From NCBI GenBank assembly GCA_024685385.1, contig JAIKVV010000079.1:83582-147581 (forward strand): a stretch of 64,000 nucleotides of DNA, in the 5' to 3' direction. This document shows positions 1-64,000 of this stretch, piece by piece. A program made the translations under genes and the position numbers. This stretch comes from Saccharofermentans sp. (GTDB taxonomy: Bacteria; Bacillota; Clostridia; Saccharofermentanales; Saccharofermentanaceae). Within the stretch, counting starts at the first letter, position 1. Every line of letters starts with the position of its first letter. The notes below the pieces were generated by a model. The model made no database searches. It saw only the letters and a program-made list of their open reading frames with translations, and was not told the DNA's origin.

Positions 1-2
1 AT

Positions 3-638
3 CCCGCCCAGTACTATGCCATCATTAACGGCTCCAATGCGATGGACCCCGGTGCAATGACGGAAATGCCTGATTCATCTGCCGATGATATGGTAGAGGC
101 ACAGTATATCAATGACAAGAAGGTTCTCTATTCTCTTGAAGAAAGCACCTCTTTTGAGATCAAGATCAAAGCGGAAGACAGGAATGTCGTCTTTATGGAA
201 GAAGGCATGAACTGCCGTATTACACCGATCTCCATGAGTGATAAGGAATATGAAGGCAAGATCAAGGATATCGCAACAAAAGGCAGTCTGAGCGGAAAGA
301 AAGCCTACTATCAGGTCACGGTTTCTTTTGACCGTATCCCCGAACTTAGAGAGGGCATGAATGCGAAAGTCACGATAGAGATCAAATCTGATCCCGTGCT
401 TTCTATTCCCATAGCTGCCATAAAGAATCAGAACAGCAAGGCATATGTCTATACTGCCAAGGATGAAACAACAGGTGAACTCACGGGTCTGCGCGAGATC
501 ACGACAGGTAAGTCGGATGCCGATTATGTTGAGGTGCTCTCGGGACTTTCCGAAGGCGACAAGATCTATTATCTCTATTATGATACGATAGATTATTCCA
601 AGATAACAAACGGCGTGGATACCAATCTTTACATGTAA
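3..638 (+). CDS. Efflux/secretion periplasmic adaptor (HlyD/MacA-like) C-terminal part, 5' truncated by window edge
   Basis: Frame is open from the window start (PAQYYAIINGSNAMDPGAM...) to the stop at 638; 'LREGMNAKVTIEI...VLSIPIAAI' and 'SGLSEGDKIYY' are typical of adaptor C-termini. Confidence 0.7.
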   Translation, partial: PAQYYAIINGSNAMDPGAMTEMPDSSADDMVEAQYINDKKVLYSLEESTSFEIKIKAEDRNVVFMEEGMNCRITPISMSDKEYEGKIKDIATKGSLSGKKAYYQVTVSFDRIPELREGMNAKVTIEIKSDPVLSIPIAAIKNQNSKAYVYTAKDETTGELTGLREITTGKSDADYVEVLSGLSEGDKIYYLYYDTIDYSKITNGVDTNLYM

Positions 639-654
639 TCCGGAGAGTTCATAA

Positions 655-1719
655 ATGGCGGCGGCAACTATCGACAAGAGAATATCCGAAAATGATAACA
701 TCGACTATTCTGATGTCGTAGTGCTGATACCGGCATATAAGCCGTGCGAAAGACTCGTAAAGCTCATAAAAGATCTCAAGAAAGCTGGTCTTGATGCCAT
801 AATCGTAAATGACGGCAGCGGGCCTGAATATGAGGATGTCTTTTCGCAATGCAAGGATCTGGGCGCCGATGTCATCGGCTATGATGTTAATTGCGGCAAA
901 GGTCATGCATTAAAGCACGGATTCGAGTATGTGGCGACAAAGAACTATTCTTATGTCGTTACCTCTGACTGTGACGGCCAGCACCGGCCTGAAGATATCA
1001 CGAGGGTGGCTCAGGCTCTGATGTCCGGAAACAACATCGTCCTCACGGTGCGCGGAATAAAGAAGGATGCGCCTCTCAGGTCCAGGATCGGCAATACCAT
1101 GTCTAGATTCTTTTTCGCGATCGCCAATGCAAGATATCTTCCCGATAACCAGTCAGGTCTCCGCGGCTTTGCCACATCCAACATCAATTGGATGCTCAAG
1201 GTCAGGGGAGAGAAATACGACTATGAACTCAACGTTGTCCTGATGGCCGAAAAACAGGCTCTCGAGATATCGACCATCCCGATAGAAGCCATATATATCG
1301 ACAATAATGCCGATTCTCATTTCAGGCCTCTTACCGATACGGTCCTTATCTATGTCAGGTATCTTCAGACCATCGCATGTGCCGCTGTCGCTTTACTTTT
1401 GAACATACTGACGGTCCTTATCCTTCGCGATATCCTTCATGTTGGATTTTTCTATCTGATCACGGTCCTCAATTGGCTCATTTATCTTCTTTTGTGTTTT
1501 ATCATCGAAAGATATATCGTCTTCAGGAATTTCTTCTACACCGCAGGTGCCAGAAGACTTGCCCTGTCCATTGCAAAGTATACGAGCTACTACCTTATCT
1601 GCATGCTCGCAGTCCATCTCATTCCTTTTGCAATACCGATGACTGTTTACTATGTGCTGTCTGTTATAATTATAGAAGTAGCTGAATATCTGTTGCTCAA
1701 GGCAACATATGATCATTGA
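655..1719 (+). CDS. Glycosyltransferase family 2 with C-terminal GtrA-like membrane domain
   Basis: ORF 354 aa; 'VVLIPAYKPCERL...IIVNDGSG...CDGQHRPEDI' GT2 signature followed by four hydrophobic segments. Confidence 0.85.
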   Translation: MAAATIDKRISENDNIDYSDVVVLIPAYKPCERLVKLIKDLKKAGLDAIIVNDGSGPEYEDVFSQCKDLGADVIGYDVNCGKGHALKHGFEYVATKNYSYVVTSDCDGQHRPEDITRVAQALMSGNNIVLTVRGIKKDAPLRSRIGNTMSRFFFAIANARYLPDNQSGLRGFATSNINWMLKVRGEKYDYELNVVLMAEKQALEISTIPIEAIYIDNNADSHFRPLTDTVLIYVRYLQTIACAAVALLLNILTVLILRDILHVGFFYLITVLNWLIYLLLCFIIERYIVFRNFFYTAGARRLALSIAKYTSYYLICMLAVHLIPFAIPMTVYYVLSVIIIEVAEYLLLKATYDH

Positions 1720-1804
1720 TTTTTGGAATTTTGCAACTTTTTTGTATCTGCGGTTGTATAACAGGTAACAAACTAACAATCATTCCCATAAGGAGGGACA
1801 GGAT

Positions 1805-2878
1805 ATGAAGAGTCAAAAGAGGATACTTAAGAGAACGGCAGTGGTGCTCGCGTTGTTGATGATGATGTCATCTTTTGCTGCATGCGGAGCCAAGAGCGTT
1901 GCTACCGAGAATGTAAAAAATCACAATCAAAATTCAGCGGCTGCCGGTGCACAGTTTAAGAGTGAAGTCGATCTTGCTGACGGGATCGATTCCTATGTTA
2001 CAGAGCCGGAATATTATGCTGATGAGACAGGAATTCCTCAAGATACTGCTTTCCGGAGCAACACAGGTTCTTCCGCCCGGACTGATACCGTTTCTGAGCG
2101 CAAATTGATCAGGACTTGCACCATCACGGCACAGACTGAAAAATTCGATGAGGTGATCGCTTCATTCAAAGCAAAAGTAAATGAGCTCGGCGGATATTTC
2201 GAGAATTCAAACATTTCCGGTACGGGTATGAATAACAGTTACAGGAGAGGAACTTTTGTTGTAAGAGTTCCTCAGGATAAACTCGATGATCTTATCAGTT
2301 CCGTTAACGGCTCCGTAAATGTTTTGAGCACTTCCGAAAACTCGGAAGATAAAACGTTAGAGTATGTGGATATGGAAGCCAGGATAAAGTCTCTCAAGGT
2401 CGAACAGCAGACTCTGATGGATCTTCTTGCAAAAGCAGATTCCCTGGATAATATAATCATCCTTCAGAACCGTCTTTCCGAGATCCGTTATCAGATCGAA
2501 TCCTATGAGACCCAGATCAAGACGATCGACAACAAGGTCACATATGCCACATTGAATCTGTCGATCAATGAGGTCGTAGAAGAAGAGATCCAGGAGCCTA
2601 ACAAGAAGAGGACTTTCTGGGATGACGTCAAGGATGCTTTCGGAGAGATGCTTGAGAATGTAGTCGAGTTCGGACAGGGCGCAGTTATCCTCTTCATCAT
2701 GCTCCTGCCTCTTACGGTTGTCATGATCATCGCAGGAATCATCGTTCTTGTCTGCATCAAGAGAGGCCGCAAGAAGCGCGCTGCAAGAAGAGCAGCTGCA
2801 GAGGCCGCAAAAGCTCAGGCAACGGAAACCACTGAAGAGCCCGCAGAAGCCAAGGTTGACGAAAGCAGCAAAGAATAA
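1805..2878 (+). CDS. DUF4349-type lipoprotein
   Basis: ORF 357 aa; lipobox 'FAACGAKS'; 'ERKLIRTCTITAQTEKFDE...GGYFENSNISG' and C-terminal TM plus charged tail. Confidence 0.75.
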   Translation: MKSQKRILKRTAVVLALLMMMSSFAACGAKSVATENVKNHNQNSAAAGAQFKSEVDLADGIDSYVTEPEYYADETGIPQDTAFRSNTGSSARTDTVSERKLIRTCTITAQTEKFDEVIASFKAKVNELGGYFENSNISGTGMNNSYRRGTFVVRVPQDKLDDLISSVNGSVNVLSTSENSEDKTLEYVDMEARIKSLKVEQQTLMDLLAKADSLDNIIILQNRLSEIRYQIESYETQIKTIDNKVTYATLNLSINEVVEEEIQEPNKKRTFWDDVKDAFGEMLENVVEFGQGAVILFIMLLPLTVVMIIAGIIVLVCIKRGRKKRAARRAAAEAAKAQATETTEEPAEAKVDESSKE

Positions 2879-2920
2879 AAAATAAGAAAATATCGTCTGG
2901 TAAGCGCACGATATTATATG

Positions 2921-2965
2921 GTCCTCCACTTCCTTAAAATGACTTGGGAGTGGAGGATATCTTTA
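2921..2965 (+). terminator. Rho-independent terminator-like hairpin
   Basis: TCCTCCACT...AGTGGAGGA stem followed by a weak U-tract. Confidence 0.55.
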
Positions 2966-3015
2966 TTATTTGATAAAATGTTACATAAGAACATCAAGTA
3001 ATTGAGAGGTGTTAC

Positions 3016-3885
3016 ATGAAAGGTATCATTCTTGCAGCAGGGAAGGGGACCAGGCTGTATCCCATAACTCTTCCGATCTGTAAACCGCTCCTGCCGGTCT
3101 ACGACAAACCCTTGATCTATTATCCTTTATCCGTTCTCATGAATGCCGGTATCAAGGACATCATGATCATTACTCCTCCGGGAGATACCAAGCCCTTCGA
3201 AAATCTTCTTTCTGACGGACATAAGATAGGCGTTAACATCCGCTATAAAGAACAGCCCGTTCAGAGAGGCATCGCAGATGCATTTATCCTTGCAGAAGAA
3301 TTCATAGGTGATGACAATTGCTGCCTTGCTTTAGGAGACAATATCTTCTATGGTCCGGGCTTCAGGAAGAAACTGAGGCAGGCAGTGGAACTTTGCAAAG
3401 ACGGTGCGGCTATATTCGGCTATTATGTTACAGATCCCAGACCTTTCGGAGTCGTTGAATTCTCCGCTGACGGAAAGGCCGTAAGCATTGAAGAGAAGCC
3501 CAAGAAACCGAAGTCAAATTATATCGTTCCGGGCTTGTATTTTTACGATAATCAGGTCGTATCCATAGCCAAGAACGTTAAGCCTTCCGCAAGGGGAGAA
3601 TTGGAGATCACATCTGTAAATAATGCTTATCTTGCCCAGGGCGCTCTGAGGGTAATCCCTCTTGAATCCGAATTCTCCTGGTTTGACGCCGGCACGGCTG
3701 ACAGCCTTTATGAAGCAGCCGGTCAGATTAAGTCAGCTCAAAGATCAGGAAAGATGATCGGCTGTCTGGAGGAAGTGGCTTTAAGAAATCAGTGGATCGG
3801 TCTGGATGATCTGACAATAATGGCTGAAGAAATGTCCAAGACCAACTACGGACATTATCTCAGCACTCTTGTTGATGATATCTGA
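3016..3885 (+). CDS. rfbA: Glucose-1-phosphate thymidylyltransferase
   Basis: 'MKGIILAAGKGTRLYPITLPICKPLLPVYDKPLIYYPLSVLM' RmlA signature. Confidence 0.9.
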   Translation: MKGIILAAGKGTRLYPITLPICKPLLPVYDKPLIYYPLSVLMNAGIKDIMIITPPGDTKPFENLLSDGHKIGVNIRYKEQPVQRGIADAFILAEEFIGDDNCCLALGDNIFYGPGFRKKLRQAVELCKDGAAIFGYYVTDPRPFGVVEFSADGKAVSIEEKPKKPKSNYIVPGLYFYDNQVVSIAKNVKPSARGELEITSVNNAYLAQGALRVIPLESEFSWFDAGTADSLYEAAGQIKSAQRSGKMIGCLEEVALRNQWIGLDDLTIMAEEMSKTNYGHYLSTLVDDI

Positions 3886-3906
3886 TCTTGATCTTTGCAA
3901 TATATC

Positions 3907-3941
3907 GGGGCCGGTTTCACTAAGGAAGCCGGCCCCTTTTT
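3907..3941 (+). terminator. Intrinsic terminator
   Basis: GGGGCCGGTTTC/GAAGCCGGCCCC stem then TTTTT. Confidence 0.85.
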
Positions 3942-3948
3942 GAATGAT

Positions 3949-5184
3949 CTAAAGATCTCTTTCTGACTGAGTCATCTGATCTCCGTAAAATGATATCAGG
4001 AATCTGTAGTCCTGATCGCCGAATGTCAGTTTTTGATTATTCTTTATCTCGTAACTCTTGCCGGCGGAAAGGGCTTTATCTTCAATATATGTCGTATTTG
4101 AGCGGCTGAGGTCAGTCAGATAATATCTGTCGTTGTCATATGTTATTGCAGCATGCTGTGATTCGACGGATTCTTCCTCTATCACTATGTCCGAAAGGAA
4201 GCGGTCCGACCCGATAGTGACTTTATCCGTAAATATCGAAAAACTTTTTGTCTTGTCCGGATCTTCATTGTTCACGGAACGGATCGATGCGTAGTGAATG
4301 TCGTAGGAGAGGTCTTTTGCATTATCACAGGCCTTTCCGGTCGTTTCGGGTGAAAACAATATCTTACGTCTTAATTGCCCCTGGTCTTGTTTTGATATCG
4401 TTTTTGTTCCCTTATCCTTCCTGTCCAGCATGATAACGCGGAAAGTAAGGATAAGACCTGCTCCTGCGAATAGAACTGCTGCTTTTCGGCCGATTGAGAC
4501 ATAAGAATATACTGCGCATATAACGGTAAGCGAGGGGATTATGAGATCCCTTCTGATGCTCAAATGATCCTTATGAGGCCTCATGGCGGAAGTTGTTCTT
4601 ATCGTCCTGCAGCAGTTTAGATACAGATCTTCATCACCGGTTGCAACAGCATGAAGCAAAGACTGTTTTTCATCCTCTGTTAGAACGTCAGAAATAAAAC
4701 CGGTATTGATGAGCCGTTCCATGTCATTTATGTCAACAGCGGATAATCTCATTGAAGACATTCTGAATTCCAAAGGTCTGTAACAGCTCTTTAAGATTAT
4801 GCCGTCCTTATCCGTATAGAGGTTTTCCGGGGATAAGACCAGCCCCTCGGGAGGGAGGAGCTTGTTCATTATCGTTATGAGCTGGATAAGAAGATTTCCG
4901 ACAGCCTTTCGGCGCTGCCCGAGTTTTCTCCCGTGTGACGGAATATTCGGGAACTTGTTGTCATTTTGTCCGGTTGAGCCGAATTCGCTTATAGGGATCA
5001 TTCCTGAATAATCAAATGATAATTCGCGGATATCGCCATACCGGTTGATAAGACACGGAAGAAAACAGCCGGAGTCGTTACTCCCGATCACTGCCATGGC
5101 GTATTCACTGACAGATTCATTTTCTGAAAGCGTCTCGATCGCAAAACAACCGAAAGGACCTTTTCTGTTGATCATAAAAAACAC
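3949..5184 (-). CDS. FHA domain protein (DUF6382-like N-terminus, two TM-like segments, C-terminal FHA)
   Basis: C-terminus 'DKVTIGSDRFLSDIVIEEESVESQHAAITYDNDRYYLTDLSRSNTTYIEDKAL' is a typical FHA fold; next to tad genes. Confidence 0.75.
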   Translation of the reverse strand: MFFMINRKGPFGCFAIETLSENESVSEYAMAVIGSNDSGCFLPCLINRYGDIRELSFDYSGMIPISEFGSTGQNDNKFPNIPSHGRKLGQRRKAVGNLLIQLITIMNKLLPPEGLVLSPENLYTDKDGIILKSCYRPLEFRMSSMRLSAVDINDMERLINTGFISDVLTEDEKQSLLHAVATGDEDLYLNCCRTIRTTSAMRPHKDHLSIRRDLIIPSLTVICAVYSYVSIGRKAAVLFAGAGLILTFRVIMLDRKDKGTKTISKQDQGQLRRKILFSPETTGKACDNAKDLSYDIHYASIRSVNNEDPDKTKSFSIFTDKVTIGSDRFLSDIVIEEESVESQHAAITYDNDRYYLTDLSRSNTTYIEDKALSAGKSYEIKNNQKLTFGDQDYRFLISFYGDQMTQSERDL

Positions 5185-5202
5185 CTCATCCGGCGGCCTG
5201 TT

Positions 5203-5376
5203 TCAGCCCAAAGCCGAAACGACCTTATCTTCGTTGAAGCAGTACTTGATCACTTTGCCAGCGTAACTGGTGAGGCTTTCTCTGAATATAAGAGCCAAAG
5301 CCACCAAGACGGCAATGATGATGACTACTTCAACAGTACCCATTCCTTTTTTGTTATGCTTGCTGATCTTTGTCAT
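5203..5376 (-). CDS. Flp-type (type IVb) pilin, 57 aa; not in supplied ORF track
   Basis: Translated by hand: MTKISKHNKKGMGTVEVVIIIAVLVALALIFRESLTSYAGKVIKYCFNEDKVVSALG; prepilin cleavage motif G|MGTVE and hydrophobic helix; SD AAAGGAGGT just upstream of ATG. Confidence 0.85.
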   Translation of the reverse strand: MTKISKHNKKGMGTVEVVIIIAVLVALALIFRESLTSYAGKVIKYCFNEDKVVSALG

Positions 5377-5401
5377 AGTCGGTACCTCCTTTCTTTTTTG
5401 A

Positions 5402-6952
5402 TCATATAGCCATGGAAATGATCGCTGGTGTTATGGCAACTATAAGTACGCATATGAAGTCCAATGTCATGGGAAGCAGCATCCCCAAAGATTCTCTTTC
5501 CTGTTTCTTCCTCGCTGCATTTCTGCAGAGATTCCAGCAGGCTGAAGCTTGAAGAGAAAGAAGATTAAGGACTTCAGCCGTACCGAGCCTGCCGTATCTT
5601 GCGACGAGGAGCAGGGCTGCCTGTGCTTCGGGTATCTGTGTCCTGATGGAAAAGTTTTCAACTGCTTCAGAGGCGGATTGGCCACTTAATATGCCTGCTC
5701 TCATTGCCTTTATCTCATATGAAATGCTGCCTTGTTCATCAAATGCTTTTGAGCATATCTCGATCGATTTCGGGAGCTGCAGCCCTGCTTCGAGCAATGT
5801 TGACATCAGACAGAGAAAGAGGGGGATATCTCTCATAAGGTCCTCATGTTTCCGCCTGACTTTTGATCTGACATCCGTGATGTTGAGGAAAAACATGACG
5901 GCCATTGCAGGAAGCGCAAGAATCCCGGGTTTGCCGGCCGCTCCCGCAACTGCAAATGCCAGAAGCCCCGTGACGGAAGTCGTTATCATCTGTTTTCGGA
6001 GATACTTTTCATATTCCGTTTTCGGATTGACATTAAGCTCGCTGAACATGGTATGGCGTTTTGCAGTCAATGATGCAGGCAGTATCGATGTCATGAGGTC
6101 TGCAAGAGGAGTCTTTCTTGAAACTTTATATTCATCGCCTTTATCATTCCTGCGTGGGGTGTCCTGCGAATGCGTCATGAACCTGAACAGGAGGGCGGAA
6201 GCTATGATGCAGAGAACGAATGCAACGGCCATCATGAGCTTTCCGGCATTTGAAGATCTGGCTTCGGCAAGATAGTTGCTGCTCATCTGATTAAGTGCGA
6301 ATGTTATCGCAAAGGGCATGATGCATAGCATGCATGCTTCGGCGTTCTTCCCGGCATTTTCAGCATTAATATCATTATGAACGGCATTCATCTCAGACAA
6401 CATCTGGCAGGAAGACCTCAAGATCGCAAGAGTGCTGCTTCCGATCCTTCCCGAGATTGATAAAGCATGGAAGACGGGAACAGTCTCAGGGAAGTTTAAG
6501 TCTTCCGCAAATTCACTTAAAACCTTTTCAGAATCGATATGCATCTTCAGTTTGTTTTCCATGCTGACAAGAGGTCTGATCAATGGGCTTCTCCTGCCGA
6601 AAGTGTGTTCTATCACAGGCCTTACGAGCGTTAATGATTTTTCGACCGAGTAACCTGAACTTACGCCTGTGCATAAGACCTGCAGCAATACGAGCAGCTG
6701 TGTCCGCATCTGCTCATATGAGCTGTTATATATGCGGTAGACGGTTTCTTTCCAGGGGAAGAAGGCCAGGATCAGGGCGGACAGCAACCTTATCCTTACT
6801 GAGTCCATGAACATGGACGAAAGGAAGAATACCGCAGATGCAAAGACAGGGTATATCCATATGTAACGGAGCAGCGCTTTGTGCCGCTCGTTGATCTCAA
6901 TATGAATAGCTCCGGCAGGCTTCAAGATCTTCGATACCGGCAATCCTTTCAA
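5402..6952 (-). CDS. Type II secretion F-family membrane protein; apparent TadB-TadC fusion
   Basis: 519-aa ORF with two T2SSF-like halves; ORF track starts at GTG 6961, but TTG at 6952 has a better spaced SD (AGGAGGT-GGTCAGC-TTG). Confidence 0.75.
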   Translation of the reverse strand: MKGLPVSKILKPAGAIHIEINERHKALLRYIWIYPVFASAVFFLSSMFMDSVRIRLLSALILAFFPWKETVYRIYNSSYEQMRTQLLVLLQVLCTGVSSGYSVEKSLTLVRPVIEHTFGRRSPLIRPLVSMENKLKMHIDSEKVLSEFAEDLNFPETVPVFHALSISGRIGSSTLAILRSSCQMLSEMNAVHNDINAENAGKNAEACMLCIMPFAITFALNQMSSNYLAEARSSNAGKLMMAVAFVLCIIASALLFRFMTHSQDTPRRNDKGDEYKVSRKTPLADLMTSILPASLTAKRHTMFSELNVNPKTEYEKYLRKQMITTSVTGLLAFAVAGAAGKPGILALPAMAVMFFLNITDVRSKVRRKHEDLMRDIPLFLCLMSTLLEAGLQLPKSIEICSKAFDEQGSISYEIKAMRAGILSGQSASEAVENFSIRTQIPEAQAALLLVARYGRLGTAEVLNLLSLQASACWNLCRNAARKKQERESLGMLLPMTLDFICVLIVAITPAIISMAI

Positions 6953-8102
6953 GCTGACCACCTCCTTTGTCTGTTGCGAAAAGGACCTTTGTGTTGAAAT
7001 TCTGCCCGGACGATCTTAATACCTGACAGACTTCATCTATATATCTTTTCCCGTCTCTTGATCTTGTGATGTGGAGTATGATGTCAACACCCATCGAGAT
7101 CTGTGAGACGATGGCTTCATAGGGCAGGTTGGATCCCGACATTACCATGACTGTCAGGCGGTCGAGCATCTCTTTGCATGAGTTGGCATGTCCCGTGCAC
7201 ATGGATCCGGGATGTCCCGTGTTAAGGGCCTGGATCATGTCGGCGCTTTCGGCGCCCCTTACTTCACCTACTATGATGCGGTCAGGCCTCATCCTTAAAG
7301 CTGCTCTGATCATCATCCTGATGTTGACTTCGCCGGAGCCGTCGGGACCCGGGAGCCTGCTTTCCATCCTTACCAGGTTTTCGATGCACTTGAGATTTAA
7401 TTCGGCCGAATCCTCGATCGTTACGACACGTTCGGTAGGAGGGATAAAATCAGAAAGACAATTAAGAAAAGTTGTCTTTCCGGAACCTGTTCCGCCGCAA
7501 AGGAAAACCGTCTTCCTGTTCTTTACGCACTCGGACAGAAATCTTGCGCATTCTTCGCTTATGAAGCCGTTTCTTATGAGCGATGCGATATCATGCGATA
7601 TCCCCGTGAACTTCCTTATCGTTACGATCGGTCCGTCCGGTGCGACGGGAGGGAGGACGGCATTTGCTCTCGATCCGTCGGGGAGCCTTAAGTCAGCTAT
7701 CGGATTTGCTTCGTTCAAAGGTCTGTTGCGGTTAGCGAAAAATGCGGATATGACCGTTGTAAGATGTTTGGCATCCCTGAAGCGGAGAGCAGATCTAAAA
7801 AGCTTGCCGTCCCTTTCGAAAAAGACCTTATCAGGTCCGTTTACCATGATCTCGGTAACGGAGGGATCTTCCATAAGAGGCTCGATCGCATCAAGGCGTC
7901 TTAACGAATTGAAGACCGTACCTGCGAGGATGCGCCTTTCGTTCAAGGTCATCTTGAGTTCTTTTGCCCTGTCCGATATAACGTTGGCTATGATCTCTTT
8001 AAGTTCGTCGTCTGTAGGATCCGCGCCGGTCTTGATGGCATTCAGGACATAGTAAGTCATCTGCTCCTTGATGTCTTCTGGACTATACTGCGTTCTTGCC
8101 AT
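6897..8102 (-). CDS. tadA: CpaF/TadA-type secretion ATPase
   Basis: Walker A 'LCGGTGSGKTTFLN', 'ERVVTIEDSAEL', 'RPDRIIVGEVRGAE' and 'GHANS' signatures of the TadA/VirB11 family. Confidence 0.92.
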   Translation of the reverse strand: MARTQYSPEDIKEQMTYYVLNAIKTGADPTDDELKEIIANVISDRAKELKMTLNERRILAGTVFNSLRRLDAIEPLMEDPSVTEIMVNGPDKVFFERDGKLFRSALRFRDAKHLTTVISAFFANRNRPLNEANPIADLRLPDGSRANAVLPPVAPDGPIVTIRKFTGISHDIASLIRNGFISEECARFLSECVKNRKTVFLCGGTGSGKTTFLNCLSDFIPPTERVVTIEDSAELNLKCIENLVRMESRLPGPDGSGEVNIRMMIRAALRMRPDRIIVGEVRGAESADMIQALNTGHPGSMCTGHANSCKEMLDRLTVMVMSGSNLPYEAIVSQISMGVDIILHITRSRDGKRYIDEVCQVLRSSGQNFNTKVLFATDKGGGQLERIAGIEDLEACRSYSY

Positions 8103-8964
8103 ATTCTGCCGTCCTTTCTGAAGTCAGGATGACTTCGGCAGTAACATCGTGAGGAAGGGATCTGTTGAGCCTGGAAATGAAATCCTGAAGACCCGGTGAC
8201 AATGTATGGATTAGAACTATTACACGGTCGGCGGATCCCGAGATGCTCAGCATGTCTTTGCTGCTGAATGAGTCCAGTACGGCAAGGACGGAGAGAGACA
8301 TGGAATCAGATGTTGCAAGTTCCGAGGCAGCGTTCAGGATCCTGGTTACTCCCGCAGCTCCGATGTCATGACAGATGTCGGGATCGGCCGTTCCTCCCGG
8401 CGTAAGATATCCCGTTGAATCCCGGTGAACATAGGACAGGATGTCATCCCCTTTAAACTTTCTTGACCTTGAAAGACGGAGAAGATCGTTCATGTTCTCG
8501 GATTCTTTGTTCCCGATACCGTAACCTCCGGTAAAATCCAGCCTCAGAGGAACATCATATTCATAGGGATCTTTCAGGGTGCTGATGTATCTTTCGCGTT
8601 CTTCGCGGTATACGAATGACAATAATACGGTTATCTTCGATCCCGGTTTATCGGACATATTGACCGGCGTGACCTTTGAAGATATTCCCAGAGCGCGTGA
8701 CAGGCTCTGACAATCGATGATCCCTTTATCGTTGAACAGGCATATTGCATCAGGATCCCCGGTATCTTCGGTCTTAAACTGCCTCTGATCGAAAAGGGTC
8801 TTTTCGAATTCGCAGAATCTCTCGGATTCGTCGCCGGACCCTGCCGGGACATCCGGTCTTGTGAACCTCATGATGTATGCTTCAGGGAAATAGTACCCCA
8901 GGCGTTGCCTTAACAAAGCAAATAAGTATTCATCTTTCTCGAAAATCCTGATACCGAATGCCAT
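8083..8964 (-). CDS. Tad-island protein, possibly degenerate TadZ/CpaE-like
   Basis: 293 aa, overlaps tadA start; position and layout fit TadZ, but I see no Walker A motif. Confidence 0.5.
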   Translation of the reverse strand: MAFGIRIFEKDEYLFALLRQRLGYYFPEAYIMRFTRPDVPAGSGDESERFCEFEKTLFDQRQFKTEDTGDPDAICLFNDKGIIDCQSLSRALGISSKVTPVNMSDKPGSKITVLLSFVYREERERYISTLKDPYEYDVPLRLDFTGGYGIGNKESENMNDLLRLSRSRKFKGDDILSYVHRDSTGYLTPGGTADPDICHDIGAAGVTRILNAASELATSDSMSLSVLAVLDSFSSKDMLSISGSADRVIVLIHTLSPGLQDFISRLNRSLPHDVTAEVILTSERTAEYGKNAV

Positions 8965-9028
8965 AATCTGTTCCTCCTTGCCCTGATCGATTTTGTGGTT
9001 AAATCATACATCGCGAAACAGGCCAAAA

Positions 9029-9104
9029 ATCTCACAAAATCTCACAAAATCTCACAAAGTCTCAGTTTTCGCAAGACGGGTTACATTTGAGATGTTTTTG
9101 AGAT
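9029..9104. repeat. 10-bp phased direct repeat (ATCTCACAAA) plus two inverted copies
   Basis: ATCTCACAAA at 9029, 9039 and 9049, partial GTCTCA at 9059; TTTGAGAT at 9086 and 9097 on the opposite orientation. Confidence 0.8.
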
Positions 9105-9142
9105 AAAATTAGTTGTTAAAATGATTTTTGAGGTGAATATAT

Positions 9143-10336
9143 ATGAGAAACAGAAAAGGAAAATGGTTATTTACATCCGAATCGGTAACCGAAGGACATC
9201 CCGATAAGGTCTGTGACCAGATATCGGATTCCATCCTGGATGCGATCCTTACTCAGGACAGCAGCGCGCGCGTTGCATGTGAAACATGCTGCACAACGGG
9301 AATGGTCCTTGTAATGGGCGAGATCACTACATCTGCTTATGTCGATATCCCTTCCATCGTCAGAAACAGGCTCAAGGAGATAGGTTACGACAAGGAAGCA
9401 GGTTTTGACTGTGATTCCGTTGCCGTCATCACTTCGATCGACGAACAGTCTCCCGATATCGCGATGGGCGTTGATAAGTCCCTGGAGACAAGGCAGGATG
9501 ATCAGGATACTCCGGATAACGGCGCGGGAGATCAGGGCCTGATGTTCGGTTATGCAAATGACGATACCGAAGAACTCATGCCTCTCCCGATATCACTTGC
9601 ACAGAAACTTGCAAAGAGGCTTGCCATCTTAAGAAAGTCAGGGAATGCACCTTTCTTAAGACCTGACGGCAAGAGCCAGGTTACCGTAGAATACTTGGAT
9701 GATAAAGCAGTAAGGATCGATACGGTCGTCGTATCCACGCAGCACAGCGAGGACATAAGTCAGGAAGACTTACGTGATTTCGTCATCGAACAGATCATCA
9801 AACCCGTAATTCCCGAAAACATGATCGATAAGGATACCAAGATCTTCGTTAATCCCACCGGAAGATTTGTCGTCGGAGGACCTCAGGGAGATTCGGGTCT
9901 TACAGGCCGCAAGATCATTGTCGATACATATGGCGGATTTGCCCGCCACGGCGGCGGAGCATTCTCAGGAAAGGATCCTACGAAAGTTGACAGATCCGCA
10001 GCATATGCAGCAAGACATATTGCAAAGAACGTTGTTGCCGCAGGACTTGCCAAAGAATGTGAGATCCAGCTCGCATATGCTATAGGCGTAGCTCAGCCTG
10101 TATCGGTCATGGCTGATACTTTCGGAACGGGCATCGTTCCCGATGAAAAGATATCTGCTGCAGTCAAGGAGGTCTTCGACTTAAGACCTACTTCCATAAT
10201 CCGTGATCTTGATCTTAAGAGACCCATCTATTCGGATATCGCAAGTTACGGACATTTCGGAAGATCCGATCTTGATCTTCCCTGGGAGAAGTGCGATAAG
10301 ACTGATGCGATCAGAGCTGCTTTGGGCCTGAACTGA
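9143..10336 (+). CDS. metK: S-adenosylmethionine synthetase
   Basis: '[25 protein letters not shown]', '[12 protein letters not shown]', '[19 protein letters not shown]' signatures. Confidence 0.97.
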
Positions 10337-10352
10337 TCCCTTTTTCCGGACC

Positions 10353-12695
10353 ATGAATACGGATGATAAGACAGGCGTTCTGACTTCGCTTGATGTTTCC
10401 GATATCGGATCATCTGTTGAGGATGCCGTCGTTGAAGTCCGTAAGGTTTTCTATGTGTCTTCCGACGGGAGATTCATATCTTTTGCCGCGGGGAATTTCA
10501 GCTGTGTATCAAGACTCGGAAAGCCTGTTGCTGACGGAATGAGATACAGGGTCTCGGGGACCGTAGGGGAATATAAGGGCAAGGCATCTCTTGAATTATC
10601 ATCGATAGAGGCTTTTGATGAGGAAGAAAAAGAAACTGCCGCTGCTTTGCGCTTCATCGAATATCTGAAAGATAAGTCCTGCGGGGTTGCGGATAAAGAA
10701 ATAGCATCTGTTCTTAAGGATAATATCATCGACGAGATCCTTCAGTATGATAAGAAAGAATTCAAGGAAAAGCATAAGTTCGCAAAAGCAAAAAGAGAAG
10801 ACCTGAAGATCCTCCACGATCTTATTGAAAAAGGCCCTGACATGAGCAGAAGGATCATGGGCCTTGTCAAGGCAGGATTTTCCTCGCCTTCTATCAAGCG
10901 CTGCAGGAAAGCCGGGCTCCTTGATGACGATATCCTAAGGGATAATCCTTATTCCATGTATTTCGGAGGGATAGCTTCTTTTGCCGAATGTGACAGGCTT
11001 GCAGGAGAATACGGCATAGATCCTGAATTCGAATTCAGGCTTGAAGCCATGGCCTTATCGGCCGTAAACGATATCTGTTATAAGAAAAGCTCAACATATG
11101 CAGGCGCATCAGAGTACGCCAATGCCATGAAGATGATCCTCAGGGATTCGGATCCCGCATCTTTTTCGGATACCGACGATAATCTCATCTTCGATGCCGC
11201 AAGGAGGGCTGCCGCTAACGGCAGGCTGAATATCTACAGGACAGACAGGGGGATCATCGAGGATTGTGATGTTACTGATGAAGGAGCGAGACTGGCAGCC
11301 TCACAGTTTTACTATTACGAAGCATCAGCCTCCGAGTCCGTCTGCGATCTCATTGATTCTGAAGTGCCGATACCTTCCAGAAATGAAGCCTTTGAGGTTA
11401 TGGATAAGATAGCCGATGAAATGGGCATCGTGCTTGACGGTTCCCAAAGGGAAGCCGTCTATATGGCGATGTATCAGCCTTTGTGCGTCATAACCGGCGG
11501 CCCGGGCAGCGGAAAGACTACCATCATGGGCGTCCTTGGAAGGTTTTTCGAGGAGAGAAAGATAAAGGTTGCTTTTGCAGCCCCGACGGGAAGAGCAGCA
11601 AAAAGGCTTTCCGATTCTGCGGGTGTAGAAGCGAAGACCATTCACAGGCTCCTTGAGATCACTCCTGATGTGTTTAACGATTCTTTCAGTTTCGGCAAGG
11701 ACAGTTCAAATCCGATAGATGCAAGGGTCATAGTGATAGACGAGATGTCCATGGTCGACAGCGCACTGTTTTCGCGTTTTCTTGATGCGGTGGCCGAAGG
11801 AACATCTCTGATACTCGTAGGAGACCCGAATCAGCTGCCTTCTGTAGGCCCCGGCAATGTTCTTTCGGATCTTATCGGATGTCCTTCTGTCCCGCACATT
11901 CATCTTGAGTACCAGCACAGATCCGATTCAGAAGGCTCGATCGCGGCAAATGCCGCAAGGATCCTGGAATCCTCAGATCTTCTTTGTGACAACAGCAGTT
12001 TCCGTCTGGTAGATGTTCCTGATGAAAAAGAAGCTCTGGAAATATTATTGGGATTCTGTGACCGGATGGATCTTACGGACGATGACTATGCCGTCCTAAC
12101 TCCCACAAAAGATGACAGATCGCTTCTTTCGACGGGACATCTTAATGCGGAACTTCAGAAGATGAGATTAGCCAAGACTAAGATCCGCAAAGGAAAAGAA
12201 GGGAAAGCCCTGCAAAAAGGAGACAGCGTCTATTACGTCGGGGACCGCGTAATGCAGATGCGAAATGACTATAAATTGGAATGGACCAATCCCGGATCTG
12301 ACGAGGAAGAAGGAATAGGCGTATATAACGGCGAGATAGGCATCATAACGGAATTATCTGCTTCAAAAAAGAAGAGATCAGTTACCGTCATGTTTGAAGA
12401 CGGCAAGATCGTGGAATATGAAGGTGAGAGCATAGCTGACTTATCTCTTGCATATGCCGTTACCGTTCATAAGGCACAGGGCTGTGAGTTTGATACGGTA
12501 TTCATTGTTCTCGGAAACGTAAATAATCTTCTGAGACAAAGAAGGCTGCTTTATACTGCCGTGACAAGAGGGAAGAATAACGTGGTGATAATAGACGTTG
12601 CAAGCAGCATAAAGCGCTATCTGAATAATACAAGGGAAGAGAGAAGACCGTCCTCGCTCGGGGATTTTCTGAAGATAAATACAGGAGACATGTGA
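10353..12695 (+). CDS. recD2: RecD-like SF1 DNA helicase
   Basis: Walker A 'ITGGPGSGKTTIM', 'FAAPTGRAAKRL', 'IDEMSMVD', 'AYAVTVHKAQGCEFD' motifs; long N-terminal domain. Confidence 0.9.
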   Translation: MNTDDKTGVLTSLDVSDIGSSVEDAVVEVRKVFYVSSDGRFISFAAGNFSCVSRLGKPVADGMRYRVSGTVGEYKGKASLELSSIEAFDEEEKETAAALRFIEYLKDKSCGVADKEIASVLKDNIIDEILQYDKKEFKEKHKFAKAKREDLKILHDLIEKGPDMSRRIMGLVKAGFSSPSIKRCRKAGLLDDDILRDNPYSMYFGGIASFAECDRLAGEYGIDPEFEFRLEAMALSAVNDICYKKSSTYAGASEYANAMKMILRDSDPASFSDTDDNLIFDAARRAAANGRLNIYRTDRGIIEDCDVTDEGARLAASQFYYYEASASESVCDLIDSEVPIPSRNEAFEVMDKIADEMGIVLDGSQREAVYMAMYQPLCVITGGPGSGKTTIMGVLGRFFEERKIKVAFAAPTGRAAKRLSDSAGVEAKTIHRLLEITPDVFNDSFSFGKDSSNPIDARVIVIDEMSMVDSALFSRFLDAVAEGTSLILVGDPNQLPSVGPGNVLSDLIGCPSVPHIHLEYQHRSDSEGSIAANAARILESSDLLCDNSSFRLVDVPDEKEALEILLGFCDRMDLTDDDYAVLTPTKDDRSLLSTGHLNAELQKMRLAKTKIRKGKEGKALQKGDSVYYVGDRVMQMRNDYKLEWTNPGSDEEEGIGVYNGEIGIITELSASKKKRSVTVMFEDGKIVEYEGESIADLSLAYAVTVHKAQGCEFDTVFIVLGNVNNLLRQRRLLYTAVTRGKNNVVIIDVASSIKRYLNNTREERRPSSLGDFLKINTGDM

Positions 12696-12696
12696 T

Positions 12697-13458
12697 ATGT
12701 CCCTGATCCGGGAAGCGGTTGAATGGCTTTTGCCTCACAAGTGTGATATATGCGGAAAAGTTGCAGATGTAACCGCAGATGACATTCCGGGTTATAAAGA
12801 CATATACGGACGGATATTTAATGAGCAACCAGGGTTATATATCTGCGGAAAGTGCTTTTCGCAACTCGTTCCTCTTGAAGGGCTGAAAGGATGGACTTTG
12901 TGTCTTTCGGATCCCATGAGCGGTGACCCTTATCCCGAACTTGCTCTTTTCGCGCCGTTTCCTTATGACGAGATCTGTGAAAAAGCTATTCCTGCAATTA
13001 AGTTCAGGAACAGGAAAGAGATTGCAAGGCTTTTCGGGATAATCTTGGGTAAGACCGTAAGGGATAATGGTATAAAGGCGGATCTGGTTGCGGCCGTCCC
13101 TCTGTCTGAAGAAAGATTCCTCGAACGAGGATTCAACCAGGCTGAAGAGATTGCCCGTCCGGTAGCCTATGCAACCGGAGTTCCGTTTGCGACCGGGCTC
13201 CTGGAGAGATGCATCGATACAAGGAAACAAACGGAGTTAAAGGGCGGAGAAGCCAGGTTTCTCAACGTCAAAGGGGCATTTGCTCTTTCAGCGGAATGGG
13301 ATGTAACGGACCTTACTATACTGTTAACGGATGATGTAGCCACGACGGGGGCAACTTTGCACGAAGCGGCGAAAGTCCTCCTTGATGCGGGAGCAGCTAA
13401 GGTGCTCTGCATCGCCTTTGCCAGCAACAGGACGGTAAAGAATAAGGAGACTGTGTGA
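12697..13458 (+). CDS. comF: ComF family phosphoribosyltransferase
   Basis: N-terminal 'PHKCDICGK...CGKC' zinc motif; PRPP-binding 'ILLTDDVATTGATL'; 'RFLERGFNQAEEIA'. Confidence 0.9.
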   Translation: MSLIREAVEWLLPHKCDICGKVADVTADDIPGYKDIYGRIFNEQPGLYICGKCFSQLVPLEGLKGWTLCLSDPMSGDPYPELALFAPFPYDEICEKAIPAIKFRNRKEIARLFGIILGKTVRDNGIKADLVAAVPLSEERFLERGFNQAEEIARPVAYATGVPFATGLLERCIDTRKQTELKGGEARFLNVKGAFALSAEWDVTDLTILLTDDVATTGATLHEAAKVLLDAGAAKVLCIAFASNRTVKNKETV

Positions 13459-13485
13459 CATTTTTGCTTATTCCGATAATATTCT

Positions 13486-13513
13486 TTGAATATCCGCACG
13501 TTTATTTTATAAT
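13486..13513 (+). promoter_or_regulatory. Sigma-A-type promoter for the cysS leader
   Basis: TTGAAT (13486-13491), 16-nt spacer, TATAAT (13508-13513). Confidence 0.65.
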
Positions 13514-13519
13514 TAGAGT

Positions 13520-13763
13520 ATCTCGAGGTGGTTACCTCCAAGTTGAACCTACATGACGTAATATGGATCCTAATCAGCGCGTAACAAATCATGCCTCCTC
13601 TGAGTGGACGATTGACGACGGGCGAGCGGGAACCGCCCTGGATGAGACGGGGTGTCAAGAGGAGTGGCCATTTCGAGTGTTTACGACTTGGCGATCATCA
13701 AGATCGCAAGGTCGTAAAGATCATTTTGTTTAGGAATGATCCCGTTGGCCGTTTTTACGGGCA
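13520..13763 (+). ncRNA. Candidate structured leader RNA of unknown family upstream of cysS
   Basis: 11-bp closing helix 13522-13532/13667-13677, inner helices (52-56/89-93, 95-100/59-64, 12-16/54-58, 20-24/34-38 in 135xx/136xx numbering), then hairpin 13680-13718; starts at the predicted TSS. Confidence 0.6.
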
Positions 13764-13820
13764 TACGGGGTTATTTCTTGTTAATAAACCGGCATTGTCC
13801 GGATAGAAGGAGGACGGCAG

Positions 13821-15236
13821 ATGAAGCTGTATAACACATTGACCCGAACCAAGCAGGAGTTTGTCCCGATAGAGGAGGGACACGTTAAGATGTACGCCTG
13901 TGGTCCGACAGTCTACGATTATTTCCATGTAGGCAATGCCAGACCCTTCGTAACATTTGATACTCTTGCAAGATATCTTGAGTACAGGGGATATGATGTT
14001 GAATTCTGTCAGAACTTCACCGACATTGACGACAAGATGATCAACCGTGCTAATAAAGAAGGCATCACCGTTGCTCAGCTGGCAGACAGGTTCATAACAG
14101 AATACTATGTTGATGCCGACGGACTTAATATCAAGAGACATACATATCAGCCGAGAGCAACTGAGACGATGGATGCGATCATCGATCTCATCAAATCCCT
14201 TGAAGAAAAGGGCTTCGTCTATGTAATACCTGATGACGGCGTATATTTCGATGTATCCCGCGATGATAAATACGGCAAACTTTCCCACTATAAGCTTGAA
14301 GATCTTCAGGCAGGCGCAGGTGAAAGAGTAACCTCTTTTGAGGGCAAGAGAAATCCCGGAGATTTTGCTGTCTGGAAGTTCAAGAAAGAGGGAGAACCCT
14401 TCTGGGATTCCCCCTGGGGTGAAGGACGCCCCGGCTGGCATATCGAATGCTCTGCCATGAACAGGAAGTTCCTGGGCGAGACGATCGATATCCACGGAGG
14501 CGGATGCGATCTCATATTCCCTCACCACGAGAACGAGATCGCGCAGAGTGAATGCGCAAACGGAAAGCCTTTTGCCAACTATTGGGTACATAATGCTTTC
14601 GTTAACATCGACGGTGAGAAGATGAGCAAATCCCTGGGTAATTTCTTTACCATCAGGGATATAGTCAAGCATTTCCCTTATGAAGTCATCAGATTCTTTA
14701 TCCTTTCCGGTCACTACCGTAAGCCCATCGATTTTTCTGATGAACTCCTTACGGCATCACAGACCGGCCTTAAGAGGATCGAGACCTGCTTCAAGGCTGC
14801 ATCTGATGTTAAGGAGGGTCCTGTCCATAAGGCAAAGTCAGAAGGATCGGATGCAGATAAAGCCGTATTGGCTGCTTCAGAGACTGCAAGATCCGAATTC
14901 ATCAGACACATGGATGATGATCTTAATACGGCTGATGCAATTACGGACATCTTTAACCTCGTGACGGCTTTGAATACCGCTCTTGCTTCCGATGAAACTT
15001 CTGTTGAGGCAATTACGGCTGCAAAGGATACACTTGCTGAGCTCCTTGATGTTCTGGGAGTCAAGTTCCCGGAAGAAAAGTCCGTTCCCGATGAGATATT
15101 AAAGCTCGTTGAAGAGCGCGCACAGGCTAAGAAAGACAAGAATTATGCCGAAGCTGACAGGATCAGGGATCTTATCCAGTCCAAGGGTTACAGCGTTAAG
15201 GATACACCGGAAGGCCCTAAGGTGGAGGCTTTATGA
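13821..15236 (+). CDS. cysS: Cysteinyl-tRNA synthetase
   Basis: 'YACGPTVYDYFHVGNARPFVTFD', 'GWHIECSAMN', 'KMSKSLGN' signatures. Confidence 0.97.
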   Translation: MKLYNTLTRTKQEFVPIEEGHVKMYACGPTVYDYFHVGNARPFVTFDTLARYLEYRGYDVEFCQNFTDIDDKMINRANKEGITVAQLADRFITEYYVDADGLNIKRHTYQPRATETMDAIIDLIKSLEEKGFVYVIPDDGVYFDVSRDDKYGKLSHYKLEDLQAGAGERVTSFEGKRNPGDFAVWKFKKEGEPFWDSPWGEGRPGWHIECSAMNRKFLGETIDIHGGGCDLIFPHHENEIAQSECANGKPFANYWVHNAFVNIDGEKMSKSLGNFFTIRDIVKHFPYEVIRFFILSGHYRKPIDFSDELLTASQTGLKRIETCFKAASDVKEGPVHKAKSEGSDADKAVLAASETARSEFIRHMDDDLNTADAITDIFNLVTALNTALASDETSVEAITAAKDTLAELLDVLGVKFPEEKSVPDEILKLVEERAQAKKDKNYAEADRIRDLIQSKGYSVKDTPEGPKVEAL

Positions 15237-15643
15237 TAAAACCCTTTATAGCCGAGAACCTGAAGGAAGTACAGCCGGCCGTTCTGGCTTATATCGGTGA
15301 TTCCGTTTTCGAACTGTATGCCCGCTGCCATGTTGCGGCATATCATGCCGGAACCAGCCAGAAGATGCATAAGCTTACGGTCGAGTATGTTAATGCCAAA
15401 TCCCAGGCTAAGGCCATGCTCGCTCTGAAGGACGAGCTTACGGAAGAAGAGGAGTCTTATTACAAGAGAGGAAGAAATTCCAATCCTCATTCGGTGTCAA
15501 AGAATTCCGATATCGCGGATTATATGAACGCCACCGGATTCGAGGCTCTGATGGGATTTCTTTTCCTTGACAATCAGACTGAGAGGATGGAATATTTGTT
15601 ATATAAATCCTTTGATATCATAGATGACAAGGTGGAGCAATGA
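15233..15643 (+). CDS. mrnC: Mini-ribonuclease 3
   Basis: 'AYIGDSVFELYAR' RNase III-like motif; position between cysS and rlmB. Confidence 0.9.
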   Translation: MIKPFIAENLKEVQPAVLAYIGDSVFELYARCHVAAYHAGTSQKMHKLTVEYVNAKSQAKAMLALKDELTEEEESYYKRGRNSNPHSVSKNSDIADYMNATGFEALMGFLFLDNQTERMEYLLYKSFDIIDDKVEQ

Positions 15644-16425
15644 ACGACGCAAACCGGGATCAGCCGAGGTATGATCATATTGAAGGAAGAAACGCAGTCT
15701 ACGAGGCGCTTGCTGCAGGTCGCCCGATCAACAAGATCTGGGCCCTGTCCCCGGAAGGCGGGAAGAAACCTGACCCCGCTCTGCTCAAGATATTGAAACT
15801 TGCTGATGAACAGGGCGTCCCCGTTACAAGAGTTCCCAGGAATACTCTTGATAAGATGAGCGAAGACAGGCGCCATCAGGGAGTCATTGCCCAGGCAGCC
15901 GCGCATGAATATTCGGATCTTGATGAAGTAATAGCTAAAGTAAGATCTGAGGGAAGGGATCCTTTCATCGTTATCTGCGATGAACTCAAGGACTCGTATA
16001 ATCTCGGGTCCATCTTAAGGATCTCTGATGCGGCAGGCGTTGACGCAGTCGTTATCCCCGAGAGAAGATCCGTTGCCGTTGATTCCAATGTCGCCAAAGC
16101 TTCGGCAGGCGCCGTTGAATATGTCCCGGTATGCAGGGTTACTAATATCGCAAATACCATAAGGGACCTTAAGAAAGACGGCTTCTGGATCGCAGGCTGT
16201 GACATGAACGGAGATACCACATACGATAAAGCCGATTATGCGGGATCTTTTGCAGTGGTAATAGGCAGTGAAGGATCAGGTATCAGGGACGGTGTCGTAA
16301 AGAGTTGTGATTTCATGATATCGATCCCGATGACAGGGCATGTAAACAGCCTTAATGCAGCCGTTGCGGCAGGGATCGTGATCTTTGAAGCTGCCAGGAT
16401 GAGAAGGGAGGGCAAGAGGACTTGA
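15640..16425 (+). CDS. rlmB: 23S rRNA (guanosine-2'-O-)-methyltransferase RlmB family (SpoU)
   Basis: 'IEGRNAVYEAL', 'DSYNLGSILRISDAAGVDAVVIP', 'VIGSEGSGI...SIPMTGHVNSLNAAVAAGIVIFE'. Confidence 0.93.
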   Translation: MNDANRDQPRYDHIEGRNAVYEALAAGRPINKIWALSPEGGKKPDPALLKILKLADEQGVPVTRVPRNTLDKMSEDRRHQGVIAQAAAHEYSDLDEVIAKVRSEGRDPFIVICDELKDSYNLGSILRISDAAGVDAVVIPERRSVAVDSNVAKASAGAVEYVPVCRVTNIANTIRDLKKDGFWIAGCDMNGDTTYDKADYAGSFAVVIGSEGSGIRDGVVKSCDFMISIPMTGHVNSLNAAVAAGIVIFEAARMRREGKRT

Positions 16426-17669
16426 CCCGCGCGCGTAAGTCAATTGCGGTCATTATCACGGCGATGATCACATCGCTTATGCTGACCTCGTGCTCTTTTG
16501 TCAAGATCCTTAACAACGGACAACCTCTCGAGCAGTCGATATCCGAACATGAATTGGCAAGGCTTTTGACTTTTTCGATAAAAAAACCGGGTAACGTTGC
16601 GTCTTATTTTTCTTCCATTCCGGCATCCCAGCTTGATTCCGTTTCCTATTCGACTTTTGCGGAATATACGACCATCCTCAGGAATATGTCAAAGGGCAGG
16701 GGAGACATAACTGCTTTCAGGATCCTCGGCGATAAAGACAGGAACAAGATCGTGGATGAAGTATCGAAAAACTCCGGTATCGATGTTAATGAAGTATATC
16801 CGGATGAAGATATAGTCGAGATCATTTATGATGATGACAGTGAGCAGAATGTGTACTTCCCCTTGAAGAGAGGTGAGAATGCGTCTCTTGACGGCAAGGC
16901 CATGGCTGATACTATCGCCTCATATAATTACATATTCCACTACATGAACATGGTTTATCACTCCAACTCAAAGGCCTTGGTATCGATCCTGGAACCTGTC
17001 TATTCCGATGATATCTATATCGATTCGGTTATCAGGAACAAAGCGGATCACATCATCGATTACTATTCGGAATATGTGACAAGCGGATATGACGACATCA
17101 AAGTTTCTTTTGTCAGCCCCTGTCTTCTCAAGATCTCACTTCCGAAAGTCGATAACGGCAAAGGAAAGAAATATTCCAAAGAAGTCAGCATCATCAACAG
17201 GAACGGTGAATTTCTGATCGAAGATAAGATGCCCGTTAATCCCACAAATGAAAAGCTGTACCTTTATAAGGGCGATAAAAAGACAGTGACCGCAGGGGAT
17301 GTCTTAAGCCCGGATGATGTCAGAAGCCGTCTCGGCGAGCCTTTGTTCACTGTAAGCCGCCCCAACGAAAAGACGGGCATGGACAGGATCGTCATGTGTT
17401 ATAACGGCATGGATCTTGCATTTGAAGCAGCATATGACGAGAGCGGAAACTGGACGGGAAGCTTGTATTCCATCCGGATATTCGGTCAGGGAGACTATAA
17501 GGTCGATAACGGAGCTTCCGTAGGCATGAATATATCTGAACTGATGGTCATTTATCCTTTCATAGATGATTATGATTATATGATCGAATATGAAGACGAA
17601 AACGGAAAGAGATCTGTTTCTTTCGAAAGAGATGATTTCGGAAATATCGTCAGCATCATAATGAAGTGA
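16422..17669 (+). CDS. Putative lipoprotein of unknown function
   Basis: ORF 415 aa (TTG start overlapping rlmB stop); signal with lipobox 'LMLTSCSF'. Confidence 0.65.
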   Translation: MTRARKSIAVIITAMITSLMLTSCSFVKILNNGQPLEQSISEHELARLLTFSIKKPGNVASYFSSIPASQLDSVSYSTFAEYTTILRNMSKGRGDITAFRILGDKDRNKIVDEVSKNSGIDVNEVYPDEDIVEIIYDDDSEQNVYFPLKRGENASLDGKAMADTIASYNYIFHYMNMVYHSNSKALVSILEPVYSDDIYIDSVIRNKADHIIDYYSEYVTSGYDDIKVSFVSPCLLKISLPKVDNGKGKKYSKEVSIINRNGEFLIEDKMPVNPTNEKLYLYKGDKKTVTAGDVLSPDDVRSRLGEPLFTVSRPNEKTGMDRIVMCYNGMDLAFEAAYDESGNWTGSLYSIRIFGQGDYKVDNGASVGMNISELMVIYPFIDDYDYMIEYEDENGKRSVSFERDDFGNIVSIIMK

Positions 17670-18414
17670 CGCCTGTTCCCAGGCACTTTGATCTGAGTTC
17701 CCCGATCTCTTTGTCGGTCATTCCCGCAGAGCGCAGATATACTGTAATATCTCCGTTAAAAGCTTTATCTATATGATCAAGGAATGTTTCCATGTTCGAT
17801 GCGTCCGAGCGCAGAGCATGCTTCATGATGTCAGGTGCTTTTGCTATGAGGGGATCCACAACAGGTCTTATATAGTCGTAGGAAACTTTATAGTTTAATA
17901 TGATGTTCTCGCGGCTCGCTCCGGCCAGAAGGTAGAGTATTGCCGTTATGACACCTGTCCTGTCTTTCCCGTGCGCACAGTGGAACATGGTAATGCCCGG
18001 TGCATCCTTAAGGACCCGTAAGACTTCAACTATCTCTTTTGACAATTTATCGATCATGATTATGTAGAAGTCACCGAGAGTGTTGTCTTTAAGGAAGGCC
18101 ATGGATCTGTCTTTGAAATCCGCAGGATCACCCGAAAACAGAGGTATCGAATGGAAGTCGGTCACCCCGTCGTCCCTGAAAGGATTGCCGCATCGGCCGA
18201 GTTCCTGAATACTCCTGAAATCGATAACGGTCGTAACCCCTTTTTCGCTTATCTGCCTAGCTTCTTCAACTGATATATTTGAAGGAGATGAAGATCTCCA
18301 GAAGATGCCTTTGGCGAATGTCTTGCCGCCTGCAAGAGGCATGCCGCCGAGTTCCCTGAGATTTAAAAGAGACCAGTCTCTTATAAGCTGTTTTGCCGGA
18401 TCATAATCTGTCAT
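17656..18414 (-). CDS. Tyrosine/serine protein phosphatase (Y_phosphatase3-like)
   Basis: P-loop 'FHCAHGKDRTGV'; 'NLRELGGMPL' start motif. Confidence 0.88.
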   Translation of the reverse strand: MTDYDPAKQLIRDWSLLNLRELGGMPLAGGKTFAKGIFWRSSSPSNISVEEARQISEKGVTTVIDFRSIQELGRCGNPFRDDGVTDFHSIPLFSGDPADFKDRSMAFLKDNTLGDFYIIMIDKLSKEIVEVLRVLKDAPGITMFHCAHGKDRTGVITAILYLLAGASRENIILNYKVSYDYIRPVVDPLIAKAPDIMKHALRSDASNMETFLDHIDKAFNGDITVYLRSAGMTDKEIGELRSKCLGTGVTSL

Positions 18415-18474
18415 ACAATACCCCCGTTTATGAAACGAAGATATATTAACATTAATAAAGTCCGTTGTTCAAGA

Positions 18475-19344
18475 TTAGGTAACATTGTACGTTCTGAACT
18501 TGCCCGGTGTCATGCCGGTCACATTCAGAAAGACCCTGTTAAATGTGGAAATGCTGTTGAATCCCGAAAGATAACATATCTCGGTTATGGAGTGATCATC
18601 AGATGTCATGAGAGATATGGCAAGGCTTACTTTGCATTTATTTACATATTCCGTATAACTGATCCCCAATACCTGTTTGAAGGTCCTGGAGAGGTAAGAA
18701 GAACAAAAGCCCACATGCAAAGCCGCATTTTCAAGAGACAGATCCTTTGTAAGGTTTTCCCTGACATATTCGCAGACCCTGTTGATCGCAAGTATCGCCG
18801 ATGGACTTACGGATGTGGAATCATCAGATGAGTATTTATCGTCTATGTAATCAGCGATCATCATAAAGGCCTCGCAAAGTATGGAGACAGCCTTGATCCC
18901 CTTGAATCTGACATTGCGGGAATTGAGAGCGCGGATTTCCTCAAATTTTGCTATAAGATTTGATGTGAGTTCAGTCTGATCAGAGTTCTTTAAAAGTGCT
19001 ATATGACCGAATCTGCTTAGATAAGGAAGGAATTCTGCATGAGAAGACAGGATGTCGGTATCATACTGAAGCCCGAGGAGTTTTCCCTTGCAACCGTCAG
19101 GTATCTCATGTATCTGTTCGCTCGGTATGAAGATTATGTCACCGGGACAGATCTCGTATGTAATGTTTGCTGCGATGACTTTCGCGGGAATGGCGATGTC
19201 AGTCTCCGAGGGCAATATATACAGTATTTCTCCCAATTTGTGCCAGTGCGCGATGAACTTGTCGGGACTCGAGAATGTGTGGATCCCGTTGGGAGAAATC
19301 TTCTCAAAAAGATAATGATTGTCCTTAAATGTCTTCATATTCAT
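18475..19344 (-). CDS. AraC family transcriptional regulator
   Basis: Cupin-like N-terminus; C-terminal double HTH 'LSLENAALHVGFCSSYLSRTFKQVLGISYTEYVNKCKVSLA...ITEICYLSGFNSISTFNRVFLNVTGMTPGKFR'. Confidence 0.92.
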   Translation of the reverse strand: MNMKTFKDNHYLFEKISPNGIHTFSSPDKFIAHWHKLGEILYILPSETDIAIPAKVIAANITYEICPGDIIFIPSEQIHEIPDGCKGKLLGLQYDTDILSSHAEFLPYLSRFGHIALLKNSDQTELTSNLIAKFEEIRALNSRNVRFKGIKAVSILCEAFMMIADYIDDKYSSDDSTSVSPSAILAINRVCEYVRENLTKDLSLENAALHVGFCSSYLSRTFKQVLGISYTEYVNKCKVSLAISLMTSDDHSITEICYLSGFNSISTFNRVFLNVTGMTPGKFRTYNVT

Positions 19345-19475
19345 ATTTTAAATCCGTCAAGTTGAATTATCAATGAAAAATGTCAAAAAATGATAGGTTG
19401 ATGGCAATTTATTGTTGGAATAAGCATTTGGCCGGGAATAATATGGACACATAAGACATATAAAGGGGGACTTCC

Positions 19476-20495
19476 ATGAAGATTCTGTTGATAGGCGGAA
19501 CCGGCACGATAAGCATGGCGATCACAAACCTCCTCGCAGGGCGCGGGGAGGAAGTGATCCTTCTTAACAGAGGCACGAGGTCTGCCGAGATTCCTGAAGG
19601 CGTTAAGGTTATCAATTCCGACATTAGCAATGAGGAAGAGGTTTCCCGGATCTTGTCGGGAATGACTTTTGACTGTGTCGGCGAGTTTATTGGCTTCGTC
19701 CCTTCCCAGGTTGAAAGGGATGTAAGGCTCTTTTCGGGCAAGACAAAGCAGTATATCTACATAAGTTCTGCATCGGCTTACCATAAACCTTGTTCATCAT
19801 ATCTGATCAATGAAGGCACTTCTCTTGCAAACCCCTACTGGCAGTATTCCAGGGATAAGATAGCCTGTGAGGAGTATCTGATGGATAGATACCGCAAAGA
19901 TTCTTTCCCTGTCACTATCGTAAGACCCAGTCATACCTACGATCAGCGTTCGGTACCTCTGGGTGTTCACGGAAATAAGGGCTCATGGCAGGTCATAAAG
20001 AGGATAATGGAAGGAAAGAAAGTCATCATTCACGGTGACGGTGAATCCCTTTGGACCATGACCCATAATTCCGATTTTGCAAAGGCTTACGCCGGATTGA
20101 TCGGCAATCCTCATGCAATAGGGGAAGCTTTCCAGATCACCAATGACGAGACTTTGACCTGGAATCAGATATATGAGACGATCGCTTCCGTTTTGGGTAA
20201 GCCCCTTAATGCAGTTCATGTTTCAAGTGAGTTCCTTGCCTCGGTCAGCGGTTACGGTTATGAGGGCAGCCTTACGGGAGATAAGTCCTGTTCTGTCGTT
20301 TTCGATAACAGGAAGATCAAGAAGGCTGTTCCCGGTTTTATTCCGTCTGTAAGATTTGAGCAGGGCGTGCGGGAAACGATCGGATATATCCTGGAGCATC
20401 CCGAATATCAGATCGAAGATCCCGAGTTCGATCAGTGGTGCGATAAGGTGATAGATGCTTTGGATAAGGCAAAGGAGATCATTAAGAATGGTTGA
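19476..20495 (+). CDS. NAD-dependent epimerase/dehydratase family protein
   Basis: 'MKILLIGGTGTISMAITNLL' Rossmann motif; SDR-extended layout. Confidence 0.85.
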   Translation: MKILLIGGTGTISMAITNLLAGRGEEVILLNRGTRSAEIPEGVKVINSDISNEEEVSRILSGMTFDCVGEFIGFVPSQVERDVRLFSGKTKQYIYISSASAYHKPCSSYLINEGTSLANPYWQYSRDKIACEEYLMDRYRKDSFPVTIVRPSHTYDQRSVPLGVHGNKGSWQVIKRIMEGKKVIIHGDGESLWTMTHNSDFAKAYAGLIGNPHAIGEAFQITNDETLTWNQIYETIASVLGKPLNAVHVSSEFLASVSGYGYEGSLTGDKSCSVVFDNRKIKKAVPGFIPSVRFEQGVRETIGYILEHPEYQIEDPEFDQWCDKVIDALDKAKEIIKNG

Positions 20496-21225
20496 TGTCA
20501 GGGGAAGATGGGCTTTCATTACGGGAGCATCAAGAGGTTTGGGAAAACTCTCGGCAAGATTCCTGGCGGAGCGCGGCTGCAATCTGATAGTTCACGGCAG
20601 GAGACTTTCCCACCTTGAGCCTTTGGTCCTTGAACTTAAGAGTCTTGGCGTTGAGGTCTTGCCGGTTGAAGCCGAATTCACGGATCTTGATCAGGTCGAA
20701 AAGATGCTGAGAACGATCGATTCTTTACTCGTTAATGTTGATATCGTGCTTAACAATGCTGGATTCCAGATCGCTTACCGTGAGGACTATTACAAGACTC
20801 CGGCTGATGATTTTACGGTCAGTTTTCTTGTCAATACGACCGCCCCCATGATGATCTGCTATCACTTTTTGCCCCTGATGGAAAAAAGGGGATTCGGACG
20901 GATCGTAAATACGACAAGCGGCATAGACAAGGAGCCGGAGCAGGCAGGATACTCTGCCGCGAAAGCTGCTTTGGATAAGGTTACGAGAGACCTGGGTTCC
21001 AAACTGGAAGGTTCGGATGTAATGATCAATCTGACTGATCCCGGTTGGTGCAGGACCGATCTTGGAGGCCCCAATGCTCCAAACAGCCCGGAAAGCGCCA
21101 TACCCGGCGTTGTCCTCGGAGCTTTTCTGGACGACAAGCATTCCGGGAGGATCATCAGGGCTCAGGAATATAAAGGAATGACAATAGAAGAAGCCGTTAA
21201 GGCAGCGGAGGAAAAGTATGGATAA
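20488..21225 (+). CDS. Short-chain dehydrogenase/reductase
   Basis: 'WAFITGASRGLGKLSARFLAERG', 'LNNAG', 'YSAAKAALDKVTRDL'; ATG at 20488 rather than ORF-track 20455. Confidence 0.9.
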   Translation: MVDVRGRWAFITGASRGLGKLSARFLAERGCNLIVHGRRLSHLEPLVLELKSLGVEVLPVEAEFTDLDQVEKMLRTIDSLLVNVDIVLNNAGFQIAYREDYYKTPADDFTVSFLVNTTAPMMICYHFLPLMEKRGFGRIVNTTSGIDKEPEQAGYSAAKAALDKVTRDLGSKLEGSDVMINLTDPGWCRTDLGGPNAPNSPESAIPGVVLGAFLDDKHSGRIIRAQEYKGMTIEEAVKAAEEKYG

Positions 21226-22393
21226 TTTCACATTTTACAGCCCCACGTATTTCGCATTCGGAAAAGACAGCGAGTGCAAGGCAGGCGAACTGGTAAGAAG
21301 ATTCGGAGGATCCAAGGTTCTTCTCCACTATGGAGGATCTTCTGCAAAGAAGTCAGGCCTCATTGACAGGATCAAAGAGAGCCTGGCAAAAGAAGAAATC
21401 GGCTGCATCGAGCTTGGAGGCGTAAAGCCCAATCCTAGGAGCGGTCTTGTTTATGAAGGGATCGACATCGTAAGAAGAGAAGGCGTCGATTTCATACTTG
21501 CGGCAGGCGGCGGAAGCTCGATCGATTCGGCTAAGGCCATCGCTGCGGGAGCCATGTATGACGGTGATTTTTGGGACCTTTACAGCGGCACTCCCATCAG
21601 GATGGCTCTTCCCGTCGGAACAGTGCTTACCATAGCCGCTGCAGGCAGCGAAGGCTCCGGTGATTCGGTCATTACAAAGGAAGAGGGCATGCTGAAGAGA
21701 GGCACGGGATCGGATCTTATCAGACCTAAGTTTTCCATCCTGAATCCCGCTCTTACACAGACTCTGCCCGCATATCAGACCGCCTGCGGAATAACCGACA
21801 TCATGGCGCACCTTCTCGAAAGGTATCTTACAAATACCAAAGATGTCGTTACCACTGACCGCATGATCGAGGGCTTGCTCCTTGCGATGATCGAGGAGTC
21901 CCCGAAAGTGATAGCCGACCCCGATGATTACGAAGCAAGAGCCAACATAATGTGGGCAGGCATGATGGCACACAACAATTCCTGCGGTGTCGGAAGATCC
22001 CAGGACTGGATCAGCCATGACATAGAACACGAGCTGTCTGCTCTTTATGACTGTGCGCACGGCGCAGGTCTCGCGGTTACCTTCCCTGCATATCTGAGTT
22101 ATGTCTATAAGCACGATATGGGAAGACTCGTGCAGTGGGCAACGAGGGTATGGGGTGTTGAAGAAAGCAAAGAAGATCCCGAATCCGTAATCCTGGAAGG
22201 AATTGCCCGTTATAAGGCCTTCCTCAGGAGCATAGGCATGCCTCAGACGCTTGCCGAGCTCGGCGGATCTGCGGACGATGTAGATACGCTGGCCCATACG
22301 GCCTGCTACGGAAACGGCAGAGACGGAAAACTTCGCGGCTTTGTCGAATTGAATGAGGACGACATCAAACAGATCTACCGTTTGATGATCTGA
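21218..22393 (+). CDS. Iron-containing alcohol dehydrogenase
   Basis: 'FYSPTYFAFGKDS', 'GGGSSIDSAKAIA', 'HDIEHELSALYDCAHGAGLAVTFPAY' signatures. Confidence 0.92.
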   Translation: MDNFTFYSPTYFAFGKDSECKAGELVRRFGGSKVLLHYGGSSAKKSGLIDRIKESLAKEEIGCIELGGVKPNPRSGLVYEGIDIVRREGVDFILAAGGGSSIDSAKAIAAGAMYDGDFWDLYSGTPIRMALPVGTVLTIAAAGSEGSGDSVITKEEGMLKRGTGSDLIRPKFSILNPALTQTLPAYQTACGITDIMAHLLERYLTNTKDVVTTDRMIEGLLLAMIEESPKVIADPDDYEARANIMWAGMMAHNNSCGVGRSQDWISHDIEHELSALYDCAHGAGLAVTFPAYLSYVYKHDMGRLVQWATRVWGVEESKEDPESVILEGIARYKAFLRSIGMPQTLAELGGSADDVDTLAHTACYGNGRDGKLRGFVELNEDDIKQIYRLMI

Positions 22394-22409
22394 TACAGTC
22401 TGTCCGGAG

Positions 22410-22453
22410 ACCGCCCCGGTGGAAGTCCCCCTACTTCGACCGGGGCGGTTTTT
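22410..22453 (+). terminator. Intrinsic terminator
   Basis: ACCGCCCCGGT/ACCGGGGCGGT stem, U-tract. Confidence 0.9.
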
Positions 22454-22526
22454 ATCTTCTGTAGGATGTTATTGACAATTCAGGCATTAAGGATTAATAT
22501 ATTCGCGCATCGGTTCCGATGAACAT

Positions 22527-22603
22527 GCGCCTGTAGCTCAATTGGATAGAGTGTCTGACTACGGATCAGAAGGTTGTGGATTCGATCTCTGCCAGGCGCG
22601 CCA
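22527..22603 (+). tRNA. tRNA-Arg (anticodon ACG), CCA encoded
   Basis: GCGCCTG/CAGGCGC acceptor; anticodon loop CTACGGA; TTCGATC T-loop; 3' G-CCA. Confidence 0.95.
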
Positions 22604-22607
22604 GACA

Positions 22608-22636
22608 GGCTGTCACAGCAAGTGGCAGCCTTTTTT
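22608..22636 (+). terminator. Intrinsic terminator after tRNA-Arg
   Basis: GGCTGTCAC/GTGGCAGCC then TTTTTT. Confidence 0.85.
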
Positions 22637-22661
22637 ATCATCATCTTCAAGGAGGTGCCTC

Positions 22662-23177
22662 ATGAGATTGCTCGTAGTAGTTGACATGCAGAACGATTTT
22701 ATAGACGGGAGCCTGGGATTTGAGGGAGCTTCGGCAATAATCCCCGGAATACTGTCGAGGATCGAAGAATACAAAGCATCGGGTGATGATGTCGTTTATA
22801 CTCTCGATACACATGGTGAGGACTACCTTTCGACTCAGGAAGGGAAGAATCTTCCCGTGGTTCACTGCATTGAGGGAACAGAAGGTCATAAGCTTTGCCC
22901 GGCTCTTGAAGAGGCTCTTTCCGGATGCAGGGAGTTCCTTAAACCCACATTCGGCAGTACGGAATTAGGCGCTTTTATCGCAGCAGCTAATTACGATTCT
23001 ATCGAATTCTGCGGCCTTGTATCCAATATCTGTGTCATCTCCAACGCTATGCTCGCAAAGGCTTTTGCCCCTGAAGCGAAGATCCTGGTCGATTCTTCTC
23101 TGACTGCATCGGCTTTCCCCGAACTTCACGAGGCTGCCATGGATGTTATGAGAGGTGTGCAGATAGAAGTTATCTGA
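22662..23177 (+). CDS. Cysteine hydrolase (isochorismatase/nicotinamidase-like)
   Basis: 'MRLLVVVDMQNDFIDGSL', 'EFCGLVSNICVISNAMLAK'; SD AAGGAGG before ATG 22662; ORF-track start lies inside the tRNA. Confidence 0.9.
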   Translation: MRLLVVVDMQNDFIDGSLGFEGASAIIPGILSRIEEYKASGDDVVYTLDTHGEDYLSTQEGKNLPVVHCIEGTEGHKLCPALEEALSGCREFLKPTFGSTELGAFIAAANYDSIEFCGLVSNICVISNAMLAKAFAPEAKILVDSSLTASAFPELHEAAMDVMRGVQIEVI

Positions 23178-23260
23178 GCTTTTTTTGATTGCATTATGGC
23201 GGTCCGCTGTGTTACAATCCTATTTCGGTTAATAAGAACTAAATAAATGGAGGAAATATA

Positions 23261-24598
23261 ATGGCATCTACGATCGACAAGAAGGACGGCAATCTGGTCG
23301 TCATCAATTTCGAAGCAACTAAGGAAGAACTTGATGCATCCATGCAGAAGGCATATTCCAAGAACAAGGGCAAGTTCCAGGTTCCCGGTTTCCGTAAGGG
23401 TAAGGTACCTTACAAGCTCGTTCTGCAGTACTACGGTGAGGGCGTACTCCTTGAGGACGCTATCACGGATCTTGCAAATACTGCTTATCCCGAGGCTATC
23501 AAGGAGCATGATCTGAAGCCTGTTTCCCGTCCGGAACTCGATGTAGAGTCCATTGATGAGAATGGTGTTAAGTACAATCTCACGGTAACAGTTAAGCCTG
23601 AAGTTAAGCTCGGCGCTTATGAGGGCGTTGAGGTTCCTTACATGAAGCGTGAGGTAACGGATGAGGATATCGACCGCAGCATAGATGCTCTCCGCAGAAG
23701 GAATTCTTCTCTTGAGGAGATCAGCGACAGAGCAGTTCAGGAAGGCGATACGGTCACGATCGACTATGAGGGCTTCAAGGACGGAGTCGCATTCGAAGGC
23801 GGCAAGGGTGAGAACTACAATCTCAAGATCGGATCTCACTCCTTCATTCCCGGCTTCGAAGAGAAGATCATCGGTCATAGCGACGGTGAGGAGTTCACGA
23901 TCGAAGTCAAGTTCCCTGAAGAGTATCACTCCGAAGAGCTTAAGGGTGCTGATGCCACATTCAATGTTAAGATCAATGCGATCAAGGCTGAGGTTATGCC
24001 TGAGCTTGATGATGAGTTCGCCAAGGATGTATCCGAGTTCGATACACTCGATGAGCTCCGCGCAGATATCCGCAAGAAAGAAGAGGAGAGAGCAGAGAAG
24101 GATGCCAAGGCTGCTTTCGAGAACGAGACAGTCCGTGTCGTATGCGACAACGCTGAAGTCGATATCCCTGACGTCATGATCGAGAATGAGATCGAGACGA
24201 TGGCACAGGATCAGGCTATGCGTATGAGCCAGCAGGGTATCGAGCTCGGCATGTATCTTAACTACATCGGCCAGTCCATGGAGGAATACAGAGAGTCCTT
24301 AAAGCCCATGGCAAGGGTTCGCGTTAAGTCTTCTCTCGTTGTTGAGGCAGTTGCCGAGAAGATCAATACCGAGATCACAGACGAGGATTATGAGGAAGAG
24401 ATCAAGGTCATGGCAGACAGCTACCGTATGAGCGTTGAGGATATAAAGAACGCCATCGGTGAAGACAACGAGATGATCAAGGATCAGATCCGCGGCAGAA
24501 AGACCGTTGAATACCTTGCATCCAAGGCTGTCAAGACTGAGCCTAAGCCTGCTGAAGAGGATAAGGCTGAGGAAGCCGCTGCCGAAACAGAAGAGTAA
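23261..24598 (+). CDS. tig: Trigger factor
   Basis: N-terminal 'KFQVPGFRKGKVPYKLV', FKBP domain 'GDTVTIDYEGFKDG'; followed by clpX. Confidence 0.96.
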   Translation: MASTIDKKDGNLVVINFEATKEELDASMQKAYSKNKGKFQVPGFRKGKVPYKLVLQYYGEGVLLEDAITDLANTAYPEAIKEHDLKPVSRPELDVESIDENGVKYNLTVTVKPEVKLGAYEGVEVPYMKREVTDEDIDRSIDALRRRNSSLEEISDRAVQEGDTVTIDYEGFKDGVAFEGGKGENYNLKIGSHSFIPGFEEKIIGHSDGEEFTIEVKFPEEYHSEELKGADATFNVKINAIKAEVMPELDDEFAKDVSEFDTLDELRADIRKKEEERAEKDAKAAFENETVRVVCDNAEVDIPDVMIENEIETMAQDQAMRMSQQGIELGMYLNYIGQSMEEYRESLKPMARVRVKSSLVVEAVAEKINTEITDEDYEEEIKVMADSYRMSVEDIKNAIGEDNEMIKDQIRGRKTVEYLASKAVKTEPKPAEEDKAEEAAAETEE

Positions 24599-24617
24599 TC
24601 TTTAGCGAAAAGATAAG

Positions 24618-24660
24618 AACCGGGACTGTCTCGATTATGGAGACGGTCCCGGTTTCGATT
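24618..24660 (+). terminator. Intrinsic terminator
   Basis: AACCGGGACTGTCT/AGACGGTCCCGGTT stem. Confidence 0.8.
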
Positions 24661-24755
24661 TACAGGCTCGTTACATTTTGCCAAAGCCTATAGATTATTT
24701 AAGAATAATGATAAAATATTAAGTTGTAAGAAGCATTTTAAGAACGAGGTGTTTT

Positions 24756-26090
24756 ATGGCAGGTTCCAAATACGGTTCTGATATGGAAAGAGACATCATC
24801 AGCTGCTCATTCTGCGGTAAATCCGAGTATGAGGTGCCGAGACTCTTTTCAGGTGTTAATTGCTATATCTGCATAGACTGTATCCGCACGGCATACGGAG
24901 TCGTTGCCGAAGAGGAGAAGGTAAGCCGCAAGAGGAAGATGCGCTCCATCAAGCCGTCATCCGTTATCACACCCCATGAGATAAAGGATAAGCTCGACGA
25001 GTATGTAGAGGGCCAGGATGAAGCCAAGATAGCTCTTTCCGTAGCAGTCTATAACCACTACAAGAGAGTTTTCTCGGATCTTCCGGCTGACGATACCGAG
25101 ATCACAAAGAGCAATATCCTCATGCTGGGACCCACGGGAAGCGGTAAGACGCTGCTGGCCCAGACCCTTGCGAGGATCCTTGACGTTCCTTTTGCCGTAG
25201 GTGATGCCACCAACCTTACACAGGCAGGTTATGTCGGCGAAGACGTTGAGAACATACTTCTCAACCTGATCATCGCCGCTGATTATGATATCGAGAGAGC
25301 AAAGGTCGGTATCGTATATATCGATGAGATAGACAAGATAACAAAGAAGACGGAGAACGTGTCGATCACCAGAGACGTCGGCGGCGAAGGCGTTCAACAG
25401 GCTCTCTTGAAGATCCTTGAAAGCACGGTTGCAAATGTTCCTCCCAAGGGCGGACGCAAGCATCCCAACGAAGAGTGCATCAAGATCGATACCACCAATA
25501 TCCTCTTTATCTGCGGCGGTGCCTTCGACGGCCTTGACGAGATAATCTCTTCCAGAGTTGAAGAGAAGAAGTTCGGATTCGATGCGGAAGTCTTGTCGGC
25601 AAGAGAAAAACACTCAGGCGCTTATTTCCATGAAGTCCTTCCCGAGGACCTCATGAAATACGGTCTCATTCCCGAGTTTATCGGTCGTGTACCCGTTACG
25701 GTCGCACTTGATAAGCTCGATTGTGATGCTCTTGTCAATGTCCTTACGAGACCCAAGAATTCCCTTGTAAGACAGTATGTCAAGCTCCTCAAGATGGACG
25801 GTGTCGATCTGAGATTCGAAGAAGAGGCTCTGCGTGCGATCGCAGAGAAGGCTCTTGAGAGGAAGACGGGCGCAAGAGGCCTGTCATCGATCATCGAGGA
25901 CTGCATGAGAAAGGTCATGTATGATGTTCCTTCCGAAAAGGAGATCAAGGAATGCATCATCACCAAGGAGTGCATTACAGAAGGAAAGCAGCCTACACTC
26001 ATCTATAAGAAGAGCAGCAAATCAGCTTCCCAGGCGCATAATCTCAAGTTTAACGATGCATCCGATGCATCTGCGGTATCGCCGGCTTAA
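24756..26090 (+). CDS. clpX: ATP-dependent Clp protease ATP-binding subunit ClpX
   Basis: Zinc finger '[11 protein letters not shown]', '[16 protein letters not shown]', '[11 protein letters not shown]', 'GRVPVTVAL'. Confidence 0.97.
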
Positions 26091-26118
26091 GGTTAACAGA
26101 ATAACTGACTGCAGATCA

Positions 26119-26145
26119 CAGGTCCCGTCCGGGACCTGTTTTTTG
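26119..26145 (+). terminator. Intrinsic terminator
   Basis: CAGGTCCC/GGGACCTG then TTTTTT. Confidence 0.88.
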
Positions 26146-26259
26146 TCTTGGCCGGGTCAGCTGATATCACATATTTTATTGCCTGTGTCTTATATCGCTC
26201 GTATAATAAGGTTGTCTCCTGTAAAGGACCCGGAATAATTAAAGCGGAGGATAAGATAC

Positions 26260-27207
26260 ATGGCAAAGTATAATATCTGTCTCGACATCGGCGGAACAAA
26301 GGTATTGGGAGCCGTTTTCAATTCGAAAAAAGAGATCATCGCAAGGATCAAGCGCAAGACCACGGAGGACGGGGATTCGACCGATAATGTCGAGGATGTC
26401 ATCATAAGGTCTGTCGAAGAGCTGATCAAGGAATCCGGCATCAAAATGAATGAGATAAATGCAATATCCGCGGGTGCTCCCGGGGTCATCGACCAGGACA
26501 AGGGGATCGTGCTTTTTTCGCCCAATCTCCCCTGGAGAAACTATAATATCAGGAAACCGATAGAAGATAAGTTCGGAGCTCCTTTCCATATCGGAAATGA
26601 CGTAAATCTCGGTGTTCTGGGAGAATATAAATACGGCGTTGCCAAGGGCTTAAAGAATGTAGTAGGCCTCTTTGTCGGAACCGGAATGGGAGGAGGCCTT
26701 ATCCTTGACGGCAAACTCTATACGGGTAACCAGTTTAAGGCAGCCGAATACGGTCACATGATACTGGATCCCGAAGGACCTTTGTGCAACTGCGGTCAGC
26801 GCGGCTGTCTGGAGGCGTTCTCGTCAAAACAGGGAATGTCTGCATACATAAAGCAGCAGGTATCAAGAGGCAGAAAGACCGTTATGGAAGATGCCATAAC
26901 CGGAAGCACATTTAAGGCGAAAGCGCTTAAGAAAGCCTTGAAGAGCGGTGACGAAGTCGCAATAGAAGCAGTCGACAGAGCATGTCATTATCTGGCTGTG
27001 GCATCGGGCAATCTTGTCAATACTTTCAGCCCCGAGATGGTAGTATACGGCGGCGGTGTTATCGAAGCCAACGGTGATTATTTCCTGGAGAAGATACTGA
27101 AGGAAGTTGACAGATATTGCATGCCGTCCATCAGGGATACGGTTAAGTTTGCCAATGCAGCTTTGGGTGATGACTCCATCATATACGGAGCTTTGTCACT
27201 GATCTGA
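26260..27207 (+). CDS. ROK family sugar kinase (glucokinase-like)
   Basis: 'CLDIGGTKVLGAVF', 'GTGMGGGLILDGKLYTG', 'CNCGQRGCLEAFSS' ROK signature. Confidence 0.93.
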   Translation: MAKYNICLDIGGTKVLGAVFNSKKEIIARIKRKTTEDGDSTDNVEDVIIRSVEELIKESGIKMNEINAISAGAPGVIDQDKGIVLFSPNLPWRNYNIRKPIEDKFGAPFHIGNDVNLGVLGEYKYGVAKGLKNVVGLFVGTGMGGGLILDGKLYTGNQFKAAEYGHMILDPEGPLCNCGQRGCLEAFSSKQGMSAYIKQQVSRGRKTVMEDAITGSTFKAKALKKALKSGDEVAIEAVDRACHYLAVASGNLVNTFSPEMVVYGGGVIEANGDYFLEKILKEVDRYCMPSIRDTVKFANAALGDDSIIYGALSLI

Positions 27208-27355
27208 TCCAAAGAGGCAAGATCACAGCAAATAAACTATTAGAAACGTTTGGCGCAGAAGACTTTTATATCGAAAATCCATCCTCAATAAGTACGCGTA
27301 TTATGTTATAATAATCGCTTGAACGACATAAACGCGAAAGAAGGATGATTTTTAC

Positions 27356-30013
27356 ATGCCAAGGATCGATAATATCAATAAGACCTTTGACCCGAACGAG
27401 GCTGAACAGAGGTTATACAGCAGATGGATGGAAGCCGGATATTTTAAGCCGGATGAGGATCCTTCCAAGGAAGCTTTCTCCATCGTAATGCCCCCGCCGA
27501 ACATCACGGGCCAGCTTCATATGGGTCATGCCCTGGATAACACTCTCCAGGATATACTTGCGCGTTACAAGAGAATGAGAGGCTATTCCGTTCTCTGGCT
27601 TCCCGGCACTGACCACGCATCCATTGCAACAGAAGCAAGGATCGTTGAGCAGATGAGAAAAGAAGGCATCTACAAGGAAGATCTCGGAAGAGAAAAGTTC
27701 CTTGAGAGAGCCTGGGCCTGGAAAGAACAGTATGGCGGCAGGATCGTCGAGCAGCTCAAGAAGATAGGTTCTTCCTGCGACTGGTCACGCGAGCGCTTTA
27801 CAATGGATGAAGGCTGCTCTGAGGCCGTAAAGGAAGTTTTTGTTAAGTACTATAATCAGGGACTTATCTACAGGGGAGAGAGGATCATCAACTGGTGTCC
27901 TCATTGCCTTACTTCAATTTCCAACGCTGAGGTTGAATACGAAGATCAGGCCGGCCATTTCTGGCATTTAAGATATCCCCTGGAAGACGGATCAGGTTAT
28001 GTGAATCTTGCAACGACAAGACCTGAGACTCTCTTAGGCGATACAGCAGTTGCAGTCAATCCCAAGGATGAGCGTTATAAGGACATCGTCGGCAAGAACG
28101 TTATCCTGCCCTTGGTTGGCCGTAAGATCCCCGTTGTTGCAGACGACTATGTTGATATCGAATTCGGTACGGGTGTCGTTAAGATCACACCTGCACACGA
28201 CCCTAACGACTTTGAGGTAGGCGCAAGACACGATCTTCCCATCGTCAACGTTCTTACGGAAGATGCAAAGATCACGGAAGACTACCCCAAGTACGCAGGC
28301 ATGGACAGATATGAAGCCCGCAAGGCCATCGTTGCAGATCTTGAAGAGGGCGGATTCCTCATCAAGACGGAAGACTATTCCCACAACGTCGGTACCTGCT
28401 ACCGTTGCGGCACTACGATCGAGCCCCGCGTATCTTTGCAGTGGTTCGTTAAGATGGAAGAACTTGCAAAGCCCGCCATCGAGTGTGTTAAGGACGGAAG
28501 GATCAGATTCGTTCCCGAAAGATTTGACAAGAACTATTTCAACTGGATGGAAGATATCCGTGACTGGTGTATCTCCAGGCAGCTCTGGTGGGGTCACAGG
28601 ATCCCGGCGTTCTATTGTGATGACTGCGGTGAGATCGTTGTAACCAAGGACGAGACTGCAGTATGTCCCAAGTGCGGCAAGGAGATGCGTCAGGATCCCG
28701 ATACTCTCGATACCTGGTTCTCTTCTGCGCTCTGGCCTTTCTCAACAATGGGCTGGCCCGATAAGACAGATGATCTTGCCAAATACTATCCTACGACTAC
28801 TCTCGTAACAGGATACGACATCATAACATTCTGGGTGTCCAGGATGATCGTTGCAGGTATGGCTCACATGAATGACGTTCCTTTCAGGGATGTTCTTATC
28901 CATGGTCTCGTAAGAGATGAGCAGGGAAGGAAGATGAGTAAATCCTTAGGCAACGGTATCGATCCTCTTGAAGTCATTGCAGAGTATGGCACCGATTCCT
29001 TAAGATATGCTCTCGTTACTGGTAATGCTCCCGGTAATGACCAGAGATATCTGCCTTCCAAGGTCAATATGGGAAGAAATCTTTCCAACAAGATGTGGAA
29101 TGCAATGAGATTCGTTGTCATGAATACAGATGACGATGCTGATTTCTCCAAGGTTTCTGCTGATAACTACACATTGGAAGATAAGTGGATCCTTGATAAG
29201 CTTCATACACTGGTCGCAGAGGCTACCGTCAATATCGACAGATATGATTTCGGCGTAGCTCTCCAGAAGACAGTTGATTTCCTCTGGGATGATTTCTGTG
29301 ACTGGTATATCGAGATCTCCAAGACAAGGCTTTTCGACAAGGAGTGTCCTACGAGGATCGAGGCAATGTATCTTCTCAATTATGTTCTTGGCACGGCAGC
29401 AAAGCTTCTGCATCCTTTCATGCCTTTCATTACAGAGGAGATCTTCGATAATCTCGTTATCGACGGCAAGAAGGATTCCATCATGATCGATGTATGGCCC
29501 GATGCTGATGATATTCCGTCTTATAAGGCTGAAGGCAGACAGATGGAGACTTTGATCGATGCGATCAGATCGATCCGTAATGTAAGAGCAGAGATGAATG
29601 TTGCTCCTTCACGCAAGGCCAGCATCATCGTTGTTGCTCCCGAGAAGGCAGTTGCCGACATGTTTGTTGACGGAAAGGCTTTCCTTGAGAAACTTGCATC
29701 CGTTGCAGATCTTGCAACTCAGTCAGATAAGGCAGGCATCCCATCAACAGCAGTAGCCGCAATGTTTGACGGCGGTGAGATCTATATCCCGCTGGAAGAT
29801 CTCATCGATGTCGAAAAAGAACTTGAGCGTCTTGCGTCAGAGAGGGAAAAGCTCGACGGCGAGATCAAGAGAGTTGAAGTCAAGCTTGCCAATACCGAGT
29901 TTGTTTCCAAGGCTCCCGAGAAGGTCGTTAACGCCGAGAGGGAAAAGCTCGAGAAGTACCGCAATATGCATGCTTCGATCGATGACAGGATCAGATCACT
30001 TACAAATAAATAA
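27356..30013 (+). CDS. valS: Valyl-tRNA synthetase
   Basis: 'PPPNITGQLHMGHALDNTLQD', 'KMSKSLGNGIDPL', C-terminal coiled coil. Confidence 0.98.
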   Translation: MPRIDNINKTFDPNEAEQRLYSRWMEAGYFKPDEDPSKEAFSIVMPPPNITGQLHMGHALDNTLQDILARYKRMRGYSVLWLPGTDHASIATEARIVEQMRKEGIYKEDLGREKFLERAWAWKEQYGGRIVEQLKKIGSSCDWSRERFTMDEGCSEAVKEVFVKYYNQGLIYRGERIINWCPHCLTSISNAEVEYEDQAGHFWHLRYPLEDGSGYVNLATTRPETLLGDTAVAVNPKDERYKDIVGKNVILPLVGRKIPVVADDYVDIEFGTGVVKITPAHDPNDFEVGARHDLPIVNVLTEDAKITEDYPKYAGMDRYEARKAIVADLEEGGFLIKTEDYSHNVGTCYRCGTTIEPRVSLQWFVKMEELAKPAIECVKDGRIRFVPERFDKNYFNWMEDIRDWCISRQLWWGHRIPAFYCDDCGEIVVTKDETAVCPKCGKEMRQDPDTLDTWFSSALWPFSTMGWPDKTDDLAKYYPTTTLVTGYDIITFWVSRMIVAGMAHMNDVPFRDVLIHGLVRDEQGRKMSKSLGNGIDPLEVIAEYGTDSLRYALVTGNAPGNDQRYLPSKVNMGRNLSNKMWNAMRFVVMNTDDDADFSKVSADNYTLEDKWILDKLHTLVAEATVNIDRYDFGVALQKTVDFLWDDFCDWYIEISKTRLFDKECPTRIEAMYLLNYVLGTAAKLLHPFMPFITEEIFDNLVIDGKKDSIMIDVWPDADDIPSYKAEGRQMETLIDAIRSIRNVRAEMNVAPSRKASIIVVAPEKAVADMFVDGKAFLEKLASVADLATQSDKAGIPSTAVAAMFDGGEIYIPLEDLIDVEKELERLASEREKLDGEIKRVEVKLANTEFVSKAPEKVVNAEREKLEKYRNMHASIDDRIRSLTNK

Positions 30014-30038
30014 ACCGTAAATATTCAGGAGGTGTTAC

Positions 30039-30818
30039 ATGTCTACAGGTTTTGAAAATCAGGAACTTATTGCTAAACTGCCCCAGTCCGGAGTCCATTG
30101 TTATCCGGCATCGGGTTCCAAGATCATGCGCAACCGCATCGTATCCGCTATCGTATTTCTTGCAAGCGCGGGTCTGGGAGGATATCTCCTTACCCAGGGA
30201 TCGGCTCTTTACATCACGCCTTTTCTCTTTGCAGGACTTCTTTTCATCGTTGCGGTCATCATGATCCTTGTATTCTGCCAGACTTTCCTGTCTGCCAAGT
30301 ACCGTGTCGCAGTCGACTATAACGAGAAGAAGATCTTCCTCCGCTACAGATACAGCAAGATCGCCATTCCTTTCGAAAACTTTGACGGCCGCAAGGGCGC
30401 TCCCGACAAGGCTGAGCGTATGCTCGACAATGCATCCGGAAGCGCAAATGAATATCTCATCCTTGATGACGTTTTCGAGGATGCATGTTTCCAGACATCT
30501 GCAAAGGACCTGGCTTCCCGCGAGGATTTCGAGCAGCTTAAGGCTGACTGCTTTGCGATCGCAGAGGCTTACGGCGCAAGGAACAGCGAGGACAAGGTCA
30601 AGTTCTATTATGAGAAGGACGACAAGAAAGCTGAGTCTTCCTCTGAAGTAGGTGATATCGTTGATGCTGCCCTGAACGAAGCAAAGGACGTAAGTGAAGA
30701 CAAGGTTGAAGAAGTTAAAGAAGCAGTTGAAGAAAAGGTTTCTGAAGTTGTTGAAGCCGTTAAGGAAACTGCAGAAGAAGCAGTCGAAAAGGCTGCCGAC
30801 AAGGTTTCTGAAGACTGA
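30039..30818 (+). CDS. Membrane protein of unknown function with long C-terminal amphipathic EVVEAVKE-type helix
   Basis: Two TM segments then globular region and 'VEEVKEAVEEKVSEVVEAVKETAEEAVEKAADKVSED'. Confidence 0.6.
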   Translation: MSTGFENQELIAKLPQSGVHCYPASGSKIMRNRIVSAIVFLASAGLGGYLLTQGSALYITPFLFAGLLFIVAVIMILVFCQTFLSAKYRVAVDYNEKKIFLRYRYSKIAIPFENFDGRKGAPDKAERMLDNASGSANEYLILDDVFEDACFQTSAKDLASREDFEQLKADCFAIAEAYGARNSEDKVKFYYEKDDKKAESSSEVGDIVDAALNEAKDVSEDKVEEVKEAVEEKVSEVVEAVKETAEEAVEKAADKVSED

Positions 30819-30854
30819 CAAACGCGATCCGCTTATTAAGTTCGGGAGATCCAT

Positions 30855-31883
30855 ATGAAGAGATTTGAAGGCTTCGAGCACGGGATTAATCTGGGGGGAT
30901 GGCTTTCGCAGTGCGATTATTCCAAAGAGCGCTACGACAAGTTCATCACGGAAGAAGATATCAGGACCATTGCCTCATGGGGGCTTGACCATATAAGGCT
31001 TCCCATTGACTATAATCTTGTCGAGACCGAAGACGGCAGCTGCATCGAAGAAGGCTTTGCCTATATAGACAAGGCCGTTGAATGGTGTGACAAAGCAGGG
31101 CTTAATCTCATCATCGATCTTCATAAGACTTATGGTTATTCCTTTGATCACCTGGTAAATGAGGCCGGTTTTTTCGAAAACAGAGATTATCAGGAACGTT
31201 TCTTCCGCCTTTGGGAGACACTGGCAAAAAGATACGGCAACAGACCTTCATCCATTGCATTCGAACTTCTTAATGAAGTAACGAAGAAGGAATATTGTGA
31301 AACATGGAACAGTATTGCTTCGGAATGTGTTAAGAGGATCAGAATGACAGCCCCTGAAGTTAAGATTCTTCTTGGAGGCTATTACAATAACTGCATCGAA
31401 GCGATAGTCGATCTTGACATGCCTTACGATGAGAACATCGTATATAACTTCCATTTCTATGAACCCTTGATCTTTACCCATCAGGGTGCCTTCTGGGTGA
31501 AAGGAATGGATACTTCCTTCAGGATCGCGATCGATGCTCCTTATTCCGAATTGGACAGGTGTTCAAAAGAGCAGTTTGAACAGGCATCATTGTCTTTAGA
31601 CGGCTTTGATCCTGATGCGAACCTATCGATGGAATACTTTGAAAAAAGCTTTTCTGAGGCAGTCAAGATCTGCGAAGAGAGGGGCACGGCCCTTTATTGC
31701 GGTGAGTACGGAGTTATAGAACAGGCTGATCCAAAAGAGATCCTTAAATGGTATCAGATGATCTCAGCTGCTTTCGATAAATACGGCATAGGACGCGCTT
31801 CCTGGACCTATAAGGAAATGGACTTCGGTCTTACCGACGGTTGTCTTGCATCGGTAAAGGATGAGATCGTCCGCCTTTTGTGA
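30855..31883 (+). CDS. Glycoside hydrolase family 5 (cellulase-like), no signal peptide
   Basis: 'GINLGGWLSQ', 'DHIRLPIDYNLVE', 'SIAFELLNEV', 'YCGEYGV' motifs. Confidence 0.9.
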   Translation: MKRFEGFEHGINLGGWLSQCDYSKERYDKFITEEDIRTIASWGLDHIRLPIDYNLVETEDGSCIEEGFAYIDKAVEWCDKAGLNLIIDLHKTYGYSFDHLVNEAGFFENRDYQERFFRLWETLAKRYGNRPSSIAFELLNEVTKKEYCETWNSIASECVKRIRMTAPEVKILLGGYYNNCIEAIVDLDMPYDENIVYNFHFYEPLIFTHQGAFWVKGMDTSFRIAIDAPYSELDRCSKEQFEQASLSLDGFDPDANLSMEYFEKSFSEAVKICEERGTALYCGEYGVIEQADPKEILKWYQMISAAFDKYGIGRASWTYKEMDFGLTDGCLASVKDEIVRLL

Positions 31884-31916
31884 TTGTAAAGTTCGTTTCG
31901 ATTTGTGCTTTACAAT
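31883..31916. promoter_or_regulatory. BirA-box-like operator upstream of bioY
   Basis: Perfect 9-bp inverted repeat ATTGTAAAG-N16-CTTTACAAT overlapping the -35 of the bioY promoter. Confidence 0.7.
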
Positions 31917-31937
31917 TAAAACTCATATGAGTATAAT
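31909..31937 (+). promoter_or_regulatory. bioY promoter
   Basis: TTTACA (31909-31914), 17-nt spacer, TATAAT (31932-31937). Confidence 0.7.
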
Positions 31938-31971
31938 CCGTCTTGTATCTAAGATATAAGGCGGTTTTTAT

Positions 31972-32568
31972 ATGTCGGGAAATGACGGGAAAAAGAATGG
32001 AAATAAAGCATTTAAAACATATGACCTTGTTCTTGAGGCGGTGTGCGCCGCGCTCATTACCATATGTTCCTGGATATCTCTGCAGCTTGGCGAGATCCCT
32101 TTTACATTGCAGACCATGGCGATATTCATCGTTCTCATGTCCATCGGAGGGAAGAGAGGCCTTGTATCGATACTGTGTTATCTGTTGCTTGGCGCAGTTG
32201 GTGCTCCCGTATTTGCAGGCTTCAAGGGAGGATTTGCCGTTCTGATAGGTCCGACAGGAGGTTTTCTTGTCGGATTCGTCGCTGTTGCTCTCGTATTCTG
32301 GTTATTGAAGGATAAGGTCTTTGGCCGCTTCATGACTACCTATTCGAAAAGACTTGTATTTAACATTATCATGGCGGTTATTTGTGAACTCGTATTGTAT
32401 TTTGTCGGAGTCATATGGTTCATGACCGTATATACTCCTGAAAGCGGAAATGCGGGACTCCTTTCGGCCTTGTCTTTATGCTGTTTCCCTTATATCATTC
32501 CCGATCTTATCAAACTGGTTTTTGCATCTTTGATCTCATCGAAAATATATACTCTCGTAAAACGTTAA
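31972..32568 (+). CDS. bioY: Biotin transporter BioY
   Basis: 'AALITICSWISLQLGEIPFTLQTMAIFIVLMSIGGKRGLVSILCYLLLGAVGAPVFAGFKGG...GPTGGFLVGF' BioY signature. Confidence 0.95.
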   Translation: MSGNDGKKNGNKAFKTYDLVLEAVCAALITICSWISLQLGEIPFTLQTMAIFIVLMSIGGKRGLVSILCYLLLGAVGAPVFAGFKGGFAVLIGPTGGFLVGFVAVALVFWLLKDKVFGRFMTTYSKRLVFNIIMAVICELVLYFVGVIWFMTVYTPESGNAGLLSALSLCCFPYIIPDLIKLVFASLISSKIYTLVKR

Positions 32569-32631
32569 ACCTTATAAATATCCTCCATAAATGGTAAAAT
32601 ATCCCTATAAATCCGGAAAGTGGATGGAAAG

Positions 32632-34656
32632 ATGTTAGAGAAGATAAAAGGGATATTTGTTTTCGATAAGAAGAATATCATCAGGATCATAATAGCGGCT
32701 GTAATAGCTTTGGCCGACTTTATCCTGATAGCAAGGGTATATCCCGAAGCGGCAGCCGGCATAGTTCTTTTTTTTCTGCTGCTGATACCTTCTTTTGAAG
32801 TTCCGGGCAGGGGGAGATTTGTTCTGGACATTATTTTCCCGGTATATGCTGCTCTCTTCGGCCTGTATTATTTCCAGCTCGGCATATTCGTTGATTCTAC
32901 TTTCATGAAGGCATTATTCTCATTTTGGGGTTTCCTCCTGGTTCAGAACAGGATGCTTTACGAGATACTGCTTATCATTTGCGCTTACTTCCTTTGCAGG
33001 CTTCTGTTCATGTCGCCGAAGCTGGCTGCGATAGTCTGTGAGATCCCGTTCCTTCTCTTGTCTATAGCGGATTATTTCGTTTATGTCTTCAGAGGACATG
33101 AACTGGTAGCATATGATTTCCTTTCGATCGGAACTGCAGCAAATGTCGCAGGAGCATATACATATAATCCCATGCAGCCTCTGGCATTCATGATATTGCC
33201 TTTTGTTTTATATTCGATGTTCTTCGTCCATCTTAAGATCGAAAAGCCCGTGATCAACAGGTTTATCAGGATCCCGGTATTCGCCTTGCTTACTGCTCTT
33301 TCCGCCTTCGGATCCTACTCCTTGGTTCATAGCTGGTTCGATCAGGGTCACCAGTACAGTGAGTGGGGATATAATCCTTCCTGTATCAACGGATACTACA
33401 TTACTTTCGTAAAGTCTTTCGATGTATTCATAATCGAAGAGCCTGAAGGCTATTCCGTTGAAGCTCTGGATGCATCTTTATCAAAGATGGATCTCGGGAC
33501 TGATCTTATCAACGGTCAGTCTGACGATACGGCCAACGTGATAGTGATACTAAGCGAATCCTATGCGGATCTGTCCTTATATGAAGACAAGACGGGCAAG
33601 ATGAATGTTCCTGATCCCTATTGGAAGAGCCTTAAAGGCCAGCCGAATACGATCTCCGGAACGGCATTTGCTTCCGTTTTCGGCGGCAATACCTGCAATA
33701 CGGAATATGAGGTCCTTACGGGCATGAGCATGGCCTTCGTTCCGGACGGTTCAGTTCCTTATCAGTCATATATCGCAGACAATAAGATATATTCTATGGC
33801 CCAGTTCCTTAAGGATCAGGGATATCATACCAAGGTGCTCCATCCTTACATTGCCGAGGGCTGGAACAGGACGAATGTTTATCCTCTCATGGGTTTTGAT
33901 GACATGATGTTCATCGATGACATCGAATACGGAAATGAAGATATCGTTAACGGCAAGATCTCGGACAGCTGCACCTACCGTAACCTCATAAAGACTTTGG
34001 AAAACAAGAAGGAAGGGGAGAAGACTTTCACATTCGTAATAACGATACAAAATCACTCTCCTTACGATTCTCCTGACATAGAAGTCGATAAATATACCGA
34101 TGCTCTGTCGGAGCATGACAATCTGAATGTCAATACATTTAACACCTTGATCTCGAGATCCGATAAAGCATTGAAAGAACTTACGGACTATCTGTCTCAA
34201 TCTGACGAGAAGTATGTCGTTTTGATCTTCGGTGACCATCAGCCAAGTGTCGGACTCGATACTTCGGAAGACTACGGTGCTGCGGGGAGAGCCTGGCTCG
34301 TGCCCTATATGATCTGGGCAAACTACGATCTCGATAAAACTTCTGCGGGAGCAGCTAACTACGGCGGATCGGGATATACGAGCCTCAATTACCTTTCTCT
34401 TGATACATTGGAAGCCGCAGGGTTCGAGCTGAATCCCTACTTTAAGTTCCTTAAATGCATCCGCAAAGAGATACCTGTCATCAATGCCATCGGGTATTTT
34501 TCGAACAGGGAGAATAACATCATCGATAAGGGTTACTATCTTAACGATGAGGATAAGAAGATGATAAATCTCTATAACATGTTCGAATACAACATAGTAT
34601 TCGATAAAGGAGATAACAGGATAATGAAGGGATACTATAACGAAAGCGGTAATTGA
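32632..34656 (+). CDS. LTA synthase family (sulfatase-fold) membrane protein
   Basis: N-terminal TM helices; 'NVIVILSESYADLS', 'GGNTCNTEYEVLTG', 'VLIFGDHQPS'. Confidence 0.88.
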   Translation: MLEKIKGIFVFDKKNIIRIIIAAVIALADFILIARVYPEAAAGIVLFFLLLIPSFEVPGRGRFVLDIIFPVYAALFGLYYFQLGIFVDSTFMKALFSFWGFLLVQNRMLYEILLIICAYFLCRLLFMSPKLAAIVCEIPFLLLSIADYFVYVFRGHELVAYDFLSIGTAANVAGAYTYNPMQPLAFMILPFVLYSMFFVHLKIEKPVINRFIRIPVFALLTALSAFGSYSLVHSWFDQGHQYSEWGYNPSCINGYYITFVKSFDVFIIEEPEGYSVEALDASLSKMDLGTDLINGQSDDTANVIVILSESYADLSLYEDKTGKMNVPDPYWKSLKGQPNTISGTAFASVFGGNTCNTEYEVLTGMSMAFVPDGSVPYQSYIADNKIYSMAQFLKDQGYHTKVLHPYIAEGWNRTNVYPLMGFDDMMFIDDIEYGNEDIVNGKISDSCTYRNLIKTLENKKEGEKTFTFVITIQNHSPYDSPDIEVDKYTDALSEHDNLNVNTFNTLISRSDKALKELTDYLSQSDEKYVVLIFGDHQPSVGLDTSEDYGAAGRAWLVPYMIWANYDLDKTSAGAANYGGSGYTSLNYLSLDTLEAAGFELNPYFKFLKCIRKEIPVINAIGYFSNRENNIIDKGYYLNDEDKKMINLYNMFEYNIVFDKGDNRIMKGYYNESGN

Positions 34657-34680
34657 ACCGTTTGAAAAGGAGACAGATAA

Positions 34681-35604
34681 ATGGAATTAGCACAGAATAT
34701 GGCGGCTGATGCAGGCGATGTTATTGTGTTGTCAAATGTATGCAAGCGATACGGAAAGAGTCAGATCCTCAAGGATGTGTCTTTTTCAGTTCCGAAAGGC
34801 TCGGTCTTCGGACTGGTAGGAAGAAACGGCGCAGGCAAGACTACGCTCATGAGGCTCATGACGGGCCTTCAGAAGTGTGATGAGGGCAAGATAGAACTTT
34901 CAGTCAGCGGCGATAAGATCGGCTCAGTCGGAGCGATCGTGGAACTTGCATCGATCTATACGAATATGTCCGCCCGCGACAACCTTGTCTTCCAGTATAT
35001 AAACCTTGGCTATAAAGTCGATGAGACATTGGATGAGCTCCTGGCATTCGTGGGTCTTGCCGATACCGGCAAAAAGCATGCCGGAAAGTTCTCCCTGGGA
35101 ATGCGTCAGCGTCTCGGGATCGCCATGGCTCTGGTAGGAAATCCCGAGCTTCTGGTATTGGATGAACCTGTTAACGGCCTGGATCCCCAGGGTATCCTCG
35201 AAGTCCGTAATCTCCTTCTCAGACTTTCCAGGGAGAAGGGGATAACCATTGTAATTTCCAGTCATATCCTGTCGGAGTTATCCAAACTTGCGACGCATTA
35301 TGCTTTTATTGAGGCAGGAAGGGTAGTAAAACTGGCTACTGCCCATGACATAGAGAATGCGGGAAAGAAGTTTACTCTGGTTACCTGCAATGATCCTGAG
35401 GGAATGGTTCCTGTCCTTAAAGGTCTCGGCTTTGCGCCGGATGTCGTGGGACAGACCATGGTTCAGTTCGAGGGCGAAGCAAGGCTTACTGATATCGTCA
35501 TGAAGGCCGTAGAAGCAGGGATAGAAGTAACGGATGTTTCCACTTCCGTAACGGATCTCGAAAGATATTTCGTTGGTCTTGTAGGAGGTGATTCAAATGT
35601 TTGA
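34681..35604 (+). CDS. ABC transporter ATP-binding protein
   Basis: Walker A 'GRNGAGKTTLM', signature 'FSLGMRQRLGIAMAL', 'LLVLDEPVNGLDP'. Confidence 0.95.
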   Translation: MELAQNMAADAGDVIVLSNVCKRYGKSQILKDVSFSVPKGSVFGLVGRNGAGKTTLMRLMTGLQKCDEGKIELSVSGDKIGSVGAIVELASIYTNMSARDNLVFQYINLGYKVDETLDELLAFVGLADTGKKHAGKFSLGMRQRLGIAMALVGNPELLVLDEPVNGLDPQGILEVRNLLLRLSREKGITIVISSHILSELSKLATHYAFIEAGRVVKLATAHDIENAGKKFTLVTCNDPEGMVPVLKGLGFAPDVVGQTMVQFEGEARLTDIVMKAVEAGIEVTDVSTSVTDLERYFVGLVGGDSNV

Positions 35605-36727
35605 TCTTATTAAGTTTGAATTCAAGAGGGTGATATCATCTCCCTTGATATACATAGTCCTGGGCTTGTCCCTGCTTGTCGGGGTCGTAAGCGGCGCATC
35701 GGGATTGTTCAATCAGAATTATGGTTTTCTCAGCATGGCGACGGGAGGATCCTTATATGTTTCCACCACCTGGACCGCGATCTCCGGATTCTATACCGTG
35801 TTCCCCATCATGGGCGCTTTATATGTAACCCTGTTTGTCGGTAATGACATGTCCTCAGGGTTCCTTCGCAACAAGCTCATTGCAGGGCATAAGAGGTCTC
35901 ATATCTTTTTCTCTTATGTCATTACCCAAACGACAGTTGCTCTGGTCGAGCTTATCATCTATACGGCCGCTGCGCTTTTGACCATGCTTATAGGAAAGTG
36001 CAAGCTGGATTTTGACGGCGGCAGGATGATCGTAAGGTTTATCGTCCTGGCTTTCGCATATATCTCGATGATCTTTCTTTATACAGCATTCACTCTGTCA
36101 GTCAGAAGAAGAGCTTTGACGATCGTTTTCAGCACCGTTTTCGCGTTCTCACTTTCTACGGTAGGCTTGATCGCAACTTTCGGAAACTACTCCTTTTTCG
36201 AGTATTCAAAGTACGAGAAAGTTGCAACTGAAGCAAAACCTTTGCTCAAAACATGCCTTAAGGATATAGTGCCTGACAGCATTCCGTCCGGAGATTACGA
36301 TGATGCTGAAGATATGTCTGAATATGGTCTGTACGGAATCTATTCCGTTGATGACATCGATAATGCATACGATAACGTTATAATTCCCTTGAAGCCCTTC
36401 TACTATACTGTCAGAGCGATCTATGTTGTCACTGACGCAGGGATCCCTTCGGATTACGGCAATTCCCTGATCGGCTCGGGTTACAATGATAAGCTCGTTA
36501 CTTTCCTGGATACATATGTTAATTCCATGGATGGGATCCTTCAGAGCTTCGGATCTTTCGAAAACGTGTCATCCGAGATGTCTGATCTCAGGGCAGAGCT
36601 TAAGGAAGTAAATACAACGGTGGATTATACTGTCCTCAATACCATTTACCTGTGTAAGACATTTGTCTGGTCGGTCATATGGCTCGGAGGAGGATGTTTG
36701 ATCTTCAGAAAGAAGAATATATTCTGA
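35588..36727 (+). CDS. ABC transporter permease (ABC-2 type)
   Basis: Hydrophobic, overlaps ATPase gene end; six-TM-like pattern. Confidence 0.85.
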   Translation: MIQMFDLIKFEFKRVISSPLIYIVLGLSLLVGVVSGASGLFNQNYGFLSMATGGSLYVSTTWTAISGFYTVFPIMGALYVTLFVGNDMSSGFLRNKLIAGHKRSHIFFSYVITQTTVALVELIIYTAAALLTMLIGKCKLDFDGGRMIVRFIVLAFAYISMIFLYTAFTLSVRRRALTIVFSTVFAFSLSTVGLIATFGNYSFFEYSKYEKVATEAKPLLKTCLKDIVPDSIPSGDYDDAEDMSEYGLYGIYSVDDIDNAYDNVIIPLKPFYYTVRAIYVVTDAGIPSDYGNSLIGSGYNDKLVTFLDTYVNSMDGILQSFGSFENVSSEMSDLRAELKEVNTTVDYTVLNTIYLCKTFVWSVIWLGGGCLIFRKKNIF

Positions 36728-37183
36728 TCACATGTCTTCGGTAGTGGCAGATCCTTCTGTTGCGCCCTTGAAGATCTCTTCCATGGTGTGCCAGCCCAAT
36801 ACTGCGCACTTTACGCGGGCGGGCATATGAGATATGTCTTCCAGGATACCTGCTTCTTCAAGGCGGTCTTTTTCTTCATCCGTGATCTTGCTCTTGATCA
36901 TGCGGAGGAAGATATCTGCGAGTTCCAAAGCCTCTTCCTTGGGTCTGCCAATGATGAGATCGAGCATCATATCGCATGAAGCCTGGGATATGGCACAGCC
37001 GTCGCCTTCAAATGCTCCGTCCGTTATTATTCCGTCATCTACTTTAAGCGCCAGGATTATATCGTCGCCGCAGGAAGGATTAACGCCCTCCAGAGTGAAG
37101 TCAGGGTTTTCCAACTTCTTCTTGTGGAAAGGGCGGATGTTGTGTTCTGTAAGTATCTCGTTATAGAAAGTGTTATTCGGCAT
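36728..37183 (-). CDS. sufU: Fe-S cluster assembly scaffold SufU
   Basis: 'NPSCGDDI', 'GDGCAISQASCDMM', 'RVKCAVLGWHTM' Cys motifs. Confidence 0.94.
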   Translation of the reverse strand: MPNNTFYNEILTEHNIRPFHKKKLENPDFTLEGVNPSCGDDIILALKVDDGIITDGAFEGDGCAISQASCDMMLDLIIGRPKEEALELADIFLRMIKSKITDEEKDRLEEAGILEDISHMPARVKCAVLGWHTMEEIFKGATEGSATTEDM

Positions 37184-38393
37184 AACCCATTTTGCTCCTG
37201 ATCCCGGCGACCGATCGAACGAAACGTTCTATCTCGTCTTCCGTGTTATAGAATGATATGCTCGCTCTGGTTGTCGACATTACGCCCAGGTGCTTCATGA
37301 GAGGCTGGGCGCAGTGGTGACCTGCGCGGACACAAACATTATCGGAGTCCATTATATACGCAATGTCGTGAGGATGCACGCCTTCTATAACAAAAGTAAG
37401 GATACCGTGGTGATCGGAGGCTTTGTTTGATCCGAGGATCTTAACATGGGGCAGTGAAGAGAGCTTTTCGAAAGCCAGGTACGTCAAATAGTCTTCGCGG
37501 CGGGATATCTCATCTATGCCGATGGCAGAAACATAATCAAGGGCGGCAGTAAGCCCTGCTGCGCCTTCAACATTAACGGTTCCTGCTTCAAACTTGTGGG
37601 GAACTTCAGTAAATGTTGCAGAATCTCTTGTGACGTAGTCGATCATCTCGCCGCCGCGGAGGAAGGGAGGCATAGTTTCAAGCAATTCCTTCTTTCCGTA
37701 AAGAGCGCCGATCCCCATGGGGGCATAGATCTTGTGACCCGAGAAGACCAGGAAATCGCAATCAATATCACTGACGTCAACTTTTATGTGGGGCACGCTC
37801 TGGGAAGCATCGACAAGGATACGCGAACCGTTATCGTGCGCGATCTTCGAAAATTCCTTTACCGGATTTAAGGTTCCCAGGACATTTGATATCTGGTTGA
37901 TGGCGACGAACTTAACGTCGGGAGTTACGGCTTCCTTGAAAGCCTCGACGGTGATCTTTCCGTCTTCATCCGTATCGATGTATTTCAGCTTGCAGCCTTT
38001 GGCTGCGGATACTCTCTGCCAGGGAAGAAGATTGCTGTGATGTTCAGCGATGCTTATCAGGATCGAATCTCCTTCGCCTAAGTTTGCCATGGCATATGTT
38101 TCTGCAACCAGGTTTATGCTCTCGGTGGCATTGCGGGTAAAAACGATCTCTGAGGGATCTTTTGCATTGATGAATGAAGCGACCTTGGTCCTTGCGTTCT
38201 CATAAGCATCAGTAGCTGCAACGGACAGCTTGTAAAGACCTCTCATCGGGTTCGCATTGCTCGTTCTGTAATAGTCAGATATGGCATTGATGACGCATTC
38301 GGGCTTCTGAGTCGTCGCGGCATTATCAAGATAAGCGACTTCATCGTTTATCAGGGGAAAATCTTTACGGATCAGATCGATATCAATGGGCAT
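37173..38393 (-). CDS. sufS: Cysteine desulfurase SufS
   Basis: 'YLDNAATTQKP', 'VFSGHKIYAPMGIGALYGK', 'RAGHHCAQP'. Confidence 0.97.
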   Translation of the reverse strand: MPIDIDLIRKDFPLINDEVAYLDNAATTQKPECVINAISDYYRTSNANPMRGLYKLSVAATDAYENARTKVASFINAKDPSEIVFTRNATESINLVAETYAMANLGEGDSILISIAEHHSNLLPWQRVSAAKGCKLKYIDTDEDGKITVEAFKEAVTPDVKFVAINQISNVLGTLNPVKEFSKIAHDNGSRILVDASQSVPHIKVDVSDIDCDFLVFSGHKIYAPMGIGALYGKKELLETMPPFLRGGEMIDYVTRDSATFTEVPHKFEAGTVNVEGAAGLTAALDYVSAIGIDEISRREDYLTYLAFEKLSSLPHVKILGSNKASDHHGILTFVIEGVHPHDIAYIMDSDNVCVRAGHHCAQPLMKHLGVMSTTRASISFYNTEDEIERFVRSVAGIRSKMGYAE

Positions 38394-38397
38394 AACA

Positions 38398-39345
38398 TCA
38401 TTCCTGTATGTATTTGGTCAGTTTAGCTGCAGTTTCTTCATCTCCGATAAGAGATGCAACACGGTTGATCCTGGCTGCAGCCATTATCCTGTCGATGTTT
38501 TCCCGGTCGATGCCTCTTGATTCAAGATAGAAGACAAGATCTTCATCGAGCTTACCTATCGTGGCGCCGTGGTTGCCTTCAACATCCTCTTCATCACAAA
38601 GGATTACCGGGATGGTCTTGTTGATCATTGTATCACCGATAAGAAGAACATTCTCATTCTCCGTTCCTTTGGCTTCGGCGCAGCCGTGCTTGAGATCTAT
38701 CGTCCCACGGAAGGTCTTGGATGAACCGTCGTAAAGAACGCCGTCTATGGAAAGGAGACATTCTGAAGCCTTGCCCTTATGAGTTATAACATAATTCATG
38801 TCGAGCAGATTTCCGCTGTCAACGATATATCCGGTATCGCAAGTGAGGTTGGCTCTGTCTCCTTCAAGAACTGTCCTTACATCAGTGTAATTAGCCTTGG
38901 AGTCAACGAAGATCTGTATGAGGGATACGTCGGCATCTTCAGCGGCATTGCCGTTGATCCTGTTAACTGCTACTGCGTCCGAGGTCCTTACGATCTGAAC
39001 GAATTTCAGCGAGGCTTTCGCTCCGACAGAATAGCTTGTCTCAACGAGACCTGTTCCTGTTGATGCAGAAGTTATATCTTCGATGACAAAAGCATAAGCG
39101 CCACCTTCAACTTCGATCGATATGTTGGTGTTGCTGTCGTTTTCGATGGCGATATCGAGACGGAGAGCATCTTTGTTTTCATCCGAAAAGTGATACTTGC
39201 GGCCGTCACCGTTATCCTCTGCTTTGACTGCTGCAGGAACTGTCTCGGAAGGGAGGAGTACCTTGTCAAATTCCATGTCATCGATAACGGCTTCATTTAC
39301 TTCAAGTCTGCCCCAGGTTATGGCGGGCATCTGATTTATCTTCAT
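38398..39345 (-). CDS. sufD: Fe-S cluster assembly protein SufD
   Basis: SufB/D family 'EDVEGNHGATIGKLDEDLVFYLESRGI'; ATG at 39345 fits SD AAGGAGGG better than ORF-track 39366. Confidence 0.92.
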   Translation of the reverse strand: MKINQMPAITWGRLEVNEAVIDDMEFDKVLLPSETVPAAVKAEDNGDGRKYHFSDENKDALRLDIAIENDSNTNISIEVEGGAYAFVIEDITSASTGTGLVETSYSVGAKASLKFVQIVRTSDAVAVNRINGNAAEDADVSLIQIFVDSKANYTDVRTVLEGDRANLTCDTGYIVDSGNLLDMNYVITHKGKASECLLSIDGVLYDGSSKTFRGTIDLKHGCAEAKGTENENVLLIGDTMINKTIPVILCDEEDVEGNHGATIGKLDEDLVFYLESRGIDRENIDRIMAAARINRVASLIGDEETAAKLTKYIQE

Positions 39346-39358
39346 TGTCATTCCCTCC

Positions 39359-40765
39359 TTAACCAATTACTCCGACCATCTCGAGACGGATCAGATTATT
39401 CATTTCGACTGCATATTCGAGAGGCAGTTCTTTGGATACGTTATCGGCAAATCCGGATACGATAAGTGCTTTTGCTTCTTCTTCGGACAGTCCGCGGGAC
39501 ATCAGGTAGAAAACCGTGTCGTCGCTTATCCTGCCGATAGTTGCTTCATGTCCTATGTCACAGTCTGCGCATCTGATATCCATGACCGGAATGGTATCCG
39601 AACGGGAGATGTTGTCTACCATGAGTGACTGACAGGAAACAGCAGATTTTGCCCCCTTTGCTTTTTCCGTAACCACAACGCTTGATCTGAAGGTGTTAAT
39701 GCCTCCGTCTTTTGATATGGAACGGGTGTTGACATAAGAAGTCGTATCGGGGGCATTCATGAGGACTTTACAGCCTGTATCAAGATCCTGATCCTTGCCG
39801 GCAAATGTGACGCCGGTGAATTCGGACTTGGCACCCTTGCCGTTCAGGATGCTCATGGGGTAGAGGTAGGATACGTGGGATCCGAAAGAGCCTGATACCC
39901 ATTCTATAGTGCCGCCTTCTTCAACGATGGCTCTCTTGGTGTTGAGGTTGTACATGTTCTTGGACCAGTTTTCGATAGTTGAATATCTGATCTTGGCATT
40001 CTTGCCGACGAAGAGTTCAACTGCGCCTGCGTGAAGATTAGCGATGTTGTATTTAGGTGCGGAACAACCCTCGATAAAGTGAAGATAAGCGCCTTCGTCA
40101 ACGATTATGAGAGTATGTTCGAACTGTCCTGCACCCGGTGCATTAAGTCTGAAATAGGACTGCAGAGGGATCTCGACTGAAACTCCCTTGGGGACATATA
40201 CGAAGGAACCGCCCGACCATACGGCACCGTGGAGAGCCGCAAATTTGTGATCGGTAGGGGGGATGAGCTTCATGAAGTGCTCGCGGATCATGTCTGCATA
40301 AGGTCCGTGAAGAGCGCTCTCGATATCAGTGTAGATAACGCCCTGTGCGGCAACATCTTCTCTAATGTTATGGTATACGAGCTCGGAATCGTACTGTGCA
40401 CCTACGCCTGCCAGTGATTCACGCTCTGCCTGGGGGATGCCCAGACGCTCAAATGTTTCCTTGATCTCTTCGGGTACTTCATCCCAGTCTGCGTGCATCT
40501 TGGTGTTGGGGCGGACATAGGTTACTATGTTGTCCATGTTAAGTCCTTCGATAGAAGGACCTGCCTTGGTCATGGGAATGCGGTTGAATATTTCCAAAGA
40601 CTTAAGACGGAATTCCTTCATCCATTCGGGATCGCCCTTTTCCTCGGATATCTGCATTACGATCTCCGGAGTCAGACCCGAATCGACTTTGTAAAAGTCA
40701 TCCTCGTCGAAACGGAAGTCGTAAATGCTCCTGTTTATATCATCTACATGCGTTTTTTCTTTCAT
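39359..40765 (-). CDS. sufB: Fe-S cluster assembly protein SufB
   Basis: 'SGGSFVYVPKGVSVEIPLQSYFRLN', 'EGCSAPKYNIANLHAGAVELF', 'IGHEATIGRISDDTVFYLMSRGL'. Confidence 0.97.
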   Translation of the reverse strand: MKEKTHVDDINRSIYDFRFDEDDFYKVDSGLTPEIVMQISEEKGDPEWMKEFRLKSLEIFNRIPMTKAGPSIEGLNMDNIVTYVRPNTKMHADWDEVPEEIKETFERLGIPQAERESLAGVGAQYDSELVYHNIREDVAAQGVIYTDIESALHGPYADMIREHFMKLIPPTDHKFAALHGAVWSGGSFVYVPKGVSVEIPLQSYFRLNAPGAGQFEHTLIIVDEGAYLHFIEGCSAPKYNIANLHAGAVELFVGKNAKIRYSTIENWSKNMYNLNTKRAIVEEGGTIEWVSGSFGSHVSYLYPMSILNGKGAKSEFTGVTFAGKDQDLDTGCKVLMNAPDTTSYVNTRSISKDGGINTFRSSVVVTEKAKGAKSAVSCQSLMVDNISRSDTIPVMDIRCADCDIGHEATIGRISDDTVFYLMSRGLSEEEAKALIVSGFADNVSKELPLEYAVEMNNLIRLEMVGVIG

Positions 40766-40786
40766 TAGATATGCTTTCCTTCTACA

Positions 40787-41536
40787 TCATTTGTTGATGA
40801 ACTGATCAAATCCCTTATCGTTGACATTGTCGATAAGGCTGCGGTCGCCTTCTGCAACGATCTTTCCGTCTGCCAGGATATGGGTCTTGTCAACGGTCAT
40901 GCCGTCTAGGATCCTTGTGATGTGGGTGATTATGATAAGAGATCCGCCAACAGTGTTGCGGTATTGCTCAATGCCCTTTGAAACGGTTCTGACAGAATCG
41001 ATATCAAGACCCGAATCAGTCTCGTCCAATATTGCAAGTTCGGGCTTTAACATCAAAAGCTGCAGTATCTCGGCTTTTTTCTTTTCGCCGCCGGAGAAGC
41101 CGACATTAAGGTCTCTTTCGGCATAGGAAGGATCCATGCCCAAAAGCTCCATTGTAGCTTCAAGTTCTTTCTTGAATGTCCAGATGCGGATGCGTTCGCC
41201 GGTCTTTTGTTCAAGACAGGTCCTGATGAAGTTGGAAAGGGTGATGCCCGGTACTTCCACAGGATTCTGGAAAGAAAGGTATATGCCGGCCTTGGCACGT
41301 TTGTCGGGAGAAAGATCTGTTATATCTTCACCGTTAAATCTGATCGTTCCGTCAGTTATCTCAAACTTGGGTGCGCCTGCAATGGCGTTGCCGAGAGTGG
41401 ATTTGCCTGCACCGTTGGGCCCCATGATGACGTGGATCTCGCCTGCGTCTACAGATAAGTCTATCCCGTGCAGAATTTCTTTATCGGCCACGTTGACTTT
41501 AAGTCCCGTGACTTCAAGCATTTTTTTATCGCTCAT
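40787..41536 (-). CDS. sufC: Fe-S cluster assembly ATPase SufC
   Basis: 'GPNGAGKSTLGNAIAG', 'VGFSGGEKKKAEILQLL', 'AILDETDSGLDID'. Confidence 0.97.
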   Translation of the reverse strand: MSDKKMLEVTGLKVNVADKEILHGIDLSVDAGEIHVIMGPNGAGKSTLGNAIAGAPKFEITDGTIRFNGEDITDLSPDKRAKAGIYLSFQNPVEVPGITLSNFIRTCLEQKTGERIRIWTFKKELEATMELLGMDPSYAERDLNVGFSGGEKKKAEILQLLMLKPELAILDETDSGLDIDSVRTVSKGIEQYRNTVGGSLIIITHITRILDGMTVDKTHILADGKIVAEGDRSLIDNVNDKGFDQFINK

Positions 41537-41575
41537 AATGGAATTACTCCTTCTATCGATCTAAAGCAGTTCTAA

Positions 41576-41603
41576 TAATACACGTTGCGCTTTTACAGTC
41601 AAG
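41576..41603 (-). promoter_or_regulatory. Promoter of suf operon
   Basis: On minus strand TTGACT (41603-41598), 16-nt spacer, TATTAT (41581-41576). Confidence 0.6.
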
Positions 41604-41716
41604 GGGAAAACGACATATATCGAAAACTTTTTTCGAAAATAACTATTTTTTCGACTTCATATGATACACTTTTACAAGCAAATGAAAATCATATCGGACA
41701 TAAGGGAGGACGGATT

Positions 41717-42400
41717 ATGAATTGCCCGGAGATATTTAAGGATAAGAAACTGAATGTAATCGTAGGCGCATACGGGAGCGGCAAATCCGAGATCTCGGTC
41801 AATGCGGCTTTCGCAATGAGGCAGGCTTTTCCAGAACCCGAGAAGATACTGCTTGCCGACATGGACATCGTAAATCCTTTTTACCGGTCTGCTGATGCGG
41901 CAAGCATATTGGAGGAGAAGGGGATAAAGGTGGTAGCTCCCGCTTATGCGAGATCCAACGTTGATTCGCCTATACTTACGGGTGAAATGTATATTGTTTT
42001 CGATGATCCGGCTTACAGAGGCGTATTCGATATAGGAGGAGAGGACATGGGCGCGGTAGTTCTGGGATCCTTAAAGTCCCGTATGGAAACCATACCTTAT
42101 CAGGTCCTCATGGCCGTAAATACGCTGAGACCATTTACATCGGATCCGGCTCAGATCGCTGAGATGACCGTTGAGCTTTCAGCAGCATCAGGACTTTCGA
42201 TCGCAGGCTATATCAACAACACCAATCTTCTTGATGAAACCGACCCGGAAATGCTTGAAGAAGGTGAGGCAATGATCCTGGAGGCTTCCAAACTTACCGG
42301 CGTTCCGCTTGTCCTTACGACCGTGATGGGCCATGTTGAAGGTCTTAAGTCACAAAGTGAGATTTTCGAGATGGACAAGAGGATTTTCTACGATTATTGA
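41717..42400 (+). CDS. P-loop NTPase of unknown function
   Basis: 'LNVIVGAYGSGKSEISVNAA' Walker A; 'ILLADMDIVNPFYRS'; ATG 41717 with SD GGGAGGA (ORF-track start is upstream). Confidence 0.8.
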   Translation: MNCPEIFKDKKLNVIVGAYGSGKSEISVNAAFAMRQAFPEPEKILLADMDIVNPFYRSADAASILEEKGIKVVAPAYARSNVDSPILTGEMYIVFDDPAYRGVFDIGGEDMGAVVLGSLKSRMETIPYQVLMAVNTLRPFTSDPAQIAEMTVELSAASGLSIAGYINNTNLLDETDPEMLEEGEAMILEASKLTGVPLVLTTVMGHVEGLKSQSEIFEMDKRIFYDY

Positions 42401-42476
42401 TACAAACCATTTGAAAATATGGTACTATTATATCGGTCGCTAAGCGGCCGGATAAACTTTCTAGGGAGGAAAAGAT

Positions 42477-43853
42477 ATGGGATTAATCAGTTTGGTTAAG
42501 AACGTAGCTGGTGTTATCGGTTCTTCAGTTTCTTCTGAGTTCGCAGATCAATACCAGGAAGTGTTCACATGCGACTCGCTCGGTGACAAGGTATTGCTCC
42601 GTAAAGGCGCGGCTCGCAATGAGAAGGGAAGGAATAAGGGAAGTACTGATGTAATTACACAGGGTTCCATTATCTTTGTTCCTGAAGGTATGGCAGTTTT
42701 ACTCGTTGACGGTGGTCAGGTAATCGACTTCACTGATCAGGCAGGTTACTATCGTTGGGATTCCTCAACATCACCTTCTGTATTGAGTGACAAGCATTTC
42801 GGCACAAACCTCGTAAAGTCCATTTCTGATACATGGGATCGTATGAGGGCAGCTGGTGAGATCACAAAGCAGCAGAGGATCTACTTTGTTAACTTGCTCG
42901 AGATGAGGGACAACAACTTCGGTACGGCAACACCTTTGCCTTATCCGGATCCTGAATACCGTAACATCTATGTAAGGATCAACGGTACATTCTCTTTCGT
43001 AGTAGAGAATCCTGTCCAGTTCTTCAAGTTCGTTACAGGTAATGTTGCCGGTGATTACACAGTAGAGATGCTCATGGGTACGCCCGCGAGCCCGAAGCAG
43101 CCCCGTCAGGAGTTCCTCGATCATATGACCGAAGTTCTCAACAGATGCGGAAGCGAAGACCGTATCCTGTTCTCCACGCTGCCTTCCAAGCAGTCTCAGC
43201 TCCGTAAGTACATGGCTGAGTGCCTCGACGAAGACTGGCTCCAGAACAGAGGTATCATCGTTCAGAACGTTGCTATCAACGCCATCACACCTGATGACAA
43301 GTCTCGTGAGAGAATCGAGCAGGTCGACCAGGCAAAGATGTTCGGTTCCGATCCTTCAGCTCTTGCAGCTCAGCAGGTCCTCGGAACAACGCAGGCTATG
43401 AATACTGCAGCAGCCAATGCAAATGGCGCCGTAAACGGCTTCATGGGCATGGGTATGGTTGGCGGAATGCAGGGAGTTCAGGGCGGCAACCAGGCAGCCT
43501 TCAACTTCTTAGGCCAGCAGCAACAGCAGCAGGCAGCCGCAGCAGCAGCTCCCGTTGCAGGCGCAGCAGTAGTTGCAGGCGCAGCTCCGGCAGGTTGGAC
43601 ATGCGAGTGCGGTCAGACCGGTAACACCGGCAAGTTCTGCTCTGAGTGCGGCAAGCCTCAGCCGGCACCGGCTCCTGCAGCAGCAGGTTGGGATTGTGAG
43701 TGCGGCCAGAAGGGCAACACAGGCAAGTTCTGCTCCGAGTGCGGCAAGCCTCAGCCCGCAGCAGCTCCCGCAGCATGCCCTAAGTGCGGATATACTCCCG
43801 CTGACGGCAAGCTCGGCAAGTTCTGCCCTGAGTGCGGCGAGAAGATCGAATAA
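42477..43853 (+). CDS. SPFH-domain protein with C-terminal tandem zinc ribbons
   Basis: 'GSIIFVPEGMAVLLVDGGQVIDFTDQAGYYRWD' and 'YPDPEYRNIYVRINGTFSFVV' resemble the YdjI-type SPFH family; three CxCGQ/CPKCG..CPECG ribbons. Confidence 0.82.
   Translation: MGLISLVKNVAGVIGSSVSSEFADQYQEVFTCDSLGDKVLLRKGAARNEKGRNKGSTDVITQGSIIFVPEGMAVLLVDGGQVIDFTDQAGYYRWDSSTSPSVLSDKHFGTNLVKSISDTWDRMRAAGEITKQQRIYFVNLLEMRDNNFGTATPLPYPDPEYRNIYVRINGTFSFVVENPVQFFKFVTGNVAGDYTVEMLMGTPASPKQPRQEFLDHMTEVLNRCGSEDRILFSTLPSKQSQLRKYMAECLDEDWLQNRGIIVQNVAINAITPDDKSRERIEQVDQAKMFGSDPSALAAQQVLGTTQAMNTAAANANGAVNGFMGMGMVGGMQGVQGGNQAAFNFLGQQQQQQAAAAAAPVAGAAVVAGAAPAGWTCECGQTGNTGKFCSECGKPQPAPAPAAAGWDCECGQKGNTGKFCSECGKPQPAAAPAACPKCGYTPADGKLGKFCPECGEKIE
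43593..43778 (+). repeat. 93-bp tandem duplication encoding the zinc ribbon GWxCECGQxGNTGKFCSECGKPQPA
   Basis: Two copies read directly from sequence, period 31 aa. Confidence 0.9.
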
Positions 43854-43874
43854 TCAGATTCTGATCAACTATCA

Positions 43875-43906
43875 GGGGTTGCCTTTCACAAGGCAACCCC
43901 TTTTTT
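43875..43906 (+). terminator. Intrinsic terminator
   Basis: GGGGTTGCCTT/AAGGCAACCCC then TTTTTT. Confidence 0.92.
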
Positions 43907-44063
43907 ATTCCGATCGGGAAATGCGGGGCAACAGTCCTTTCCAAAATGCCTGTAATGCCTGAAAACATTTATTTATATTATTATTACTTGCTTGTAATCA
44001 AGGCAAATTTGTATTATATTTTTTAGTATCTACTACTATGTGCAAACGGAGGATTGTAGAGGT

Positions 44064-46973
44064 ATGGATATCAACGAGATCAAAGCAAAGGGACCGTTTT
44101 TCGGTGGTTGGAACATAAATTCCGCGATCGGTACAGGCTCATGCGGTACCGTATATGAGATTTCCAATGCCATGTCTGCCGGAAAGGCAGCCATGAAGGT
44201 GATCCACACTAAGGATTCTTCCACAGCTGATAAAGTTGTAGAAGTTATCGGCAAGTACGATATCCTCAAGGGAAATGAAAACATTTTCCTTGATCATGAG
44301 ATTTCAAGGATAGATAACTCTGACGGATCAGCCGATGTGCTCGTCAAGATGCCTTTCAGGCAGACTTTGGCCGTATATGCGCAGGGCCGTGAACTTGACA
44401 GGGATGAGGTAGCCAAGCTGGGCGTTGACATTTCATCTGCTCTTGAATTCTGCGAATATAAGAACATCAAGCACGGAGCGCTCAAGCCTGCGAATATCTT
44501 CCTTAACGATAACGGTTCGTTTGCACTGGGTGATTTCGGAACGATCGATATAGCAAAACTCATCGAATCTTCGGGTGCTCCCGACAGAATGGATTATTGC
44601 TCGCCCGAGGTCGGACGTGAATCCTCTTTTGACAATACGGCTGATCTCTATGCACTCGGAATGGTTCTCTATATCCAGCTCAACGGTAAGAGAGGTCCGT
44701 TCCTTCCTCCGGATCCCGAGGACTTTACGGCAGATGATCTTAAAGAAGCTCTTGACAAGAGGATGGCAGGTGAAGCCTTTAATCCTCCTTCAAAGGGCGG
44801 CTTAAGATTTAATGCCATCATCAATAATGCATGCAATGCTGATCCCGACAAGAGATATTTCTCTGCGGCTAAGATGAAGGTTGATCTTAAGAAACTCCTG
44901 CCTGACGGAGGTCAGACAGTTGCCGCGGCAGGTATAGCTGCAGGAGCTGCAGCCGCTGCAGCAAATTCACCGTTCAAACCTGCATCGTCAGCTTTTAAAC
45001 CTGCTGAGAAGTCTCCGTTTAAGCCTGCTGCGACAAGACCCGCAGCAGCTGCTGCAGATAACTCGAATTCATTGTTTAAGCCTTTGGGAAATGCTGCAAA
45101 CAAGTCCGCCGGAGAGACAAATTCACCTTTCAAGCCTTTGTCATCTTCTGCTGCAGCATCTAAGCCTGCCGATAATTCGAATTCGCCTTTCAAGCCTTTG
45201 GCTTCTGCTGAAACTGCAAAGCCGGCTGATAATGCAAACTCTCCGTTCAAACCTTTCGCATCGGCAAACGGCAAGGCTGCTGATAATTCGAATTCGCCTT
45301 TCAAGCCTTTTGCTTCTTCCGATACGGCAAAGCCGGCTGATAATGCTAACTCTCCGTTTAAGCCATTAGCATCTGCTTCCGGCAATTCGGACAATTCGAA
45401 TTCTCCCTTTAAACCCTTGGGTAATGCCGCTGCATCAAAGGCTTCCGACAGTTCAAATTCACCTTTCAAGCCTTTGGGGGCTGCAGCTGACAATAAAGCG
45501 GCCGACAACTCAAATTCTCCTTTCAAGCCTCTGGCAAAGACGGAGACAAAAGCGGCTGCTCCCGCTGAAAACTCTCCGTTTAAGCCTCTCGGTAAGACTG
45601 AGACAAAGGCAGCGCCCGCTGCATCCGTTCCCGCAGATAATTCTCCTTTTAAACCGCTTGCAAAGCAGGAGAACAAAGCCGGAGACAATGCCGATTCTCC
45701 TTTCAAGCCTTCAGGCAGACCTGCAGCATCTGCATCAGATACCAAACCTGCAGACAATGCAAATTCACCTTTTAAACCCTTGGCTAATGCTAATGCTGCC
45801 AAGACTCCTGCAAAGGAAACAGGCAGACCTGCGGCAGCTGCAACCAGACCCGTAGCCGGGGCTAAGCCAGCTGCTCTTTCCAACAAACCGGTTACACCGA
45901 AGGCTACAGGAACAGCAGGAAAGCCGGCTCAGTCTGTTGCCATGCTGAAGGCCGAGCAGGCAAAAGAAGATGCGAAGAAAGCTGCTGAAGAGAAGGTCGG
46001 AACATCCGCTATGGCTGCAAGGCTTGCCAGGACTGAGAATAAAACTGCCGATAAGAAACCTGCTGACAAGAAGGAAGCCGCGGCTTCCGCATCTGCAATG
46101 GCATCAAGGCTTGCCAAGACCGAAAGTAAAGACTCTAAGCCTGCTGATAAGAAAGAAGCACCGGCTGCCGTTAATTCTGCATTTGTTCCTAAGAATTCAA
46201 AGCCTGAAACCGGTAAAGCCACTCTTGCGAAGGATACGAAGCCGGCCGATAACGCCAATTCTCCTTTCAAACCTGCAAGCGCTGCAAAAGACAAGCCTGC
46301 TGTTGACACAACTGCTTCCGGATCTCCTTTCAGACCCGCTGCCAGCGGTGCGGATTCTAAGGTTAATTCAACGGCTTGGGCAAGAAGCGGCGGAACTTCC
46401 TCATCCGTTGCATCCCAGAGAGGCAGTAATGACAAATTGTCTGAAGGCTTCCTGCTCAGCAGCGACCAGTATAAGGAAGAGAACAAGCTTCTGTCTTTCG
46501 TTAAATCCAAGACAGGCAAGATCGTAATCGGTGTACTTGCCATTGCTCTTGTAATATTGATCTTTACTTTGATCAATAATTCCGGTAAGAATACTGCTCC
46601 TGTTGAGTCTTCTGACACTACGACTACAACAACGGAAGCAACGACTACCACAGCGACTGAAGAATCCACTACGACCGAATCAGAGGAAGTTACCACAACT
46701 ACAACGGAGGAACCGACTACGACAACGGAGGATGAAACAACGACTACGACTTCTACCGAAGAGGCGACGACCACGACTAAGGCAACCACCAAGGCTACCA
46801 CAACGGCTCGTCACACAACGAGAAGAACGACAAGACATACCACCAGATCCACTACAAGGTCCACAACAAGGTCGACTACAAGGTCAACGACTCAGGGCAC
46901 TACAAAGGGCACGACCAAGGATACGACCAAGGATACGACGACCAAGGGCACCACATTCGGTGGCGATTATTAA
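44064..46973 (+). CDS. Predicted Ser/Thr pseudokinase with SPFKP-repeat linker, one TM helix and Thr-rich C-terminal tail
   Basis: Kinase-like N-lobe 'GTGSCGTVYEI...AAMKVIH', altered catalytic loop 'HGALKPANIFL', 'LGDFG', 'DYCSPE'; about 18 SPFKP-like repeats; TM 'IVIGVLAIALVILIFTLI'; TTTTTEATTTT/STTRSTTR tail. Confidence 0.8.
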   Translation: MDINEIKAKGPFFGGWNINSAIGTGSCGTVYEISNAMSAGKAAMKVIHTKDSSTADKVVEVIGKYDILKGNENIFLDHEISRIDNSDGSADVLVKMPFRQTLAVYAQGRELDRDEVAKLGVDISSALEFCEYKNIKHGALKPANIFLNDNGSFALGDFGTIDIAKLIESSGAPDRMDYCSPEVGRESSFDNTADLYALGMVLYIQLNGKRGPFLPPDPEDFTADDLKEALDKRMAGEAFNPPSKGGLRFNAIINNACNADPDKRYFSAAKMKVDLKKLLPDGGQTVAAAGIAAGAAAAAANSPFKPASSAFKPAEKSPFKPAATRPAAAAADNSNSLFKPLGNAANKSAGETNSPFKPLSSSAAASKPADNSNSPFKPLASAETAKPADNANSPFKPFASANGKAADNSNSPFKPFASSDTAKPADNANSPFKPLASASGNSDNSNSPFKPLGNAAASKASDSSNSPFKPLGAAADNKAADNSNSPFKPLAKTETKAAAPAENSPFKPLGKTETKAAPAASVPADNSPFKPLAKQENKAGDNADSPFKPSGRPAASASDTKPADNANSPFKPLANANAAKTPAKETGRPAAAATRPVAGAKPAALSNKPVTPKATGTAGKPAQSVAMLKAEQAKEDAKKAAEEKVGTSAMAARLARTENKTADKKPADKKEAAASASAMASRLAKTESKDSKPADKKEAPAAVNSAFVPKNSKPETGKATLAKDTKPADNANSPFKPASAAKDKPAVDTTASGSPFRPAASGADSKVNSTAWARSGGTSSSVASQRGSNDKLSEGFLLSSDQYKEENKLLSFVKSKTGKIVIGVLAIALVILIFTLINNSGKNTAPVESSDTTTTTTEATTTTATEESTTTESEEVTTTTTEEPTTTTEDETTTTTSTEEATTTTKATTKATTTARHTTRRTTRHTTRSTTRSTTRSTTRSTTQGTTKGTTKDTTKDTTTKGTTFGGDY
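44964..46340 (+). repeat. Degenerate coding repeat (N)SPFKP(L/A/F) spaced by Ala/Ser/Asp-rich linkers
   Basis: About 18 copies counted in the translation. Confidence 0.9.
46600..46960 (+). repeat. Thr-rich low-complexity repeats including 12-nt STTR units
   Basis: RSTTRSTTRSTTRSTTQGTTKGTTKDTTKD read from translation. Confidence 0.9.
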
Positions 46974-46978
46974 TCCAT

Positions 46979-47014
46979 AATCAATGGGAAAGGGCTTCGG
47001 CCCTTTCCTTGATT
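46979..47014 (+). terminator. Intrinsic terminator
   Basis: GGAAAGGGC-TTCG-GCCCTTTCC with outer AATCAA/TTGATT. Confidence 0.85.
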
Positions 47015-47045
47015 AAATACAGGTAAAGGCAAATGGAGGTTTTTT

Positions 47046-47261
47046 GTGGCTAAAGGTAAAGTTAGTTTTAACGAAGACCTGTGTAAAGGATGCGGACTTT
47101 GTGTCGCAGCCTGCCCTCAGAAGATTCTCGAACTCGACAAGTCGAGGCTGAACAGCAAGGGATATCATCCCGCATCGAGCATTGATCCCGATAAGTGTGT
47201 CGGATGTGCTTTCTGTGCGGTACAGTGCCCTGATTCGGTCATTACTGTTGAGAGAGATTGA
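47046..47261 (+). CDS. 2x[4Fe-4S] ferredoxin subunit of 2-oxoacid:acceptor oxidoreductase
   Basis: 'CKGCGLCVAACPQ' and 'CVGCAFCAVQCPDS'. Confidence 0.92.
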   Translation: MAKGKVSFNEDLCKGCGLCVAACPQKILELDKSRLNSKGYHPASSIDPDKCVGCAFCAVQCPDSVITVERD

Positions 47262-47273
47262 CGGAGGGTGAAG

Positions 47274-48380
47274 ATGGCACAGAAAAGAGTATTGATGAAG
47301 GGCAATGAGGTAATTGCCGAAGCGGCTATAAGGGCCGGATGCAGAAATTATTTCGGATATCCCATTACACCGCAGACGGAAGTTATGCATTATATGGCCA
47401 AGAAGATGGTCCAGATAGGCGGTAACTTCGTTCAGGCTGAGAGTGAGCTCGCAGCGATTAATATGGTTTACGGCTGCGCTGCAGCAGGATTCCGTGTTAT
47501 GACATCTTCGTCATCACCGGGAATCTCGCTGAAGCAAGAAGGCATCTCCTATATTGCAGGTGCCGAGCTTCCCGCTGTAGTGGTCAACATCGTAAGAGGC
47601 GGTCCGGGTCTTGGCGGGATCCTCCCTGCACAGGGCGACTATTTCCAGGCAACAAAGGGCGGCGGCCACGGTGACTACCGCAATATCGTCATCGCTCCCG
47701 CTTCCGTTCAGGAATTATATGAGCTGACAGTTGAGGCTTTCAATCTTGCTGACAAGTACAGGAACCTTGTTATGATCATGGGTGACGGTACTCTTGGTCA
47801 GATGATGGAGCCGGTTGCTTTCCGTGACGAAGAGCCCATAGTTGACGTTAAGAAGCCTTGGGCTGCTTGCGGAAGATGCAAGACCGAAGACGGTTCTATC
47901 CGTCCTCACAACACGGTAACTTCCATCTATATCGATCCTGATACTCTTGAATACAAGAATCGTGAGCTTCAGGAGAAGTATAAGGTTATCGAAGAGAATG
48001 AGCAGAGATGGGAGGCTGTAAACATCGAAGATGCGGAGGTCATCATCACCGCGTTCTCTACATGTTCCAGAATCTCAAGAAACGTTATCAGACAGGCTGC
48101 AGAGATGGGAATCAAGGTCGGCATGATCAGACCTATCACTCTCTGGCCTTTCCCCAAGAAGGCTTTCGCTGAGGTTGCAGCTCAGTCTTCAGTCAAGGCT
48201 TTCCTTGATGTTGAGCTTAACGCAGGTCAGATGATCGAAGATGTCCGTCTTGCCGTTAACGGTACAAAACCCGTTTATTTCCACGGAAGGATGGGTGGTA
48301 ATCTGCCTACACAGAAAGAGATCCTCGATAAGATCGTAAGGATCCATAACGGAGAAACAGTGGAAGGAGGTATAGTCTGA
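47274..48380 (+). CDS. 2-oxoacid:ferredoxin oxidoreductase alpha subunit (VorB/KorA-like)
   Basis: 'LMKGNEVIAEAAIRAGCRNYFGYPITPQTEVMHYMA'; 'SSSPGISLKQEGISYIAGAELP'. Confidence 0.93.
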   Translation: MAQKRVLMKGNEVIAEAAIRAGCRNYFGYPITPQTEVMHYMAKKMVQIGGNFVQAESELAAINMVYGCAAAGFRVMTSSSSPGISLKQEGISYIAGAELPAVVVNIVRGGPGLGGILPAQGDYFQATKGGGHGDYRNIVIAPASVQELYELTVEAFNLADKYRNLVMIMGDGTLGQMMEPVAFRDEEPIVDVKKPWAACGRCKTEDGSIRPHNTVTSIYIDPDTLEYKNRELQEKYKVIEENEQRWEAVNIEDAEVIITAFSTCSRISRNVIRQAAEMGIKVGMIRPITLWPFPKKAFAEVAAQSSVKAFLDVELNAGQMIEDVRLAVNGTKPVYFHGRMGGNLPTQKEILDKIVRIHNGETVEGGIV

Positions 48381-49186
48381 TGGCTGTAGTATTCAAACCG
48401 ACAGAAGGTCTGACAGATAAGCCCTTCCATTATTGTCCCGGATGCTGTCACGGCATTATCCACAGGATCATAGCCGAGTCGATGGTCGAGATGGATCTTT
48501 TGAATTCCGCTGTTGAAGTTGCGTCAGTAGGTTGTACATATAACTCCTACGAGTATTTCAACTGTGATGCTGTTCAGGCGGCTCACGGAAGAGCACCTGC
48601 AGTAGCAACGGGTATCAAGCGTAATCTTAAGGATCAGACAGTCTTCACATATCAGGGAGACGGTGACCTTGCATCTATCGGTACTGCCGAGATCATTCAC
48701 GCGGCAGCAAGAGGGGAGAAGATCACGGTCTTCTTCGTAAACAATGCGGTTTACGGTATGACTTCCGGACAGATGGCTCCTACAACATTGCTTGGCCAGG
48801 TTACGACAACATCACCTTTCGGACGTGATGCTTCTTACCAGGGCTATCCCATCAACGTAAGTGAGCTTATCGCAAACCTTACGGGTGCTGTCTATGTTGA
48901 GCGTGTCTGCTTAACTGATTACAAGAACATCATGAACGCAAAGCGTGCCGTTCAGAAGGCATTCAATGTTCAGAAGAACAATCTGGGATTCTCTTTCGTT
49001 GAGTTCCTTTCAACATGTCCTACCAACTGGGGTAAGGAACCTGTTGCAGCTCTTGACTGGCTCAAGGAGAAGATGATCCCTCAGTATCCTCTGGGATGCT
49101 TCAAGGGCGCTGATCTTAAGTTCGATCCTGAAGGAAAGCTCATTGCAGGTGAAGTTCACGCAGGTGAGAAGGAGGTAAGGGCATGA
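48380..49186 (+). CDS. 2-oxoacid:ferredoxin oxidoreductase beta subunit (TPP-binding)
   Basis: 'YCPGCCHGIIHRI', 'YQGDGDLASIGTAEIIHAAARGEKITVFFVNNAVYGMTSGQMAPTT'. Confidence 0.94.
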   Translation: MAVVFKPTEGLTDKPFHYCPGCCHGIIHRIIAESMVEMDLLNSAVEVASVGCTYNSYEYFNCDAVQAAHGRAPAVATGIKRNLKDQTVFTYQGDGDLASIGTAEIIHAAARGEKITVFFVNNAVYGMTSGQMAPTTLLGQVTTTSPFGRDASYQGYPINVSELIANLTGAVYVERVCLTDYKNIMNAKRAVQKAFNVQKNNLGFSFVEFLSTCPTNWGKEPVAALDWLKEKMIPQYPLGCFKGADLKFDPEGKLIAGEVHAGEKEVRA

Positions 49187-49722
49187 TAGATTTTTCTGTA
49201 ATCCTTGCCGGCTTCGGAGGACAGGGCATCCTGTCTGCAGGTAAGATGGCAGCAGAGGCTGCACTCTATGAAGGAAAAGAAGTATCCTGGTTCCCGTCAT
49301 ACGGACCTGAGATGCGCGGCGGCACGGCAAACTGTTCCGTTGTCATTTCCGATGAGCCCATCGGATCTCCCGTTGTTAATGATGCAGATGTTGTCATCTG
49401 CCTCAATCAGCCTTCCATGGAGAAGTTCGAGAAGCAGTTAAAGCCCGGCGGACTCTTGATAATCGACTCTTCGCTCATCAAGATCCAGCCTACGCGCGAT
49501 GACATTAAGTTCGTGGCAATGAATGCTTCCGACATCGCATCCGAACTGGGCGCAATGACATATGCTCCGATCTCCATGATCGGCTGCATGGCTGAAGCAA
49601 CAGGCTGCATCAAGCGCGAATCTTTCGAAAAGTCTCTTTATGAGATCCTTCCGGAAAGACGTCATCACATGATTCCCAACAACCTGGCTGCCTGGGATAA
49701 GGGCGCCGAGTTTGCTAAGTGA
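49183..49722 (+). CDS. 2-oxoacid:ferredoxin oxidoreductase gamma subunit
   Basis: 'ILAGFGGQGILSAGKMAAEAALYEGKEVSWFPSYGPEMRGGTANCSVVIS'. Confidence 0.94.
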   Translation: MIDFSVILAGFGGQGILSAGKMAAEAALYEGKEVSWFPSYGPEMRGGTANCSVVISDEPIGSPVVNDADVVICLNQPSMEKFEKQLKPGGLLIIDSSLIKIQPTRDDIKFVAMNASDIASELGAMTYAPISMIGCMAEATGCIKRESFEKSLYEILPERRHHMIPNNLAAWDKGAEFAK

Positions 49723-51362
49723 TGACCAACAGTTCAAATGATCTTTGCAAGAGCCTGCCCCGGAGACTTGGAGTCTCCGGGCCGGCTCTTTTTAAGTATG
49801 CGGCTCTTTTGCTGATCCTTATTGCAGGCTTTATTGCTTATGTTGTGCCTGCAACACACTCGTCTTTATGGTTCGACGAGGTTATCGAGTATTACTATTC
49901 CAAGTATATGACAGGTTATGTCCCCGGCGGCTACGGCACATCCGATATGTACGAGAGGATCTGCTTTACATTCCAGCCGCCGCTTTACAATATTCTAATG
50001 TATCTGTGGCTTAAGATATACGATTCAGAGTTCTGGTTCCGTCTTGCCGGGATCCTTACGATTCTGATTGGTTCGGTTGCTATCTTTGCTGCAGTGGATG
50101 AGAAGACTGAGTCGGGCCTTTGGGCTAATATCGCTGCCGCACTTTATCTCTTTACTCCTGCTGTAACTTTCTATGGTCTTGAGTGCGGTGAATATAACCT
50201 TATGATGTGCTTTATGTCGTGGGCTATATGTTTCTTCATCAAGTCAGTGAACAAGCCTTCTTTTAAGAACATGGCACTTTTCTTTGTGTTCAGTTCCCTG
50301 GCTGTGCTGAGCCAGTATGGAGCTGCATTCTGCGTCATGGGAATGTATTTATCTCTCCTGATCAAAGTGTTAAGAAGCAAGAAAAGGAAACTCATTTTGA
50401 CGGCTATAATTCTGACTGCTGCCACGGCTGTTCTTGTTGTCTTGCCCTTGCTAATCTTTTTCGTTATCCCGCAGATGAACAGTATGGGTAATATCACTGT
50501 TTCGCACATCCCTTCGTTTGTCTTTAATCCCATAGTCGATTATGTTGACGGTATTGCCGTATGTGCGGAATTTATCTTCTATAACAGCATGGATAATATG
50601 CTGCTTAAAGCTTTGGTGACCGTTTTCGTAACGGTAGCAACTATATCGATGGTGATAGCAGTCGTGCAGGAGAAACGCAAGGCTTTCTATCTTGCGTTCA
50701 GCCTCTTCATTATGTATTCAATGTATTATGCAGCGGTCATAACAAACTTTTACGGCTATTACTGGTGGTCGGATACCACGGGCGGCCTTAACTTCGGTAA
50801 ACGTTATTGCGTGTTCATGGTTCCGATCCTTATAGTTGCGGCTGTTACAGCACTTCATACAGTATCAAAGAAGACCTTCGAAAAGAAAGCGGTCTCGATG
50901 ACAGCGTCAGTCCTGTCGATGATATGTTTTGCGTGCCTTATCGTTGCAGGTTTTACAAACCTCGATATTATCAGGTGGGAGAAGAGCAACCTCAGGGAAG
51001 CCGCAGATGCCTGGTATGACGCTAAAGCATACGAAAGCACGACCTACCTTTTCAGGGATCCAATCTATTATGAGGAAGCGATCTGTTATTACATCGAAAA
51101 GCACGACGGCTTCAAAGAAGACATGATGGACCGTGTCATGACATGCGCTGTTACCGGTGATATAGCTTATGAAGACTATTATACGAACTATATCAAAGGT
51201 GATGAGTTCTATTTCGTCGCAAGAGAGTATTGTCTGGAAACTTCTGTGGCAACTCTTAAGAGCAAGGGATATGACGTGTCGGTCGTGTTTAAAGATGATT
51301 CCGAAGACTTCCATGTAGCGCAGAATTATATTGTTTTGCATGCAGTAAAGGGCAGAGTATAG
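49719..51362 (+). CDS. Polytopic membrane glycosyltransferase (GT39/ArnT-like)
   Basis: 'HSSLWFDEVIEYYYSKY' catalytic-loop style motif after first TM, many TM helices. Confidence 0.75.
   Translation: MMTNSSNDLCKSLPRRLGVSGPALFKYAALLLILIAGFIAYVVPATHSSLWFDEVIEYYYSKYMTGYVPGGYGTSDMYERICFTFQPPLYNILMYLWLKIYDSEFWFRLAGILTILIGSVAIFAAVDEKTESGLWANIAAALYLFTPAVTFYGLECGEYNLMMCFMSWAICFFIKSVNKPSFKNMALFFVFSSLAVLSQYGAAFCVMGMYLSLLIKVLRSKKRKLILTAIILTAATAVLVVLPLLIFFVIPQMNSMGNITVSHIPSFVFNPIVDYVDGIAVCAEFIFYNSMDNMLLKALVTVFVTVATISMVIAVVQEKRKAFYLAFSLFIMYSMYYAAVITNFYGYYWWSDTTGGLNFGKRYCVFMVPILIVAAVTALHTVSKKTFEKKAVSMTASVLSMICFACLIVAGFTNLDIIRWEKSNLREAADAWYDAKAYESTTYLFRDPIYYEEAICYYIEKHDGFKEDMMDRVMTCAVTGDIAYEDYYTNYIKGDEFYFVAREYCLETSVATLKSKGYDVSVVFKDDSEDFHVAQNYIVLHAVKGRV
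49750..49793 (+). terminator. Terminator-like hairpin inside the first 25 codons of the glycosyltransferase ORF
   Basis: CCCGGAGACT-TGG-AGTCTCCGGG with outer AGAGCC/GGCTCT then TTTTT. Confidence 0.75.
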
Positions 51363-51420
51363 CTTTTCTCTGATAACCATTGATAGTTCTCATAGTAAGT
51401 TGTTTGACTGTGAAATATGC

Positions 51421-51459
51421 ACAAAAACTTTTGGGTAAAAATGAAAGTTTTTGTATTTT
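51421..51459. terminator. Inverted repeat, possible terminator or operator upstream of glgB
   Basis: ACAAAAACTTT...AAAGTTTTTGT (11 bp perfect) followed by ATTTTT. Confidence 0.45.
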
Positions 51460-51560
51460 TGGTTGGTAAATCCTATAAATTAATATATAATAACCGTGTG
51501 GGGATATATCCTCTCAATTATGCGTTATATGCGCCAGATCAATGGTAAAGGAGATTCGTG

Positions 51561-53567
51561 ATGGATCAAGCTTATCTGTTTAACAAAGGCGAGAATTACA
51601 TGGCATATAATTTTCTCGGTGCCCATCCTTTCGAGAATGGGGAGGGAAAGAAAGGGTATATGTTCCGTGTCTGGGCGCCTAAAGCCAAATCTGTCAGTGT
51701 TATCGGTGACTTCAATGAATGGGATGCCGATGCTGATCAGATGTTTATGCTGGGAAATACCGGTATCTGGGAGAAGATAGTATACGGTGCCGAGCAATGG
51801 GACCGATATAAATACAGAGTCATTGGTGCGGATAACAGGATCTATGAGAAAGGTGATCCTTTCGCAAGGCATTTTGAAACAAGACCCAATAATGCCAGCA
51901 TTCTCTATGATCCCAATGACTATATCTGGGGTGATGATTATTACATAGAGCATGCAACCGATGCTCTTGAACCCAAGCCGATCAATATTTATGAGCTCCA
52001 TTTGGGAAGCTGGAGAAAGCACCCCGACGGCAATTTCATGTCTTACAGGGAACTTGCTCTGGATCTTGCAGATTACTGCAATAAGATGAACTATACCCAC
52101 GTTGAACTTATGCCGGTCCTGGAGCACCCTCTTGATGCTTCCTGGGGTTACCAGGTAACGGGCTATTATGCCGTTACCAGCAGATTCGGAACTCCCGCCG
52201 ATTTCAAGTTCATGGTGGATATCCTTCACCAGAACGGCATCGGAGTCCTTTTGGACTGGGTTCCCGCACACTTCCCGAAGAATCTCGAAGGCCTTGTCCG
52301 CTTTGACGGAACGCCTTGTTATGAATATTCGGATCCGAGGATCGGCGAGCACAGGGAGTGGGGGACATACGTTTTCGATTATTCGAAAAACGAAGTCCTC
52401 TCGTTCCTTATTTCAAATGCGATATTCTGGCTTGAAGAATACCATATAGACGGTCTGCGCGTTGATGCCGTATCGAGCATGCTCTACAGGGATTACGGAA
52501 GAACGCAGTACATCCCGAACAAGTACGGCGGAAACGAGAATCTTGAGGCGATAGAATTCTTCAAGAGACTTAATTCCATCGTAAGAAGAGAATATCCGAG
52601 AGTAATGATGATCGCCGAGGAATCCACGGCTTGGCCGAAGGTCTCACGTCCCGTGGAAGACGGCGGTCTGGGCTTTACCCATAAATGGAACATGGGCTGG
52701 ATGCATGACACACTGGATTATTTCTCGACCGATTCCTATGCGAGAGGCTGGCATCACGACCAGTTCTGCTTCTCCATGATGTATGCGGAATATGAAAATT
52801 ACATCCTGAGCCTTTCCCATGATGAAGTCGTTCACGGTAAATATTCCATGATCGACAAGATGCCCGGTGACATTTGGAGGAAGTTTGCTTCCCTCAGAAC
52901 GCTTTATCTTTATCAGATGAGTCATCCTGGCGCAAAATTGAATTTCATGGGATCGGAATTCGGCCAGTTCATCGAGTGGCGCTACTACGAAGAGCTCGAA
53001 TGGTTCCTTCTTGACTATGAATCTCACAGGCTCCTGCAGAATTTCTGTTCCGAACTCAACAAATTCTATAAGGAACATCCCCAGCTCTGGATCAATGATT
53101 ATAAGATCTGGGAAGGCTTTGAGTGGATCGATGCGACGGACACAAAGAACAATGTCTTCATCTATGCCCGCAAGTCAGCCAAGCCTGAAGAGAATGACAT
53201 CTATGTTGCTCTCAACATGGTTCCTCAGCCTCTTGAGGAATATAAGATCCCCGTTTATAAAGCCGGAACATACAGGATCGTCATGAATACGGATGACATG
53301 GTCCACGGCGGATCGGGTTATCCCACGGGAACAGATGCAAGGGGCTGCGTTGTCGCTTCCGATAAACCTTATAACGGCAAGCCTTACCACATTACGGTCA
53401 ATCTTCCTCCTCTTGCGGGAATCTACTTCATGAAGGTGGATGAACCTAAGCAGAAGAAAGCGGCTGCTAAGAAGCCGCAGGCAAAGAAGACTGTTGCGAA
53501 GAAGGCTCCTGCCAAGAAGCCTGCTGCGAAGAAGACAGCGGATAAAAAAGCAAAGAAAACGAAATAA
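51561..53567 (+). CDS. glgB: 1,4-alpha-glucan branching enzyme with Lys/Ala-rich C-terminal tail
   Basis: CBM48 'YMFRVWAPKAKSVSVIGDFNEWD', 'DGLRVDAVSSMLY', 'LSLSHDEVVHGKYSM'. Confidence 0.95.
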   Translation: MDQAYLFNKGENYMAYNFLGAHPFENGEGKKGYMFRVWAPKAKSVSVIGDFNEWDADADQMFMLGNTGIWEKIVYGAEQWDRYKYRVIGADNRIYEKGDPFARHFETRPNNASILYDPNDYIWGDDYYIEHATDALEPKPINIYELHLGSWRKHPDGNFMSYRELALDLADYCNKMNYTHVELMPVLEHPLDASWGYQVTGYYAVTSRFGTPADFKFMVDILHQNGIGVLLDWVPAHFPKNLEGLVRFDGTPCYEYSDPRIGEHREWGTYVFDYSKNEVLSFLISNAIFWLEEYHIDGLRVDAVSSMLYRDYGRTQYIPNKYGGNENLEAIEFFKRLNSIVRREYPRVMMIAEESTAWPKVSRPVEDGGLGFTHKWNMGWMHDTLDYFSTDSYARGWHHDQFCFSMMYAEYENYILSLSHDEVVHGKYSMIDKMPGDIWRKFASLRTLYLYQMSHPGAKLNFMGSEFGQFIEWRYYEELEWFLLDYESHRLLQNFCSELNKFYKEHPQLWINDYKIWEGFEWIDATDTKNNVFIYARKSAKPEENDIYVALNMVPQPLEEYKIPVYKAGTYRIVMNTDDMVHGGSGYPTGTDARGCVVASDKPYNGKPYHITVNLPPLAGIYFMKVDEPKQKKAAAKKPQAKKTVAKKAPAKKPAAKKTADKKAKKTK

Positions 53568-53594
53568 CAATATAGACAGCGGAGGTAATTTAGT

Positions 53595-54854
53595 ATGGCA
53601 AAAGCTGATGTAGTTGCGATGATACTTGCCGGAGGACAGGGCTCGAGGCTCGGTGTTCTTACGAAGAAGATCGCAAAACCGGCGGTTCCGTTCGGAAGCC
53701 GTTACAGGATCATTGATTTCCCTTTGAGCAATTGTGTTAATTCCGGGATCGAGATCGTAGGCGTGCTTTCCCAATATCAGCCGCTTGCACTTAATACATA
53801 CGTCGGAAACGGTCACCCATGGGACCTTGACCGTAACAACGCGGGTGCTTACATCCTGCCTCCTTTCCAGAGAAACGGAAGTTCGGACTGGTACAAGGGA
53901 ACTGCGAATGCCATCTATCAGAACAGGGATTTTCTTGATGACTATAATCCCAAATACGTCGTCATCCTTTCCGGTGACCATATCTATAAGATGGATTATT
54001 CGGCAATGCTTAAAGCCCATATCGAAAAGGGCGCCGATGCTACGATCGCAGTTTATGAGGTGCCTTGGGAGGAAGCTCCGAGATTCGGAATCCTTAATAC
54101 CAAGGATGATGACACGATCGAGGAATTCGTCGAAAAGCCTGCAGAACCCAAGAGCAATCTGGCTTCGATGGGCGTATATATTTTCACTTGGAATGTTTTG
54201 AGAGAAGCACTTATCGCCGATGAAGCAGATCCCGATTCCAATAACGATTTCGGAAAGAACATCGTCCCGATGCTCCTGAACGAAGGCAAGAAACTCTGCG
54301 CTTACAGATTTTCGGGATACTGGAAAGATGTCGGAACGATCTCTTCTTTGTGGGAGACCAACATGGATATCCTGGATAAGCCTGAAGAGATCAATCTCGT
54401 TGACAGATCATGGAAGATCTTTTCGAGAAACCCTGTCAAGCCTTCACATTTCATAGGGCAGGGGGCAAGGGTCAAAGATTCCGCTCTGACAGACGGATGC
54501 CGTATTTACGGTGATGTCGAGCACTCCGTTCTTTCCAACTCAGTAATAGTCGAGAGGGGCGCCGTTGTTAAGGACTGCGTGCTCCTTCCGGGTGTCGTTG
54601 TTAAAGAGGGCGCCCATATCGAGCGCTGCATCGTTGACTTCGGAACGATAATCGGAAAAGACTGCAAAGCGGGTTCTTTTGTTGACGGTGAAGGCCCCTA
54701 TACCAATAAGAAATTGTGCTCGGAAGGCATCTGCGTTTTCGAAAGAGGACTTAAGATCAAGGACGGAGCAGTCATTCCCGCAAACAGCATGGTCGATGTG
54801 GATATCGAGGTTCCTGAAGATCAGGCGATCATCGAATCGACATTCAGAGTATAA
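53595..54854 (+). CDS. glgC: Glucose-1-phosphate adenylyltransferase
   Basis: '[44 protein letters not shown]'. Confidence 0.96.
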
Positions 54855-54868
54855 GGAGGAGATGAAGA

Positions 54869-55978
54869 ATGTTTAATAATGCAATGGGTCTTATCCTGGC
54901 GGATAACAAGAAGATATCATTAGGCGAACTTTCCAATCCCCGAGCCTTGTCGGCTATGCCTTTCGCGGGAAGATACAGGATCATTGACTTCATCCTTTCG
55001 GATATGGTCAATTCCGGCATAAAGAACGTAGGCGTTCTGACATATAACAAGTATAAGTCGCTCATGGACCACCTGGGCACGGGATCCGCATGGTCACTCG
55101 ACAGAAAGAATGACGGTCTTCATATCCTGCCGCCTTACGTTAATTCCGAGGCGACTGCTATCGCATCAGATGAGGAACTTACGGGTGTCATTGATTTCTT
55201 GAGACAGTCAAGGACAAAGTATGTTATCGTCTCAGCTTGTAATGTAGTTCTTAATACGACATTTGATGAGTTTATAAAATCCCATGAGGATGTCGGAGCA
55301 GACATTTCCGTAATGTATAACCGTGACGGAACGAAATACGGAAGCCCTTCATATATCCTTGAAACTGACGCTGACGGATTTGTAAAGGACATGCTCTACA
55401 ATCCTCCCAAGCCCGCATCTTCCAAGAGTTCTCTCGGGATCCTCTGTCTCAGAAGGGATCTTCTGATCGATATACTTGCAAAACAGATGGCTCACGGAGT
55501 TACTCATTTCGGTATCCATTCGATCGTCAAGATGTACGATGAGCTTAAGGTTCACGGATTTGAGTATTCGGGTATCGCCCTCAGGATCAACAGCGTTCAG
55601 GCGTATTTCAATGCTTCCATGACGCTTCTTGAGGATTCCGTCATGATCGATCTTTTCTCATCGGGACAGCCGATCTATACCAAGGTCAAGGACGAGGCGC
55701 CGACACTGTACTTTGACAATGCCGACGTTTCCTCGAGTATCATATCAGACGGTTGCCGCATCTACGGCAAAGTGGAAGATTCAGTAATCTTCAGAAGTGT
55801 TACGGTCGCAAAGAATACGACGCTGAAGAATTGTATCGTAATGCAGGATGCTCACATTTCCGAAAATTGTAATCTCGAAAATGTCATCCTGGACAAGAAT
55901 GCGTTCGTAAGACCGGGTGTAAGACTTGTCGGTCATCCGGAATATCCGATCGTAATCGGAAAGGGAGCAGGTATCTGA
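54869..55978 (+). CDS. glgD: Glucose-1-phosphate adenylyltransferase regulatory subunit GlgD
   Basis: GlgC paralogue lacking GGxGxRL motif; 'FAGRYRIIDFILSDMVNSGIKNVGVLT'; directly after glgC. Confidence 0.94.
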   Translation: MFNNAMGLILADNKKISLGELSNPRALSAMPFAGRYRIIDFILSDMVNSGIKNVGVLTYNKYKSLMDHLGTGSAWSLDRKNDGLHILPPYVNSEATAIASDEELTGVIDFLRQSRTKYVIVSACNVVLNTTFDEFIKSHEDVGADISVMYNRDGTKYGSPSYILETDADGFVKDMLYNPPKPASSKSSLGILCLRRDLLIDILAKQMAHGVTHFGIHSIVKMYDELKVHGFEYSGIALRINSVQAYFNASMTLLEDSVMIDLFSSGQPIYTKVKDEAPTLYFDNADVSSSIISDGCRIYGKVEDSVIFRSVTVAKNTTLKNCIVMQDAHISENCNLENVILDKNAFVRPGVRLVGHPEYPIVIGKGAGI

Positions 55979-55980
55979 TA

Positions 55981-57636
55981 ATGGAAAACAAGATCAAAGT
56001 CTTAATGGCGACATCCGAATGCAGTCCTTTCGTTAAAGTCGGTGGACTTGCAGACGTTGTAGGGGCTCTGCCTGTCGAACTTAATAAGCAGGGTCTGGAT
56101 GCCAGGGTCATACTGCCTTTGTACCGCAAGGTCAAGATCAAGTATGCCGACAGTCTGAACTTCATGGGCTGGAAGATGGTCCACATGGGCTGGAGGTCGC
56201 TTTATGCGGGACTCTTTTCGCTCGAGATGAACGGAACTATGTTCTATTTTGTCGATAATGAATACTATTTCAACTTCGATCAGATCTATGTTGAATATGT
56301 TTTCGACATCGAAAGATATTGTTTCTTCCAGCGAGCTGTTCTCGATTTCATGGGTGACTTCATGGATTTCGAGCCGAATGTCCTCCATTGTCACGATTGG
56401 CAGACAGGCATGATGCCGATGCTTCTGGATGCTCATTTCAAGAAGAACGGTTACCATACGGATGTTCAGACAGTTTATACCATCCATAATCTCAAATATC
56501 AGGGTGTTCACAGCATCGATGTAGTTAAGGAGATGCTGGATCTTCCGGGAGAATATTTAAGGGATGATTTCTGTATCCAGGATCAGGCGATCAACATGCT
56601 CAAGGCCGGAATCGTGTTCTCCAATTCCGTAACTACCGTATCTCCGACCTATGCTTATGAGATCATGACCGACTACTACGGCGAAGGCCTTAACTATACT
56701 CTGCAGAAATATGCATATAAGGTTTCCGGTATCCTTAACGGCATGAACGATCTGGAATATAATCCCAAGAACGATGACAAGATCCCCATGAAATATACCG
56801 TCAAATCTTATGAGAAGGGGAAGGCCGCCTGTAAGAAATCCCTGCAGGAGCAGCTGGGTCTTGATGTCAATCCCGGAGCTCCTCTTTGTGCCATGATCTC
56901 CCGTCTTGTTGACCAGAAAGGCTTGGATCTCCTGCTCTACGTCATAGAGGAAATGCTTTACGACGGAATGCAGATAGTCATCCTCGGAACAGGAGACCCC
57001 TACTATGAAAGGGCTCTTGCCGACATTGCATCAAATCACCGTGGCGCGATGTGCGCTTGCATCGATTTTGACAGCGGTCTTGCACATACGATCTATGCCG
57101 GATCCGATATATTCCTGATGCCTTCCATCTTTGAACCCTGCGGTCTGTCCCAGCTCGTGGCAATGGCATACGGTTCCGTTCCGGTCGTAAGAGAGACGGG
57201 CGGACTTAAGGATACCGTAACGCCTTATAACGAATATACAGGCGAGGGCAACGGTTTCTCCTTTGCTAACATCAATGCTCACGAATTCCTTTTCGTTACA
57301 AAGTATGCCGCTGATCTTTACCGTAACCAGAAAGACGTCTGGAAGAAGATAATCGAGACTGGCATGAAGGGTGACTATTCCTGGAAGAAGAGTGCAGGCG
57401 AATATGCAGGTCTCTTCTCGCTCATCACGGGTATTCCTCTCGAAACGGTAAAAGAAGAGCCTGCTGAAGAGAAGAAGGAAGAAGAAAAAGCAGAAGAAAA
57501 GCTGCAGGAAAGCAAGGATGCTGATGTAAAAGAAGAAGCAAAACCTGCCGTAAAGAAAGCCGCTAAGACAGCTAAACCCAAGGCTTCATCTGCAAAGAAG
57601 ACAACTGCAAAGAAAGTAAAGAAGAAAGAGGACTAA
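55981..57636 (+). CDS. glgA: Glycogen synthase with charged Lys/Ala/Glu C-terminal tail
   Basis: 'ATSECSPFVKVGGLADVVGALPVEL', 'MPSIFEPCGLSQLVAMAYGSVPVVRETGGLKDTV'. Confidence 0.96.
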   Translation: MENKIKVLMATSECSPFVKVGGLADVVGALPVELNKQGLDARVILPLYRKVKIKYADSLNFMGWKMVHMGWRSLYAGLFSLEMNGTMFYFVDNEYYFNFDQIYVEYVFDIERYCFFQRAVLDFMGDFMDFEPNVLHCHDWQTGMMPMLLDAHFKKNGYHTDVQTVYTIHNLKYQGVHSIDVVKEMLDLPGEYLRDDFCIQDQAINMLKAGIVFSNSVTTVSPTYAYEIMTDYYGEGLNYTLQKYAYKVSGILNGMNDLEYNPKNDDKIPMKYTVKSYEKGKAACKKSLQEQLGLDVNPGAPLCAMISRLVDQKGLDLLLYVIEEMLYDGMQIVILGTGDPYYERALADIASNHRGAMCACIDFDSGLAHTIYAGSDIFLMPSIFEPCGLSQLVAMAYGSVPVVRETGGLKDTVTPYNEYTGEGNGFSFANINAHEFLFVTKYAADLYRNQKDVWKKIIETGMKGDYSWKKSAGEYAGLFSLITGIPLETVKEEPAEEKKEEEKAEEKLQESKDADVKEEAKPAVKKAAKTAKPKASSAKKTTAKKVKKKED

Positions 57637-57639
57637 GAT

Positions 57640-59706
57640 ATGGCCGATCCTTCGGCAGCAGATATCTACAATAAGAATTCAGCGCGAGACGTGACATTTC
57701 ACGCCTCGCGTTTGACCGAATACAGGGATCCGCTTGGCGCATGTCCTGCGGATGCTCAGGTTTCTTTGTGTCTGGATGTGGAGGAAGGTGCATCTGAAGT
57801 CACTCTCTGTTATACTTACGGGCTTTATTCATTCTCCTACCACGAAGAACCGATGCACAGGCTCTCCGTAAGGAGATTCAGAACGGAACTTAAACTCCCC
57901 CACGAACCGGGCATATTGTTCTATTGGTTCAGATACATCAATTCAGAGGTGCAGACTGTCTACTATGCCGCGTCCGAAGACAAAAAGGACGGCGAGGGTA
58001 CTATATATTCTGATCCGCCCCGTGTCGGACCTGACGAAGACAAGTATCCTTTTGCTTTCCAGATCACGGTCTACAAAAAGGATTTTGTTACTCCGGATGC
58101 AATAAAGGGTGCCGTTATCTATCAGATATTTCCTGACAGGTTCAGGAGAGATGCCTTTTTCGACTACGATAAGATGGTCAATGCCGGAGACCGCCCGGAA
58201 CGCATATTTCACAGGAGCTGGTATGAGGATGTTGACATAGAAGGCAAACCCGAGACAGGCTATCTCGCGTGTGATTTTTACGGGGGTTCTCTTGACGGTA
58301 TCTGCGAAAAGCTTGACTATATCAAGAGTTTGGGTACGGATATTATCTATCTGAATCCCATATTCTGTGCCCGTTCTTCACACCGTTACGATACTGCAGA
58401 TTATCTTAATGTCGATCCCATATTGGGAGGCAATTCGGCATTTTCTAAACTTGTATCAACGGCTGCTGCCATGGGGATAAAAGTAATAATCGACGGTGTT
58501 TTCAGCCATACCGGTGCAGATTCGATATATTTCAACAAATTCGGAAGATTCGACGGTACCGGTGCTTACGAGTCATATTGTGAATCAAAAGAGAGTCCTT
58601 ACAGAACATGGTATAACTTCTACAAAGACGAGAACGGGAACGTCAATTACGACTCTTGGTGGGGATTCCCGGATCTTCCGAACGTTAACGAAGATGACCT
58701 GGCATACAGGAACTTTGTCTTTGGTGAAGACGGTGTTGTGGATAAATGGACAAAAGAGGGCGCAGGGGGCATCAGACTGGATGTTTCAGATGAGCTGCCC
58801 GACAGTTTTATCCGCCAGATGAGGGATACATTAAAAGAGAAGACAAATGGCGAAGGGATCCTGATCGGTGAGGTCTGGGAGGATGCGAGCAATAAATGCA
58901 GTTACGGATCTTACAGGGACTTTATCCTTGGAAATACACACGATTCCGTAATGGGGTATCCCTTCCGCAAGAACCTTCTGGATTACCTTTGCGGCTATAT
59001 CGGAGCTGATGTTCTTGATGCCAGGCTTGAAGGCTACAGGGAAAGATATCCCGCCGAAGCATATTTTTCGATAATGAATCTCGTGTCATCTCACGATGTT
59101 CCCCGTATCCTTACTGCTTTAAGCAAGCCCTGCGATACGGATGACAGGACCATACAGAAGGACATGAAGGTGGATCCTTCGATCTTTGACGATTGTGTAA
59201 GACTTTCAAGGATCGCATTTGCGATACAGATCGGATATATAGGTTCCGCTTCGATCTACTACGGTGATGAAGTCCTGATGGAAGGCTATAAAGACCCGTT
59301 TAACAGAAGAACATATCCCTGGGAAAGGCTAAATCTGAAACAGGTAGAAAACCTTATGTTTACGCGCCGCATCGCCAGATTAAGGACCGATAACGGGTGC
59401 CTTAGGACCGGATTTTACAGGACTTTGGCGGCTGAAGGGGGACTTTTTGTTTTCGAAAGATTTCTTAAGGACGGAAAGGATTTCTTCGGTAAGGAAGTTA
59501 CGGGAAGCCACAGGATAGCATTGTTTACCAATATTTCCTGTGAGCCGGTATATATATCGGTTGATGACAGGGGAGACGGCCTTGCCGTAAAAAGGGAAGA
59601 TAAGCTCCCGGGTCCCCTGATCGACAGATACATAATCGGTGGAGTTAATAAAGGACGTATGGAAATGGGCCTTGCGCCAAGATCCTTTGTCTTTGTTATA
59701 TACTGA
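57640..59706 (+). CDS. GH13 alpha-glucan hydrolase (neopullulanase/cyclomaltodextrinase-like)
   Basis: 'AVIYQIFPDRF', 'IIDGVFSHTG', 'GIRLDVSDELP', 'LVSSHDVPRI'. Confidence 0.92.
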   Translation: MADPSAADIYNKNSARDVTFHASRLTEYRDPLGACPADAQVSLCLDVEEGASEVTLCYTYGLYSFSYHEEPMHRLSVRRFRTELKLPHEPGILFYWFRYINSEVQTVYYAASEDKKDGEGTIYSDPPRVGPDEDKYPFAFQITVYKKDFVTPDAIKGAVIYQIFPDRFRRDAFFDYDKMVNAGDRPERIFHRSWYEDVDIEGKPETGYLACDFYGGSLDGICEKLDYIKSLGTDIIYLNPIFCARSSHRYDTADYLNVDPILGGNSAFSKLVSTAAAMGIKVIIDGVFSHTGADSIYFNKFGRFDGTGAYESYCESKESPYRTWYNFYKDENGNVNYDSWWGFPDLPNVNEDDLAYRNFVFGEDGVVDKWTKEGAGGIRLDVSDELPDSFIRQMRDTLKEKTNGEGILIGEVWEDASNKCSYGSYRDFILGNTHDSVMGYPFRKNLLDYLCGYIGADVLDARLEGYRERYPAEAYFSIMNLVSSHDVPRILTALSKPCDTDDRTIQKDMKVDPSIFDDCVRLSRIAFAIQIGYIGSASIYYGDEVLMEGYKDPFNRRTYPWERLNLKQVENLMFTRRIARLRTDNGCLRTGFYRTLAAEGGLFVFERFLKDGKDFFGKEVTGSHRIALFTNISCEPVYISVDDRGDGLAVKREDKLPGPLIDRYIIGGVNKGRMEMGLAPRSFVFVIY

Positions 59707-59736
59707 AAACAGATCAAATAAGAGGAGGATGATATC

Positions 59737-60837
59737 ATGGCTGAAAACATTGATGCCGAGAACAAGATCGTTTCCGAGACCACAATGGACATTACCGACA
59801 AGAAGTGTCCTAACTGTGCCGCAACAGTTGAATACGATCCTGCCACTCTGAGCATGTCATGTCCGTTCTGCGGTTATTCCAGAAAACTTCCCTCTCCCGA
59901 GGAGACGAAGGAAGTTGAAGAGTTGGACTTTGAAGCAGCTAAGCTGAGGCAGAGTCTGGATTGGGGAACATCCAAGAAGAGCATCGTTTGTAAGATGTGC
60001 GGAGGAGAAGCGGTCTACGATGAAGCCATGACCGCAGGCAACTGTCCTTTCTGCGGTTCGACCAGTGTCATGCCGGTCGATCAGGATGAGAACATCATGG
60101 CTCCGGGAGGAGTAGTTCCTTTCGAGATCACAAATCAGAAGGCAGAAGAACTCTTCAGCAGATGGCTCAAAGGCAAGCTTTTTGCTCCCAATGCCGCAAA
60201 ACAGAGCTGCAAGGCAGAAAACTTCTGCGGTCTTTATCTTCCTTACTGGACATACGATTCCCAGACAACATCTTCATATGTTGCCAAACTCGGTTATGAG
60301 AAGAAGGATTCTGAAGGGAAGGTAGTAAGTGTTGACTGGAGGACATACCGTGGAATCTACGATGAGTTCATCGATGATGAAGTGGTATATGCAAGCAAAA
60401 AGACCAAGAACCCGTATATCAATGCCGTATCTACATTCGATTTTTCCAAACTCCGTACATATTCTCCGGAGTTTATAGCCGGATTTGCTGCCGAGCGTTA
60501 TACGGTAGGTCTTGACGAAGGTTGGGAAACGGCAAAGAAGTCCATATCTGCAAAACTCCGTTCACATCTTACAAACCAATTGAGACAGAGATACAGACCT
60601 GACAGGTTTGGAAGTCTCAATATGTCGACCGCATTTGACAAGGTTACTTTTAAATATATCCTCGCTCCTATCTGGATCGCAAATTTCAAGTTCAACAACA
60701 AGACATATTCTCTTGCTGTCAACGGGCAGACCGGCAAGGTTTCCGGAAGCGCACCGGTATCTCCGATCAAGGTCATAATCGCAATTGCGATCATCATCGC
60801 TATATTTGCTCTTTGTTATTATTTCATGCAAGGATAA
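59737..60837 (+). CDS. TFIIB-type zinc-ribbon membrane protein of unknown function
   Basis: 'KCPNCAATVEYDPATLSMSCPFCGY', 'CKMCGGEAVYDEAMTAGNCPFCGS', C-terminal TM 'VIIAIAIIIAIFALCYYFM'. Confidence 0.8.
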   Translation: MAENIDAENKIVSETTMDITDKKCPNCAATVEYDPATLSMSCPFCGYSRKLPSPEETKEVEELDFEAAKLRQSLDWGTSKKSIVCKMCGGEAVYDEAMTAGNCPFCGSTSVMPVDQDENIMAPGGVVPFEITNQKAEELFSRWLKGKLFAPNAAKQSCKAENFCGLYLPYWTYDSQTTSSYVAKLGYEKKDSEGKVVSVDWRTYRGIYDEFIDDEVVYASKKTKNPYINAVSTFDFSKLRTYSPEFIAGFAAERYTVGLDEGWETAKKSISAKLRSHLTNQLRQRYRPDRFGSLNMSTAFDKVTFKYILAPIWIANFKFNNKTYSLAVNGQTGKVSGSAPVSPIKVIIAIAIIIAIFALCYYFMQG

Positions 60838-60863
60838 GCGAAAAATCAATCTAAAAGGGAACA

Positions 60864-60899
60864 GACCCCGGCATTTTCGAATGCCGGGGTCTTCTTTTT
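60864..60899 (+). terminator. Intrinsic terminator
   Basis: GACCCCGGCATT/AATGCCGGGGTC then U-tract. Confidence 0.92.
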
Positions 60900-61019
60900 G
60901 AAATTGTGGCAAAATTGTGAAATTGTGCATATATATATAAATATTAATATTGTATTTTATTAATATAATATATATAATACTGAAGATTTATTCTCTATAT
61001 TGTGGCGAGGAATATTTTT

Positions 61020-64000
61020 ATGAAATCATTAACAAGGAAGCTGACGGCCTTTTTAAGTGCACTGCTCGTAGTGGGAATTATTGCGCCTAACATGACGTTT
61101 TTCATCGGAAAGAACGGCTTTGGTTCCAGAGATGTTATGGCTGCTTCCCCCAAGAAGTACGATGCGGCAAGTGCCGTTAATTTCGCCACGATCCTCGGAC
61201 GCGCTGTTGACTTCGGTATAGTTGCAAGAGAATTCCATCAGAAACAGCACATGGAGACCACCTTCGCCATAGACAGGTTCCGCAGTTTCACTGATGCTCC
61301 CAATGAAGTTGACTTCATTAACAATCAGACAGCAAACTTCCTTTTGAACAAAGTCGAAGGAAACAAGAAATATAAATTCGGACAGAAGCAGACAGCTGTC
61401 TATTATAATCTCGAGGGCAGTGCTGAAGTGCTTCGTAACTTCAACGGAAAAACCGGTGCTTACATTACCAGTGATTACAATTTTAATACTCGGGGCAAAG
61501 CTTCCCTTGTATGGCGTGAGAGCAAAGATGTCGTAAATAACATTAATGCGGTAATCGATAATGTTAATGACAGCAGAACAATAGAGATCAATAACAGAGC
61601 TAAGTCTGACGATTACAAGCTTCCGGCTGATCACATAAAGGTAACAAGAGACAAGATCACTATCAATATCGATTCCGATGAATTTGAAAACAGGGTCGTA
61701 TACATCGATGTAACGGATAATATGGTCAGACCTCTCGGCAATTCTGACGGTGTGGTCATAAAGAAGAGGGCATCGACGGTTGTTGTCTTCAATGTTGGTT
61801 CAAATGTCAGAGGCACCACGGTAAGAGCAACAGGTAACAACGGTCAGTATCAAACTGCTGGTAACGGCATTCATTTAAACAAGATGCATGTTGAGGTAAA
61901 CGGTCAGAATATCTACTCGACGACCGGTTCCATGGGCGGCAACTATAATGATGAACGCAATACCAACAAACAGGTCAACGACCAGATCTGTGAAAAGATT
62001 ATCTGGAATTTTGTCGGACCTCGTGTTGTTGAACTCGAGAACACGGCAGGAACATTCCTCATTGCAAATCCCAATGCTTCCGTAAACCTTACAGGTTCAA
62101 CTGCGGGCTGGATAGTTTCAGGCGGTCACATGGAGAATAATGCCGAGTGGCATTACATCTATACCGGCGGCAGCCAGACAGCGCCTCACGATGAAAAAGG
62201 ACAGATACATTTCTCTGCCCGTAAGGCATTTACTGAAAAGTATGCCGTAAAGGCAAACATCAAAGAGGATAGGTCCATCGTTTCCAAAGCAAAAGATTAT
62301 AAGTTCAATTTCTACCGATCTGATAAGGACTATTCTTCCAGAACCCTGATCGGTACTGCTGAGACACAGACTACGAATACTATCGAGTTCAAGACGATCC
62401 AGTTCTATACCGACCGCAATGCAGCAGTTCGTGCCGGTGCTTTGGATTATTACATCGCTAATGGTGAAACAAAACCTTTCTATTTTGTCATTGACGAACA
62501 GCAGGCCGGAGTAACACACGATGGCATAATCAATTCCACTGGATATGTTACGATCAAGGTTGAAGTGACAAATAAAGCAAATGCTCTCGTTTATCACGTA
62601 ACAAACAGGATCTATCTTCCTGATGAAAAGCACCCCGGACAGTTTATTGTATATGATTCCAATGACGGGAAGGAAATGACCAGCACGAGATTCGAACTTG
62701 GTGCTTTGTACAACAAGATCGAACCGATTACCGTTAATATCAGCAAACGTGATATCAACAAGGCGAGCGGCGAACTTCCCGGAGCAACGCTGATCGTTTC
62801 TTACCTGGGCAGCGATTCCGAAGTTGTCCTGAACGACGTCAACCTTGTCCGTGACGGTGTTGACGTAACGGATGATGCAGTCATTAACAAGACATCCGTA
62901 CAGTTCGTTTCCGGTACTGAAGAGACATCCATTGTCGGACTTAAGCCGGGTAACTATTCTCTCAGGGAAACCTTTGCCCCCACAGGATACAAAACACAGA
63001 CATCAATAATCTATTTCACCGTCAATGAAGATAAGACTGTCTCCGTAACATCAGGCAGGACTTTGAATTCCAATGTCGGTTTTATTGAGACAAATGATAC
63101 GGTAGTTATCCTTGATGATGTCTATAAGACGGATGTTACTGTCAAGAAAACCAGAAATACCGCTTCGGGTGCAAGATTGGGTGATGCCGTTCTTAAGGTT
63201 ACCGCCAAAGATTCAAATGTTGATTTCCTGACTCTTGGCGTAACAGCTACTCAGAATAATAACAGGGCGATAGATCTTGGCATTACGTCCAGTGAGATCA
63301 GTTTCAAGACGGTAGGAAACGCAGATACCGTCATTCATAATCTCCCTGACGGTGTTTATACGCTTACGGAAGAACAGACACCTTACTCTTACATAACAGC
63401 TGATCCGATCGAGTTCACTATTTCCAAGGGTGTTGTATCCGGTGGAAGTACTATAGTCATGGTTGACGTTCAGAGACCTTGGGAATCAGATCTTAAGGTT
63501 ACAAAGATCGTCAGGGGCGATGACGGCTTTGATCCGTCGCTCCAGTTTAAGATCAGGATCGACTTCACCGAAGGTAATAACGGCTTTAAGTTGACTGAAG
63601 ATATGGTTTCGGCTCCCCATGATTTTGTAATCTCTGAAGACGGGCATAGCCTTACCGCATATCTTGCTCATGGAGAGGAACTTTACATTACCGGACTTAT
63701 TCCCGGAACGGTTTACAATGTTGTTGAAGAAGATATCGAGTATCCTTACTACACCCAGGATGGTTATTGGTATTGCGATACATCGAATCCTCATATGATC
63801 CATCCCTATGATACTGCCGACTGCTGTGAGGTATACAACAAGTATAAGACTCCGGCTTACCGCGACATAGAGATCACTAAGAGCATCGACGGCCTTAATG
63901 TAACCTATGAAGAGCTTAATGGCGGAATCACGTTCGAAGTAACAACCACAGTAGGCGGAGCAACCAAGTGGGTAGCAGCAGACGGAACGTTGTCAGACGA
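61020..64000 (+). CDS. Large secreted surface protein (choice-of-anchor-A-like N-terminus, SpaA/Cna-B-type repeats), 3' truncated by window; not in ORF track
   Basis: Hand translation open from ATG 61020 to window end: MKSLTRKLTAFLSALLVVGIIAPN...; 'TAGTFLIANPNASVNLTGSTAGWIVSGGHMENNAEWHYIY'; 'GLKPGNYSLRETFAPTGYKTQ', 'NLPDGVYTLTEEQTPYSYI'. Confidence 0.85.
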   Translation, partial: MKSLTRKLTAFLSALLVVGIIAPNMTFFIGKNGFGSRDVMAASPKKYDAASAVNFATILGRAVDFGIVAREFHQKQHMETTFAIDRFRSFTDAPNEVDFINNQTANFLLNKVEGNKKYKFGQKQTAVYYNLEGSAEVLRNFNGKTGAYITSDYNFNTRGKASLVWRESKDVVNNINAVIDNVNDSRTIEINNRAKSDDYKLPADHIKVTRDKITINIDSDEFENRVVYIDVTDNMVRPLGNSDGVVIKKRASTVVVFNVGSNVRGTTVRATGNNGQYQTAGNGIHLNKMHVEVNGQNIYSTTGSMGGNYNDERNTNKQVNDQICEKIIWNFVGPRVVELENTAGTFLIANPNASVNLTGSTAGWIVSGGHMENNAEWHYIYTGGSQTAPHDEKGQIHFSARKAFTEKYAVKANIKEDRSIVSKAKDYKFNFYRSDKDYSSRTLIGTAETQTTNTIEFKTIQFYTDRNAAVRAGALDYYIANGETKPFYFVIDEQQAGVTHDGIINSTGYVTIKVEVTNKANALVYHVTNRIYLPDEKHPGQFIVYDSNDGKEMTSTRFELGALYNKIEPITVNISKRDINKASGELPGATLIVSYLGSDSEVVLNDVNLVRDGVDVTDDAVINKTSVQFVSGTEETSIVGLKPGNYSLRETFAPTGYKTQTSIIYFTVNEDKTVSVTSGRTLNSNVGFIETNDTVVILDDVYKTDVTVKKTRNTASGARLGDAVLKVTAKDSNVDFLTLGVTATQNNNRAIDLGITSSEISFKTVGNADTVIHNLPDGVYTLTEEQTPYSYITADPIEFTISKGVVSGGSTIVMVDVQRPWESDLKVTKIVRGDDGFDPSLQFKIRIDFTEGNNGFKLTEDMVSAPHDFVISEDGHSLTAYLAHGEELYITGLIPGTVYNVVEEDIEYPYYTQDGYWYCDTSNPHMIHPYDTADCCEVYNKYKTPAYRDIEITKSIDGLNVTYEELNGGITFEVTTTVGGATKWVAADGTLSD

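Follow-up and report, generated by a model that had tools for sequence, protein, structure and literature searches.

The gene at positions 44064–46973 of a Saccharofermentans sp. contig segment (64,000 nucleotides in full, hereafter the window) raises the question of what a membrane protein does when it joins a kinase-like domain without its catalytic Asp to a long array of one short motif. The initial annotation had proposed a scaffold whose repeats either dock a cytosolic partner or are phosphorylated on the Ser before Pro. On sequence and structure-model evidence, we consider it somewhat probable that the protein serves as a pseudokinase scaffold, anchored in the membrane, on which a lineage-specific docking motif is presented many times.

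The ORF runs from the ATG at 44064 to the last stop base at 46973 on the forward strand and encodes 969 residues: a kinase domain (16–278), a linker of ~500 residues (~300–810), a TM helix (820–838), and a Thr-rich tail that continues to residue 969. These coordinates agree with the initial annotation, and the two SAMA(A/S)RLA(R/K)TE modules, the single TM helix, and the Thr-rich/(STTR)n tail that it described were all seen. Hydropathy and composition were the sole basis for topology and disorder, and the predicted topology is consistent with an extracytoplasmic location of the Thr-rich tail. Since it lies upstream of the Shine-Dalgarno-like sequence, an in-frame GTG (44040) is the less likely start. 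The strong terminator upstream (43874–43901) and the hairpin past the stop indicate that the gene is probably a separate transcription unit, transcribed alone. The features are summarized in Table 1.

Table 1. Features of the pseudokinase locus (positions in the window).
Feature	Position	Strand	Basis
Intrinsic terminator, 12 bp stem and T run, between the SPFH gene and the pseudokinase gene	43874..43901	+	
Promoter-like TTGTAA-17-TATATT, weak, 9/12, about chance expectation for the region	43992..44020	+	
Shine-Dalgarno-like GGAGG, 11 nt before ATG 44064	44048..44052	+	Direct sequence
Whole gene, membrane-anchored pseudokinase, 969 aa	44064..46973	+	ORF and translation
Kinase-like domain, residues 16–278	44109..44897	+	Pfam, PDB sequence search, AlphaFold2, Foldseek
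Lys45, β3 (AxK) lysine, retained; reads AMK45	44196..44198	+	Alignment
H137-G138-A139 in place of HRD; catalytic Asp absent	44472..44480	+	Alignment
D157-F158-G159, metal-binding DFG, retained	44532..44540	+	Alignment
Ala/Ser/Asn/Asp-rich linker, S[PAL]F[KR]P in 18 copies, of which 15 read exactly SPFKP	44967..46337	+	
First module, SAMAARLARTE	46005..46037	+	
Second module, SAMASRLAKTE	46092..46124	+	
Single TM helix, residues 820–838, N-terminal flank net positive	46521..46577	+	Hydropathy
Thr-rich/(STTR)n/(TTKD)n C-terminal tail, predicted outside	46617..46970	+	
Palindromic terminator-like hairpin directly past the pseudokinase gene	46987..47008	.	Scan, listed as - strand

The neighbours analysed were SUF, SPFH, and oxidoreductase genes. 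The upstream gene (42477–43853) encodes an SPFH/Band-7 protein with three zinc-ribbon-like modules that is conserved in numerous MAGs of Clostridia; only its adjacency in two species ties it to the pseudokinase. The 271-aa ORF at 41585–42400 gave no match in Pfam, NCBIfam, or PADLOC.

The kinase-like domain and its missing catalytic Asp

PF00069 matched residues 17–265 with an E value of 1.5e-20, and PknB was the first match in a PDB sequence search with the kinase-like domain. The AlphaFold2 model had a mean pLDDT of 90 and a pTM of 0.89 when 21 viral-contig kinases were added to the input, compared with a pLDDT of 39 for the two orthologous sequences by themselves. A Foldseek search with the model gave PknB, Nek2, and Aurora as the nearest solved folds, PknB being the top match (E = 1e-15). 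These results indicate a Hanks-type Ser/Thr kinase fold and bear out the kinase-like N-terminus of the initial annotation, as do the glycine loop (GTGSCGTVY), the AxK lysine, and the DFG motif, all of which were found.

The catalytic loop reads HGALKPAN in place of HRDxKPxN, with Lys141 and Asn144 retained, and the replacement of the catalytic Asp by Ala noted earlier is thus present in the sequence. SPE stands where APE is expected. The GT..Y threonine of the activation segment, which precedes it, is also lost (window, GAPDRMDYCSPE; ortholog, GAPDRIDYASPE; compare GTPDYMAPE, for example, in active relatives). The HRD Arg, the HRD Asp, and the GT..Y Thr are all absent from both the window protein and its ortholog in genome G035. 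Compared with the relatives, the αC region is shortened, and it is uncertain whether E60, which is Asp in the ortholog, represents its Glu. Across a 23-row alignment (A3), the Asp was missing only in these two proteins and was present in the other 21 kinases; moreover, no shifted Asp that could compensate for HGA was seen in the alignment. A pseudokinase is defined by sequence as having lost at least one of the β3 Lys, the HRD Asp, and the DFG Asp (PMC12599244), and the change from HRD to HGA places both orthologs within this definition. Its fixation in the ortholog, the purifying selection described below, and the lack of a substitute Asp uphold the pseudokinase status. Retention of Lys45, Asn144, and the DFG Asp157 together with loss of the HRD Asp and the GT..Y Thr suggests that the domain binds nucleotide without normal phosphotransfer; it is probably nucleotide-binding and phosphotransfer-dead.

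The domain might instead be active in spite of the missing HRD Asp, as an atypical kinase or another nucleotidyl enzyme, with weak HER3-like kinase activity or some other transfer reaction. Its glycine loop and the residues Lys45, Asn144, and Asp157 have been preserved under strong constraint. HER3, which lacks the αC Glu and the same Asp, nevertheless binds ATP together with one cation and autophosphorylates weakly (PMC4718504), and SidJ is a pseudokinase with another activity (PMC6858067). We judge this explanation improbable, since the HRD Arg, the HRD Asp, and the GT..Y Thr are gone in both orthologs, the αC Glu is not clearly kept, and the Asp is present in all 21 other kinases of alignment A3.

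A single close ortholog was found among the 85 genomes of the genus, in G035, and the pseudokinase is thus known from two species only. The kinase domains are 78% identical, the ortholog likewise sits between the SPFH and oxidoreductase genes, and it keeps HGA, the array, the TM helix, and the Thr-rich tail. The dN/dS between the two kinase domains was ~0.065, which is approximate because dS is near saturation; the values for the SPFH neighbour and the oxidoreductase were 0.073 and 0.049, respectively, and that for the linker was 0.16 on a rough alignment. Homologues with an intact HRD and no repeats had been named earlier as the sign of a local decay. Such proteins were found only at 29–34% identity over the aligned stretch (alignment A2), as active Hanks kinases of G048, G009, and G030, whereas the G035 ortholog keeps both features. 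The occurrence in two species only and the 57/111-nt period in part of the array (see below) would suit a decaying kinase gene with repeat slippage. We nevertheless reject local decay as very improbable because the ortholog retains all features at this low dN/dS, and the ORFs are intact in both species.

The three distant relatives resemble the window protein in the kinase domain, and that of G048 also has a single TM helix and a Thr-rich outer stretch. A PP2C phosphatase, assigned by eye from the sequence, adjoins the kinase gene in G048 and G030. In the kinase tree, the pair, at the end of a long stem, falls among the non-PASTA kinases; the placement is weakly supported and gives no firm ancestry. 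No close relatives by kinase domain were found in the genome contig collection, from which the own and near genomes are perhaps absent, and phage kinases were only distantly related (24–27% identity among the matches listed). The PADLOC models mad6 and PD-T4-6 matched the kinase domain, as would be expected of an anti-phage defence kinase of the MADS6 or PD-T4-6 type. However, the matches are limited to the generic kinase domain (NCBIfam MADS6, 56 bits against a cut-off of 460 bits), and the SUF, SPFH, and oxidoreductase neighbours are unrelated to a defence system. A defence role is therefore scarcely credible.

The motif array and its relatives across the genus

The linker had been credited with about 18 SPFKP copies. 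This number stands for the pattern S[PAL]F[KR]P, to which one SAFVP may be added, whereas exact SPFKP occurs only 15 times. The spacing is mostly 17–23 residues within the main run. Shuffled linkers contained on average 0.0065 SPFKP (maximum 1 in 2000 shuffles), and [SN][PA]FKP was observed 16 times against 0/3000 linker shuffles. The linker and juxtamembrane region contain 22 Phe, of which 19 lie within the motif or SAFVP and 2 more follow it directly, as FKPF. The 18 copies are encoded by fourteen different DNA versions, with TCN as the Ser codons of SPFKP. Pairwise differences were 379 synonymous and 95 nonsynonymous in the motif codons and mainly nonsynonymous in the spacer codons, a comparison in which the copies were picked by pattern and the pattern-fixed positions were therefore incapable of varying. 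One portion of the array repeats with a 57/111-nt period and therefore arose by tandem duplication. An extended decamer, D-x-[SA]-x-[ST]-[PAL]-F-[KR]-P-[LF], occurs nine times in the window protein and four times in its G035 ortholog.

We searched for the motif in genomes of the genus and the order. Two adjacent S[PA]FKP occurred in 15/85 genomes of the genus and in 0/103 others of the order; reversed-pattern control pairs occurred in neither the genus nor the rest of the order. Clusters of at least two S[PA]FKP within 700 bases numbered 16 in G001–G042, compared with 1 for the codon-permuted FS[PA]KP (counted from the match lists). Both comparisons point to recurrence in unrelated proteins beyond chance, which is one criterion for a short linear motif. 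Counted over all 85 genomes, S[PA]FKP-coding matches were hardly more numerous than those of the codon-permuted control (334 and 292, respectively) and do not support an enrichment in raw abundance, so our claim is limited to the clustering and conservation of the motif.

The unrelated carriers comprise two surface protein families (A and B), the tail of an NAD-epimerase, zinc-ribbon membrane proteins (G080), and a G004 protein without a recognised domain; they were mostly chosen for holding the motif, except for family B, which was found by homology. The docking motif that the initial annotation had placed on this scaffold is thus not private to the pseudokinase and occurs in unrelated families of the genus and in a surface protein of the same genome, while the scaffold reading itself is supported. 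Although their domain orders are opposite, families A and B and the pseudokinase are all predicted to carry the motif inside and the Thr-rich stretch outside. Several carriers resemble the pseudokinase linker in having Phe motifs amid Ala/Ser/Asn-rich spacers.

Family B proteins consist of a cytosolic N-terminal part, a TM helix, a Thr-rich stretch, and an outer C-terminal domain. A homology search found the family in 65/85 genomes of the genus and in 0/30 others of the taxonomic family; it is genus-wide and, within the taxonomic family, restricted to the genus. The member in the source genome (L132:2041-4341, G000:C30) has three motif copies in the cytosolic part, two reading SAFKP and one NAFKP, and its outer domain gave only a sub-threshold match to CBM39. 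[ST]AFKP was present in all 27 extracted proteins, within FEFDSS(I/V)SAFKP(F/L/I). No other 13-mer of the ~530-residue cytosolic part is as conserved as this island (0.93, against a mean of 0.46); the presence of the motif in the query introduces a small bias. The decamer was present in 25/27 proteins. Family B therefore shows the second hallmark of a short linear motif, a conserved island in a poorly conserved low-complexity region. We regard the invariance in family B, together with the decamer that it shares with the array, as the strongest sign that the repeated unit is a genuine docking motif.

These data bear on two other explanations of the array. Regularly spaced aromatic motifs could act as stickers between spacers and drive self-association or a membrane-bound condensate with no dedicated reader. 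Almost all Phe of the linker lie in the motif, the main run is evenly spaced with Ala/Ser/Asn-rich spacers, and several other carriers have the same make-up. Against this, there is strong constraint on the residues next to the Phe (S-[PA]-F-K-P-[LF], with D and N before), and the single full copy that is invariant in all 27 family B proteins exceeds the needs of a generic sticker; we regard such an array as unlikely, with about one chance in a handful. Alternatively, as the initial annotation had also suggested, the Ser before Pro could be phosphorylated; an active cellular kinase would modify many sites, which would then be read. The Ser is fixed in the 18 copies, which were selected by pattern, and the genome has active kinases. 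Genus-wide, however, the residues before the Phe are S, T, N, or another residue, followed by P or A, and Phe-Lys-Pro is the invariant part; the widespread family B holds SAFKP. This variation before the Phe weakens the phosphorylation reading, which we consider quite improbable, and we retain the docking motif as the preferred reading of the array.

Further carriers were observed in the genus. The NAD-dependent epimerases (L115:1743-4106 and L147:1361-4297) have a tail of 450–650 residues that ends in VVPPGIFAPPPKPG. Besides S[PA]FKP and SGFPR, the tail contains the module AMEARLKQ, which is reminiscent of the SAM.RLA modules in the pseudokinase. Both G001 and G045 have an epimerase-tail protein with AMEARLKQ(T/Q)Q, which is similar to the second pseudokinase module, SAMASRLAKTE; the G045 protein has up to 11 copies of the motif. 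Family A (L117, L118, L122, L123, and L148) has a signal peptide, Thr-rich TTK/TNT repeats, a TM helix, and a long cytosolic C-terminal tail with the short, strongly conserved islands SSNSNQLGxMLAGK, APVWAAP, KSAFF, YGxIVRP, and LEGQRPxIxDP. A search with this tail found the family in 42/85 genomes, and it is absent from the source genome. A zinc-ribbon membrane protein of G048 (L137:938-2923), which was not picked by the motif search, has SPFAP/SAFAQ/NAFAP repeats N-terminal to the TM helix, and the Phe-anchored pattern may therefore be broader than S[PA]FKP.

A putative docking network and known systems

The presence of the motif in many unrelated proteins of the genus suggests a shared putative intracellular binding partner. 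Each motif would be a docking peptide for one common putative cytosolic reader. The ~18 motifs of the array, presumably on the cytosolic side, would recruit or cluster many reader molecules at the membrane and would thereby compete with, or gather, other motif-bearing proteins, clustering, sequestering, or delivering the reader. The pseudokinase domain, if it binds ATP and metal as presumed, may be a nucleotide- or partner-controlled switch rather than a phosphotransferase, and the Thr-rich tail would span the wall or anchor in it. More tentatively, and with slightly less than even confidence, we propose a docking code of the genus in which the Phe-anchored decamer D-x-[SA]-x-S-[PA]-F-K-P-[LF], carried on the cytosolic face by many unrelated and mostly surface-anchored proteins, would be recognised by one common putative cytosolic reader. 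The pseudokinase would be the member with high valency, and nucleotide or outside signals would lead it to cluster, titrate, or switch the network.

Eukaryotic signalling is characterised by repeated linear docking motifs that many unrelated proteins have in common; to our knowledge, such networks have rarely been described in bacteria. The genus carries the signature of such a network, namely a Phe-anchored motif that is invariant in one widespread surface family and was independently amplified in several other proteins, and the largest motif array sits on a pseudokinase under strong constraint. The motif provides a defined peptide bait for a putative bacterial peptide-reading protein, and the pseudokinase is a bacterial case in which a scaffold role is directly testable. 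The array resembles eukaryotic ELM-type motif arrays in being short, Phe-anchored, repeated in low-complexity regions, and common to unrelated proteins; it differs in its occurrence in a bacterial genus and in that the reader domain is only putative. No mention of the S[PA]FKP motif was found in the bacterial literature searched, and no surface-protein study of Saccharofermentans was found.

Like HER3/ErbB3, the window protein has lost the catalytic Asp, kept the β3 Lys, the catalytic-loop Asn, and the DFG Asp, and has a single TM helix and an outer part (PMC4718504). In contrast to HER3, it belongs to the bacterial Ser/Thr kinase lineage, its N-terminus is predicted to lie inside, no receptor domain was seen, a docking-motif array lies between, and nucleotide binding is predicted only. 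Mycobacterial MviN is a lipid II flippase whose phosphorylated pseudokinase domain is bound by the FHA protein FhaA (PMC11898655); both are membrane-tethered bacterial pseudokinases serving, in our case putatively, as protein-binding platforms, but here the kinase fold is combined with a motif array and no flippase. EssB/YukC of type VII secretion in Firmicutes likewise has an N-terminal pseudokinase, one TM helix, and an outer part, with all catalytic motifs degraded in EssB (PMC9600267). EssB has no motif array, however, no T7SS gene is among the neighbours analysed here, and the window protein gave no YukC/EssB match in Pfam or NCBIfam. Bacterial pseudokinases as membrane scaffolds are thus already known from MviN and EssB.

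In regard to other families, the PASTA kinases (PknB/Stk1) share the kinase fold, PknB being the closest solved one, and membership was rejected because the NCBIfam score was 68.5 bits against a cut-off of 450 bits and Pfam gave no PASTA domain. DYD pseudokinases have Arg for the β3 Lys and a DYD motif; ActPs2 has Arg for the β3 Lys, Asn for the HRD Asp, and a mostly deleted DFG; and GLW pseudokinases have GLW for HRD (PMC12599244). By sequence, none of the checked families of that study fits a domain that keeps Lys45 and DFG and reads HGA. A different kinase-like protein of 785 residues, encoded by a minus-strand ORF in G042 (L011), reads HKN for HRD and has a glycine loop that is destroyed, one TM helix, and an outer domain that is repeated; it is a probable further pseudokinase of the genus.
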